Source: Phycisphaeraceae bacterium | GTDB taxonomy: Bacteria; Planctomycetota; Phycisphaerae; Phycisphaerales; Phycisphaeraceae | Length of the DNA: 49,252 nt | Assembly: GCA_029260655.1 (NCBI GenBank) | Contig: JAJDCU010000009.1 | Span: 1 to 49,252, forward strand | Direction: 5' to 3' | Part shown: piece after piece, positions 1-49,252 of the stretch | How the letters are laid out: the number at the start of each line of letters is the position of its first letter | Position numbering within the stretch: the first letter of the stretch is position 1 | Made by a program: the position numbers and the translations under genes | Notes under the pieces: generated by a model | Told to the model about the DNA's origin: nothing | Databases searched by the model: none | Seen by the model: only the letters and a program-made list of their open reading frames with translations

Positions 1-1159
1 ACCGGGGGCTGGTGTACCACTTGATCCGGCCGTCGGGGTCGCGGTCCAGCTCGCCGTCGGGCACGAAGTCGCTCGGGAGCGTCGGGAGGAACATCGTCCC
101 GTTGACCACGTCCCCGGCCCATTCGACGATGAAGTCGCTGACACCGCCCATCAAGTAGCTGTGCGACGGGGCCATGTCCTCGGCGGTCAAGTCCGCCGAC
201 CCCGGTTTGGTCCCGGTCAGCAGCGGCTGGATCACGTACAGCATCGCCGCGACCTGCCCCTGATACGCCATCGAGTTCGGGAGGCCGCCCAGCAAGCCCG
301 TGGCGGGGTCGGTAATTTGTTCCAGCTTCAGAATGCTGACATCGGCAAAGCCCTGCCACAACCGCTTGCCTATCGGGCCGTCCACAATCGGGTCCATGAC
401 GCTGATGCCATTGGCGTGTGCTCCGATCGGCGGGCGTGGCGGGCTTGAGGATGTGGGGATCGGGTTCCAGCCGGTGAGGAACAGCGCCTGGCGGCCCAGC
501 ACCCAGTCCTGGGCGAGCGCGTTGGGGTTGCCCGCGTTCTGTACGCCCAGGTCGTGCTGGATCGGGTTGAAGTTGACGGTGCGGTCTTCGGGGACTTGTA
601 CCGCGTGCCCGTACCACATGCGGATGTACTCGGCGTTGATCGAGTTGGTCATGTCCCCGGCGAAGCTGGTCACGCTCGACGGCGCCAGCGGCGGCAGCAG
701 CTTCGAGCCCTTGACACCGATGTCGGCCCGCTGGTCGTAGATGAACATCAACTGGTCGCTGCGGATGTTTTTGAACTTCGTGGGGTCGGTATTGTCTTTC
801 AAGGCGTCGGTAAGTGTGAGAGGCACGGCGATCTCGTGCTGGATGATCGCCAGGAACCCGCCGGGGTCGCCGCTAAGGGGTCCACCCCGCCCGGAGGGCC
901 CGACCATCCGGCCCCGCCACTGCCCCGGGGCGTTCAGGTCGCTGATGACCAACTCCGTCTCGGTCGCCAACTGCTCGTCCAGCGTCCGGGCTTTCTGGAG
1001 GATCTCCCCGCCCTGCGTCCCCCGGCCGACGGTCTGGATCACCTCGTTGAAGATCTGGTTGACCACCAGGATCACGAACGACGTGATCGCCAGCGCCACC
1101 ATCATCTCGACGAGGGTGACGCCTGCCTGCCTGCGGGTTGTGTCGGTCCTGTGCTTCAT
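1..1159 (-). CDS. GspJ/PilW-like pseudopilin, 3' end cut by window edge
   Basis: The reading frame is open from an ATG at 1159 to the left edge (about 386 codons seen, no stop). The N-terminus is a short basic leader followed by a prepilin motif G|VTLVEMMVALAITSF, with Glu at +5 and one hydrophobic helix, so PilD-type cleavage is expected after the Gly. The rest is a large soluble domain without cysteine pairs. It starts 2 bp after the stop of the preceding pseudopilin gene and is the fourth pseudopilin in a row, which matches the G-H-I-J order of type II secretion operons; minor pseudopilin J is therefore the best guess. Val instead of Phe at +1 is slightly unusual but seen in minor pseudopilins. 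A gspK-like gene would be expected just outside the window. Family membership is secure; the J assignment rests on gene order. Confidence 0.8.
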   Translation of the reverse strand, partial: MKHRTDTTRRQAGVTLVEMMVALAITSFVILVVNQIFNEVIQTVGRGTQGGEILQKARTLDEQLATETELVISDLNAPGQWRGRMVGPSGRGGPLSGDPGGFLAIIQHEIAVPLTLTDALKDNTDPTKFKNIRSDQLMFIYDQRADIGVKGSKLLPPLAPSSVTSFAGDMTNSINAEYIRMWYGHAVQVPEDRTVNFNPIQHDLGVQNAGNPNALAQDWVLGRQALFLTGWNPIPTSSSPPRPPIGAHANGISVMDPIVDGPIGKRLWQGFADVSILKLEQITDPATGLLGGLPNSMAYQGQVAAMLYVIQPLLTGTKPGSADLTAEDMAPSHSYLMGGVSDFIVEWAGDVVNGTMFLPTLPSDFVPDGELDRDPDGRIKWYTSPR

Positions 1160-1161
1160 GC

Positions 1162-2253
1162 TCAAGGCTCGTGGACGACCAGCTCGATCTTCTCCTCGAT
1201 CCAGACGATCGGGGATCGGGATTCACGTTTCACGTTTCCCCCGCCGTCGATCGCGACGGCGTAATACAGCAAGGTCGGTTTGCCGACCTGGGGCGAGTTG
1301 ACGAGGATCCCCGTGCGGTCGGCGAGGATGACCTTGTGCACCTTCCCGTCGCTGGCCAGCACCGTGTCCCCGGGCTGGATCAGGTCCGGCAAGCCGTCGT
1401 CGTCGGCGTCGTTGTCCAGGAACGATCTATCAATAATCGTGGTGTCGAACTCGATCCGGCTGCCCACAGTCTTACGGGTATCGAGCCGGGCCTCACGGAT
1501 CTGCGGCGGTAGCTCGCTGCCGCTTCGGTGCATCACCATCAGGTACATGAACCACTTGGGGCTGATGGCCAGGTCGGTGACCTGGATCAGGGGGTACCAG
1601 TAGTAGTCACGCCGGTCGGTCCGGTCGATGCCGCTGGGGTAGCTTCGCAGCTCCTGGGTGAACAGGCCGTGGAACGACAGGGGGGCATCAACCGTCAAGT
1701 TCGGGTCTGGGACCGGAACCGGCCGCTGGATCCCCTTGTCGCCTGGGTTGGTGAGTTCCGGCAGGTCGATCATCGGCAAGACGGGGTTGGGGTCGAGCGC
1801 ATTGGCGAGTGCCATGGATTCGGTATTGTTTGCATAGACCTTCAAGGTCCCTTCGCGGTTGGCGAGGACCGCGTCGTGCTTGTAATTGATTTCCGCCCAG
1901 GGGTCGTTCACGCCGGGGGCGCCGTCGGAGGATTGCGCGATGGCCATGAGCGTGCTTTTGGCGCTTTTGCCGATGCGTCGGGCGTCCAGGTCGCGGACGG
2001 TTTCACGCTGGATGGCGATGGCGGTGGGGAAGATCGATGCGACCGCGACCAGCCCGACCGCGAAGATCCCCAGCGCGATCAGCACCTCCATCAGGCTGAA
2101 ACCCATAGCGCCGCCACCGCGCCCCCCACGCCGGGCGCTGAGCGCAGCGAAGCCCCGGGTTTCCGGGGTCTGAGGCGCGGATTGCGAGCGTCGTCGGCCT
2201 GTCGGTCGCTGATCGAGTGCGGCTTGGGTTGTACGGCTTTGAATCGTCATCAT
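1162..2253 (-). CDS. GspI/PilV-like minor pseudopilin
   Basis: This encodes a pseudopilin with cleavage site and helix MG|FSLMEVLIALGIFAVGL. The chosen ATG at 2253 overlaps the stop of the upstream gene in an ATGA junction and gives 363 residues, but places about 50 low-complexity Arg/Gly residues before the cleavage site. An internal ATG at 2106, directly before GFSLMEV, would give a normal two-residue leader and turn 2107-2249 into an intercistronic spacer that contains a palindrome cluster. The start is therefore uncertain and neither choice has a strong Shine-Dalgarno sequence. The mature part (about 310 residues) is larger than a typical GspI. It lies third in the pseudopilin series and was probably co-transcribed with its neighbours. 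Confidence 0.8.
   Translation of the reverse strand: MMTIQSRTTQAALDQRPTGRRRSQSAPQTPETRGFAALSARRGGRGGGAMGFSLMEVLIALGIFAVGLVAVASIFPTAIAIQRETVRDLDARRIGKSAKSTLMAIAQSSDGAPGVNDPWAEINYKHDAVLANREGTLKVYANNTESMALANALDPNPVLPMIDLPELTNPGDKGIQRPVPVPDPNLTVDAPLSFHGLFTQELRSYPSGIDRTDRRDYYWYPLIQVTDLAISPKWFMYLMVMHRSGSELPPQIREARLDTRKTVGSRIEFDTTIIDRSFLDNDADDDGLPDLIQPGDTVLASDGKVHKVILADRTGILVNSPQVGKPTLLYYAVAIDGGGNVKRESRSPIVWIEEKIELVVHEP
2135..2168. repeat. Palindrome cluster in the pseudopilin leader
   Basis: An 11-nt palindrome GCGCT-G-AGCGC (2135-2145) is followed 7 bp later by a perfect hairpin CCCCGG-GTTT-CCGGGG (2153-2168). Both lie between the two possible starts of the GspI-like gene. They could be a REP-like intercistronic element or a hairpin affecting translation of the downstream pilin. 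Confidence 0.5.
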
Positions 2254-3245
2254 TCGTCTCGCGTGCGGATCATCGTCCCGGTCTGTTTGCTGAAAAGGAC
2301 CATCTCTCCGTTTTCCTTCATCCACTGCCACCGGACGTTGTTATCCGTGGCGCTGGTCTTGGCCCAGGGCTCGATGGCCCGATCCTCGACGGCCTGGTCA
2401 AAGTCCGCGCGGGAGTAGACGTAGACCCCGATCACGGCTTCGAGCTTCTCGAACGGGAGGATGTATCTCTCGCGCTGATTGTGCCAGTTGTTGTTGTTAT
2501 AGGAGTAGGTGTTTGGGTTGTAGTCGTCGGGGTTGTAGTTGCTGATCCGACGCCGGTCTGCCCGTTGGCCGTTGACGGCGTATTGGCCGTCGTAGTTCCC
2601 GTCGTAATAGACGAACTCGTAGTCGTTGGGCCGGTTGCCCCGAATCAGGTTCTTCCCGGTGGTGATCATGTAACCGTTCTGGTTGAACCAGATGGCGAAC
2701 GGCGGGGGCAGCAGCTCCGGCGGGTCGGTGGGGTTGTTAACGCGGTGGCGGGAGATCCCGGCGACGGCGGTGTCTGCCGGGAGCAGGACGTAGTCGATGT
2801 CTATGTCGTTAAAGCCGTTGAGTTCTTTCTCCGGCTGCCCGGGGAACTGCGGCTCTTTCCATCCCGGGCCGCGTCGCTCCAGGTACCGTGAGTCGCCGTC
2901 TGAGTAAGGGAAGGTCGCGTCGGAGTAGTTGCGCGTCAGGCGCAGTTCACCGGCGGGGGTGAAGACGACGGCCGCGCCGCTGTAGGTGCCCGGCTCGTTG
3001 CCTTCGGTGTTGGCTAAGTCCAGGTCCCCGTTGCGGAAGTCTGTGCTGACCGTGGCGTACCGCAAGGCCACAGAAACCGCGACCGCGACGGTGTTCCGGC
3101 CCGTGCTGGCGCTGGAGTCGCGCTTCATCGCGCCGATCATCGGGAAGGACAGCGCCAGGACGACCGCGGTGATGGCGACGACCACCAGCAGCTCGATCAG
3201 TGTGAATCCTTCCCCGGGCGGGTTGTCGTATGTGGGCCGGTTCAT
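2250..3245 (-). CDS. GspH-like pseudopilin
   Basis: This is a 331-residue protein with a 13-residue leader, a prepilin cleavage site G|FTLIELLVVVAITAVVLALSF and Glu at +5. The C-terminal region is long, polar and rich in Asn/Tyr (around residues 240-270), well beyond the roughly 170 residues of classical GspH, as is common for planctomycete pseudopilins. It lies 8 bp downstream of the GspG-like gene and overlaps the next pseudopilin by ATGA, so all are probably one transcript. No good Shine-Dalgarno precedes the ATG, which may be translated by coupling. The H assignment follows from position after G. A type IV minor pilin role is the alternative. Confidence 0.82.
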   Translation of the reverse strand: MNRPTYDNPPGEGFTLIELLVVVAITAVVLALSFPMIGAMKRDSSASTGRNTVAVAVSVALRYATVSTDFRNGDLDLANTEGNEPGTYSGAAVVFTPAGELRLTRNYSDATFPYSDGDSRYLERRGPGWKEPQFPGQPEKELNGFNDIDIDYVLLPADTAVAGISRHRVNNPTDPPELLPPPFAIWFNQNGYMITTGKNLIRGNRPNDYEFVYYDGNYDGQYAVNGQRADRRRISNYNPDDYNPNTYSYNNNNWHNQRERYILPFEKLEAVIGVYVYSRADFDQAVEDRAIEPWAKTSATDNNVRWQWMKENGEMVLFSKQTGTMIRTRDE

Positions 3246-3253
3246 CGTGGTTG

Positions 3254-4018
3254 TTAGTCCCCCCTCTGTGCGGCGGCTCGGCCCAGGTCGAAGCTGTAGA
3301 GGTTGTCCTGCGAGAACTTGTACTCGTCTGTCCTCCTGTAGGCGGTGAAGGCGGCTTCGGAGGTGAACTCACCGCTGGTCCTGGGCCGGCCCCACATCTG
3401 GTCCTTGCCCGCCGAGGCGAAGAACGGCGAGTCATGCACGGGCAGGAAGTCGTCGTCGGGGTCGTTTGTGTGGCTCACACTAGAGGCGTAGGCGACGGGG
3501 TTGCCCCAGGGGTCGACGATATCGAGGAACCCGTCGTCGTCGGCGTCCCCGAACGCCTTGCCCAGTGAGGGCAGGGCCTCGCGGATGACCGGGACCTGGT
3601 TGGCGGCCCAGATGAATCGCTCGATATACAGGTTGGCCCTAGTCATGTACTGGTCGTTGGTGTCGCCGTTGGCGTAGGTGTAGTTGCCGTTGTCTTCGCC
3701 GGCGACGTCTTCGCCGCGGATCAGGCCTTTATCTCCCTCCCGTCCGGGGATGTTCATCCGCAGCTTGCCGTTCCAGACGAAGAACGTGCTGTTGATGTGC
3801 TCGATCGGCTTGGTGGTCAGGTTCTCGTACTGCCCGGCGTTGCCGATCAGCCCGGTGAGGGTGGTATGGGCCTGGCTCTCCTTGGCGTTTTGCTGGATGA
3901 CCTGCGCGCCGCCGATGATGATCCCCGTGACCAGCGAGATGATGACGATCACCACCAGGATCTCGATCAGGGTGAAGCCCGCGGCGTGGGGGTCGGTTTT
4001 CAGTTTCGTGCGTGTCAT
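3254..4018 (-). CDS. gspG: GspG-like major pseudopilin
   Basis: The N-terminus has a 14-residue leader and cleavage motif G|FTLIEILVVIVIISLVTG. The C-terminal third has an acidic DADDDG segment followed by DPWGNPVAY and a later SAGKD motif, which is the arrangement of the GspG family (LxDPWGxPYxY ... SxGxDG). At 254 residues it is about 100 longer than classical GspG, with an insertion in the middle. GspG forms the pseudopilus shaft in the periplasm after processing by prepilin peptidase. It follows gspF by 74 bp. No strong ribosome-binding site is visible before the ATG. Confidence 0.87.
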   Translation of the reverse strand: MTRTKLKTDPHAAGFTLIEILVVIVIISLVTGIIIGGAQVIQQNAKESQAHTTLTGLIGNAGQYENLTTKPIEHINSTFFVWNGKLRMNIPGREGDKGLIRGEDVAGEDNGNYTYANGDTNDQYMTRANLYIERFIWAANQVPVIREALPSLGKAFGDADDDGFLDIVDPWGNPVAYASSVSHTNDPDDDFLPVHDSPFFASAGKDQMWGRPRTSGEFTSEAAFTAYRRTDEYKFSQDNLYSFDLGRAAAQRGD

Positions 4019-4092
4019 CGCATGTATCCGGTTGATTGAAAACGGCGCCCCCCGGCGGGTGTTCCCGGCCGGGGGGGCACCGCGGGAGGGAG

Positions 4093-5367
4093 CTACATCA
4101 CCGCCTGCATCAGCTTGACCAGGGGCAGGAACAACGCCACCACGATGAACCCGACGATCCCGCCGAGCACGACGATCATGATCGGCTCGAGTAGGGACAC
4201 CAGGCTCCCGACCGCGACGTCGACCTCTTCGTCGAAGTTGTCCGCGATCTTCAAGAGCATCTTGTCCAGGTCGCCGGTCTCCTCACCGACGTCGATCATG
4301 TTCACGACGATCGTGTCGGTGACCTTGGCCTGACGCAGCGGCTCGGCGAAACTCTCACCCTGGCGCACCGAGTCGTGGACCTTCCTCAGGGCGGTCTCAT
4401 AGACGTGGTTGCCGGTGGTTTCGCCGGTGATGGTGATCGCGTCGAGGATCGGCACGCCGGCGGTGATCAGCGTGCCCAGCGTCCGGGTGAACTTGGCGAT
4501 GGTGGCCTTGGCGGCGAGGCTGCCGACGACCGGCAGTTTCAGCAGGGTCCAGTCGGTGGCGGCCTTGCCGGCGTGGCTCTTGCGGATCAGCTTGAATAGC
4601 ATGAAGATCGCGATCGGGCTTAAGAGCACCCAGAGAATGCCCGGGAGCTGCCCATCGTATTGCCGGCCTCCCAGGAACTTGCTGAACCCGATCAGGAACA
4701 GCGTTAGCGGGGGCATGTCCGTATCGAAGTCGTCGAAGATCTCCTCGAACTTGGGCACGATGAAGTACATGATGCCCAGGACGATGACGGCGGCGACGGT
4801 GATTACGACCGCGGGGTAGATCAACGCGCCGATGATCCGGCGTTTGAGCTTGGCGGCTTTTTCCATGAACTCGGCCAGCCGCTGGAGGATCAGGTCCAGC
4901 ACGCCGCCGACCTCGCCCGCGGCGATCATCTTGGTGTACAGCTTGTTAAAGGCCTTGGGATACTTGCCCATCGCGTCGGAGAGGGTGGCCCCCGAGGCGA
5001 CGTCTTCGTGGACGCTGTCAAGGGTGTCCTTGAGCAGGCCGGGCTTTTGCTGTTGTTCGAGGATCTGAAGCGACCGGAGGATCGGCAGGCCGGCGTCCTG
5101 GAGGGTTGAGAGCTGGCGGGTAAAGGTCGTCAGGGCTTTGACACTGACCCCGCCGATGTTGATCGAGATGCCGCCGCCCTTTTTCTTGCCGGCCTTGGCG
5201 CGGCCGCCGCCGCCCTTGGACTTCTTGACCTTCTGTTCACGCACGGAGGTCGGGAAGTAGCCTTGACTGCGGATACGCGCGATCGCCTCGTCGCTGGTCG
5301 CGGCGGTGATCGTACCCTTCTGCGGCTTGCCGCCATCGTCAAGAGCTTCGTATTGAAAAGTCGGCAT
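4093..5367 (-). CDS. gspF: Type II secretion / type IV pilus inner-membrane platform protein GspF/PilC
   Basis: The 424-residue protein starts with the family signature MPTFQYEALDDGGKPQKGTI and has two T2SSF repeats (about residues 90-215 and 290-415). Hydrophobic segments lie near 185-210, 240-262 and 395-420. A Lys/Gly-rich linker (KKSKGGGG...KAGKKKGGG) sits around residues 48-70 and is longer than in most relatives. GspF/PilC is the polytopic platform that couples the cytoplasmic ATPase to pseudopilin assembly. The ATG at 5367 has an ideal AAGGAG seven bases upstream. It lies between the ATPase and the major pseudopilin, the normal E-F-G order. Confidence 0.93.
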   Translation of the reverse strand: MPTFQYEALDDGGKPQKGTITAATSDEAIARIRSQGYFPTSVREQKVKKSKGGGGRAKAGKKKGGGISINIGGVSVKALTTFTRQLSTLQDAGLPILRSLQILEQQQKPGLLKDTLDSVHEDVASGATLSDAMGKYPKAFNKLYTKMIAAGEVGGVLDLILQRLAEFMEKAAKLKRRIIGALIYPAVVITVAAVIVLGIMYFIVPKFEEIFDDFDTDMPPLTLFLIGFSKFLGGRQYDGQLPGILWVLLSPIAIFMLFKLIRKSHAGKAATDWTLLKLPVVGSLAAKATIAKFTRTLGTLITAGVPILDAITITGETTGNHVYETALRKVHDSVRQGESFAEPLRQAKVTDTIVVNMIDVGEETGDLDKMLLKIADNFDEEVDVAVGSLVSLLEPIMIVVLGGIVGFIVVALFLPLVKLMQAVM

Positions 5368-5456
5368 GGCAAACTCCTTTACTCACGACCGCCGGATGGT
5401 TCACGTGCCGGGCACTCGGCCAGACGACCGGCCGGGGCCCGAAACAACACGGCAGA

Positions 5457-7211
5457 TCATTCCTCGACCAGTGTCCCCCGAACCACCTCTTCGATCGTTG
5501 TCATCCCGTCGTACAACGCCAATAGCCCCGATTGACGCAGTGTCCGCATGCCGCGCTTTTTCGCCTCGGAACGCAGCACCTGCGTCGACGCGCTCTGCAT
5601 GATCATCTCACGCATCTCGTCGTCCAGGACCATGATCTCGAACAAACCCAAACGGCCCTTGTAGCCGCTGTGGTTGCAGTAGTCGCAGCCCCTGCCGCGG
5701 TAGAGCTGACGTCCGTCCAGGTCCTCGGGCATCAACTGAAGCTGCATCAACTCTTCTTCGCTTGGGGCGTACGGCTCTTTGCAGCGTGAGCAGATCATCC
5801 GCACCAGCCGCTGGGCCGCGATGCCTTCCATGGTCGCGGTCAGCAGGAACGGCTCTAGGCCTAAGTCCAGCAGACGCGCGATCGAGCTGGGGGCGTCGTT
5901 GGTGTGCAAGGTCGAAAACACCAGGTGACCGGTCAGCGAGGCCTGCACGGCGATCTGGGCCGTCTCCAGGTCGCGCGTCTCGCCGACCAGGATGATGTCC
6001 GGGTCTTGACGCAGGAAGCTGCGCAGTGCCGCGGCGAAGGTCAGCCCGACCTCGGGCCGCACCTGTACCTGCACCAGCCCGTCGATGTCGTATTCGACCG
6101 GGTCCTCGACCGTGAGGATCTTCTCGGTTGTCTCATTCAACTCGTTCAATGCGGCGTAGAGCGTCGTTGTTTTGCCCGAGCCGGTCGGTCCGGTGACGAC
6201 GACGATTCCGTTGGGCTTGTGGATCAGTTGGCGGAACGTCTCCAGGTCGTCCGGGCGCATCCCGATACGGTCCAGGTCCAGCTGGACGTTGCCACGGTCG
6301 AGGATACGCATGACCACCGACTCGCCGAACATCGTCGGCAGCACCGCGACACGCAGGTCCACCGGGTTGTTATTTACGACCAGCTCGATACGCCCGTCCT
6401 GGGGCATCCGACGTTCGGCGATATCCAGATTCGACATGACCTTGATACGGCTGACGATCGGCATCGCCAGGTGCTTGGGCGGGGGGATCATTTCGTACAG
6501 CACCCCGTCGATGCGGTACCGCATCTTGAACTCGTCGTCGAACGGCTCGAAGTGGACATCCGACGCCTTGTCCTTGATCGCCTGGAGCAGCACCAGGTTC
6601 AACAGACGCTTGACCCGGTTGTCGTCCGCCGCCTCGATCTGATCTTGCAGATCGATCGACTCGCCGCGGTCGGCCAGTTCCTCCAGGTCGTGGTCCTCTG
6701 CTAACTCGGCGACCAGCGAAGTCAAAGACTCCTCGTCGTCGCCGTAATACGTCTGGATCAGCTTGTCCAACTGGTCGGCGGGGGCGACGACCGCCCGGAC
6801 CTTAAACCCCATCAGCAGGGTCAGGTCGTCCATCGCACGGAAGTTGTCCGCCGTCTTCATCGCCACCGTCAGGGTGTTGGTCTCCCGGTCGTGACTCAGC
6901 GGCAGGATCTGGTACGCGATTGCCATCTCAGAGGGGATCTCATGGATCACATCCTCGGACAGGTCAAAGTCCTCCAGGTTGACCGTTTCCATCCCCGCCT
7001 GTGCCGCCAGCGCCAGGTTGACATCGTCGTGAGTGACATACCCAAGCTCGACCAGGAGTTGGCCAAGCGGCGCCCGCTTCTGCTCCTGCAGGGCCAGGGC
7101 CTCGCTGATCTGATCGCGGGTGGCCTTGCCCATCTTGGTGAGGATCCGCCCGATCCGCCGACCCTTTAGGTCGCTCAATGCCGGTGCGGCGCTTTTTGCT
7201 GGCTCAGCCAT
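5457..7211 (-). CDS. gspE: GspE/PilB-type assembly ATPase (copy 1, next to gspF-G-H-I-J)
   Basis: This 584-residue secretion ATPase has an N-terminal MshEN-like domain (about 15-160), then the N2 and RecA-like domains. Visible motifs are Walker A GPTGSGKTTT (near 341), the Asp box around EDPVEYDIDG, Walker B DPDIILVGE with the following TRD, and the His box GHLVFSTLHTNDA. A tetracysteine zinc site CSRC...CDYC near 490-535 marks extension-type PilB/GspE enzymes. It hydrolyses ATP in the cytoplasm to drive pseudopilus growth. It is the first gene after a 464-bp gap with its own candidate promoter, and sits directly upstream of gspF, so I assign it to the GHIJ pseudopilus. Confidence 0.92.
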   Translation of the reverse strand: MAEPAKSAAPALSDLKGRRIGRILTKMGKATRDQISEALALQEQKRAPLGQLLVELGYVTHDDVNLALAAQAGMETVNLEDFDLSEDVIHEIPSEMAIAYQILPLSHDRETNTLTVAMKTADNFRAMDDLTLLMGFKVRAVVAPADQLDKLIQTYYGDDEESLTSLVAELAEDHDLEELADRGESIDLQDQIEAADDNRVKRLLNLVLLQAIKDKASDVHFEPFDDEFKMRYRIDGVLYEMIPPPKHLAMPIVSRIKVMSNLDIAERRMPQDGRIELVVNNNPVDLRVAVLPTMFGESVVMRILDRGNVQLDLDRIGMRPDDLETFRQLIHKPNGIVVVTGPTGSGKTTTLYAALNELNETTEKILTVEDPVEYDIDGLVQVQVRPEVGLTFAAALRSFLRQDPDIILVGETRDLETAQIAVQASLTGHLVFSTLHTNDAPSSIARLLDLGLEPFLLTATMEGIAAQRLVRMICSRCKEPYAPSEEELMQLQLMPEDLDGRQLYRGRGCDYCNHSGYKGRLGLFEIMVLDDEMREMIMQSASTQVLRSEAKKRGMRTLRQSGLLALYDGMTTIEEVVRGTLVEE

Positions 7212-7675
7212 GGGTTGATGTCCTGTCCTGCCATAGGCCCTGATGAATCAAAGTGCTGCGAAGCATGCGGCCACGGGTTAGCCGAGCCGTCCTCGGCCCG
7301 TCACCCACGGAGGGACGGGCGGGTACACGTTGACCTGATGGCCCAGCTGTTCGCCTCATGTCGTTTCGTTATCCAAACTGTCAGTTTCCAGAGTGTCTCG
7401 CTTGCGGAGTCAAAGGCTACTCGACTCTCAGACACCAAGTGCCAACCCAATCGCCACTGCGGGAGCCCACTTTGCATGGGCAGGACGTCAGGTTACGTTC
7501 CCCCTTCAACATTTACTATATCGACCCGAAACGGCGATTCAAGCATGAAACACGTTAAAATAGAAAAAGACACCTGGATTTCGGCGTCACAAGAGCCCAT
7601 GCATCTCAAGAGCTAGAATCGCTGGGCGAGGCCTGTAAAGTCATCTGTGTCAAGGGGCTAGAGTGAAAACTCGGC
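7212..7675 (-). other. Intergenic region with long structured leader before the copy-1 ATPase gene
   Basis: No convincing gene lies here, although a frame is open on the plus strand. If transcription starts from the candidate promoter at 7515-7542, the leader of the ATPase gene is close to 300 nt. It could fold into a hairpin with paired arms GTGTCT/AGACAC (7393-7398 with 7430-7435) enclosing GAGTC/GACTC (7407-7411 with 7423-7427), and a perfect GCCGAG-CCGTC-CTCGGC hairpin (7281-7297) overlapped by one base with a CCCGTC/GACGGG pairing (7297-7302 with 7314-7319). I could not match it to a known riboswitch consensus. Confidence 0.4.
7515..7542 (-). promoter_or_regulatory. Candidate sigma70-type promoter for the gspE operon
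   Basis: On the minus strand TTGAAT (7542-7537), a 16-bp spacer and TATAGT (7520-7515) form a good -35/-10 pair in a locally AT-rich stretch. The same TTGAAT-16 arrangement occurs before the metalloprotease gene. The start of transcription would be near 7508. Confidence 0.45.
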
Positions 7676-8845
7676 CTAGGCCCCGCTGGTATCGACATCA
7701 TCTTCGTCTAGCTCGGTCCGGCCGATGCTATGGCCCGCTCGCTTGATCTTATCGATGATTGTCGGCTGGTAACGACACTTGTCGATCATGTCCTCGATGC
7801 TGATCCAGCCCTTCTCGTAGAGATCCCAGAGGTGGTCGTCCAGGAGCTGCATGCCGAACTTTTTACCGGTCTGGATCGCCGAGTCGATCCGGAAGGTCTT
7901 GTTCTCACGGATCAGGTTGGAGATGGCGGGGGTGACGACCAGGAACTCGTAGGCGGCGACCATGCCCTTCTTGTCGATCCGCTTGAGTAGCTGCTGACTG
8001 AGGACGGCCATGAGCGAGGTCGCCAACTGGACGCGGACCTGGGCCTGCTGGTTGGTGGGGAAGGCGTCGATGACGCGGTTGATCGTGCCGCCGGCGGAGT
8101 TGGTGTGGAGGGTGCCGAACACCAGGTGCCCGGTCTCGGCGGCGCGGATAGCGGCCTCGATGGTCTCCAGGTCACGCAGTTCGCCGACCAGGATCACGTC
8201 CGGGTCCATACGCAGGGCGCGGCGCAGGGCCTCGGAGAAGCTGGGGCAGTCGTTGCCAACCTCGCGCTGGTTGATGATGCTCTTGTTGTGGGTCTGGTAA
8301 TACTCGATCGGGTCCTCGACGGTGATGATGTGTCTGTCGAGGGTGAGATTAATGTCGTTGATCATCGCGGCGAGGGTGGTCGTTTTACCCGAGCCGGTGG
8401 GCCCGGTGACCAGGAACAGCCCCTGGGGCCGGCGGATCAGGTCTTTGACGATTTTCGGCAGCCCGATGACGTCCAGCGGCAACAGCTCGTTAGGGATCTG
8501 CCGCAGCACCAGGGCGACGTTGCCTTTCTGTTTGAAAACCGAAACACGGAACCGGGCGGCGTCGCCGTAGGCGAAACCGAAGTCCGCGCCGCCTTCTTCC
8601 TGAAGCTCGTTCTGGCCCCTTTCGGGTGTGATCGACTTCATCAGCGCGACCGTGTCGCCGGGCTCAAGCACCTTGGTATTCAGCTCGACCAGCCGGCCTC
8701 GGATGCGCAGCGTGGGCTTCTTGCCGACCGTCAGGTGCAGGTCGCTGGCGTCCTGCTTGACGACGGTGTCCAGCAGCCGGTCGATGTGGATCGTGGAAGG
8801 CGGTCGTTTGCCGCTTGTTTCGCTGGTCGCGCTTGAGGGACTCAA
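7676..8845 (-). CDS. pilT: PilT twitching-motility retraction ATPase
   Basis: The 389-residue protein has the PilT layout: N-terminal PAS-like domain with SDLHLTVGKKPTLRIRGRL (about 34-54), Walker A GPTGSGKTTT (near 146), Walker B DPDVILVGELRD, the AIRAAETGHLVFGTLHTNSA retraction-ATPase signature and the His box. No zinc tetracysteine is present, as expected for PilT. It powers depolymerisation of type IV pili. The start is a TTG with AGGAG nine bases upstream; no ATG fits. It follows the pilB-like gene by 92 bp and was probably co-transcribed with it. Its presence argues that true retractile pili, not only secretion, are encoded. Confidence 0.95.
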   Translation of the reverse strand: MSPSSATSETSGKRPPSTIHIDRLLDTVVKQDASDLHLTVGKKPTLRIRGRLVELNTKVLEPGDTVALMKSITPERGQNELQEEGGADFGFAYGDAARFRVSVFKQKGNVALVLRQIPNELLPLDVIGLPKIVKDLIRRPQGLFLVTGPTGSGKTTTLAAMINDINLTLDRHIITVEDPIEYYQTHNKSIINQREVGNDCPSFSEALRRALRMDPDVILVGELRDLETIEAAIRAAETGHLVFGTLHTNSAGGTINRVIDAFPTNQQAQVRVQLATSLMAVLSQQLLKRIDKKGMVAAYEFLVVTPAISNLIRENKTFRIDSAIQTGKKFGMQLLDDHLWDLYEKGWISIEDMIDKCRYQPTIIDKIKRAGHSIGRTELDEDDVDTSGA

Positions 8846-8937
8846 AAGTGTCTTCTCCTAAGTAATGCCGGCCGGTCCTGCCCGGCCCCGCCTGTGTCTG
8901 TGCCTTCGCCGACCGCCGCGGCCCGCCGATGTGGGTT

Positions 8938-10725
8938 TCAGGCCACTAGCGAGTCATCGTCATCGATATCGCTCTCGGTGTCGACCGTGCCGCCGATCTG
9001 CGTCATGCGGGCGATTTCATCGAGGGTGGTTTTGCCTTCAAGGATCTTCAGCCGGCCGTCGCCCAGCAGGTTCCGCATGCCCGAGGCGATGGCGGCCTGG
9101 CGTACCTTGCTGACCGCGGCGCGGTTGAACGCCAGCTCGCGGATCTCCGAGTTCATGATCATCAGTTCGTAGATCCCGCGTCTGCCACGGTAGCCCGAGC
9201 CGCCGCAGCGTGTGCAGCCGACCGGCTTGTAGATCGTCTGGCCTTGCAGGTCTTCTGTTTTCAGACCGCACAGCCGAAGCAGCTTGGGGCTGGGGCTTTC
9301 CTCAGGCTCTTTGCAGTGGTCGCAGAGGATCCGCACGAGCCGTTGAGCCAGCACCGCCTGGATCGAACTGGCGACGAGGAAGGGCTTGAGCCCCATGTCA
9401 ATCAACCGGGTGATCGCCGAGGGTGCGTCGTTGGTGTGCAGCGTCGAGAAGACCATGTGCCCTGTCAGGGCGGCCTGGATGGCGACCTCGCCGACCTCCT
9501 TGTCGCGGATCTCGCCGACCAGGATGATGTTCGGCGCCTGCCGGAGCATCGCGCGGAGGATCTTGGCGAACGTCAGCCCGATGTGATCGTTGACCTGGCA
9601 CTGGTTGATGCCCTTGAAGTTGTACTCGATCGGGTCTTCGGCGGTGATGATTTTGATATCGGGCCGGTTCAGCTCGGCGAGGGCCGAGTAGAGCGTGGTC
9701 GTCTTCCCCGAGCCGGTAGGCCCGGTGACCAGGAAGATCCCGTTGGGCCGGGCGATGATGCTGTTGAAGACCTCCATGGTGTCCGCCTGCATGCCCAGGT
9801 TTTCCAGCCCCAGCTTGGCGGCATCGGGCCGGAGGATACGCAGGACGACAGACTCCCCGTGATACGCCGGACACGCCGAAACACGGAAGTCGATAATCTC
9901 CCCGCCGATTTTCATCTTGATCCGGCCGTCCTGGGGGATGCGTTTCTCCTCGATCTTCATCCCGGACATGATCTTCAGGCGGGCGATCACCGATTGCTGG
10001 GTGCGTTTGGGGATGACGTCCTTCTCGATGCAGACGCCGTCGATGCGGTAGCGCAGGCGGACACGGCTGGCGAACGGCTCGATGTGGATATCGCTGGCGC
10101 GTGTGACGACGGCTTCTTTGATGATCTCGGCGACCAGGCGGATGATCGGGGCTGACTGGGCGTCCTTGGCGTCGTCCCCGGTCTGCTCCTCGTCGTCCTC
10201 GCTGGCCAGATGCACGTCCAGCGACGCGCCGCGGTCCATCGTCTGGTCCATCGTCATCCGCCGGACCTCTTCGTCGATCGAGGCCTGGGTCTCGGACATG
10301 AAGCTGTCGATGTATTCCTTGATCTTCTCCTTGGCGCCCAGCGCCAGTTCCAACTCGCCGCCGAGGCGGAACCGCAGGTCGTCGATCAACGCCAGGTCCA
10401 TCGGATCGTGGACCAGGACCTTGAGCTTGTTGCCGTCTTTACCCAGCGGCAGCACGAGGTATTTCTTTATCAGGTCGCCGGGGATCAGTTCGAGGTTGTC
10501 CTTGGAGACCACGTCCGGCTGATCCAGATCGACGAACTCCATCCCGAACTGAGACGCCAGGGCCTTGGCGATATCACCCTGCTGGGCGTAACCTAAGTCG
10601 ACCAGGACTTCTCCGATACGCTTGCGCGATCCCCGGGAGAGCTTGAGCGCCTCTTCGAGCTTCTCGTCGTCGATCAGACCCCAGCGTTTCAAGATTTCGC
10701 CGAGTTGGCGTCGTTTTCGGGCCAT
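8938..10725 (-). CDS. pilB: PilB/GspE-type assembly ATPase (copy 2, next to pilT)
   Basis: This 595-residue extension ATPase has an MshEN-like N-terminal domain (about 5-150), Walker A GPTGSGKTTT (near 337), Walker B PNIILVGEIRD, His box GHMVFSTLHTNDA, and zinc tetracysteine CDHC...CTRC near 465-505. It differs clearly from copy 1 (for example QAPNIILV against QDPDIILV), so the two are old paralogues rather than a recent duplication. A GAGGAA Shine-Dalgarno sits just before the ATG and a candidate promoter lies 70-100 bp upstream. Pairing with pilT suggests it drives pilus extension while copy 1 serves the pseudopilus; this split is inference. Confidence 0.9.
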   Translation of the reverse strand: MARKRRQLGEILKRWGLIDDEKLEEALKLSRGSRKRIGEVLVDLGYAQQGDIAKALASQFGMEFVDLDQPDVVSKDNLELIPGDLIKKYLVLPLGKDGNKLKVLVHDPMDLALIDDLRFRLGGELELALGAKEKIKEYIDSFMSETQASIDEEVRRMTMDQTMDRGASLDVHLASEDDEEQTGDDAKDAQSAPIIRLVAEIIKEAVVTRASDIHIEPFASRVRLRYRIDGVCIEKDVIPKRTQQSVIARLKIMSGMKIEEKRIPQDGRIKMKIGGEIIDFRVSACPAYHGESVVLRILRPDAAKLGLENLGMQADTMEVFNSIIARPNGIFLVTGPTGSGKTTTLYSALAELNRPDIKIITAEDPIEYNFKGINQCQVNDHIGLTFAKILRAMLRQAPNIILVGEIRDKEVGEVAIQAALTGHMVFSTLHTNDAPSAITRLIDMGLKPFLVASSIQAVLAQRLVRILCDHCKEPEESPSPKLLRLCGLKTEDLQGQTIYKPVGCTRCGGSGYRGRRGIYELMIMNSEIRELAFNRAAVSKVRQAAIASGMRNLLGDGRLKILEGKTTLDEIARMTQIGGTVDTESDIDDDDSLVA

Positions 10726-11073
10726 CCGTTCCTCGTCGGTGTTCCGCCGGGCTGGCGGTAGGGGGGGGTCCAGTTAAATCCGTTTAGGATGACAAATTAT
10801 GAAGCCAATCCAGGGCCGGGGCAAGTCACCGCCCGCGCTTGCTTGGCCGGGCAATCGGCGGTGAAGATAACCGGGTATCCTGTCCGAGCCCGAATGAAAA
10901 CGCTCGGCAAGGTGCTCGTGGGCGGGTTGATGCTTGTCCCCACGTGGCGGGTGCCGTCCGGCGTGACTTATGCCTTGGCTTATGTGAGAGTATACGCTCG
11001 ATGCGGTGGCCCTGCCCCAGGCGATGTGACAGGGGGCCAGTCAGCGATCGAGCGAGCGTGGTAGGGCGTGCAG
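10726..11073. other. Divergent intergenic region between pilB and coaE
   Basis: This 348-bp gap separates the minus-strand pilus genes from coaE on the plus strand. A candidate minus-strand promoter is described separately (10796-10824). I saw no convincing plus-strand promoter and no credible gene in it. Confidence 0.4.
10796..10824 (-). promoter_or_regulatory. Candidate promoter for pilB-pilT
   Basis: On the minus strand TTGCCC (10824-10819), a 17-bp spacer and CATAAT (10801-10796) match the sigma70 pattern at four and five of six positions. The predicted start would be about 65 bases before the pilB ATG. Confidence 0.4.
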
Positions 11074-11709
11074 ATGGATCAGACACCCATCCCAGCGATG
11101 CGAAAACAACCCATCCCCATCCTCGGTTTGCTTGGCGCCCCAGGGGCCGGCAAGAGCCTGGTCGCCCGGCAGATGGCGTCGCTTGGTTGCGTGGTCATCG
11201 ACGCCGATGCCCTTGCCAAGCAGGTCCTGGATGAGCCTGACGTAAGTCGACAACTGGCCGACTGGTGGGGCTCGCAGGTGGTATTGCCCGATGGCAGAGT
11301 CGACCGGGCAGAGGTGTCTCAGATTGTTTTTTCCGACCGCCAAGCCCTTAAAAGGCTCGAATCACTGATCCACCCGCGGGTGTATGCTCGTCGTCAGGTG
11401 CTGCATGAGCAGGCCCTGTCTTCTTCCCCAGTCGTCAGGGCCATCGTCGAGGATTGTCCCCTGCTGCTGGAAACCGGGCTGGACGAGCAGTGCGACGTGC
11501 TGGTCTTCGTCGACGCGTCCCGGGCAACCCGCCTGGCCAGGGTCCGAGAGGAACGGGGCTGGACGCCCGAAGACATGGACCGCCGGGAGAAAAATCAGAC
11601 GCCGCTTGACATCAAGCGACGCCGGGCCGATTATATTGTCAGCAACGACGCGGGGGAGGCTCAATGCCTGGAAGAAACCCGCCGCGTCCTTTCCCAGATT
11701 ACCCCCTGA
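11074..11709 (+). CDS. coaE: Dephospho-CoA kinase
   Basis: The product (211 residues from this ATG) phosphorylates dephospho-CoA at the 3'-hydroxyl, the last step of coenzyme A synthesis. It has P-loop GAPGAGKSLVA near the N-terminus, the IDADALAKQVL motif, the LIHPRVYARR segment, ...EDCPLLLETGLDEQCD (family: DVPLLFE..L....D) and the lid/core residues RREKNQTPLDIKRRRADYIVSNDA. Length fits the family (about 200). The ATG at 11074 is chosen because AGGG lies seven bases upstream; a GTG at 11068 in frame is too close to it. The stand-alone position next to rho is common in bacteria. A CoaX-family gene of the same pathway lies 20 kb away. Confidence 0.93.
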   Translation: MDQTPIPAMRKQPIPILGLLGAPGAGKSLVARQMASLGCVVIDADALAKQVLDEPDVSRQLADWWGSQVVLPDGRVDRAEVSQIVFSDRQALKRLESLIHPRVYARRQVLHEQALSSSPVVRAIVEDCPLLLETGLDEQCDVLVFVDASRATRLARVREERGWTPEDMDRREKNQTPLDIKRRRADYIVSNDAGEAQCLEETRRVLSQITP

Positions 11710-11974
11710 ACTATCATTACTGGACATGCGTTGTTGTGAAGTCCTCACGGGTTGATACACCCGGCGTACCCGCCTTGATCTGTCTTATTACCCCGTACCC
11801 CCTGGCGTTAGCAGACGAGCAGGCCCATGCAGACTCCCACCGCAGCGGACCCATCGAACGCCGATTAAGGTTTGATGAGCCCTTGCGGGCGACTTAGAAA
11901 CCAATCCACCCGCACGGCCGGCATCAGACCCGCCGTCACACCACCCCCTAACACCGCTAAGGACCGACCCGCCC

Positions 11975-13435
11975 ATGGCTACGGAAGAGAACGTCAAACC
12001 CAAGAAGAAAAAGAAGCGCGCGACCACGAAGAAGGCCAAGCCCGCCGCCGAAGTCGCCGAAGCTCCCAAGGCCCCCGAGGCGGCTGCCGAGGAGAAGAAG
12101 GCGCCGCGCCAGCCACAGACCGACGAACAGCTCGACGCCGAAACACAAAAGCGATACGAGAAGGCCAAGAAGAGCGACGTCACCGTCCACGCCCTGCACG
12201 CGATGACCCTCGACGAGTTGCTGGCGGTGGCAAAGGCAGACAATATCCCCGACGCCGTCACGCTGCCCCGCCACGAGTTGACGTTTAAGATCCTTGAGGT
12301 CAAGACCCAGCAGCAGGGGTTGATGTACGGCGACGGCGTGTTGGAGATCCTCCCCGACGGGTTCGGGTTCCTGCGCAGCGCGGAATATTCCTACCTCGCA
12401 TGCCCGGACGACATCTACGTATCGCCCTCGCAGATCCGACGCTTCGGGCTCAAGCCCGGCCACATCGTCCAGGGCACCATCCGCCCGCCCAAGGAGTCGG
12501 AGAAGTACTTCGCCTTGCTACGCGTTGATGCCGTCAACGGCCACAAGCCCGACCACCTCAACGATGTCAAGAACTACGAAGACCTTACCCCGCTGCACCC
12601 CTACGAAAGGCTGATCCTCGAGACCGAGCCCGACGGTATCGAGATGCGGATCGTCGATCTGGTCACACCTATCGGACGCGGCCAGCGAGGCCTGATCGTC
12701 GCCCCGCCACGCACCGGCAAGACCGTCCTGCTACAGAAGATGGCCAACTCCATCATCGTCAACAGCCCCGATACCAAGGTCATCGTCCTGCTGATCGACG
12801 AACGGCCCGAGGAAGTCACCGACTTCAAGAACAATACCCCCAAAGATGTCGAGGTCATCGCCTCGACCTTCGACGAGCAGAGCCACCGCCACGTCCAGGT
12901 CTGCGAGATGGTCATCGAGAAGGCACGCCGCTTCGTCGAGTTCGGCGAGCACTGTGTTATCCTCATGGACTCGATCACACGCATGGCCCGGGCCTATAAC
13001 TCCGAGATGCCCCATTCCGGCAAGATCCTCACCGGCGGGCTCGACTCCAACGCCTTGCAACGGCCTAAGAAGTTCTTCGGCTCAGCACGCGCCATCGAGC
13101 ACGGAGGGTCCCTGACCATCCTCGCCACTGCTTTGGTCGACACCGGCTCCAAGATGGATGACATCATCTTCGAAGAGTTCAAGGGCACCGGTAACTCCGA
13201 ACTGCACCTGGACCGCCGGCTCGTCGAAAAACGCACCTACCCCGCCATCGACATCGCCGCTTCCGGCACCCGACGCGAGGAGTTGCTGATGGACGATCAG
13301 GAACTCAAGCTTATCTACCGTCTCCGCAAGGTCCTGGCCGACATGAACGTCGTCGAGGCGATGGAGCTATTGAAGAACCGGCTGGAGAAGGTCAAGACCA
13401 ACGCCGAGTTCCTGCTGACAATGAGCCTGGATTAA
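11975..13435 (+). CDS. rho: Transcription termination factor Rho
   Basis: The 486-residue protein is a hexameric RNA-dependent ATPase/translocase that ends transcription. The first 75 residues are a disordered Lys/Ala/Glu-rich extension ([17 protein letters not shown]), typical of Rho from high-GC phyla. Then follow the Rho N-terminal helix bundle, the cold-shock-like RNA-binding domain with [15 protein letters not shown], and the ATPase domain: Walker [24 protein letters not shown], Walker [17 protein letters not shown], the Q-loop/R-loop region and [12 protein letters not shown]. All the hallmarks of active Rho are present. It follows coaE after 265 bp containing no recognised gene. Rho is often autoregulated through its leader, but I see no specific attenuator here. 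Confidence 0.97.
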
Positions 13436-13491
13436 TACGCCGGATATGTGCACCTTTGTGCTTAGCGCCGGGCTTGAGCGCCACGATGACC

Positions 13492-15321
13492 TTAATATCC
13501 AGACCTCGGACTCTCTGAATTACCCACTTCATGTCGACCTTTGCGGTGCAGCCGTCTTCCCCAGGGGATCAGCGCCAGGAAGCCGATCGCGACCAGCCCC
13601 AGCGTCCCCGGTGAGGGAACGTCCGTTTCAGATCCGCTCGGCGGGGAGGAGCCGGCGTTCCAGTTGCCCAGAACAACGTTAAGGTCTTCGATCCCGACGA
13701 AACCGTCCCAGGTCGGATCGCCGCCAAGCCGGTCGCCGAAGATCACGTCCTGATTCCATCGGCCAAGCACCGCGTTGAGGTCTTCGATCCCGACGAACCC
13801 GTCGTCGTTGAGGTCGCCTGTGAGCATCACGCGAAGCGACAAGGGGGCTGATACAGCCATATCCCCCGACGGGTCGGTCAGGCGGGCGTAAATCAGCCGC
13901 GTCCCGATCTGATCGAATTGGGTGATAAGGGTCTTGTCGGTGGTGGGGGCGGTGTCGAACGCCCCGTCGCCGTCAAGGTCCCACTCGACCGTCATCAGGG
14001 CGTTATCACCGTCCGGGTCGATAGAGGCCGAGGCGTCGAGCAGGACATCGTTGCCGATCTGGGCGAGCGAGTTGAACACCTTGACCGACGGCTGCGGTGC
14101 GCGGTTAAACCCCGTGTTAGGTGTGATGTTGACTTTCGTATTCGCCCAGTTTCCTTGCGTGTCGTACACGCTGACCCAGAAGTCCATCCCCGCGCCTGGG
14201 TCGTAGTATGGTGTTTCAAACGCCTGAGTGGTTGACGTCCCGCTGAGCGTCATTTCCTCGAACACCGCGCCGCCGCCTCGCCGCAGGGTCGCCGCCGCCA
14301 GGGCCGTATCATCCGACGCCGTAAAGTCGATCCGCAGCAGGCCGTTGACCGGGTCGACGGTCCCGCTGGTGGTGATGGATACCGATGGGGCGTTGTCTTC
14401 TGTGTAAACCGCGGCGGGGTTGAAGTATCGGCTCTGGTTGAGTGTGATCGCGGAGCCGTAGGACAGCCTGGCGTCTTCCTGAGGAAACAGGCCTGGCATC
14501 AGTGATCCGCGGAACCCTCGGAAGCCGTTGAACATCAGGTTTCCGTGGAAGTTGGTGTCGTTGCGTGCGTCGTGCGGTAGCCGTAGGCCGTGCCCAAACT
14601 CGTGCGTTGCCCCGCCGAGCTTGGTGGATATGAGGTTGCTGATCGTTGATCCGCTGAACCACGGGTACGAAACCCCCTGCACCAACGGGTACGGCCCAAT
14701 CTGCGGAACCATCATCCCGTCGTAGGTGGTCGTATCCAGCAGGTCGGCAGGTGTCAGCAAGGACAATAAACTCGACCCGGTCATCGCCACGCCGCCACCG
14801 CCGCCTAACCCGAGATTCTGCCCAAGGGCGATATCTCCGACAACGCTGCCGTCGGGCAACTGCGCGTGGGTCTCCGGGACGATCAACCAGGCTTCGCCCG
14901 GCACGAACATCGGGTGGCTCGCGTTGATCATCGCTTGCTGCGTGTTGCCCCACAGGTCCAGTGCGCCGCCACCGCGCATGGCGCTGTCGGTCATCGCCGC
15001 GCTGACGATGTGGACCCGGGGCGTCACGCCGTCGGCCTGGGTCTCGATCCCAAATGTCTTAGGCCCAAAACCATTGCGGTCCATCTGCTCGCGGTACCAG
15101 CCCTGCATGAGCCGGTTGTGGTATTGGAGATTCTGCTCAGCGGTTGGCTGTGGGCTGCGGTTGCTGGGGATGACGTAACCGATGCGCATCTGGTAGGGCG
15201 TCGGCGTGACACCGCCGGCCGAGTGTTGGTAGAGCAGGAAGCACAACACCGCCGCCGCCACCGCCAGCCACAGCAGGAGGTGCGGACGAGGCCGATCCAG
15301 CTTGGTCTTCCTCAATAGCAT
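13492..15321 (-). CDS. Secreted metzincin-like metalloprotease with PKD-like, dockerin-like and PEP-CTERM regions
   Basis: Six hundred and nine residues. Residues 13-31 form a hydrophobic signal/anchor. A zinc-binding HEFGHGLRLPH lies near 238, with three His and the catalytic Glu of the HExxHxxGxxH metzincin motif, but the usual Gly at position 8 is Arg. A PKD-like segment (DASASIDPDGDN...WDLDGDGAFD) lies around 440-485. A paired dockerin-like calcium motif follows (GDLNDDGFVGIEDLNAVLG and WDGFVGIEDLNVVLG), then a C-terminal VPSPGTLGLVAIGFLALI...RRLHRK that fits PEP-CTERM sorting signals. It is probably exported and surface anchored. It converges on rho (56 bp) and has a good candidate promoter upstream. 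Whether it cleaves protein is unproven because of the Gly to Arg change. Confidence 0.78.
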   Translation of the reverse strand: MLLRKTKLDRPRPHLLLWLAVAAAVLCFLLYQHSAGGVTPTPYQMRIGYVIPSNRSPQPTAEQNLQYHNRLMQGWYREQMDRNGFGPKTFGIETQADGVTPRVHIVSAAMTDSAMRGGGALDLWGNTQQAMINASHPMFVPGEAWLIVPETHAQLPDGSVVGDIALGQNLGLGGGGGVAMTGSSLLSLLTPADLLDTTTYDGMMVPQIGPYPLVQGVSYPWFSGSTISNLISTKLGGATHEFGHGLRLPHDARNDTNFHGNLMFNGFRGFRGSLMPGLFPQEDARLSYGSAITLNQSRYFNPAAVYTEDNAPSVSITTSGTVDPVNGLLRIDFTASDDTALAAATLRRGGGAVFEEMTLSGTSTTQAFETPYYDPGAGMDFWVSVYDTQGNWANTKVNITPNTGFNRAPQPSVKVFNSLAQIGNDVLLDASASIDPDGDNALMTVEWDLDGDGAFDTAPTTDKTLITQFDQIGTRLIYARLTDPSGDMAVSAPLSLRVMLTGDLNDDGFVGIEDLNAVLGRWNQDVIFGDRLGGDPTWDGFVGIEDLNVVLGNWNAGSSPPSGSETDVPSPGTLGLVAIGFLALIPWGRRLHRKGRHEVGNSESPRSGY

Positions 15322-15379
15322 GGCCAGGCCGATTGCTCAACGCCGCCCTGACGATCGATAGGAATCGATCAGCCCATCT

Positions 15380-15407
15380 ATTTTACCCTCGGTTTGCCCC
15401 TATTCAA
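15380..15407 (-). promoter_or_regulatory. Candidate promoter for the metalloprotease gene
   Basis: On the minus strand TTGAAT (15407-15402), 16-bp spacer and TAAAAT (15385-15380). The start of transcription would lie about 50 bases before the ATG at 15321. The box pair closely resembles the one before gspE. Confidence 0.5.
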
Positions 15408-15518
15408 GAGTCTTTGCCCATTCGCCGCCCAGCGATTGGGGGCTGTTGCTAAGAGGGCTTTCGGCGTAGAATCTGTGAGTTTGGTCCGTAACCGCCGCCA
15501 CAGCGATAGGGGTCAGGT

Positions 15519-17696
15519 ATGGTGAGCCGATTCACGCCCGTTTTCACAGCCGTTTTCTTCACGGCTCTGTCATGTCTGTTTGGGTCTGAGACGGTCTTGG
15601 CCGTGATCCCCGATAGCCACAACCCCGATGCCTACACCGAGAATCAGTACCGCCTGGACCTGCTTGAGTACAACACACGGACGATGTCGGGGGCTTACCT
15701 GCAAGTCGGTCAGCGCGATCCTAAGTGGGACGACCTGGCTGTTGAACTGCTTGACGTCCAGGCCCAGAGGTTTACCAACTATAGAGCCCAAAAGTACGAC
15801 GCCGTTCCCGAATCGATCGACGCAGATCGCCGGCATAAGATCATCGACAAGCTTGAGGAAATGGGCTGCGACGATCCGCTGGTGATGTACATGACCCTGC
15901 GCCACTTGAGCAAGGACGATCCGGGTTTCCTAGAGCTGGCGCGTAAGACACACGACGGGCTTTACGCCAGTTCGTATCCGGTCATCCGCAGACTGGCGAT
16001 GGCGAGTTGGTTGTACAGGCTGTTGGAAACCGCCGATGAGCAGGCCCAGAGGGACCATGTGGCTGATCAGATTGAGGCGCTTTGCCTGGAGGCACTCACC
16101 GGCAAGCCGATGCCCGCGAAGGATCAGCGACACATCCGCAAGCTGATGGCCGATACGCTGGAGGCGTTGCCGCGTGGGAGGTGGGAGTCGGTGGTCCAGC
16201 AGGCTGAGGCATCGGACTCACCTAACCGCTGGCTGATTGACATGGTCGGCGGGGAGTACCATTACCGGATGGCTTGGGACGCCAGGGGCAGCGGCTTCGC
16301 CCGCACGGTGACCGACGAAGGCTGGGAGGGTTTTGAGACGCACCTTGAGCAGGCCAACGAACGGCTGACCCGGGCCTGGGAAGCGCACCCTGACTTCCCA
16401 TCTGTACCGGCGAGGATGATCTCCGTATCGATGGGCCTTGGCGATAGCCAGGAACGGCTGTGGTTCGAGCGTACCGTCCACGCCCAGTTCGATTACTACC
16501 CGGCGTACACCCGCTACCTCTGGTCGATCCGGCCGCGCTGGCACGGGTCGCTTAATCAGATGTATGCCTTCGGCGTCGAGTGCCTGAAGACCGACCGGTT
16601 CGATACCCGCGTCCCCGGGGTTTTCTACAAGGTCATGGGCGATCTCTATGACGAGACGGATGACTACAGCTACTGGCACCGGCCGGGGGTCCACGAAAAC
16701 TTCATCACCTACTACGAGGGCAGAAAGCGCGAGCCCGGCGGGGAGGACGATCAGGCCTGGTGGGACTCGATGAAAGCGGTGATCGCCTGGCGGCTGGGTG
16801 AATATGACTTGGCCGCGCAACAGATCGAGGAACTCGGCGATGCGTTCAACCCCGAAGCATTCTCAAGGCTCGGCGGCGAGCCGCTGTTGGCCGCCAGCGA
16901 GGTCTATGTCCGCTCAAACCCGACAACCGATGCCACGGCGCGCAGCGTGGACAAGCTGTGGGACCAGCGGCGCTACCGTCGGGCTGCAGAGATGTTGGAC
17001 GTGTCGCTCCCCGAGATTTCTCCGGGTGACCCGGCCAGGCCGTTCCTGGAAAATAAGGCGGCACAATCCAGGTGGAGGCACAAGCGGCAGCAGGGCGTCT
17101 GGGTGGATCTGCTGGGCCGAAGCGACATGGGCGGCTGGGATGTCGAGCGCGGTGAATGGGAAATGGACGGCCAAGGCGGGATCATCGGCCACTCACTGGA
17201 TAACGGATTGGCGGCGGTCTGCCGGGTGAAGTTCGGCTACCGGTATGAGCTAAAGGGTAATCTCGAATGCCTGCGGGCTCCGGACCCGGAAGAAATCAAC
17301 GGCGGCATCCTGATGGTCTACCAGGTCAACGGTTCCTACGCCTACCACCGTGACGTGCTGCTGTATCCAAAGAACCAGTCGGTACTGGCCGCGCGGACTT
17401 TCCGTTACGCCACCGAATCTTTCCCAGCGGAGTTGGCTGAGAAGAACACATTCCACCTGCAGGTCTGGGACCGGCACGTCCGGCTGACCGTCAACGGCCA
17501 GGTGGTGATCGCGCACAGGAAGATGCCGCGGAAACTGCCCGGGACGAAGTACCGATTTGCGCTAGGTGGGTATTACGATCAGCCGGGGGCGTCGATCCGT
17601 TTCGATGGATTGAAAGTCAGACGGCTGAACCAGCGTCCCGGCTGGATGTTTCAGAAGGTAGAACACGGCGTCAAGGCGGGTACGGCATCGCCATGA
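15519..17696 (+). CDS. Large secreted protein of unknown function with C-terminal LamG/DUF1080-like region
   Basis: I do not recognise the full-length family of this 725-residue protein. Residues 1-29 look like a signal peptide (hydrophobic core FTAVFFTALSCLFG). Residues 30-500 are mostly helical, rich in Trp, Tyr and Glu, and look like an alpha-solenoid of TPR type. The last 190 residues contain a beta-rich stretch with WVDLLGRSDMGGWDV, GGILMVYQVNGSYAY, LQVWDRHVRLTVNGQ and FALGGYYDQPGASIRFDGLKVRRL. This is the pattern of concanavalin-like jelly-roll domains such as DUF1080 (3-keto-disaccharide hydrolase-like). The stop overlaps the next ATG (ATGA), so it is translationally coupled to the aldolase gene. 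A sugar-related periplasmic role is inference. Confidence 0.7.
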   Translation: MVSRFTPVFTAVFFTALSCLFGSETVLAVIPDSHNPDAYTENQYRLDLLEYNTRTMSGAYLQVGQRDPKWDDLAVELLDVQAQRFTNYRAQKYDAVPESIDADRRHKIIDKLEEMGCDDPLVMYMTLRHLSKDDPGFLELARKTHDGLYASSYPVIRRLAMASWLYRLLETADEQAQRDHVADQIEALCLEALTGKPMPAKDQRHIRKLMADTLEALPRGRWESVVQQAEASDSPNRWLIDMVGGEYHYRMAWDARGSGFARTVTDEGWEGFETHLEQANERLTRAWEAHPDFPSVPARMISVSMGLGDSQERLWFERTVHAQFDYYPAYTRYLWSIRPRWHGSLNQMYAFGVECLKTDRFDTRVPGVFYKVMGDLYDETDDYSYWHRPGVHENFITYYEGRKREPGGEDDQAWWDSMKAVIAWRLGEYDLAAQQIEELGDAFNPEAFSRLGGEPLLAASEVYVRSNPTTDATARSVDKLWDQRRYRRAAEMLDVSLPEISPGDPARPFLENKAAQSRWRHKRQQGVWVDLLGRSDMGGWDVERGEWEMDGQGGIIGHSLDNGLAAVCRVKFGYRYELKGNLECLRAPDPEEINGGILMVYQVNGSYAYHRDVLLYPKNQSVLAARTFRYATESFPAELAEKNTFHLQVWDRHVRLTVNGQVVIAHRKMPRKLPGTKYRFALGGYYDQPGASIRFDGLKVRRLNQRPGWMFQKVEHGVKAGTASP

Positions 17697-18352
17697 CGCA
17701 CACCCCGCTACGGATTATCAAAGAGCAGATGTGCGAGGTCGGCCGTCGTATCTGGCAGCGGGGGTTCTGCGCCGGCAACGAGGGCAACCACTCGGTCCGG
17801 CTGGGCCCGGACAGGTTTCTCTGCACGCCGACCGGGATGAGCAAGGGGTTCCTGACCCCCGACGACCTGGTCGTCGTCGACGGCAACGGGGCCGGCGTTT
17901 TCTTCAGCGCCAAGGGGCGAAAGCCGACCAGTGAGATCAAGGTCCATCTGGCGATCTACGAGAAGCGGCCGGACGTCCAGGCCGTGGTCCACAGCCACCC
18001 GCCGCACGCCACCGCGTTTGCGATCACCGGCGTGCCGCTGCCAGGGGGGATCCACCCCGAGTCCGAGCTTTTCCTTGGCGAGGTCCCGACCGCGCCCTAC
18101 GCCACGCCCTCGACCCAGGCGGTTGCGGAAAACGTCGCCTCCGTGATCGGCCCGCAGACCAACACCGTCCTCATGGCCAACCACGGCGCGGTCTGCTTCA
18201 GCCACGAGCTCGAAGACGCCTACCACAAGCTGGAGATCCTGGATAATTACTGCCGGATTCTGCTGTTGGCTCGTCCGCTTGGCCCGGCCCAGACGCTCAC
18301 CCCCGAGCAGACCCAGGCGTTGCAACAGCTTAAACAGCAGTTTCAGCCGTAG
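17693..18352 (+). CDS. Class II aldolase/adducin family protein (FucA/AraD-like)
   Basis: The 219-residue protein matches the class II aldolase fold throughout: GNEGNHSVRL and TPTGMSKG (phosphate-binding loops), PTSEIKVHLAIYEKRPDVQAV, metal-binding HSHPPH, and the later NHGAV motif with the third His. Members cleave or epimerise sugar phosphates such as L-fuculose-1-phosphate or L-ribulose-5-phosphate using zinc. The exact substrate cannot be read from the sequence; the HSHPPHATAFA block is the form common in FucA-like proteins. It overlaps the preceding gene by four bases. A short gap follows before the LysM gene. Confidence 0.88.
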   Translation: MTHTPLRIIKEQMCEVGRRIWQRGFCAGNEGNHSVRLGPDRFLCTPTGMSKGFLTPDDLVVVDGNGAGVFFSAKGRKPTSEIKVHLAIYEKRPDVQAVVHSHPPHATAFAITGVPLPGGIHPESELFLGEVPTAPYATPSTQAVAENVASVIGPQTNTVLMANHGAVCFSHELEDAYHKLEILDNYCRILLLARPLGPAQTLTPEQTQALQQLKQQFQP

Positions 18353-18466
18353 CGCCCGCGCGTCAGCCGTGAGGGCAGGACCACGCCCGTGGTTTTGCCG
18401 ACGAGCGCGGAATCAGGTACAAAGCGCAGGGGGCTTAAGGCACTTACTCAATCAGGGAATCAAACC

Positions 18467-18823
18467 ATGAACAAGCCGATGACTTTCGTTTTGATTGTGA
18501 GCCTGGCGGTCGCGGTGGGCTGTCAGCGCAAGGCCAAGCCGGAATTGTCCGAGGTCCCGCCGCCGGTCGAGCCGGTCGCCGTCCAGGACTATCCCCAGCC
18601 CCAGGCCGTTCAGTTCGAGGATGTCGCGGCGCCCCAGCCGGTGGTCAGCCCGGTCGCCGTTCCCCCGGCTCAATCGACCTACACCATCCGCAAGAACGAC
18701 ACCCTGTGGAAGATCGCTCAGTCGCACTACGGCGACGGGCAGAGGTGGCAGGACATCGCCGCCGCCAACCCGGGGATCGACCCCAAGAAGCTCGCCGTCG
18801 GTCAGACCATCGTCCTGCCGTAA
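18467..18823 (+). CDS. LysM-domain lipoprotein
   Basis: A frame is open from further upstream, but the ATG at 18467 has AGGGA nearby and begins a classic lipoprotein signal (MNKPMTFVLIVSLAVAVGC|Q, lipobox AVGC), giving 118 residues. After a Pro/Val-rich linker comes one LysM domain (about 72-118) with YTIRKNDTLWKIAQSHYG, WQDIAAANPGIDPKKLAVGQ and TIVLP. LysM domains bind peptidoglycan or chitin-like glycans, so the product is probably a lipid-anchored, wall-binding protein in the periplasm. The gene converges on aat with a 69-bp gap. Confidence 0.87.
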   Translation: MNKPMTFVLIVSLAVAVGCQRKAKPELSEVPPPVEPVAVQDYPQPQAVQFEDVAAPQPVVSPVAVPPAQSTYTIRKNDTLWKIAQSHYGDGQRWQDIAAANPGIDPKKLAVGQTIVLP

Positions 18824-18892
18824 GCCAAGGCACCACAAGAACCCTCCTGGGGGAGACCGCTTTAGCGGCCTGCGTTAACCTGCGCCCAGTCT

Positions 18893-19573
18893 TTACCACC
18901 GCGCCCCCGACTCAAGCGCGGCTTCGAGCCGGCGCAGATACGCTTGCCGCGATATCTCCACCACCGCGAACTGCTCCAGGTGCGGGTTGGAAAACTGCAC
19001 GTCCAGCAGGCTGAATCCGCGCTGTCGAAGGTGTTCGACTAAAGCGACCAGACACACCTTGGAAGCATCCGCCGAGCGGTGGAACATCGACTCACCGAAA
19101 AACGCCCCGCCCAGCGCCACCCCGTAGAGCCCGCCGACGAGCCTGTCTTGTTTCGGGTCAACTTCCGCTGAGTCTGAGCACTCGGGCGCAGGCGAACTGT
19201 CTCCCGGCAGCCAGGCTTCGACGCTGTGTGCTAGGCCGCCCCGGTGCAGCTCGCCATAGACATCGATGATCGGTTGACTGATCCAGGTATCTGGGTCCCG
19301 TTCTCTCGGCTCGGCGCATGCGTGGATCACCCGATCGAAAGCCCGGTCCATGGTCACCGCGTAGCGCCCGCTATTCACCCGCCGCCTAAGTGATTGGGAC
19401 ACGCGCAAGCCCTGCTCATCGATCGGCAACACCGCACGCGGGTCCGGGCTGTACCACCTAAGCGGGCCGTCACGCCCGTCCGCCATCGGGAACGCCCCCG
19501 CGCAATACGCCTGCACCACCAACTGCGGCGTCAGTTCTGGTATTTCTGGTGGCTCCCGTGGGTCCATGCGCAA
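18893..19573 (-). CDS. aat: Leucyl/phenylalanyl-tRNA--protein transferase
   Basis: The 226-residue enzyme transfers Leu or Phe from tRNA to proteins with N-terminal Arg or Lys, marking them for ClpS/ClpAP. Family signatures present: YCAGAFPMAD, RWYSPDPRAVLP, TWI...I..YGELHRGGLAHSVEAW, LVGGLYGVALGGAFFGESMFH, AS K L-type segment DASKVCLVALVEHL, and LLDVQFSNPHLEQFAVVEISRQAYL near the end. A roughly 18-residue insertion (GDSSPAPECSDSAEVDPK) sits between EAW and GGLYG and is unusual, probably a surface loop. Two in-frame starts (19573 and 19567) are nearly equivalent. It is divergent from the DUF456 gene. Confidence 0.95.
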   Translation of the reverse strand: MRMDPREPPEIPELTPQLVVQAYCAGAFPMADGRDGPLRWYSPDPRAVLPIDEQGLRVSQSLRRRVNSGRYAVTMDRAFDRVIHACAEPRERDPDTWISQPIIDVYGELHRGGLAHSVEAWLPGDSSPAPECSDSAEVDPKQDRLVGGLYGVALGGAFFGESMFHRSADASKVCLVALVEHLRQRGFSLLDVQFSNPHLEQFAVVEISRQAYLRRLEAALESGARW

Positions 19574-19721
19574 ACTCTATCAGGATCACTCGGGCGGTTT
19601 CAGAATAGTCGACACTCACCGCAAAAGGGCCGCTTGTGGATTCTCCGGGTGGAATGACAAAGCACGGTTGGGCGCCATATCCAGGACCGGACTGCGACTA
19701 TCCGTTTGGGGGCTGGGAGGT

Positions 19722-20276
19722 ATGATCGGTCCCATGCTGGATACGACGATCCTGATTTCGGTGTCGGTGTTGCTGCTGCTGGTCAACGCTGTGGGCGTGT
19801 TTCTGGTTGCGATGCAGCTTCCGGGGACGTGGCTGATGTTGGCGGCGACGGTGGGTATGGCGTGGTGGCGCTGGGACGGGTGGTCGGGGGGTCTGATCAC
19901 GGGCTGGACGCTTTTAGCGCTGGTAGTGCTGGCGATAGTAGGGGAGTTGGTGGAGTTCCTGGGCCCGGCGATGGGTGCGGCGCGTGAGAAGTCTTCCAGG
20001 CGTGCGGCGGGGCTTTCGGTGGTCGGGGGCGTGGTCGGGGCGCTGATCGGAACGGTGGTGCTGGCGTTTTTGCCGATCCTGGGGACGCTGATCGGTGCGG
20101 TGGTCGGCAGCGGTGTGTTCTCAATCGGCGGGGACCTGTGGGCTGGGCGTGGGTGGGAGCCCGCCCTGCGCGGGGGCAAAGGGGCCGCGATTGGGCGGTT
20201 CTGGGGTGCCTTGGGCAAGCTCGTGATCGCCGTGGTGATGTGGGCGGTGGTGGCCGCGGCACTGGTCTGGCCCTGA
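19722..20276 (+). CDS. DUF456 family membrane protein
   Basis: The 184-residue protein is very hydrophobic, with about five membrane segments separated by Gly-rich turns (GGVVGALIGTVVLAFLPILG, GAVVGSGVF). The conserved block GELVEFLGPAMGAAREKSSRRA matches the DUF456 family, whose function is unknown. The start is uncertain: ATG 19722 sits one base after GGGAGG, which is too close, and ATG 19734 is 13 bases away; a frame also extends upstream to 19566 over the aat 5' end and is unlikely to be used. It may be glycine-zipper-like in packing. No operon partner is evident. Confidence 0.8.
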   Translation: MIGPMLDTTILISVSVLLLLVNAVGVFLVAMQLPGTWLMLAATVGMAWWRWDGWSGGLITGWTLLALVVLAIVGELVEFLGPAMGAAREKSSRRAAGLSVVGGVVGALIGTVVLAFLPILGTLIGAVVGSGVFSIGGDLWAGRGWEPALRGGKGAAIGRFWGALGKLVIAVVMWAVVAAALVWP

Positions 20277-20297
20277 TCGCTTCGGGCATCCCGGGCA

Positions 20298-20326
20298 TTG
20301 CAATGTCAGCCATGAACCGCCATAAT
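20298..20326 (+). promoter_or_regulatory. Candidate promoter for the GH10-like gene
   Basis: TTGCAA (20298-20303), 17-bp spacer, CATAAT (20321-20326), four and five of six consensus positions, about 80 bp before the ATG at 20408. Confidence 0.4.
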
Positions 20327-20407
20327 CTTTCACCGGGCCTTGGGTTGCATCTACTACCTTCTGTCTATTGATCGATCCCGTCATCCCGCGAGTACACGAC
20401 TTAAACG

Positions 20408-22018
20408 ATGCTGAAGTTCCTGGTCTTTGACACCGGCCGACCGGCCGAAGATTGGCCTCTGCGAAACGCCTACCTGATCGGCGCCGATGGCAGCGCGGTG
20501 CGTGCGGACATCTCCGTCGAGCGCGGCGCGGTGATCTGTGAGAAACGGGAGTCGGGCCCGGCGGCGCTGTGCCTGTTGCATGGGGCCGGGGAGCTTGGCG
20601 AGCTATCGATCCAGACCTGCCTGCTCCCTGAGCGCATCGAGCCGTACATCCTGACGGTCGAGCTCGCCCGTCACCGGCTGATGACGCTGTATGCCAAGCT
20701 CGAAGAGTGGTTGATGTTCGATCTGGAAGCGGACCACTCGGTCACCCGCAAGGGCAACCGGGCGCGGGAACTGTTCATCCGGTCCTTGTGCTATCAGCAG
20801 GACGAGCCGGTGAAGGCCTATGAGACGGCCCAGGAATCGCTGTCGATAGCGCTGGACGCGACCGAGGAGTTGGCGCTGGCCCATTCGTCGTTGCTGCTGA
20901 ACCGCCGGATCGAGACCGGGTCCCTGCCCAAGGCGCCGATCGGCTGCGGTGTCTGCGTCGACCATATCAACGACAGGCTCCGAGCCGGGCTCGCCAGCAG
21001 CTTCGACTTCATCCAGTTGCCGATGCCCTGGCGCTCGCTTGCGCCCCACGAAGGCGAGTGCCAGTGGGAGCAGACCGACAACTGGGTCGAGTGGGTTTCG
21101 CAGTCGCGCACGCCCGCCATCGCCGGGCCGTTGATCAGCTTCGAGCCCAGCAACCTCCCGGACTGGCTGTACATCTGGGAGCACGACTACGACACCGCCC
21201 GAGACATGGTCTACGAGCACGTCGAGCGCGTGGTGGACCGGTACAAGGACCGTATCTTCGTCTGGAACGTCGTGTCGGGCCTGCATGTCAACAGCCACTT
21301 CACGTTCAATTTCGAGCAGTTGATGGACCTGACGCGGATGACGACGATGCTGGTCAAGAAGCTTCAGCCCAACGGGAAGGTGTTGATCGAGCTGCGTCAG
21401 CCTTTCGGGGAGTATTACGCGGTCAACCAGCGTTCGATCCCGCCTTTGATGTATGCGGACCTGATCGTGCAGTCTGGGATCCACTTCGACGCCTTTGGGA
21501 TACGCCTGCTGATGGGCCAGGCGATCGCCGGGCAGTACACCCGTGACCTGATGCAGGTCAGCCAGCTGCTGGATCAGTTCACGGTTTTTAACAAGCCGGT
21601 GCATCTGACGGTTGCGGCGCCCAGCGAGCCGGTGACGCAGATGATGATCTCGGCATCCGAGACCGGCGAGCCGATCGACCCCAACAGTGGCTACTGGCGC
21701 AGGCCCTGGTCACAGCAGGTGCAAAGCCACTGGCTGGAGGCCGTGTACCAGATCGCCGCGAGCAAGCCTTTTGTGGAAGCGATCGCCTGGCAGGAGTTGG
21801 CGGATCATCCTGATATCGAGCTGCCCTTAGGCGGTCTGCTCAGCGAGGAATTTCAGCCCAAGGGGGCGCTGCGCCGCGTGGTCGGGTTCAGGCAGAACCT
21901 TATGGCCGGGGCCGGGGTGCAGGTGCCCGCGCCCGCCGAGGAGTCCCAGGTCCCGGGCCTGGCGCCCGAGGGTGATGACGAGCAGGGGGATAACAACCAA
22001 GCGGGTGAGCACATCTAA
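20408..22018 (+). CDS. GH10-fold protein lacking both catalytic glutamates
   Basis: The 536-residue protein has no signal peptide. Residues 1-170 are an N-terminal beta-rich then helical region. Residues 175-495 follow the endo-xylanase (GH10) barrel in order: FIQLPMPWRSLAPHEGECQW (family: N.mKW..iep..G.f.f), AGPLISFEPSNLPDWL, VERVVDRYKDRIFVWNVVSGLH, a DAFGIRLLMG strand (family: DgiG.Q.H), KPVHLTVAAPS, and the end region PLGGLLSEEFQPKGAL. In active GH10 enzymes the two catalytic Glu lie in WDVVNE and in ITELD; here the matching residues are WNVVSG (286-291) and LTVAA (400-404). So it looks like a barrel without hydrolase chemistry. The C-terminal 40 residues are acidic and disordered. A gene for an HhH protein follows after 21 bp. 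Confidence 0.72.
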   Translation: MLKFLVFDTGRPAEDWPLRNAYLIGADGSAVRADISVERGAVICEKRESGPAALCLLHGAGELGELSIQTCLLPERIEPYILTVELARHRLMTLYAKLEEWLMFDLEADHSVTRKGNRARELFIRSLCYQQDEPVKAYETAQESLSIALDATEELALAHSSLLLNRRIETGSLPKAPIGCGVCVDHINDRLRAGLASSFDFIQLPMPWRSLAPHEGECQWEQTDNWVEWVSQSRTPAIAGPLISFEPSNLPDWLYIWEHDYDTARDMVYEHVERVVDRYKDRIFVWNVVSGLHVNSHFTFNFEQLMDLTRMTTMLVKKLQPNGKVLIELRQPFGEYYAVNQRSIPPLMYADLIVQSGIHFDAFGIRLLMGQAIAGQYTRDLMQVSQLLDQFTVFNKPVHLTVAAPSEPVTQMMISASETGEPIDPNSGYWRRPWSQQVQSHWLEAVYQIAASKPFVEAIAWQELADHPDIELPLGGLLSEEFQPKGALRRVVGFRQNLMAGAGVQVPAPAEESQVPGLAPEGDDEQGDNNQAGEHI

Positions 22019-22039
22019 TTACCTCATAAGAGAATCGCC

Positions 22040-22399
22040 ATGGCCGCCACGACACGGGGGTATGTCATCCTGCTGATCGCGTTCCTGCTGCTGGTGATAC
22101 ATCAGGCGGCACTGAGCCCATATCCCCGTGGTGGGGCGGAATCCCGGCCGCTTGGCCAGCGGATCAAAGTTAATTCGGCCGACGCCCCGACGCTGCAACT
22201 GTTACCCGGGATCGGCCCGAGCATCGCGGAGAACATCCATCAGCAACGATTGCGGATCGGCGCGTTCCACGGCCCGAGCGACCTTCAGCGCGTCCGGTTC
22301 ATCGGCCCTAAGCTGATCGAGCGCATCGACCCGTGGGTGGTGTATGGCCCCGTGACAGGTGAGACGGATCCGGGGGGGCGGGGGCAATTGCTAAAATAA
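22040..22399 (+). CDS. ComEA-like helix-hairpin-helix protein with N-terminal membrane anchor
   Basis: This is a 119-residue protein with a transmembrane or signal segment at about 7-26 and a short linker. Two HhH motifs follow: KVNSADAPTLQLLPGIGPSIAENI (in two parts around 46-69) and LQRVRFIGPKLIERI (near 83-97). This is the ComEA/HhH-1 layout used for non-specific double-stranded DNA binding in natural uptake. With type IV pilus genes in the same window a part in DNA uptake is possible, but HhH proteins of this size are also found without competence. It follows the GH10-like gene by 21 bp and may share its transcript. Confidence 0.82.
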   Translation: MAATTRGYVILLIAFLLLVIHQAALSPYPRGGAESRPLGQRIKVNSADAPTLQLLPGIGPSIAENIHQQRLRIGAFHGPSDLQRVRFIGPKLIERIDPWVVYGPVTGETDPGGRGQLLK

Positions 22400-22430
22400 A
22401 ACGGCCACGCCAGCGGGGAGCGGGCGTGGC
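22391..22430 (-). terminator. Intrinsic terminator after the zinc-ribbon bactofilin gene
   Basis: On the minus strand an 8-bp GCCACGCC/GGCGTGGC stem (22430-22423 with 22411-22404, 11-nt loop) is followed by CGTTTTATTTTAG, a good T-tract. The plus-strand side lacks a T-tract. Confidence 0.7.
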
Positions 22431-22468
22431 ACGGAGCTTGCGCGAACAGCTCAATTATCAGTTTAGGT

Positions 22469-22987
22469 TCAGGTCATCGGCCGAAGGCCCTTGGGGCTGA
22501 TGCCGGCGATCCGAGGTACCAACCGGCGGGTCGGCCTGTCCAGAAGTTTGCCCGACCCGGGGGCCAGCTTCGGCTTGGGCAGGATGTTCGCCCGCGCCCG
22601 GGCTGTGGCGCCGTGGTGGACCCGCAGGCTCTTGCCGGTCAGTTCACCCACCGTCAGGCTGTCTGGGCCCAGCTCGATCGCGCCGTAGACCACGGCGTGT
22701 CCTTCGAATCGGCCGGTGTTGGTGAACTTGCCGCAGACCAGCCGGCCGATCATCTCGCTGGGGTTGGATAGCTGGACGTGCCCCATGGTGGAGACGTCGC
22801 CTTCCATCCGCTGACGCAGGGTCAGGTCCTTGAACTCCAGCGGCCGGGTGCAGGTAGGACACCGCACGGACATCGCCCGTGTGGAGACCTCAAACGCCCG
22901 CCCGCAGTGGGGGCACAAGACCCGGCGTAGCTGGCGCGGCTCGGGCCCGCGCGGGTGGATCGTAGCCAGGGCCGGTCGTAGTGGCAT
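22469..22987 (-). CDS. Zinc-ribbon bactofilin-like (polymer-forming) protein
   Basis: The 172-residue protein has an N-terminal zinc ribbon CPHC...CPTC (about 25-46) followed by a beta-helical bactofilin-like domain: EGDVSTMGHVQLSNPSEMIG, GKFTNTGRFEGHAVVYGAIELG, VGELTGKSLRVHHGA. Bactofilins polymerise without nucleotide into filaments or scaffolds in the cytoplasm. The zinc-ribbon fusion is less usual and may bind nucleic acid or a partner. It lies 9 bp downstream of a second bactofilin gene, so the two are almost certainly co-expressed, and it is followed by a good terminator. Confidence 0.75.
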   Translation of the reverse strand: MPLRPALATIHPRGPEPRQLRRVLCPHCGRAFEVSTRAMSVRCPTCTRPLEFKDLTLRQRMEGDVSTMGHVQLSNPSEMIGRLVCGKFTNTGRFEGHAVVYGAIELGPDSLTVGELTGKSLRVHHGATARARANILPKPKLAPGSGKLLDRPTRRLVPRIAGISPKGLRPMT

Positions 22988-22996
22988 GGCTTGGGT

Positions 22997-23545
22997 TTAA
23001 CCAATCCCGTTGCCGTTGCGGGCGGCGATGACCTTGGGGCGGCGTCGCTGGAGGATCTGGTTCACCGAGCCGGGCATCGTCGTGATCGACGAGGCATCAT
23101 CATGTTCGTCCTGATCCTGCGGTATCGCGGACGGCGACTTGGTGATGCTCTGGACCGGCTGGTCCTCTTCCTGCCCGTCGGTCTGGCGGAGGGCTTCCTT
23201 GGCGGCCTGGATGGCCTTGGGGCCGACGCAGACGTCGCCCTGGAAGGTCGCGCCCTCGACCACGTTCAGCCGGGCGGTGTAGAGCTGGCCCACCAACTGG
23301 GCACCCGGGAGCAGTTCGACCGCGTCCTCGGCGACAACGTCCGCCTCGGCATGGCCCGCCAGGCGCAGCGCCCCGGCGATAATCATCCCCGACACCTTCG
23401 ACGACTCGGACAGCTCCAGCGTCCCGCTGACTCGCAGCGTTCCGGTGAACTCGCCCATAATCACCGCGTCGTTGTCCAGCGCCAGTTCGCCGCTGATCCG
23501 GCAGTCCGGGCCCAGGACCGTCTTACTTGTTCGCGCCTCGCTCAT
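22997..23545 (-). CDS. Bactofilin (polymer-forming cytoskeletal protein)
   Basis: A frame continues upstream to 24028, but the ATG at 23545 with AAGGAG seven bases before it is clearly the start, giving 182 residues. The core (about 10-110) has the repeating hydrophobic/Gly pattern of a bactofilin right-handed beta-helix: VLGPDCRISGELALDNDAVIMGEFTG, LELSESSKVSGMIIAGALRLAGHAEADVVAEDAVELL, GQLYTARLNVVEGATFQGDV (read in separate segments). The C-terminal 60 residues are polar and basic at the end (QRRRPKV). It heads a two-gene bactofilin operon divergent from the glycosylase gene. Confidence 0.85.
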   Translation of the reverse strand: MSEARTSKTVLGPDCRISGELALDNDAVIMGEFTGTLRVSGTLELSESSKVSGMIIAGALRLAGHAEADVVAEDAVELLPGAQLVGQLYTARLNVVEGATFQGDVCVGPKAIQAAKEALRQTDGQEEDQPVQSITKSPSAIPQDQDEHDDASSITTMPGSVNQILQRRRPKVIAARNGNGIG

Positions 23546-23744
23546 CTGAAAACTCCTTGCTGAGAATGTCGCCGAACGACTTCGGCGGAGCATCCACTTC
23601 ATCGGGTCATGCCGGAGATTTATCCAAAACAAAAATCGGCAACCCTCACCGCCAAGTGGGGTGGGTATTCTCGGACTCCACGGCGGGTCTGCACGAACCG
23701 ACGCCCATTGGTGCGCCGTGGGATCAGGCGGTATCGTGGCGGCC

Positions 23745-24533
23745 ATGGACCCGATGAGACGGATGCGAATACTCAGACAGCACATCGCCGCTGACCGGCT
23801 AATGGGTGTCTCGGCTGTGCCGCGCGGCGCCGCCCGACTCCAATCGCCGGTCGTCGTGCAGGCAGGATCAGCCTCGGCCGCTGGCTCCGACACACCCCCG
23901 CCCCGGGCCGGGGCCGCGCGGGGTGATGACGCAGCCATGACCCGGCAGCAGAAAGCACAGGCCCTGCTCCAGATGGACCAGCAGGAGGTCCAGGGATGCG
24001 AGAGTTGTGTACTCTGCCAGCAGCGCACGCAGACCGTCTTCGGGGAGGGCGACCCCGATGCTCAGATCATGTTCATCGGTGAGGGGCCCGGTCAGCACGA
24101 GGACGAGCAGGGCAGGCCCTTCGTCGGCCGATCGGGCGAGTTGCTTGATAAACAGATCAAGGCGATGGGGTTTGAGCGCGAGCAGGTCTACATCGCCAAT
24201 GTGGTCAAGTGCAGGCCCCCGGACAACCGCACACCGTTGGCGGGCGAAGTCGACGCATGCTGGGTCTACCTGCGTCGGCAGATCCAGATTATCCGCCCGC
24301 AAGTCATCATCACCCTCGGCGGCCCCGCGGCGAAGCTGGTTCTGGGCACCAAAGAGGGCATCACACGCATCCGCGGCACCTGGCATGCATACGAGGGCGT
24401 TGACCCGCCCGTCCCGGTCATGCCCACGTTCCACCCGGCCTACCTGTTGCGCAAGTACACCAAAGAGAACCGGGCGAATGTCTGGTCCGATCTCAAGGCG
24501 GCGCTGACGAAGCTGCAAACCCACACACGCTAG
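23745..24533 (+). CDS. Family 4 uracil-DNA glycosylase (iron-sulfur type)
   Basis: The product (262 residues) removes uracil from DNA. Residues 1-85 are a variable, Pro/Ala-rich N-terminal tail. The enzyme core has CESCVLC, then the uracil-binding motif GEGPGQHEDEQGRPFVGRSG, VKCRPPDNRTP, a second Cys 15 residues on (ACWVYL), TLGGPAAKLVLG, and the C-terminal HPAYLLR. The four Cys spaced this way are the [4Fe-4S] ligands of family 4 enzymes. I chose ATG 23745; a frame reaches 23661 but adds non-conserved residues. Divergent from the bactofilin operon with a 199-bp gap. Confidence 0.93.
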   Translation: MDPMRRMRILRQHIAADRLMGVSAVPRGAARLQSPVVVQAGSASAAGSDTPPPRAGAARGDDAAMTRQQKAQALLQMDQQEVQGCESCVLCQQRTQTVFGEGDPDAQIMFIGEGPGQHEDEQGRPFVGRSGELLDKQIKAMGFEREQVYIANVVKCRPPDNRTPLAGEVDACWVYLRRQIQIIRPQVIITLGGPAAKLVLGTKEGITRIRGTWHAYEGVDPPVPVMPTFHPAYLLRKYTKENRANVWSDLKAALTKLQTHTR

Positions 24534-24983
24534 GCCGTGCAAAAGCACGCTCACCCGCATCCCAATTCATCTCCGATCGCCTGCGGAGCCCACGTTTCAA
24601 CACAGATCAAATCCCCCCGGCACGCGGGCTTGTCGGTTAGAGGCGGATCGCAGATCCGAGCGTTGACCCAACCGGCCAGGCTCCCGATCGTGGAGATATC
24701 GACGTGGATGAACGCATGCCCACGTTCAATAGAACAGGGGCTTTGCAGATGCATGAGGGTTAATCAGAAGGCGTATGACACGCCGCAAGGCATCGAACCG
24801 ATCGGCTGGATGTCGCTCACCGGTGAACCCGTCACACACTTCGACGATCCTCAGCGGGTTGGTTCGATCTCACCCGGTGGGTCGCGGAAGCGAACTGACG
24901 AAGGAAAAACCGCGCACACCCCGATGTGGGCAAGGGGGAGCTGAGGCAACGTGGCCCTATGGGTGGGCTTTACATGTCGTGAG
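24534..24983. other. Intergenic region between glycosylase and secretin genes
   Basis: The two flanking genes converge on this 450-bp stretch. A small perfect hairpin CGTGC-AAAA-GCACG (24536-24549) sits right after the glycosylase stop but lacks a T-tract. A 67-codon minus-strand frame (24754-24551, MHLQSPCSIERGHAF...) has plausible amino-acid composition, but no Shine-Dalgarno and no homology I recognise; it could be the remnant of a longer gene. A plus-strand frame across 24537-24944 looks like chance. Confidence 0.3.
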
Positions 24984-27900
24984 TCAACGGAGGTTGTTGC
25001 TGATGTTGAAGCTACCGGGGTCCTGCAACAGGCCTGGGAACAGCTCTTCCTCGGCCTCGGCGTGGAGGATGATCGTGGGCTTGACCAGGATCAGCAGCGT
25101 GCGCTGGTCCTTGGCCATGCTGTTGCTGGTAAAGAGCCTGCTGAAGACGGGGATCTTGGACAGGACCGGGACGCCTGACTCGATCTCGACTTCCCCGACC
25201 AGCCTCTGGCCGCCGAACAGCAAGGTGCCTTGATCCGGGACGCTTACGGTGGTCCGGACGCTGGTGATCTCGAGTTCGGGCAGCTGGACGGCCGCGCCAA
25301 ACGTCGAGACGGTATTGGTATTGTTGCCGTCCGTCGTCAGCGTCCCGGTGACCGGGAAGTCACGCAGGGCGATGAGCGTCGCCAGGCTCGGCCGCAGGGT
25401 GAGGGTGACGTAACGCCGATCGGCACTGATGGTCCCCTCGACGTCCAGGACGACGCCGGTCTGGGTCACGCTGACGGTGACGTCGAAGCCGATGGCATCG
25501 GGGATCGGTTCGAGGTCGCTGATGAAGCCACGCTGTGTAGCGACGATGACGTAGGACCGTTGGCCGTTAAAGAGGGTGATCCTGGGGGCGGTAAGGGTGA
25601 TCGCCCGCTGGTTGGCCTGGGTGGCATGGACGAGGAGGTTGACCTCGAGGTCTTCCAGGAACGAGACGCTGAAATCCAGGGAGCGTCCGTTGCCGCCGGT
25701 GCCGGTGGCGTTGAGGAAACCGCTGCCTGGGATAAAGATGCCCGGCCCCGCGCCTGCGGGTTCGGGCACGCCGAACGGGGTCGATCGCACGGCGGTTTCA
25801 CGTCGTGTGGCGATCCCGGCGTTGTCCTGCGCCAAACGGATGGGGCCGAAGCTCGTGCCCAGGTCGTTGATCTGCAAGTCCAGGTCGAAGCCGGTTTCTT
25901 CCAGGAAGCTCTCGTCGACGAGCAGGAACCGTGCTTCGACGGAGATCTGCCCGGAGCGGATTTCCCTGAGCCGGGCCATCAGCCCGACGATTTCACGGTG
26001 GTTTTCGGGGGTGCTCTTGACGATGAGGTTGCCGTTGAGCTCGTCGAGGCTGGAGACGTCCCCGCCGTTGACGGACCATTCCTCGAAGCTGCCGACGGTT
26101 TCGGTGATCAAGGTGGTGATCTGTTCAATCAACTCCTCGCGTGTGGGCTGATCCTCGTCGTCTTCACTCTCGGAATCGCCGAAGATACCGCCGCCACCAC
26201 CGCCGCCGCCGCCACCGCCACCGCCGCTGCTGGTGTTGCTTAGGGCCTCGGTGAGGTCGAACTCCGGGGCGTCGGTGAAGTTGGGTACCTGCACGAGCAG
26301 GTCGCGGATGTCATAGACGCGGGTGTCGGTGGTCTTGCTCAGCTCACGCTCGGTCGAGATGCTGACGACGCCCTCGATGATCGAGAAGTTGATCGGGTCG
26401 AACTCGCTGCCGATCTGACGCAGGACCAGGCGCAGGGCCTGCTCCGCCGGTACGTTGGTCAGCGAAAGGGTGATCAGGGTGTCCTGGTCGACGCCCGCCG
26501 CTTCGAGCACGGGCCAGTTCACGAAGAAGTTGACGCCGGTGGTGTTGCGGAGGTAGTCGATGACGTTGGCGAGGCGGTTGGCCTCGAAGTTGATGGGGAC
26601 GGGCTCTTTGAGCTTGAGGGCGACCTGGCGGTTGGCTTCAGACTCGCCGCCTGAGACGTCCAGGTTCGACAGCCGGGTGTGCGTGATCTGGGGCCAGTCG
26701 GCAGGGTAGGTGAGGATCTCGTCGTAGGGCGTGGACACCTCAAGATTCATCACGGACTGCTTAGCCCGAAGCAGCAGCTGCTTGCGTGTGGCTTCGCGGG
26801 CGTCGACGAGGATCTTGGTGTCCTCGATCATCTCCTTGAGCGCGTGGACCGCCACGTCGTTGGGGTCCAGGAACAGCGCCTGGTCCAGCAGATCAAGCGC
26901 CTGCTGGTACTTCATATCCCGTTGCAGGTCCAGGGCACGCCTAAGCAGGCGTTGGATCTCTTTGTCCTTCTCTTCGTCGGCTTTGCGCCGCGCCCGTTCT
27001 TCCTTGTTAAACCTGTCCTGCTCTTGGGTTTGAATGTCGTCTGCGGCGGACACGGCTCGCTTGTCTTCGATCTCGGTGGACAGCGCGACCGCTTGGGTAC
27101 GCAGGTTTCGGTAGGTCTCGGGTGCCAGGAAACGCTGGTTGCGATCCAGCACGACCTTGGCATCGGCGACGGCATCAAACGCCGCGGCGTAGTTGCGCTC
27201 GTTCATCTGCGAGCGGGCCCGGTTCATCGACTGGTTGAACTCGGCCTGGACTTCCTGGGCCTTGACCGCTTCACGTCCGACGACCTCCTCGATCAAACCC
27301 TTGGGGGCCAAGGCTTTGTTCTGAAGCGAGATCGCCTCGTTCAGCCGGTTCTTGATCTGCTGGTTCTCGGGGTCATACGCCGCGGCCTGTTTGTACAACT
27401 CGATCGCCAGACGCAGTTGCCCGTTGGCCTGGGCCTGCTCGGCCTCGGCGGCCTTTTCCTGGGCGGCCAGCAGCCCGACCTGTCGCAGCAGGTCGCCGGA
27501 CGGGGCCGGTGGCTCGGGGGCCTGCTCATCGGTGTCCGCGGGGGCGGAGATTTCATCCGCGGCCGCCACGGTCGCCACCGACGCGGCGTCAGCGAGCACA
27601 TCATCCTGGTCCGGGGCCTGGGCGCTGGGCTTAACCTCGGGCTGTGTCTGCTTCGGTGTGTTTTCTTCGATGAACTGGGCCAACCGCTCAAGCCGAGCCT
27701 GCTCGCGCCAGCCCAGAACCACGCCGCTGTCCTTGACCGCTTGAACGCGGGTCTGAGCGTCTATGATCCGCCCGTCGTCGATGGCGGTGATCGCCAGGTC
27801 CAGGTGCTCTTTGGCCGACGACAGCGCCGGCTCCGCCAAGCGGTTCGCCTGCGCCAGCCGGGCCTTGGCCTGCCCGAGGGTGACCTCGTCCGTCCGCTGG

Positions 27901-28436
27901 TCAGTCAGCACCGTCATGTACAGCGACGCCGCCAACGACGGGTTGGTCGACATCGCCTCGTCGGCCTGAATCAGCAGTTGCGACGGCAGGACGTCGATGA
28001 TCTCGGGCACCTGATCGGGCTGCTCGGCGGGGGTGTCCACCGACTCATCCGCTACCGGCTCATCCGTCACCGCTTCGTCGGCGGGTGACTCAACGGCCGC
28101 TGGCTGGTCTGCCTCGTCCGCGGTCGGCTGGTCCGCCGAAACGTCCTCGTCCGCCGGCTCGTCCACCGGCACCGGGTCCGTCACCGGCGCGGTCTGTTGT
28201 TCGATCGACTTGATCGCCTCGTAATAGCTAAGGCGATCATCTTTAGAAAGCTGCATCGGGTCGACGCGGTGGAAGACGCTGCGTGCGGCATCCAACTCGC
28301 CGTCCTGGTAGAGCTGGATGCCCTGTTCATACAGTTCAGCGGCGGTTAGGTCGCCCTCGTCGGCATTGAGCACGGCAAGACCCACAGCCAAACCAGTGAA
28401 CACCACGGCGACAGCAAAACGGTGACGGGTGAACAA
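24984..28436 (-). CDS. Outer-membrane secretin (GspD/PilQ-type) with long TPR/acidic N-terminal region
   Basis: From the TTG at 28436 (GGGAGG seven bases upstream) the protein has 1150 residues. Residues 1-26 are a signal peptide. TPR-like repeats follow (TAAELYEQGIQLYQDGELDAA), then a Pro/Asp/Glu-rich linker at about 75-125, more helical repeats to about 560, an STN/N0-like domain near 605-690 (VPINFEANRLANVIDYLRNTTGV), a 13-Gly tract near 738, an N-domain (IVKSTPENHREIVGLMARL), and the secretin barrel to the end (TLTAPRITLFNGQRSYVIVAT, TLLFGGQRLVGEVEIESGVP, VLSKIPVFSRLF, LLILVKPTII). It forms the gated ring for the T2SS or pilus. It is nearly twice the usual secretin length and lies 14 kb from the other machine genes. 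Confidence 0.9.
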   Translation of the reverse strand: MFTRHRFAVAVVFTGLAVGLAVLNADEGDLTAAELYEQGIQLYQDGELDAARSVFHRVDPMQLSKDDRLSYYEAIKSIEQQTAPVTDPVPVDEPADEDVSADQPTADEADQPAAVESPADEAVTDEPVADESVDTPAEQPDQVPEIIDVLPSQLLIQADEAMSTNPSLAASLYMTVLTDQRTDEVTLGQAKARLAQANRLAEPALSSAKEHLDLAITAIDDGRIIDAQTRVQAVKDSGVVLGWREQARLERLAQFIEENTPKQTQPEVKPSAQAPDQDDVLADAASVATVAAADEISAPADTDEQAPEPPAPSGDLLRQVGLLAAQEKAAEAEQAQANGQLRLAIELYKQAAAYDPENQQIKNRLNEAISLQNKALAPKGLIEEVVGREAVKAQEVQAEFNQSMNRARSQMNERNYAAAFDAVADAKVVLDRNQRFLAPETYRNLRTQAVALSTEIEDKRAVSAADDIQTQEQDRFNKEERARRKADEEKDKEIQRLLRRALDLQRDMKYQQALDLLDQALFLDPNDVAVHALKEMIEDTKILVDAREATRKQLLLRAKQSVMNLEVSTPYDEILTYPADWPQITHTRLSNLDVSGGESEANRQVALKLKEPVPINFEANRLANVIDYLRNTTGVNFFVNWPVLEAAGVDQDTLITLSLTNVPAEQALRLVLRQIGSEFDPINFSIIEGVVSISTERELSKTTDTRVYDIRDLLVQVPNFTDAPEFDLTEALSNTSSGGGGGGGGGGGGGIFGDSESEDDEDQPTREELIEQITTLITETVGSFEEWSVNGGDVSSLDELNGNLIVKSTPENHREIVGLMARLREIRSGQISVEARFLLVDESFLEETGFDLDLQINDLGTSFGPIRLAQDNAGIATRRETAVRSTPFGVPEPAGAGPGIFIPGSGFLNATGTGGNGRSLDFSVSFLEDLEVNLLVHATQANQRAITLTAPRITLFNGQRSYVIVATQRGFISDLEPIPDAIGFDVTVSVTQTGVVLDVEGTISADRRYVTLTLRPSLATLIALRDFPVTGTLTTDGNNTNTVSTFGAAVQLPELEITSVRTTVSVPDQGTLLFGGQRLVGEVEIESGVPVLSKIPVFSRLFTSNSMAKDQRTLLILVKPTIILHAEAEEELFPGLLQDPGSFNISNNLR

Positions 28437-28948
28437 AGCGAAGCCTCCCAAGTTAAAGCATCATTGGCGCTGCAGCGCCGCATTAGGATGGCGGAACCCT
28501 TGAGGGCAATGACCCAGTGCTTCAACACTGGACATCCTGCTTTGAGGTTCCCACCGGGGGGCAAGTGTAAAGGCTGGCGAGGCTGTCTGCAAGTAACTTA
28601 TGCCCCGTGCCTTGGCCCAATCGGCTGTGTCCGATAAGGCCGGTCCTGGGCCTTGGCTGTGCCCCCAGGGCCGGTGGATTAGCGAGGTCTGCCCACATAG
28701 AGCCCGGTCGGTCCGGCGAGGGGCTGGCGGCGGGGCTCCGTGGGGCAGATACGGATCCAGCCGGATCAAAAGTGGGGGTTCCCCCCAACCAAACGGATCG
28801 CCCGGAGAACCGGATGGAGCCGGCTGGGGGAATGGGTTAGGATCGCTTGATGGCGTATGCCGCAGAGGGCGGCCTCCCTCATAGCCGGTTGCCTGGCATG
28901 GTGGTCTTGGATCGGTCATCCGCGATCGAAATCAGGAGTTCAGTACTG
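28437..28948. other. Divergent intergenic region before the secretin and epimerase genes
   Basis: No gene is evident. On the secretin side a 14-bp perfect palindrome GGCGCTGCAGCGCC lies at 28466-28479 and a hairpin CCAGTG-CTTCAA-CACTGG at 28514-28531. A weak candidate minus-strand promoter is TTGCAG (28592-28587), 17 bp, TACACT (28569-28564). The secretin Shine-Dalgarno GGGAGG is at 28449-28444. Several frames here are chance readings of GC-rich DNA. Confidence 0.35.
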
Positions 28949-29827
28949 ATGAAGGTGTTGCTGACCGGTGCCTCTGGGAATCTTGGCCGTTTCACGTTCT
29001 GCCGGCTCGCGGACGCCGGCTTATCCGTCTGCGGGACAGATTGCCGGCCGATGGACGATGCCCCCGGTCGGTTTGTGATCGCAGACCTTCGGGACAGCGA
29101 AGCCGTGTCCGGTCTGGTTGACGGCTGCGAGGCCGTGGTCCACCTGGGCAACCACCCGCATATGTCCCGGGACCTGCCCCCGCAACAGATTTACCTTGAG
29201 AACATCGCGATGAACACCCACGTGTTCCAGGCCGCCGCCGAGGCGGGCGTGGGCCGCGTGGTATTCGCCAGTTCGATCCAGGTCATTTCCGGTCACCGTC
29301 AAAGCGATCAGGCTGACCAGCCCAGTTGCCTTTGCTATCTGCCTTTGGACGAGCAAAGCCCTGCTCAGCCAGGTAGCACCTACGCGCTGAGCAAGCAGGC
29401 CGGCGAAAACATGCTGCGGTGCCTGGCGGATCGCCACCCCGACCGGTCGTACACCGCGCTGCGCTTTCCCTGGCTGATCGGGGAACGCAACGATGATGCG
29501 GCGGGGGCGCCTTACGGGCGCAGAGAGCCCGGGCCCGAGTCGATGGCCGACGAGGCCTTCGCCTGCCTGTCCCTGGCCGAGGCCGCCGACCTGATTCTGG
29601 CTGTGTTGACCCGGGGCTCAAAGGGTTATCACCAGTTCCTGCCCGCGGGGGGCAATTACCTGGGGTTGTCAGCCCAGGCGCTGGTCAGGCGGTACTACCC
29701 GGGTGTGCCCCTGCGCCAGCCGCTGGACCGCTTGGAGAGCCTGGTAGATATTTCAGCCATCCAGACGCAAGTGGGTTGGGTTCCCGGAGGCTTGGGGGCT
29801 GTCGATACCGCTTCTGGCCAGAGCTAG
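28949..29827 (+). CDS. NAD-dependent epimerase/dehydratase (extended SDR family)
   Basis: The ATG at 28949 (AGGAG ten bases upstream) gives 292 residues starting MKVLLTGASGNLGRFTFCRL, with the Rossmann GxxGxxG motif TGASGNLG. Further features are the acidic NAD-binding Asp after beta-2 (GTDCRP), DLRD, AVVHLGNHPH, the FASSIQV serine region, and the catalytic YALSK (YxxxK) with upstream Ser. Extended SDRs of this kind act on nucleotide sugars or related carbonyl compounds. The substrate is not evident. The frame is open upstream to 28847 but lacks a start signal there. It is followed by the rpmA promoter. Confidence 0.88.
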   Translation: MKVLLTGASGNLGRFTFCRLADAGLSVCGTDCRPMDDAPGRFVIADLRDSEAVSGLVDGCEAVVHLGNHPHMSRDLPPQQIYLENIAMNTHVFQAAAEAGVGRVVFASSIQVISGHRQSDQADQPSCLCYLPLDEQSPAQPGSTYALSKQAGENMLRCLADRHPDRSYTALRFPWLIGERNDDAAGAPYGRREPGPESMADEAFACLSLAEAADLILAVLTRGSKGYHQFLPAGGNYLGLSAQALVRRYYPGVPLRQPLDRLESLVDISAIQTQVGWVPGGLGAVDTASGQS

Positions 29828-29871
29828 GCCCAGTCCCTGAGTCTCAGCGAGCCAAAGGACCAGCGGCGGTT

Positions 29872-29899
29872 TGCCTGTATCGGATGGTTGTCTATAATG
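29872..29899 (+). promoter_or_regulatory. Promoter of rpmA
   Basis: TTGCCT (29872-29877), 16-bp spacer and a perfect TATAAT (29894-29899). The start of transcription would be near 29906, about 80 bases before the rpmA ATG. Confidence 0.65.
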
Positions 29900-29984
29900 C
29901 CCGGCTCGCCGGAGCCTGTTTCTGACAGGTCAGGGCGTGAGGCAACGTATCATCCAGCGACCCAACCAGCCTACGAGGTGAGTG

Positions 29985-30230
29985 ATGGCACATAAAAAAG
30001 GACAGGGCTCGACCAAGAACGGCCGCGACTCCAACGCCCAGTTCCGTGGCGTCAAGCTGTACGGCGGGCAGACCGCCAAGGCCGGCTCGATCATCGTCCG
30101 ACAGTGCGGCACCCACTTCAAGCCCGGTTTCCAGGTCGGACGTGGTAACGACGACACCCTCTACGCGCTCAGCGCCGGCGTCGTCGAGTTCCAGGGCCGA
30201 AAGGTCAACGTCCGTGCGGCCGCCGGTTGA
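29985..30230 (+). CDS. rpmA: 50S ribosomal protein L27
   Basis: The 81-residue protein starts [16 protein letters not shown] and continues [28 protein letters not shown]...[11 protein letters not shown], which is diagnostic of L27. L27 contacts the peptidyl-transferase centre. There is no cleavable Firmicutes-type N-terminal extension. The ATG at 29985 has GAGGTGA close upstream; an in-frame GTG one codon earlier is less likely. The usual partner rplU (L21) is not upstream; the gene has its own promoter and is followed by a strong terminator. Confidence 0.97.
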
Positions 30231-30258
30231 GCGCGACGCCTTCACACCGATTCCACCG

Positions 30259-30290
30259 CGGGTGTCCATTGGGCACCCGTTTTTCTTTTT
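30259..30290 (+). terminator. Intrinsic terminator after rpmA
   Basis: Stem CGGGTG/CACCCG (30259-30264 with 30274-30279), extendable inward by three more pairs including one G-T, then TTTTTCTTTTT. It lies 29 bp after the rpmA stop and would limit read-through into obgE. Confidence 0.85.
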
Positions 30291-30346
30291 GAGCTATTAG
30301 CCATTAGCCTTTAGCTCTTAGCCAGACCCCAGACCCCAATCACACC

Positions 30347-31390
30347 ATGCTCATCGACTCGGCCACCATCTTCGTCCGCAGCGGCAGGGGGGGGGACGGT
30401 GCGGTCAGTTTCCGTCGAGAAAAGTACATCCCCAAGGGCGGGCCCGACGGCGGTGACGGCGGCTGTGGCGGCTCGGTCATCCTCGAAGCCAGCCCCGATG
30501 TCGACACGCTTTTAGATTTCGCGGGCAGGCACCACTGGCGAGCGGACCACGGCGAGCCCGGGGGCGCCAAGCAGTGTTCGGGCAAGGCCGGGCAAGACCT
30601 GGTCATCAGGCTTCCACCTGGCACGCTGGTCTACGACGCGGACACCGGCGACCAGGTCGCCGACCTGGATGAAGTGGGCAGGCGGATCGTCGCGGTCCCC
30701 GGGGGCAGGGGGGGCCTGGGTAACGACCGGTTCAAGGCCGCCCAGAATCAGACGCCGCGCCAGTTCACCCCCGGCGAGCCGGCCGTCGAGAAACACCTGC
30801 GGCTTGAATTGAAGCTGATCGCCGACGCCGGGCTGATCGGGCTGCCCAATGCCGGCAAATCGACCCTGCTGTCTTGCATCTCCAAGGCCACGCCCAAGAT
30901 CGCCGACTACCCCTTCACGACGCTCGAACCGAACCTGGGGATCGCCGAGCTGTCGGGCCTGCGCCGGATCGTCTTCGCGGACATCCCGGGGCTGATCGAA
31001 CACGCCCACAAGGGCCAGGGCCTGGGCACCCGGTTCCTCCGCCACGTCGAGCGGACCCGGCTGCTGGTGCACCTGATCGACATCGATCCGTTGGATGGTT
31101 CAGACCCGGTTGAGAACTACCGTGTGATCCGCCGGGAGTTGGCCGAATATTCCCCGGCGCTGGCGGACAAGCCGGAACTGGTGGTATTGAGTAAGATGGA
31201 CCTCGCCGGCGGGGAGGCCGACCGTGACGCCGCGGTGCAGTTGTTCGGCGAGGCGCTGGACAGGCCCTTGCTGACAATCAGTTCCGCGATGGGCATCGGG
31301 CTCGAGGCGCTGCTGGAAGCCTGCTGGTCGGCCTTGGCCGAGTCACGCGGACCCGACCCGGGTTGGCGCAAGACCTCGGCGAATCAGTGA
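30347..31390 (+). CDS. obgE: Obg family ribosome-assembly GTPase
   Basis: The 347-residue protein has the Gly-rich Obg fold at residues 1-155 (FVRSGRGGDGAVSFRREKYIPKGG split by turns, GGRGGLGN) and a GTPase domain with G1 GLPNAGKSTLL, G2 YPFTTLEPN, G3 DIPGLIEHA, G4 LSKMDL and G5 SSA. The C-terminal OCT domain is absent, which is normal for many Obg proteins. It acts on the 50S subunit and in ppGpp signalling. No Shine-Dalgarno is visible before the ATG, which follows a terminator and a short TTAGC-rich repeat; the start is fixed by the conserved N-terminus. CoaX-like gene follows after 10 bp. Confidence 0.97.
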   Translation: MLIDSATIFVRSGRGGDGAVSFRREKYIPKGGPDGGDGGCGGSVILEASPDVDTLLDFAGRHHWRADHGEPGGAKQCSGKAGQDLVIRLPPGTLVYDADTGDQVADLDEVGRRIVAVPGGRGGLGNDRFKAAQNQTPRQFTPGEPAVEKHLRLELKLIADAGLIGLPNAGKSTLLSCISKATPKIADYPFTTLEPNLGIAELSGLRRIVFADIPGLIEHAHKGQGLGTRFLRHVERTRLLVHLIDIDPLDGSDPVENYRVIRRELAEYSPALADKPELVVLSKMDLAGGEADRDAAVQLFGEALDRPLLTISSAMGIGLEALLEACWSALAESRGPDPGWRKTSANQ

Positions 31391-31400
31391 GGAGATAGGC

Positions 31401-32183
31401 ATGAAACTGAATATGCTGGGCGTCAGTGTCGGCAACACGCGCACACGGATCGGGGCTTTCATCGACGGCGATCTCCAGGAGTGCGCCACCTATCGCAACG
31501 AGCGGACCGAGGTCTTGGCCGAAGCGATCGTGCATGCCTACAGCCCGCTGCGCGAGCGGGACGATGTCGCCGTACTGATGTCTTCGGTCAACGAACCGGT
31601 AGCCCAGGTGATCGAGAGCCAGATCGTCAACAGTCTGGGGCAGCAGATTCGCCGGGTCGAGCGTGACCTGACTATCCCGATTGGTAGGCAACACGACACC
31701 GGCGTGCTGATCGGCGAGGACCGACTGCTCAACGCCGCCGCAGCCTACGACGTGCTCAAGCAGGCCTGTGTCGTGGTCGACGCCGGGACCGCGATCACGG
31801 TTGATTTCGTCGACGGCGCCGGGACGTTCCACGGCGGAGCGATCGCCGCCGGCGCACAACTGCAACTCGACGCGCTGAACACTCGCACCGACATGCTCCC
31901 GGAGGTCGAACTGGCCCGCCCGGATGAGCCGATCGGGCACAACACCGCCGACGCTATGAAGTCCGGGGTCTACCACGGCCTGCGGGGGATGGTCCGAGAG
32001 TTGACCGAACGCTACGCCGAACAGATCGGCGCTTTCCCCATGGTCGTCGCCACCGGCGGGGACGGGAACCTGCTGTTTAGAGACTTCGAGCTGATCGACC
32101 GGGTCGTGCCCAACCTGACCATGATGGGCCTGTACCTGACCCTCCGCGTCGCCACCGAGCAGCAGAGCAAGGCCGACAACTGA
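31401..32183 (+). CDS. coaX: CoaX-family (type III pantothenate kinase-like) protein
   Basis: The 260-residue protein matches type III pantothenate kinase/Baf: GVSVGNTRTRIG near the N-terminus, GVLIGEDRLLNAAAAY, the core VVVDAGTAITVDFVDGAGTFHGGAI, and VVATGGDGNLL. Type III enzymes phosphorylate pantothenate, the first step of CoA synthesis. However the first phosphate motif, normally DxGNT with Asp, reads SVGNT here (Ser at residue 9), so activity is uncertain. The ATG has GGAG upstream, ten bases after obgE, so it is probably co-transcribed. A regulator-type Baf homologue is an alternative. Confidence 0.85.
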   Translation: MKLNMLGVSVGNTRTRIGAFIDGDLQECATYRNERTEVLAEAIVHAYSPLRERDDVAVLMSSVNEPVAQVIESQIVNSLGQQIRRVERDLTIPIGRQHDTGVLIGEDRLLNAAAAYDVLKQACVVVDAGTAITVDFVDGAGTFHGGAIAAGAQLQLDALNTRTDMLPEVELARPDEPIGHNTADAMKSGVYHGLRGMVRELTERYAEQIGAFPMVVATGGDGNLLFRDFELIDRVVPNLTMMGLYLTLRVATEQQSKADN

Positions 32184-32193
32184 CCATCATGTC

Positions 32194-32673
32194 ATGGAAG
32201 AGACGACCTACACAGACGCCAACCGCCGCCTGACGCTGATGATTGTGCGTGTCATCTGGTCGGTGTTGATGCTGGGCCAGCTAGGGTTCGGTGTCGTCGT
32301 CTGGCTGGTTATTCATTCGGGGTCCATGCAAGATCAGTATCAGACACAGCTGCGCACGCAGATGTTTGCCATCGCGGTCGCGGTGCTGATCGGATGTGTG
32401 GGGGTGGGGCATTACACACGGAACCAGTCTTACAAAAAGCATTGGCAAGCGCACGCCGTCACGCCGCCCGGTTTTTTCCAGGGGAACCTGATTCTTCTTG
32501 TTGCCCTGGAGGGCGCCGCATTCGTCTCGCTTGGTTTCATCATGTTAACCGGTCAGGTTTTCCCCATGATCCTACCGGCGGTTATTTCTATTGCGATCCA
32601 GATCGCCAATTTCCCGAGCGGCGCCCCGATGCAGACCTCGCCGCCGGACTTTGTGCAGAACCAGACGGGATGA
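32194..32673 (+). CDS. Small membrane protein of unknown function
   Basis: I do not recognise a family for this 159-residue protein. It has about four hydrophobic segments: roughly 16-42 (RVIWSVLMLGQLGFGVVVWLVI), 58-72, 98-120 (NLILLVALEGAAFVSLGFIML) and 124-138. A basic loop (YTRNQSYKKHWQAH) lies between the second and third. It sits ten bases after the CoaX-family gene and overlaps the GTPase gene by ATGA, so it is probably translated from the same message. The layout resembles uncharacterised inner-membrane proteins of planctomycete obg-coaX clusters, but that is a guess from context. Confidence 0.75.
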   Translation: MEETTYTDANRRLTLMIVRVIWSVLMLGQLGFGVVVWLVIHSGSMQDQYQTQLRTQMFAIAVAVLIGCVGVGHYTRNQSYKKHWQAHAVTPPGFFQGNLILLVALEGAAFVSLGFIMLTGQVFPMILPAVISIAIQIANFPSGAPMQTSPPDFVQNQTG

Positions 32674-33719
32674 CCGACCTCGCCACATGCCGTGTCACAC
32701 CCGCCACGGCGCTTCGGCCCGGCGCGGTCGCGGCCGTGCTGCTGCATGGCTCGGGCATCACCGAACTGCTGTCAGGGTTGACAGGCCGGGAAACCTGGGA
32801 ACCCGGGCATGTTTATTGGGTGGATATGGCCGGGATCGACCGAGGACTGGCGACGCTGGTGCGCGGCGGTGACCGGGGCTGCGCCCAGCTCATGCCCCAC
32901 GGCGGTCCGCGCATCGTGCAGAATCTATTGACAAAACTTACCGAGCTGGGCGCTGTGATCGACGATGCCCCGGACCCCGCCGTGCTGTACCCCGAGGCCG
33001 ATTCGCAAATCCAGGCCGACGCCCTGGCCGCGGTCGCCCGTGCCGCCAGCCCCGCGGCGATCGACCTGCTCCTGGCCCAGCCGCGGCTTTGGCGTAAGGC
33101 GATACAAACGCCCGCCGACGTGGATCGGGAGTCCATACGGGGTACGTCCCTCCTGCTTGACCGGTTGATCGATCCGCCCACGGTGGTGGTGGTCGGCCGG
33201 CCTAACGTCGGCAAGAGCACGCTGACCAATCGGCTGATGGGCAAGACGGTGAGCCTGGTCGCCGACCTGCCCGGGACCACGCGCGACTGGGTGGGCGCGG
33301 TGGTGGAGTTGGGCGGGGTCCATGACGCGGTGGCCGTGCGCTGGTTGGATACGCCTGGGCTGCGCGCCAGCGACGACACGGTTGAACAAGAAGCGTTGGG
33401 TATCGCACGGAACGTCATCGCGTCGGCCGACGTCTTGATCTCGATGCGCGACGCGCAGCAGGACTGGCCCAAGCCGGGAGCCTTGCCGCGCGAGCCGGAC
33501 CTTCGGGTTGTGAACAAGATCGATCAGTCAGACGGGGTGTGGCCCGACGCGATCCCGATCAGCGCCGCGACCGGACGGGGGATCGACACGCTGCAACAGC
33601 GCGTGGTCGCGGCGCTTGGGCTGGGCCGCATCGAACCGGATCCGCTGTGGGCGTTTTCCGATACGCTGCGGCGGTTTGTCCTGGGTGAAACAGACGGCCT
33701 GTCGGGCTACCTGGGTTGA
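32670..33719 (+). CDS. Shortened MnmE-like GTPase
   Basis: The ATGA start gives 349 residues. The N-terminus resembles the tetrahydrofolate-binding domain of MnmE (GAVAAVLLHGSGI..., LMPHGGPRIVQNLLTKL for the family HGG motif). The Ras-like domain has G1 GRPNVGKST (176-184), G2 PGTTRDWV, G3 DTPG (227-230), G4 NKID (282-285) and G5 SAA. MnmE is about 450 residues and ends in a CxGK motif needed for tRNA wobble-uridine modification; here the helical domain is strongly reduced and the protein ends GLSGYLG with no such Cys. So it is a paralogue, probably not a working MnmE. Translation is coupled to the upstream membrane protein. Confidence 0.8.
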   Translation: MTDLATCRVTPATALRPGAVAAVLLHGSGITELLSGLTGRETWEPGHVYWVDMAGIDRGLATLVRGGDRGCAQLMPHGGPRIVQNLLTKLTELGAVIDDAPDPAVLYPEADSQIQADALAAVARAASPAAIDLLLAQPRLWRKAIQTPADVDRESIRGTSLLLDRLIDPPTVVVVGRPNVGKSTLTNRLMGKTVSLVADLPGTTRDWVGAVVELGGVHDAVAVRWLDTPGLRASDDTVEQEALGIARNVIASADVLISMRDAQQDWPKPGALPREPDLRVVNKIDQSDGVWPDAIPISAATGRGIDTLQQRVVAALGLGRIEPDPLWAFSDTLRRFVLGETDGLSGYLG

Positions 33720-33753
33720 TAACGCGTGTTCGGCTCAATAACAGCAGGATGTG

Positions 33754-33805
33754 ATAGCCGCGATCTTACAGATCGCGGATCCGCCGGCTGTAAGCCATCG
33801 GCTAT
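33754..33805. repeat. Nested inverted repeat between convergent genes
   Basis: Outer arms ATAGCCG (33754-33760) and CGGCTAT (33799-33805) enclose a perfect hairpin CCGCGATC-TTACA-GATCGCGG (33758-33778) and a second imperfect one, GCCGGCT/AGCC..CGGC. The outer and first inner stems share CCG, so they compete. It lies between the stop codons of two converging genes and may be a REP-like element or bidirectional terminator, though no T-tract is present. Confidence 0.6.
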
Positions 33806-33851
33806 GAAAGACTGATCACTGTGGATGTGAACTGCGTGCTCGGTTCAGCTA

Positions 33852-34880
33852 TCACGACGGAGGCTTGTCGTCCGGGTCGGCGATGCTGTCGCGCATCGAC
33901 GTGTCCGCCTGGATGTTCTTCATCCGGTAGTAGTCCATGATCCCCATGTTCCCCGAGCGGAACGCATCGGCCATCGCCTTGGGGACCTCGGCCTCGGCTA
34001 GCACGACCAGCGCCCGGTTCTTGGCGACGTCCGCGTTGTGTTCTTGTTCCTGAGCCACCGCCATCGCACGGCGTTTCTCGGCTTCGGCCTGGAAACGGTG
34101 CTTGTCGGCCTCGGCCTGGTCGCTCTGGAGTTTGGCGCCGATGTTCTCGCCCACGTCGATGTCAGCGATGTCGATCGACAAAATCTCAAACGCCGTCCCC
34201 GCGTCCAGCCCCTTGCTCAAGACGACCTTGGAGATCTTGTCAGGGTTTTCGAGCACCGCCTTGTGCGACGTGGCCGAGCCGATCGTTGTCACGATGCCCT
34301 CGCCGACGCGGGCGATGATCGTCTCTTCGGTCGCCCCGCCGATCAGTCGCGCCAGGTTGGCGCGCACGGTCACTCGGGCGCGGGCCCGCAACTGGATACC
34401 GTCCTGCGCGACCGCGTCGATCGTTGCCCGGCTCTGCCCGGAGTGGGGGCAGTCGATGACCTTGGGGTTCACGGACGTCTGTACCGCGTCGAGGATGTCA
34501 CGCCCGGCCAGGTCGATCGCGCAGGCCGTGTCCCACGCCAGCTCGATCTTCGCACGGTCGGCGGCGATCAGTGCGTTGACCACGCGCGGCACGTTGCCCC
34601 GCGCCAGGTAGTGCGTCTCGAGCTGGTCCGATGAGATGTTCAGCCCGGCCTTGACCGCCTGGATGCGCGATAGCACGATGATCCGAGGGTTCACCTTCCT
34701 AAACCACATCCCCACCAGCGAGCCGAAGCTGACCTTGGCCCCGGAAACCATCGCCTGGATCCACAAGCCAAAGAAGCGGAGCAGGAAAACCAGCAGGGCG
34801 AAGATGACCAGGGCAACGATTGCGCCCAAGGCGATCAGGCCGACGTTTCCCAAGGTCAGCAGGGGGGTAAGAGCGTTCAT
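33852..34880 (-). CDS. floA: Flotillin-like protein FloA
   Basis: The 342-residue protein starts with a hydrophobic hairpin (about 8-45, ending [18 protein letters not shown]), a SPFH-type core with [25 protein letters not shown] (in parts), [32 protein letters not shown], and a C-terminal Ala/Glu/Lys coiled coil ([17 protein letters not shown]). This is the FloA (YqfA) subfamily, which organises functional membrane microdomains. The ATG has GAGGGAG eight bases upstream. No nfeD gene is next to it. A truncated second copy lies directly upstream on the same strand. Confidence 0.93.
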
Positions 34881-35112
34881 GGCGACTCCCTCGGGGAAAA
34901 TGAGGATACGGGTCCGTTACCGATCATCTACATCATGACCGAACCGCATCGCCGAGACAACCCCGCCAGCGTCATCAGTCCCCGGCCCGGGGCGCGGCGT
35001 GCCCGGATGCCCGGGATCGATACACGCCAGGCCCGCTACCTCGGGTCAATGTGGCTCCTGTTGTAGTTCCCATCCCAGGCCGTCCTGCCCCGACGTGGTG
35101 GCTGTCTAGGTC

Positions 35113-35532
35113 CTATGGGTTCGCCAGCGCCTGTACCTCGGCGACCGGATCGCCGCCCGCCAGGTCGATCGCGCAAGCCATATCCCAGTCCATCTCGACG
35201 TAGATTCGATCCGCGACGATCAAGGCGTTGACCACACGCGAAATATTCCCGCCGGCCAGGTAGTGGGCTTCGAGTTGGTCCATCGAGACGCCCAGTCCGG
35301 CCTTGACCGCCTGGATCCGAGTCAGCACGACCAGGCGTACGTCTACCCTTCGAAACCGCATACCCACCAGTTTGGACAGACTCACAGGGGCCCCCGAGAT
35401 CAGAGCCTGAATCCACAGCCCAAAGAAGCGGAGGAAAAAGATCATCAAGCAGAAGACGAGCAGGGCAACGATTATGAGCATCGCGATCAGGCCGGCGTTG
35501 CCAAGAGTCAGCAGGGGGGTAAGAGCGTTCAT
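35113..35532 (-). CDS. Truncated tandem paralogue of FloA
   Basis: The 139-residue frame aligns without gaps to FloA residues 1-139: [45 protein letters not shown] and CAIDLAG all match, and well over half of the residues look identical. It then stops exactly where FloA continues into [12 protein letters not shown]. The leader just before the ATG (GAGGGAGTCGCC) is identical to that of floA. It keeps the membrane hairpin and part of the SPFH domain but lacks the coiled coil. It could be a decaying duplicate or a short protein that interferes with FloA oligomers. The sequence up to floA (232 bp) shows only faint traces of the missing part. Confidence 0.75.
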   Translation of the reverse strand: MNALTPLLTLGNAGLIAMLIIVALLVFCLMIFFLRFFGLWIQALISGAPVSLSKLVGMRFRRVDVRLVVLTRIQAVKAGLGVSMDQLEAHYLAGGNISRVVNALIVADRIYVEMDWDMACAIDLAGGDPVAEVQALANP

Positions 35533-35683
35533 GGCGACTCCCTCGGGAACATGATGGTATGCGAACGTGCCCGACCACTACATCATGCACGATGGGGGCC
35601 AGCGAGACCAGCGTCCGGACCCGCCGGGTTCTGGCGTGGTAGCGCGGCGGGGTGAGATTACCGGAACCACGACGGACCATCGC

Positions 35684-35722
35684 GGGAATTCGCGCTCGGA
35701 ATTCCCGGCTTGCGGTTATAAT
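35684..35722 (+). promoter_or_regulatory. Operator-like inverted repeat and -10 element
   Basis: A perfect inverted repeat GGGAATTC-GCGCTCG-GAATTCCC (35684-35706) is followed ten bases later by a perfect TATAAT (35717-35722). No clear -35 box is present; the repeat covers the place where it would be (about 35694). The ATG of the next gene lies 41 bp downstream. This layout suits an operator for a dimeric regulator or an activator-dependent promoter. Confidence 0.5.
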
Positions 35723-35763
35723 CCGAGCCAACCCAAAGCAATGCAACCAAGAGGAATCAGCTT

Positions 35764-36882
35764 ATGCGAGCGATCGTGACCGGCCAGGTAGGCATGGACA
35801 AGAAAGAGTATCTCCAGGGGGTGGTCGATTTCGCCGGGCAGCAGGGCGAGCAGATCGAGCTATATAACGTCGGCGACAGGATGTACACCGAGGACCCCGA
35901 TGTCCGATCGGGCCGGATCCTGGACCTGCAACTCAGCCGGCTCAACTCGCTTCGCCGGGCCGCGTTCAAGGACATCATCAGCGAGTCCGAGGGCCAGCCG
36001 AACATTATTGTCAACACCCACGCCACGTTTCGATGGCGGCACGGGCTGTTCAGCGCGTTTGATTTCGACCAGGTCGAGGCCCTCAAGCCCGACCTGCTGA
36101 TCTGCCTGCTGGATAACATCGAGGTCGTCGCCGAACGCCTGCACAGCAAGTACACCTCCGACGCCACGCTCAAAGACCTGATGGTCTGGCGTGAAGAAGA
36201 GATCATGGCGACCGAGTTGGTGGCCCAGGCGCTGAAGATCCCCAACCGGTTCTATGTGTTGTCGCGGGGCCGGCACAAGGACACCATCGAGACCTGCTAC
36301 CGCCTGATCTGCCGCCCGGAGATGAAGACGGTCTACCCCTCGTTCCCGATGACCCACGTCGTCAACCTGCCGGACACGCTCGCCGAGATAGACGCCTTCC
36401 GCGCCGAATTGGCCAAGCACTTCATCGCTTTCGACCCCGCCGACGTGGACGAGAAGCTGCTGCTGGACGCCGCCATCGCGGCCGCCAAGGACGGCAAGGA
36501 GTTCATCGAGATCGATCCGGGATCGTTCTCCGGCGGGCAGGAAAAAATCAGCGTCTCCGTCAAGCAGGTCCTGGACATCGCCGGCGACGTCGACGGGCAG
36601 ATCTACTCCCGCGACTTCAAGATGGTCCGCCAAAGCGACATGATCGTTTCGCTGGTCCCCGAACTCCCCGACGGCATGCCCGGGCTCTCAAGCGGGGTCG
36701 AGCGTGAACTGCATCATGCCTTCGAGCACGGCCGAGAGGTCTACGTCGTCTGGAAGCCCAAACGCCTGCCCAGCCCCTTCATCACCGAGACCGCGACCCA
36801 GGTCTTCAAAAGCACCGAAGAAGCGCTCGCTTACTTCGAGAAGCAGGGGATGTTCTCGCAGGTGAACCTGTTTGGGAAGTAG
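35764..36882 (+). CDS. AdkA-like / deoxyribosyltransferase-like fusion protein, function unknown
   Basis: Of the 372 residues, 1-205 resemble archaeal adenylate kinase AdkA: MRAIVTGQVGMDKKEYL at the P-loop, YNVGDRMY, LQLSRLNSLRRAAFKDI, NIIVNTHATFRW, LKPDLLICLLDNIEVVAERL. The P-loop is degenerate: GxxxxGK[ST] reads GQVGMDKK, keeping Lys but losing the last Gly and the Ser/Thr. The C-terminal part (about 285-370) has the nucleoside 2-deoxyribosyltransferase pattern (DFKMVRQSDMIVSLVPELP, SSGVERELHHAFEHGREVYVVW). A middle region contains FSGGQEKISVSVKQ. A nucleotide-handling role is likely; the reaction is unknown. GAGG lies upstream of the ATG; the gene stands alone between an inverted-repeat promoter and a terminator. 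Confidence 0.7.
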   Translation: MRAIVTGQVGMDKKEYLQGVVDFAGQQGEQIELYNVGDRMYTEDPDVRSGRILDLQLSRLNSLRRAAFKDIISESEGQPNIIVNTHATFRWRHGLFSAFDFDQVEALKPDLLICLLDNIEVVAERLHSKYTSDATLKDLMVWREEEIMATELVAQALKIPNRFYVLSRGRHKDTIETCYRLICRPEMKTVYPSFPMTHVVNLPDTLAEIDAFRAELAKHFIAFDPADVDEKLLLDAAIAAAKDGKEFIEIDPGSFSGGQEKISVSVKQVLDIAGDVDGQIYSRDFKMVRQSDMIVSLVPELPDGMPGLSSGVERELHHAFEHGREVYVVWKPKRLPSPFITETATQVFKSTEEALAYFEKQGMFSQVNLFGK

Positions 36883-36911
36883 TAAGGAGCGTGTGCTTTA
36901 ACACACAAACA

Positions 36912-36938
36912 AAGCCCACAGATTCAATCCGTGGGCTT
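36912..36938. terminator. Bidirectional intrinsic terminator
   Basis: Stem AAGCCCAC/GTGGGCTT (36912-36919 with 36931-36938), with a T-rich TTTGTTTGTGTGTT run on the minus-strand side. It serves the two converging genes, best in the minus direction. Confidence 0.65.
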
Positions 36939-36963
36939 CTGTGCAATACTCACTTTGTATAAC

Positions 36964-38841
36964 TCAGATAGCGTCTTGACTACTTGACGATCTACCCCAC
37001 CTGCGCCGCCACTTCAACCCGCAAAAACCCGCCGCACCAAGCAAGGCCAGCGTTCCCGGTTCGGGCACAAGAGCAAGCACTTGCGGGGGCGGCGAGCCGG
37101 CGTTCCAGTTACCGACGATGATGTTGATGTCTTCGATGCCCACAAACCCGTCGCCGGACGGGTCGGCCAGGGGGTCGCCCGGGGGTACGGCCTGGTTCCA
37201 GTTTTCCAGCACGATGCTCAGGTCCTCGATGCCTACGAAGCCATCGCCGTTAAGGTCGCCGGTGAGTGGGGCGAGGGTGATCGTCAGTGTGGCGTTTGGG
37301 TCGAAAAAGTCATTTGAAAATACCCTCGTTGAGTTCAGGTCATAGCTGAATGGCGAGCCATCGGTGAGGATGCCCTCCAGCGTTACGTCGCGGTCGGTGA
37401 TCAATGTCGATACCCCGAGCGTCAGCCCCGGCGTCAGGTCAACGCCGTCCAGGGTGAACGATGGGCCCGTGAGGTTCATCACGCCGCCGGCGAAGGCGTC
37501 GATCTGGTTGTCCACGTCCCCCCCGCTGATGTTGACCGTGCTGCCGGAGTGAGCTTCTAAGAACGGGCCCATAGTCCCACGGGTGATATTGACCGTACTG
37601 CCGGGGTGGGCGATGAGGAAGCGGTTCACGGTCCCGCCGCTGAGGTTGACGGTGCCGTTGGCGCTGAGTTCTCCGGCTACGAACCCGCCGTTGATGTTGA
37701 CCGTACTGTCGGGGGCGGAAATCAATAGAGAACCCACCGTTCCGCCGTTGATATTCAACGTTGATAGGGGGGCGACAGTGAAGTTGTCTCCCAGCACCCC
37801 ACCGTCGCTGAGATTGAGTGTCTGACCGGTCCGCAGCCCCCGCGGCTCGGGACCGGCAGGGATATTGACCACGCCCGGTGCCGACGGCAGAGCCGCCTTG
37901 GTCAGCGTCAGCGTCCCATCGGCAATAATGTCTTGTCGTACGGTGCTAAGTAGCAGTACCGTACCGTCAGCGAGCGTGGCGGTCAGGCGTGAGCCGACAG
38001 GTATGTTGATCCCGACCGAATCACCCAAATTATTCAGCCCTGCGACAGGGACGCCCTCCAGGAAGAACTCGCCGCCGCTTAGGTTGACCGTGCTGCCGGA
38101 GAATGAAGTGAAATCACGGTCCACGATCCCGCCGGTGATGTTAATCGTGCTGCCGGAGAAGGCGTCCAAGCTTTCTCTTACTCTCCCGCCGCTGATGTTG
38201 ATCGTGCTGCCTGATTCGGCTTGGAAGTCTCTAGCTACGTCCCCCCCGCTGATGTTGACCGTGCTGCCGGAGAGGGCAGCGGAACTGTCGGTGAAGATTG
38301 AGCCTTCAGACAGGGTTCCGCCTGTGATGTTGACCGTGCTTCCGACGCCGGCTGTGAATCCGCCTCTCACGACCCCGCCGCTGAGGTTGACCGTGCCGTT
38401 GGAAGTGAGGCGTTCGCCCACGCTCCCGCCGCTGATGTTGACAGTGCTTCCGGAGCTGGCGTCAAAGTCTGAGCTCATGATCCCGCCGCTGATGTTGATC
38501 GTGCTGCCGGAGAAAGCGTCGAAGATACCGTTTACCCCTCCACCGCTGAGGTTGACCGTGGTGCCGGCATACGCGTCAAAGCCGACATCCACAAATCCGT
38601 CGGTGATGTTGACCTCGATGTTTGTGCTCGAACCATCCGCGGCGCCGGCAATGAAATCAGCGCCGATGACACCACCAACGAACAGGTTCAGCTGTGTATC
38701 CGAGCCGATCGAGCCGGGGTCGGGATCCGAGGGGATATTGATGATGGTGCCGAAGACTTGGGCGGTAGCGGGGGCGGTCAGTGCCCAAGCGAACAGGCAG
38801 ACCGCCGACGCCAATAAAAGACTCAACCTTGGAAACGGCAT
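36964..38841 (-). CDS. Secreted beta-helix repeat protein with dockerin-like pair and PEP-CTERM anchor
   Basis: The ATG at 38841 (AGGGG nine bases upstream) gives 625 residues with a signal peptide (1-28, cut after APATAQ). About fifteen degenerate repeats of some 20-23 residues follow, each with a core like SGSTVNISGG, in two blocks separated by a non-repeat segment (VPVAGLNNLGDSVGINIP to TKAALPSAPGVV). Such repeats form right-handed beta-helices. A paired dockerin-like motif (GDLNGDGFVGIEDLSIVLE, SGDGFVGIEDINIIVG) and a PEP-CTERM tail VPEPGTLALLGAAGF...WRRRW end the protein. It is probably exported and anchored or processed by an exosortase, none of which is in the window. The frame is open to 39174 but nothing supports an earlier start. 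Confidence 0.85.
   Translation of the reverse strand: MPFPRLSLLLASAVCLFAWALTAPATAQVFGTIINIPSDPDPGSIGSDTQLNLFVGGVIGADFIAGAADGSSTNIEVNITDGFVDVGFDAYAGTTVNLSGGGVNGIFDAFSGSTINISGGIMSSDFDASSGSTVNISGGSVGERLTSNGTVNLSGGVVRGGFTAGVGSTVNITGGTLSEGSIFTDSSAALSGSTVNISGGDVARDFQAESGSTINISGGRVRESLDAFSGSTINITGGIVDRDFTSFSGSTVNLSGGEFFLEGVPVAGLNNLGDSVGINIPVGSRLTATLADGTVLLLSTVRQDIIADGTLTLTKAALPSAPGVVNIPAGPEPRGLRTGQTLNLSDGGVLGDNFTVAPLSTLNINGGTVGSLLISAPDSTVNINGGFVAGELSANGTVNLSGGTVNRFLIAHPGSTVNITRGTMGPFLEAHSGSTVNISGGDVDNQIDAFAGGVMNLTGPSFTLDGVDLTPGLTLGVSTLITDRDVTLEGILTDGSPFSYDLNSTRVFSNDFFDPNATLTITLAPLTGDLNGDGFVGIEDLSIVLENWNQAVPPGDPLADPSGDGFVGIEDINIIVGNWNAGSPPPQVLALVPEPGTLALLGAAGFCGLKWRRRWGRSSSSQDAI
37515..38625 (-). repeat. 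Degenerate repeats of about 60-69 bp inside the beta-helix gene
   Basis: On the plus strand a unit like TGATGTTGACCGTGCTGCCG recurs about fifteen times, for example near 37527, 38246, 38428 and 38490, with spacing in multiples of three. Two blocks (about 37515-37770 and 38065-38625) flank unique sequence. They encode the SGSTVNISGG protein repeats and may recombine with each other. Confidence 0.8.
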
Positions 38842-39216
38842 TTGGATTACCCCTGGCTTAATGGTGCAGCCTGGACAGGACTGCCGGTAGCGAAACAGCG
38901 AGACCCGCTCTATCCCCCTCATCGGGACCCCGGAGGGGGGGAGGGGGGGCCGAGTATCTATGTAAGTTGTTCGGCCGTTGACAAGGATAGAAATTAGAAA
39001 AGACGACGGGTTACCTGAGTCGGCATGTATCTTCTGAAATGATTCCACCCCCGACAGCATTGGCAGGGGTGATCGTTGGAGGGATTCACGCATCGCCGAC
39101 GCCGGGTACTCAGCGAAACGATGCTCCGGATATCCGGGTCTTCGTCGTTCTTGGACGGGTCCAGGCACAGGCATCGCGGTTCGGAATTAATATCTGCCAA
39201 GAAGACGGTGCTGAAC
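38842..39216 (-). other. Upstream region of the beta-helix gene, with G-rich tract
   Basis: No credible gene lies here. A possible minus-strand promoter is TTGTCA (38984-38979), 18-bp spacer, TAGATA (38960-38955). Just inside the leader two runs of seven G on the plus strand, separated by one A (38935-38949), could fold as a G-quadruplex. The remaining 230 bp up to the peptidase stop codon show nothing I recognise. Confidence 0.35.
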
Positions 39217-40602
39217 TTATTTGCCGACCTGCGCCACCTCCGCGAGCAGCAGAGCAAGCGTCTTGCAGCCTAGCTTGAGCCGTTCGAGCCCGAAGTGTTC
39301 GTCGGGGGAGTGGATGTTGTCGTCGTTGAGGCCGAACCCGATCAATAACGTGTCCAGTCCCAGCTTCTGCTTGAAGTCTGCGATGACGGGGATGGTCGCG
39401 CCGTCACGGACCAGGACGGGAGGTCGGCCCTGGGCGTTCTCGATCGCTTTGGCGGCGGCTGCCATGTAGGGCGAGTCGATGGGGACGGCGACGGGATACG
39501 CTTCGCCGTGTTGCTGGATTTCCCATCGGCAGCCGCCGGTGTTCTGGGCGCCAAGCCAGTCGGTGAACTGCTTGGCGATCTTTTTTGGGTCCATGTTGGC
39601 GGGGATGCGGAAGCTGACTTTTGCGCCGGCGAAGCTTGGGATGACGGTCTTGGCGCCCTCGCCCATGTACCCGCCGTAAAGCCCGTTGACATCGCAGGCC
39701 GGGCGTGCCCATCTTCGTTCGAGCGTGGCGTAGCCCGCTTCGCCGAAAGCTTCAGCGCCGACCGGGCCGAGGAAGTCTTCATCGATGAACCCGAGCCGTG
39801 CCCATCGCGCGGCTTCTTCGGCATCCAGCGGCGCGACGTCGTCGTAGAACCCGGGGATGTTGATGCGGTTGTCCTCGGTGAAGAGGTTAGCCAGGACGCG
39901 GGGCAGGATCGTGGCGGGGTTGGCGAGGGTGCCGCCGTAGACGCCCGAGTGCAGGTCGCGTGCCGGGCCGTGGAGCTTGAGGTCGAAGTAGACCAGCCCG
40001 CGCAGGGCGTAGGTGATCGCGGGGGTGTTTGGGTCCCACATCGTCGTGTCGCTGACCACGGCGATGTCGGCCTTGAGTTGATCCTTGTATTCCTCTAAGA
40101 ACCCGTCGAGCCCGACGCTGCCGCACTCCTCTTCGCCCTCGATCATGACGGTGACGTGGCAGGGCAGCTTCTGTCCGGTCTGCTTGTAGGCGCGCAGAGC
40201 TTCGAGGAAGCAGGCGACCTGGCCCTTGTCATCCGATGCGCCCCGTGCATACAGATCGCCATCGCGGACGGTCGGCTCGAACGGCGGGCTGGTCCATTTC
40301 TCAACCGGGTCAGGCGGCTGCACGTCGTAATGCCCATAGAACAGCACCCTCGGCGAGGCGGGGTCGGCGACGTCGTCGTCGGTCGTGCGCGCCAGGACCA
40401 CCGGATGGCCGGCCGTCTGGCAGACTTTCGCATCCAGCCCGCTTGCACGCAGATGGTCGGCGACCCAATCGGCGGCGGCGTTGATGTGGCCTTTGTACGC
40501 CGAATCGGTGCTGACGCTGGGGATTTTCAGGAAGTCACACAAACGGGCGACCGCCGCGTCGTGGTCATTTGCCAGGTGGTCGATGATCGGGTGGTCACGC
40601 AT
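39217..40602 (-). CDS. M20 family metallodipeptidase
   Basis: The 461-residue enzyme has the complete set of M20 motifs: FYGHYDVQPPD (first metal His and Asp), GASDDKGQ (bridging Asp), EGEEECGS (catalytic Glu and metal Glu), a dimerisation lid with DLHSGVYGG, and the last metal His in DDNIHSPDEHF. This is the long dipeptidase (CNDP/PepV-like) subgroup acting on small peptides with two zinc or manganese ions in the cytoplasm. It starts three bases after the Rieske gene stop with GAGG nine bases upstream. The gene pair is probably one transcript. Confidence 0.92.
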   Translation of the reverse strand: MRDHPIIDHLANDHDAAVARLCDFLKIPSVSTDSAYKGHINAAADWVADHLRASGLDAKVCQTAGHPVVLARTTDDDVADPASPRVLFYGHYDVQPPDPVEKWTSPPFEPTVRDGDLYARGASDDKGQVACFLEALRAYKQTGQKLPCHVTVMIEGEEECGSVGLDGFLEEYKDQLKADIAVVSDTTMWDPNTPAITYALRGLVYFDLKLHGPARDLHSGVYGGTLANPATILPRVLANLFTEDNRINIPGFYDDVAPLDAEEAARWARLGFIDEDFLGPVGAEAFGEAGYATLERRWARPACDVNGLYGGYMGEGAKTVIPSFAGAKVSFRIPANMDPKKIAKQFTDWLGAQNTGGCRWEIQQHGEAYPVAVPIDSPYMAAAAKAIENAQGRPPVLVRDGATIPVIADFKQKLGLDTLLIGFGLNDDNIHSPDEHFGLERLKLGCKTLALLLAEVAQVGK

Positions 40603-40605
40603 GGG

Positions 40606-40956
40606 TCACGCCTCTTCATTCTCAAGAAAGACCTGAACGATACCGGCTTCGACCCGGACGGGGTAGGTCTTTACCGGGCGTTCATCGTCGGGGAAGTCGA
40701 TATTCTTGCCGGTCTTGATGTGGTAGGTATAGCCGTGGTAAAGGCAGGTGAGCGTCATCCCGTGGCGCTCGCCGTCACCCAGCGGGGCCCCGGCGTGGGG
40801 GCATTGGTTCTTGAGCACATAGAATGCCCCGTCCACATTCAGCACGACCAGGGCTGTGTCGGGGATTCCATCGGAGCCGGGCGAGGTGACGCAGGTGTGT
40901 TGCTGGGGTGGGAAGTCGCTTATTGGACCCAGGTCGGTCCAGGTAGTCGTTGTCAT
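40606..40956 (-). CDS. Rieske-type [2Fe-2S] ferredoxin
   Basis: A 116-residue protein with no signal peptide and the two Rieske ligand motifs CPHAGAPLGDG (CxH) and CLYHG (CxxH), 18 residues apart. It resembles stand-alone Rieske ferredoxins such as the small subunit of nitrite reductase (NirD) or dioxygenase electron carriers, which shuttle electrons in the cytoplasm. No oxygenase or nitrite reductase gene is near. The frame is open up to 41277, but MTTTTW at 40956 fits family length. It is followed directly by the M20 dipeptidase. Confidence 0.9.
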   Translation of the reverse strand: MTTTTWTDLGPISDFPPQQHTCVTSPGSDGIPDTALVVLNVDGAFYVLKNQCPHAGAPLGDGERHGMTLTCLYHGYTYHIKTGKNIDFPDDERPVKTYPVRVEAGIVQVFLENEEA

Positions 40957-41270
40957 CGTGCGATCCGTTGTGGGCTGTGTGGTGCGGGTGCGTTGGAGCC
41001 GTGAGCCATTGGCTGTATCTGTTTGTGGCGTCAGTTTATCCGCTTCTGGACCGGCCCGCGAAGGGTTGATGCGTATTCGCCGCCGGACAGATGCCCGGGA
41101 GCCCGGCCGGGCATCAGGGTATATTCCGGCCATGGTGAGGCCTGTGAGGCTGTGTCGTCCAGTGAATTGTGGTAATGTCTCGTCATCTAGCCGTCGATAT
41201 CCGTACAGGTTCATCCTTACAGGTTCGACCCGAAGGCCAATAATATCCAGCCATACCTTAGGAGCACACG
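40957..41270. other. Divergent region between Rieske and pckG, with inverted repeat
   Basis: No gene is evident. The main feature is a perfect inverted repeat GATGCCCGG-GAGCCCGG-CCGGGCATC at 41090-41115, followed by TATATT (41120-41125) on the plus strand. It may be a regulator site shared by the two divergent promoters; no clear -35 box pairs with TATATT. Confidence 0.4.
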
Positions 41271-43088
41271 GTGCCACAGCTAAAGAACGCTCAGGAAACA
41301 GACATGACCAAGCACGCGAAGCTCTTACAGTGGGTCGATGAAGTCGCCGCCCAGTGCAAACCCGACAGCGTCTACTGGTGCGACGGCTCCAAGGCGGAGT
41401 ACCAGAGCATGCTGGACACCATGGTCGCGTCCGGCTCGGCTCAGTGGCTCAGCAAGGACAAGAAGCCCAACAGCGTGCTGGTCTTGTCAGACCCCGCCGA
41501 CGTCGCCCGTGTGGAAGACCGCACGTTTATCTGCTGTGAAAAAGAAGAAGACGCGGGCCCGACCAACCACTGGAAGGCTCCCGATGAGATGCGTGCCATC
41601 ATCAAGCCGTTGTTCGACGGCTGTATGAAGGGCCGGACGATGTACGTCATCCCCTTCTCGATGGGCCCGGTCGGCTCGCCAATCGCTCACATCGGCATCG
41701 AGATCAGCGACAGCCCCTACGTCGTGGCCAACATGCACACCATGACCCGCGTGGGCAAGAAGGTGCTGGACGTCCTGGGAACCGAGGGCGAGTTTGTCCC
41801 GTGTGTCCACTCGATCGGTTCGCCGCTTGAGCCCGGTCAGAAGGACGTGGCCTGGCCTTGCAACGCCGACAACAAGTACATCACCCACTTCCCAGAGACA
41901 CGTGAGATCTGGAGTTTTGGTTCGGGCTACGGCGGCAACGCGCTGCTGGGCAAGAAATGCTTCGCACTGCGTATCGCCTCGATCATGGCCCGCGACGAGG
42001 GCTGGTTGGCCGAGCACATGCTCATCCTCAAGCTCACGAACCCAGACGGCGCGGTCAAGTACGTCGCCGCCGCGTTCCCCTCGGCCTGCGGCAAGACCAA
42101 CCTGGCGATGTTGAATCCCACCGTCCCAGGCTGGAAGGTCGAGTGCGTCGGCGACGACATCGCATGGATGAAGTTCGGCGAGGACGGCAAGCTCTACGCT
42201 ATCAACCCCGAGGCCGGGTTCTTCGGCGTCGCGCCGGGCACCAACTACGACTCCAATCCCAACGCCATGGAGTCGCTGAAAGAAAACGCCATCTTCACCA
42301 ACGTCGCCCTTACAGACGACGGCGATATCTGGTGGGAAGAGATCGACGGCCCGACCCCCGATCATCTGATCGACTGGCACGGCGACGACTGGACACCCGA
42401 CGGCGGCAAGAAAGCGGCCCACCCCAACGCCCGCTTCACCGCCAAGGCCGAACAGTGCCCGGTCATCGCACCGAACTGGGAAGACCCCGCCGGCGTCCCG
42501 ATCGACGCCATCCTCTTCGGCGGACGACGCGCCTCCACCCAGCCGCTGGCGATGGAAGCCTCGAACTGGCAGCACGGCACGTTCCTGGGGTCCACCATGG
42601 CCAGTGAAAAGACCGCCGCCGCCGCCGGAGGCCTCGGTCAACTGCGATTCGACCCCATGGCCATGCTCCCGTTCTGCGGATACCACATGGGCGACTACTG
42701 GCAGCACTGGCTGAACATGGGCAACAAGCCCGGCGCCAACATGCCAAAGGTCTTCTACGTCAACTGGTTCCGCAAGAGCCCCGAAGGCAAGTGGCTCTGG
42801 CCAGGCTTCGGCGAAAACTCCCGCATCCTCAAGTGGGTTTGCGACCGAGTCGACGGCAAGGGCGATGTCATTCAGACCGCCATCGGCAACCTCCCGACGG
42901 TCGACAGCCTGGACCTTGAAGGCTTGGACATGCCCGCCGAGGACCTCAAACAACTGCTCACCGTCGACAACGCCGAGTGGCTGAAAGTCATCCCCGCCAT
43001 GCGTGAGCACTACGCCAAGTTCGGCGACAAGCTGCCCAAGGAACTGGCAGGCGAACTCGACGCGCTTGAGCAGCGGCTCAAGGCATAA
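41271..43088 (+). CDS. pckG: GTP-dependent phosphoenolpyruvate carboxykinase
   Basis: The 605-residue enzyme converts oxaloacetate and GTP to phosphoenolpyruvate, CO2 and GDP. Motifs: WCDGSKAEY near the N-terminus, [28 protein letters not shown], the GTP P-loop [12 protein letters not shown] with the reactive Cys, [43 protein letters not shown] and [21 protein letters not shown]. All residues of an active PckG are present. Two starts are possible: GTG 41271 (AGGAG six bases upstream) and ATG 41304 (AGGA seven bases upstream); I use the longer one. A strong terminator follows. Confidence 0.97.
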
Positions 43089-43121
43089 GCATCACGGATG
43101 AGTAAATTCAACATCTCCCTC

Positions 43122-43154
43122 AATCCCACGTTATAAACTAGCGTGGGATTTTTT
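43122..43154 (+). terminator. Intrinsic terminator after pckG
   Basis: Nine-base stem AATCCCACG/CGTGGGATT (43122-43130 with 43142-43150), 11-nt loop, then a T-tract reaching 43154. It lies 34 bases after the pckG stop. Confidence 0.9.
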
Positions 43155-43324
43155 CTTGCGCTATTGAGGCGTGTTGAGTTGACCGGGAGAAATTTTTATC
43201 CACCATCTACAGATTTCACTTGCGGGACTTAATCTCCTCGGTTAGTTTGCTATCAAGTTTCGGGTATCCAGGGGCCTTTAGTTCTTTCAGGGGCCTTAAA
43301 CAACTTAAGATCGGGAAATTCACC

Positions 43325-46300
43325 ATGCAGGCACTGCCAAGCGTTTGTGGGTCGCCGTTACGGGGTTACGTTGCGCGCCTTTTTGCTCAGGATCAAGCGC
43401 GGGACAAGTACTCGGCGGACGTTCCGCGTCAACAGTTTGAAACAGACTCACGCCCGGGATTCGAGCCGCTGGAGCCTCGCCTGTTGCTGAGCGCTTCGCC
43501 GTTCGATCTAACATCAACGCCTCTGTCATTTGATGTAAGTGATATCCACGCATCAGCCTCCTATGCCAATCGCCAGGACTCGAAACTGGACGGCCGCCTT
43601 CAACAGGCGGTCGATCGGCTCACCGCGATCTCTTTACCTGCAAACGCCAGTGCCAATCAGGCCTCGGCGGCAGGCCCGATCGTCGCCAGCGGTTTGTTTG
43701 ACACGGGCCTGGCCAAGACAAACGAGCAGGGGCAGGTCCAGATCGTCGCCCATCTATCCGAATGGGACCAGAACACAACCTCCAGATTGAGTGATCTTGG
43801 CCTGAAGGTGGAGGTGGCACACGATTCTACGAAGAGGGTCCAGGGCTGGGCTTCGCCTGAGGCGATCGACCGGTTGGCCACCCTCAGCACCGTTAAAAAA
43901 CTTACCCTGCCTAGCTATGCGACGTTCTCGGCCGGGAACACGCTGACGGCGGGTGACGCCATCTTGAATGCGGACGATGTCCGCGCTCAATTAGGCTACG
44001 ACGGGACTGGGGTCCGTATTGGGGTCATATCAAGTGGTGTCGATCACTGGCAAAACATATCCGCAACGGGCGATCTGCCCGCCGTGATCACGATCGATCC
44101 TATTCGCTCCGGATTCAATAGCGACCTCTCCTTTATTAACGACGACGAGGGCACGGCGATGCTCGAGATCGTCCACGACCTGGCCCCCGGCGCGGAACTG
44201 TACTTCTCCGGACCGAAACCAGCGGCGAATCCAAATGATCCCCTGCAGCATATTTTCACTGCTATGGATATGGTGGATTCTATTAATTGGTTGGTGGGCC
44301 AGGGTGTTGACATCATCGTTGACGATGTCGGCTTCTTCGATGAGCCATATTTTGAAGACGGTATAGTCGCACAGGCCGCCAACAACGCCTTGTCCCAAGG
44401 CGTTGTCTACGTAACTTCGTCCGGGAACCAAGCTCAGGATCATTACCAGGCACAATATAGTTTGGGGGGGAGTTCGGGCGCAGGGAATTGGCATCAATTC
44501 TCCCTCGGCGATGACTTTATGGGGATTGGTATCGATGCTGGTGCTACCATATCTGTCACCCTGCAGTGGAGTGATGCTTTTGGCGCTTCCGGCAACAACT
44601 ACGATATTTACTTGCTCGGCGCTAGCGGGATTGTTCAAAGTTCCACGCTTGGTCAGAGTGGCAACGACGATCCGTTCGAGGGATTCAGCTACACGAATAC
44701 TGGCTCAAGCGGCGTTTTCTTCCTCGGCATCAATCAACTTCCAGGTGCCGCGTCGCGCGAATTAGAACTGTTTGTGCGCAATGACTCTGGGCAAGAATAT
44801 TTTGATGCCAGTGACGGCATCTTTGGACATGCTGCAGCAGATGGTGTGATCGCGGTAGGGGCGATCGACGCGGCCGATCCGGGCAACGACGACATAGAGT
44901 GGTTCAGCTCACGCGGCTCATCGACGATCTACACAAACTTCGCAACCCAGACCTCGATCACTCGTGACAGCTTGGATGGGGCGTCGATCGACGGTGTGGA
45001 TACGCAAGTAGGGATTTCGGGGCTATGGAGCGGGGGCAATCCCTTCTTTGGCACCTCCGCAGCGGCGCCGCACGCTGCCGCGATCGCGGGGTTGATCCTG
45101 CAGGCCAACCCGCTGATGACGCCCGCCGCGGTGACTTCCCTGCTCACCTCCACGGCGGTGGACCTCCTTACACCCGGCTACGACGCCGATTCGGGGTTCG
45201 GACGCTTTGATGCGTTGCAAGCGATCCAAGGCATCGTCGCGAACGCCGACTTCGACGCCAACGGCCTTGTCGATAACGCGGACCTCGCCATATTTTCGGG
45301 GAACTTCGGCATTACCAGCGGCGCAACGCACAGCATGGGCGACGCCGACTATGACGGTGACGTGGACGGGTTGGACCTGGAAGCCTGGACATTGCAGGAT
45401 GCCAGCGGTGGAGCTCCGCTCGTCTTCGACGGGGACTTTGATAACAACGGCAACGTCGATATGGCAGACTTCCTGGTGCTCCAAGAGAACCTGGGCATGA
45501 GTTCGGCGACGAACGCCGACGGCGATGTGAACAACGACGGTCTGGTCGATGGGAAAGATCTGGTAGCCTACGAGTTTGCGCACGAATTGGCGAACCCGCA
45601 GAGCAGCACATTCATAACCGTCGAGGCTGTCGATATAGCCAAGTCCCGCCAGCCCGGCCAGATCCTCGTTTCCACGCTAACAGACGGAGTCGATAACGAT
45701 TACCGTCTGGGCCAACTGACTCTGCGCGAAGCGCTGATCATCGCGGGGCAAACCACAGCCGACGACACCATCGTCTATTTCGAGCAGGGCTCCATCAACC
45801 TATTGGGCACCGAACTGCTGATCGACAGCAATGTAACGATCGTGGGTGTAGGCGGGGCAGAGGCGACGATCCAAGCACCAACAGATAGCCGTGTAATCTC
45901 GGTCGCGGCCGGTGCTACCGTAACAATCAGCGCGACGTATATCACCGGCGGCAACTTGGAGACGGGGGATGGCGGCGGCATTCACAACGCCGGCACACTG
46001 ACGCTCGAGGACATCACTGTAACGGGTAATCTGGCGAAGCGAGGCGGGGGCATCTATAACGCCAACACCGGTATACTGATTGTTCAGCACGGCGGTGGCT
46101 TCTTCAGCAATAACGCCGGAATCGACTCAATCATCGTCGGCGAAGGCGGCGGGATCTACAACGCCGGCGTCCTCACGATTCCCAACAGATCTTTCGTCAC
46201 GGGCAACGCCACTTCCGGCAAAGGCGCGGGGATCTACAACCTGGGGACGGCGAACCTGACCGACGCGTGGGTCACGGACAACAACGCTTCCGACACCTCC

Positions 46301-48475
46301 TCTGCCGATGGCGGCGGGATCTATAACGACTTGGGCGCTATCCTGACGGCCACCGATGCCTCTATTAAGGGCAACACCGCCAATGGCGGCGACGGTGCCG
46401 GCATCCACAACCTGGGTACGGTGAATCTGACCAACACGGGCGTCTCCAATAATACCCTCACCGGTACCGGCTTTGGCGGCGGGATCAGCAACTCCGGCAC
46501 TCTGACGCTTACGAATGTCGACATGACGGGCAATCAAGCGCCGCACGGCGGCGGCGTCCATAACGCCGGCCTCATGACGATTACGGGTGGCACTACTATC
46601 ACAGGTAACATCGCCAACGGAAGTGCCGGGGGCATCCTGAATTTCGGTGGCGACCTGGATATCATCGACGCAGTCATATCCAACAACACCGCCACCGCAG
46701 GCTACGGCGGGGGCATCTATAACTTTAGCGGCACGCTGAGCGTTGACACGGGCCTGATCTCCACAAACAGCGCAGTCACTGGCCTCGGGGGAGGCATCTA
46801 TAACTTCAGCGGCGGTATCACCGTCACCGACAGCACCATCGACAGCAATATTGGTGCGGGCATCTACCTGAACACCGGCAGCCTCGACGTCTCCCGCTCC
46901 ACGATCTCCAAAAACACGGGCAGTGGTGTCTCAAGCGGCTACACGGCGGGTCTGCAGACCTACAGCAACGTAACGGTCTCTGGCAATGACGGTGACGGGA
47001 TCGCCTGGGCAGGCGGCAGCGGGCTCACACTCGTTAACAGCACGATCACCGATAACGACGGCCGGGGACTCAAGAGCGAATTCTCCGGCGCCGTTATCGC
47101 ACACAACTCGATCATCGCCGGCAACGCCGGGGCAGACATCTACCGCATCGTGAATGGGACTTACAACCTGATCGGCACGAGTGATCAGAGCGGCGGCAGC
47201 AGTGTCCTGACCGACACAATTACCAACCAGGTCCTCGGCGAATTGGGCGGATTGAGTGACTACGGCCTAGCCCCGCTGGGCGACTACGGCGGCCCGACAA
47301 AGACCCACGCGCTACTCGCTAATTCTACCGCCATCGATATGGGGGATAGCGGCTTGGCGGCCGCAGCCGATCAGCGTGGGCTCACACGTGTGCTTGGCAC
47401 ACAGGTCGATATCGGGGCCTACGAGTCTGGCAACACCACCCCGTTGGCTGTCACTACCGCGGCGGATGAACTCGACCCGACGGACGTGTTCTTAGGGGAC
47501 GGGCTGAGCCTGCGCGAGGCCCTGCAATTATCCCGCGACATCGTCGGGCCCGAGACAATCACGTTCGATCCGACTATTGGTTCGACGATCACCCTGTCAC
47601 GGGGTGAACTGTTGATCGAAGATGACGTGAACATACAGGGTTTGGGCGCCGACCAGTTGACCGTCAGCGGCGGCAGCCTGTCGCGGGTATTCCGCCTCAA
47701 CTCCGGGGTGACAGCGTCGATCAGCGGCCTGACCATCGCCGACGGGAACGTCAGCGGGGGCAACGGTGGCGGGATCTTCAATTCCGGCCAGTTGACCCTC
47801 GACGCGGTCGAGGTCCGTGACAATACCGCCAGCGCCGGCGGCGGGATCTACCAGTGGTCTAACCAGGGCGCGACGCTCGACGTGCTCAACAGCACCATCG
47901 CCGATAACGACGGCGGCGGCGGGATCTACCTCGCCTACGGCGGCCAGGGGGTGGTGAACATCACCAATTCGACGATCTCAACCAACACCGGGGCCGGCTT
48001 CTATTGGAGCGGCGGCGGCTCGGCAGGCATCATCTTTACCAACGCCACGGTGACCAACAACACCAGTTACGGCATTCACAGCGAGTTCGGGGCCGGCCCG
48101 ACGCTGCACAACAGCATCGTGGTGGGCAACGGCACAACCAGCGGGTATGACCTCTACCGGCTATTCAACTCCGCCAGTTCCTTCAACCTCATCGGCACGC
48201 AGTCTCAAGGCGGATTGACCGACCAAGTGAACAACAACCGGGTCGGTGTCACCGCCGCCCAGGTGGGGCTCTCAATGACCCTGGCCAACAACGGCGGCCC
48301 GACACGGACCCACGCACTGATCGCCGGCGGACTGGCCATCGACTCCGGCGACAACAGCTTCGCACCGCTCTTGGGCCTCTGGGACCAGCGGGGCGATCCG
48401 TTCAGCAGACTAGTTGATGGTGATGCTGACCTGATTGACGAGATCGACATCGGGGCCTATGAGTTCGTGGCTTAG
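43325..48475 (+). CDS. Giant exported protein: LEPRLLLSA motif, subtilase-like domain, dockerin-like motifs, two CSLREA/beta-helix modules
   Basis: From the ATG at 43325 the protein has 1716 residues. Residues 49-57 are LEPRLLLSA, a motif found near the N-terminus of exported planctomycete proteins. Residues 225-635 are an S8/S53-like peptidase domain: GVRIGVISSGVDHW, DDEGTAMLEIVHDLAPGA, and the serine loop FGTSAAAPHAAAIAGL (Ser 578). The canonical Asp and His are changed. Residues 640-755 contain four calcium-loop motifs such as DFDANGLVDNADL and DVNNDGLVDGKDL. CSLREA-type segments near 797 (LTLREALIIAG) and 1393 (LSLREALQL) each lead a beta-helix region rich in GGGIYNAGTLTL repeats, ending GAYE. 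It is probably a cell-surface or secreted protein. A TTG frame reaches 43220 without support. Confidence 0.82.
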   Translation: MQALPSVCGSPLRGYVARLFAQDQARDKYSADVPRQQFETDSRPGFEPLEPRLLLSASPFDLTSTPLSFDVSDIHASASYANRQDSKLDGRLQQAVDRLTAISLPANASANQASAAGPIVASGLFDTGLAKTNEQGQVQIVAHLSEWDQNTTSRLSDLGLKVEVAHDSTKRVQGWASPEAIDRLATLSTVKKLTLPSYATFSAGNTLTAGDAILNADDVRAQLGYDGTGVRIGVISSGVDHWQNISATGDLPAVITIDPIRSGFNSDLSFINDDEGTAMLEIVHDLAPGAELYFSGPKPAANPNDPLQHIFTAMDMVDSINWLVGQGVDIIVDDVGFFDEPYFEDGIVAQAANNALSQGVVYVTSSGNQAQDHYQAQYSLGGSSGAGNWHQFSLGDDFMGIGIDAGATISVTLQWSDAFGASGNNYDIYLLGASGIVQSSTLGQSGNDDPFEGFSYTNTGSSGVFFLGINQLPGAASRELELFVRNDSGQEYFDASDGIFGHAAADGVIAVGAIDAADPGNDDIEWFSSRGSSTIYTNFATQTSITRDSLDGASIDGVDTQVGISGLWSGGNPFFGTSAAAPHAAAIAGLILQANPLMTPAAVTSLLTSTAVDLLTPGYDADSGFGRFDALQAIQGIVANADFDANGLVDNADLAIFSGNFGITSGATHSMGDADYDGDVDGLDLEAWTLQDASGGAPLVFDGDFDNNGNVDMADFLVLQENLGMSSATNADGDVNNDGLVDGKDLVAYEFAHELANPQSSTFITVEAVDIAKSRQPGQILVSTLTDGVDNDYRLGQLTLREALIIAGQTTADDTIVYFEQGSINLLGTELLIDSNVTIVGVGGAEATIQAPTDSRVISVAAGATVTISATYITGGNLETGDGGGIHNAGTLTLEDITVTGNLAKRGGGIYNANTGILIVQHGGGFFSNNAGIDSIIVGEGGGIYNAGVLTIPNRSFVTGNATSGKGAGIYNLGTANLTDAWVTDNNASDTSSADGGGIYNDLGAILTATDASIKGNTANGGDGAGIHNLGTVNLTNTGVSNNTLTGTGFGGGISNSGTLTLTNVDMTGNQAPHGGGVHNAGLMTITGGTTITGNIANGSAGGILNFGGDLDIIDAVISNNTATAGYGGGIYNFSGTLSVDTGLISTNSAVTGLGGGIYNFSGGITVTDSTIDSNIGAGIYLNTGSLDVSRSTISKNTGSGVSSGYTAGLQTYSNVTVSGNDGDGIAWAGGSGLTLVNSTITDNDGRGLKSEFSGAVIAHNSIIAGNAGADIYRIVNGTYNLIGTSDQSGGSSVLTDTITNQVLGELGGLSDYGLAPLGDYGGPTKTHALLANSTAIDMGDSGLAAAADQRGLTRVLGTQVDIGAYESGNTTPLAVTTAADELDPTDVFLGDGLSLREALQLSRDIVGPETITFDPTIGSTITLSRGELLIEDDVNIQGLGADQLTVSGGSLSRVFRLNSGVTASISGLTIADGNVSGGNGGGIFNSGQLTLDAVEVRDNTASAGGGIYQWSNQGATLDVLNSTIADNDGGGGIYLAYGGQGVVNITNSTISTNTGAGFYWSGGGSAGIIFTNATVTNNTSYGIHSEFGAGPTLHNSIVVGNGTTSGYDLYRLFNSASSFNLIGTQSQGGLTDQVNNNRVGVTAAQVGLSMTLANNGGPTRTHALIAGGLAIDSGDNSFAPLLGLWDQRGDPFSRLVDGDADLIDEIDIGAYEFVA

Positions 48476-49252
48476 GGCTGGTCTTTGATGTAATACAGCA
48501 GCGCCCGGAACTTCTCGGAGTTGTCCAGCGCGTCGTCCTGGTGTTCGAGGTGGCCCCACGCGCCGTGGCTGCCGGGGCTGTCGACGTAGTTGAACGGGAG
48601 CATCAGGTCGGCGCCTGCCTGCTCGAAGGCGTTGAGATTCATGAGGTACGCGCTGAACATCTTCGGCAGGTATTGCGCATCCAGTAGCGCCTGGGCGTAG
48701 GGGACGTTGCGGTTGTCGTCGGCGTAGTGCTGGCCGCCTTCGTACCCGATCAGGCGGACCGTCTTGCCCAGGTCGTTTGAGAGGTTCTGTGCCAGGTTCC
48801 CGTGCCTGATGTAGCCGTCTGCCGAAACGACCGGGATCGCTCGGTTGATCGCGTCACCGACAATGTCATGCGCGGTTGTGTTGGCGTCGAAACTCGCTCC
48901 GCTTTCGCCGAAGTAGGCGGCGCAGGAGACGGCGTCGACCCGGTGGCCCAGCCTCTGCGCCAGGTTCTTGGTCACCCAGACGTTGCTAGCCTGCCCGGCG
49001 ACGACACGCACCAGCCGGTCCGACTCCTCCTCGAAGACCTCTTCCCAGATGACGGTGCTATTGAGCACACGGCGTGACCAGAAGTGGAACCAGGCGGCGG
49101 AAAACGGCGGCGAGCCGGACTGTTGGGTGATCCAGCCATGAGCGTCGAACCGGTCGTTCCAGACCTCATTGGACCACTCCAAGTAGATCTTCCGCTGCGG
49201 GTCGAGCTGGTTGCGAACGAGTGTGGCGAAGTTCTGGATGTACAGGTCGTCG
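48472..49252 (-). CDS. Partial glycoside-hydrolase-like (clan GH-A-like) protein, 5' end cut by window edge
   Basis: The frame is open to the right edge; about 259 residues are visible and the true start is outside. It begins with LYIQNFATLVRNQL, then KIYLEWSNEVWN, whose Asn-Glu fits the acid/base Glu of clan GH-A enzymes, and a later RLIGYEGGQHY whose Glu could be the nucleophile. Trp-rich segments (AAWFHFW, WEEVFEEE) and NYVDSPGSHGAWGHLEH follow. Proteins with YxEWSNEVWN are common in planctomycetes as presumed cellulose- or glycan-acting enzymes; the substrate is not evident. Its stop codon overlaps that of the giant surface protein gene on the other strand by four bases. Confidence 0.72.
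   Translation of the reverse strand, partial: DDLYIQNFATLVRNQLDPQRKIYLEWSNEVWNDRFDAHGWITQQSGSPPFSAAWFHFWSRRVLNSTVIWEEVFEEESDRLVRVVAGQASNVWVTKNLAQRLGHRVDAVSCAAYFGESGASFDANTTAHDIVGDAINRAIPVVSADGYIRHGNLAQNLSNDLGKTVRLIGYEGGQHYADDNRNVPYAQALLDAQYLPKMFSAYLMNLNAFEQAGADLMLPFNYVDSPGSHGAWGHLEHQDDALDNSEKFRALLYYIKDQP

Follow-up and report, generated by a model that had tools for sequence, protein, structure and literature searches.

A GH10-derived pseudo-glycosidase family of Planctomycetota with a candidate scaffold role

The described pseudo-glycosidases include klotho, which belongs to GH1, and the xylanase inhibitor XIP-I, which is GH18-like. For GH10, a literature search with partial coverage, directed at GH10 pseudoenzymes and at the protein described here, found nothing. 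Planctomycetes have many lineage-specific proteins without an assigned function. In Planctopirus limnophila, 108 essential proteins of unknown function that are specific to the phylum were counted by transposon mutagenesis (PMC10632474). The gene analyzed in this work lies in a window of 49,252 nucleotides (the whole stretch of DNA that was analyzed) from a Phycisphaeraceae bacterium, and our findings suggest that it encodes a core pseudoenzyme of Planctomycetota whose most likely mechanism is that of a protein-interaction scaffold or adaptor, a reading to which we give a probability of about 0.5.

GH10 kinship, predicted fold and cellular location

The target gene starts with ATG and encodes a protein of 536 amino acids (Table 1). 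Sequence comparison places its kinship with GH10 beyond chance. The protein passes the gathering cut-off of the Pfam family PF00331 (33.3 bits, cut-off 22.1), and a phmmer search of the PDB matched it to the GH10 xylanases 1ta3 (E 8.6e-9) and 8b73 (E 3.6e-8), the latter over target residues 197-478. All 16 members of one family set (A1) matched PF00331 at E 0.01 or better, and two out of nine diverse members scored slightly below the cut-off; since most tested members pass it, counts of planctomycete GH10 xylanases may include this family. An NCBIfam search with the target and four further proteins gave no family above cut-off. No PF00331 match other than the target was found in the window's own genome, so the target is not the helper of a GH10 xylanase of the same cell.

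Table 1. Position and supporting evidence of the target gene, its parts and the gene that follows it
Feature	Position in window	Strand	Evidence
GH10-derived pseudo-glycosidase gene	20408..22018	+	ORF; Pfam PF00331 E 3.8e-8; GH10 xylanases top in fold search
N-terminal domain, residues 1-170: beta part 1-70, three long helices 82-170	20408..20917	+	AlphaFold2
TIM barrel, residues 178-502, eight strands	20939..21913	+	AlphaFold2; Foldseek 8b73 E 4e-15; VIA-align Z 29.1 to 7d89
Acid/base site, Asn-Glu of WDVVNE replaced by Ser290-Gly291	21275..21280	+	8b73 and family alignments
Nucleophile site, Thr401-Val402, Glu column a gap	21608..21613	+	Family alignments
C-terminal tail, variable, low confidence	21914..22015	+	pLDDT <50 from residue 504
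ComEA-like helix-hairpin-helix gene	22040..22399	+	HHH_3 E 3.2e-14; 21 bp after target stop codon

In the AlphaFold2 model of the full target (mean pLDDT 79, pTM 0.80) the eight strands between residues 178 and 461 form a TIM barrel, the (beta/alpha)8 fold of clan GH-A. The top Foldseek matches of this model were GH10 xylanases, and VIA-align superposed it on the GH10 xylanase 7d89 with an rmsd of 3.2 over 304 residues; klotho was also among the VIA-align matches. A preliminary description of this DNA had proposed a GH10-like barrel with the family landmarks in order, to be given up if structure prediction showed no TIM barrel, and the proposal held in Pfam, phmmer, AlphaFold2 and the fold searches. 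The extra N-terminal domain that it had also proposed reached a pLDDT of 93.1 when modelled alone and is retained throughout the family. This domain had no confident match in the PDB by Foldseek (best E 0.22), VIA-align or profile search: the VIA-align scores (Z up to 9.6) fell mostly on the helical part and are common for helix bundles, and the single match of its profile to PDB sequences (E 1.1) is not meaningful.

A Kyte-Doolittle scan of the target found neither a signal peptide nor a transmembrane segment. The highest 12-residue mean within the first 60 residues was 0.90, whereas the N-termini of six GH10 relatives with catalytic motifs reach 1.96-3.31. As the target lacks a hydrophobic stretch of this kind at its N-terminus, it is probably cytoplasmic, as already proposed from the lack of a signal peptide. 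The preliminary description considered this location unusual for a xylanase relative, but IXT6 is an intracellular xylanase, and its structure 1n82 was among the phmmer PDB matches of the target. Cytoplasmic GH10 proteins being known, location alone is not odd.

Catalytic residues, distribution and selection

The acid/base motif of GH10, WDVVNE, reads WNVVSG in the target, and the alignment with 8b73 sets WDVINE against it. At the nucleophile, the motif ITELD corresponds to HLTVAAPS and the FTE motif of 8b73 is aligned with HLTVAAP; in the family alignment this column is a one-residue gap in the target (HLT-VAAPS), so the Glu is absent and not substituted. The family alignment comprised 115 distinct proteins, all but three of them in the family, and was extended by six and then by twenty (the twenty taken from 22 rows, two of which were already sampled genomes). 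None of the roughly 138 family sequences has the acid/base Glu that follows strand 4 (Gly291 in the target), and a single one has the nucleophile Glu that follows strand 7. This sequence, L099 of genome G075, keeps the Glu at the nucleophile position (YVSELKAP) and has no acid/base Glu, and it is the sole such member seen.

Both catalytic glutamates had been read as missing from WNVVSG and LTVAA, which the 8b73 and family alignments confirmed, and the survey of homologues proposed at the same time found the loss to be consistent. The counter-reading, that another alignment would place two Glu in the cleft, found no counterpart: the alignment contains no new conserved acidic pair (Glu/Asp) specific to the family, and at the acidic residues conserved in the cleft, E335 and D466, most relatives with catalytic motifs carry an acidic residue as well. 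Because both catalytic residues are lost, the family members would no longer hydrolyze glycosides. The GH10 sugar contacts N127, H81, W85, Q205, H207 and W274 (GH10 numbering) are replaced too, mostly by variable residues. Since nearly all classical sugar-contact residues are replaced, the old -1 subsite is a poor candidate for sugar binding.

The distribution was searched within the phylum Planctomycetota, where many of the genomes are drafts. Of the 244 near-complete genomes from the class Phycisphaerae, 241 were matched in a search with the protein, and these cover every sampled genus (185/185), usually with one copy per genome. When a profile built from the N-terminal domain alone was run on 393 genomes of the phylum, 199 gave a match, nearly always a single one, and about half of the sample had none; in nearly all the rows listed the domain stood in an ORF of barrel length, the exception (G272) being a 357-aa frame at a contig start. 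Outside the class, the carriers are many genomes of other families, mostly of 5-9 Mb, which we infer to belong to the class Planctomycetia. In a tree of 63 barrels, from which the catalytic columns were left out, 44 family members constitute one clade (99/94), and the relatives with catalytic motifs fall outside it, L171 on a long and uncertain branch. The clade adjoins L132-L134, cytoplasmic-looking relatives mostly with catalytic motifs; because the branches are long, its precise sister group is less certain than the clade itself. Between near relatives, dN/dS (NG86) is about 0.04-0.17, which indicates strong purifying selection on the gene. This is a family rather than a decayed copy, and the pseudoenzyme family suspected at the outset is supported by its presence across the class, its single clade and its low dN/dS.

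Gene neighbourhood and proposed role

Neighbours were counted in 77 related loci with flanks, one genome being sampled twice. In 32 of them, all from genomes of the class, the gene is followed on its own strand by a ComEA-like gene (PF12836); ten loci first labelled as other-class belong to the class according to the class-genome search. Upstream, on the opposite strand and always in the same orientation, purC was present in 34/77 loci, on both sides of the family's deepest split (PF01259 was confirmed for purC in two loci). Such shared positions support orthology and do not show shared function. Directly upstream of the target is a DUF456 gene (19566-20276, plus strand), a position that it also holds in five close relatives. 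Two adjacent bactofilin-domain (PF04519) genes on the minus strand (22469-22987, with a zinc-ribbon-like N-terminus, and 22997-24028) are also present in the vicinity of the gene in several close relatives. Farther along, the window encodes a 1155-aa protein with a secretin domain (PF00263; 24984-28451, minus strand), a 736-aa protein with a PEP-CTERM motif at its end (36964-39174, minus strand) and a 1751-aa protein with a subtilase domain and right-handed beta-helix repeats (43220-48475, plus strand).

The near-universal retention of one copy under strong selection suggests that the family probably has an important job other than sugar digestion. We hypothesize that the ancestor was a cytoplasmic protein with the N-terminal domain and a GH10 barrel, that both catalytic glutamates would have been lost once, before Phycisphaerae split from the other large carrier group of families, and that the protein would thereafter have been kept nearly always as a single copy. 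In the cytoplasm, a partner may be held jointly by the fixed N-terminal domain and the retained barrel; the emptied cleft would then be a groove for docking and no longer an active site, and the protein would work by binding, in a non-hydrolytic manner. Division and cell-wall machinery are unusual in planctomycetes. A bolder version, which we regard as rather doubtful, would be a cytoplasmic scaffold that is universal and single-copy in Phycisphaerae and related planctomycetes, derived from a dead GH10 barrel and acting in the cell biology peculiar to the phylum.

Another possible but rather unlikely explanation is a ligand-binding sensor, whose remodelled cleft would bind a sugar, a nucleotide or another small molecule and signal through the N-terminal domain. 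The conserved cleft residues of the family (W208, P332-x-G-E-Y336, P405-S406 and D466), several of them among the most invariant, follow strands of the barrel on its cleft side, and the divergent purC could hint at nucleotide metabolism. However, no conserved set of residues has taken the place of the lost GH10 sugar contacts, genes in divergent orientation can differ in function, the window's genome has purC on another contig and not beside the target, and no effector domain was recognized in the target by Pfam or NCBIfam. A comparison of conservation on the two barrel faces did not discriminate between sensor and scaffold, a control GH10 set giving no clear difference either. Of the sugar-sensing or scaffold pseudoenzyme first imagined, the pseudoenzyme stands, and sugar binding in the old subsite has lost its contacts.

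That the old barrel has acquired a new active site and is a working enzyme seems to us unlikely. E335 (or Asp), Y336, D466 and R379-D380 are invariant or near-invariant, and the purifying selection would also suit an enzyme, but nearly all residues still conserved in the family are common to relatives with catalytic motifs; relatives with the catalytic glutamates also carry E335, Y336 and D466, which therefore look inherited, and the conserved positions specific to the family (G240, W257, D260, E215, S385 and K453) make no obvious catalytic set. The conserved cleft residues leave room for ligand binding or unusual chemistry. A decaying gene or an annotation accident is highly improbable: the Pfam match spans only part of the target's barrel, but the frame is open in nearly all homologues listed, dN/dS is low and the gene is near-universal in the class.

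A protein-interaction scaffold is our preferred reading. Within the class, the family offers a well-delimited and near-universal candidate, with a known fold and one loss of catalysis placed on the tree, for which the relatives keeping catalytic motifs offer a comparison set.

Comparison with known systems

With GH10 xylanases the target shares the barrel fold, the motif order and the structural residues W208, W253, W286, Y336, D466 and K485; unlike them, it has no catalytic Glu pair, has lost the sugar contacts, shows no secretion signal and carries the extra N-terminal domain. L132-L134, of the same phylum and nearest in the tree, resemble the family in a pre-barrel region that aligns with the N-terminal domain, in the lack of a clear signal peptide and in the motif P/T-W-(G/S)-(E/D)-Y. 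In contrast to the family, all three keep the acid/base Asn-Glu, and L132 and L134 keep the nucleophile Glu (ITE), where L133 has Lys (ITK). The entry L117 is the same gene as L133 (genome G321); outside the pseudo-family, it keeps the acid/base Glu and has ITKMG at the nucleophile. Klotho (GH1) and XIP-I (GH18-like; the latter appears in PMC12329526) resemble the family, as we read it, in that a sugar-hydrolase barrel has been turned to binding, whereas they belong to different GH families, act extracellularly and have known partners.
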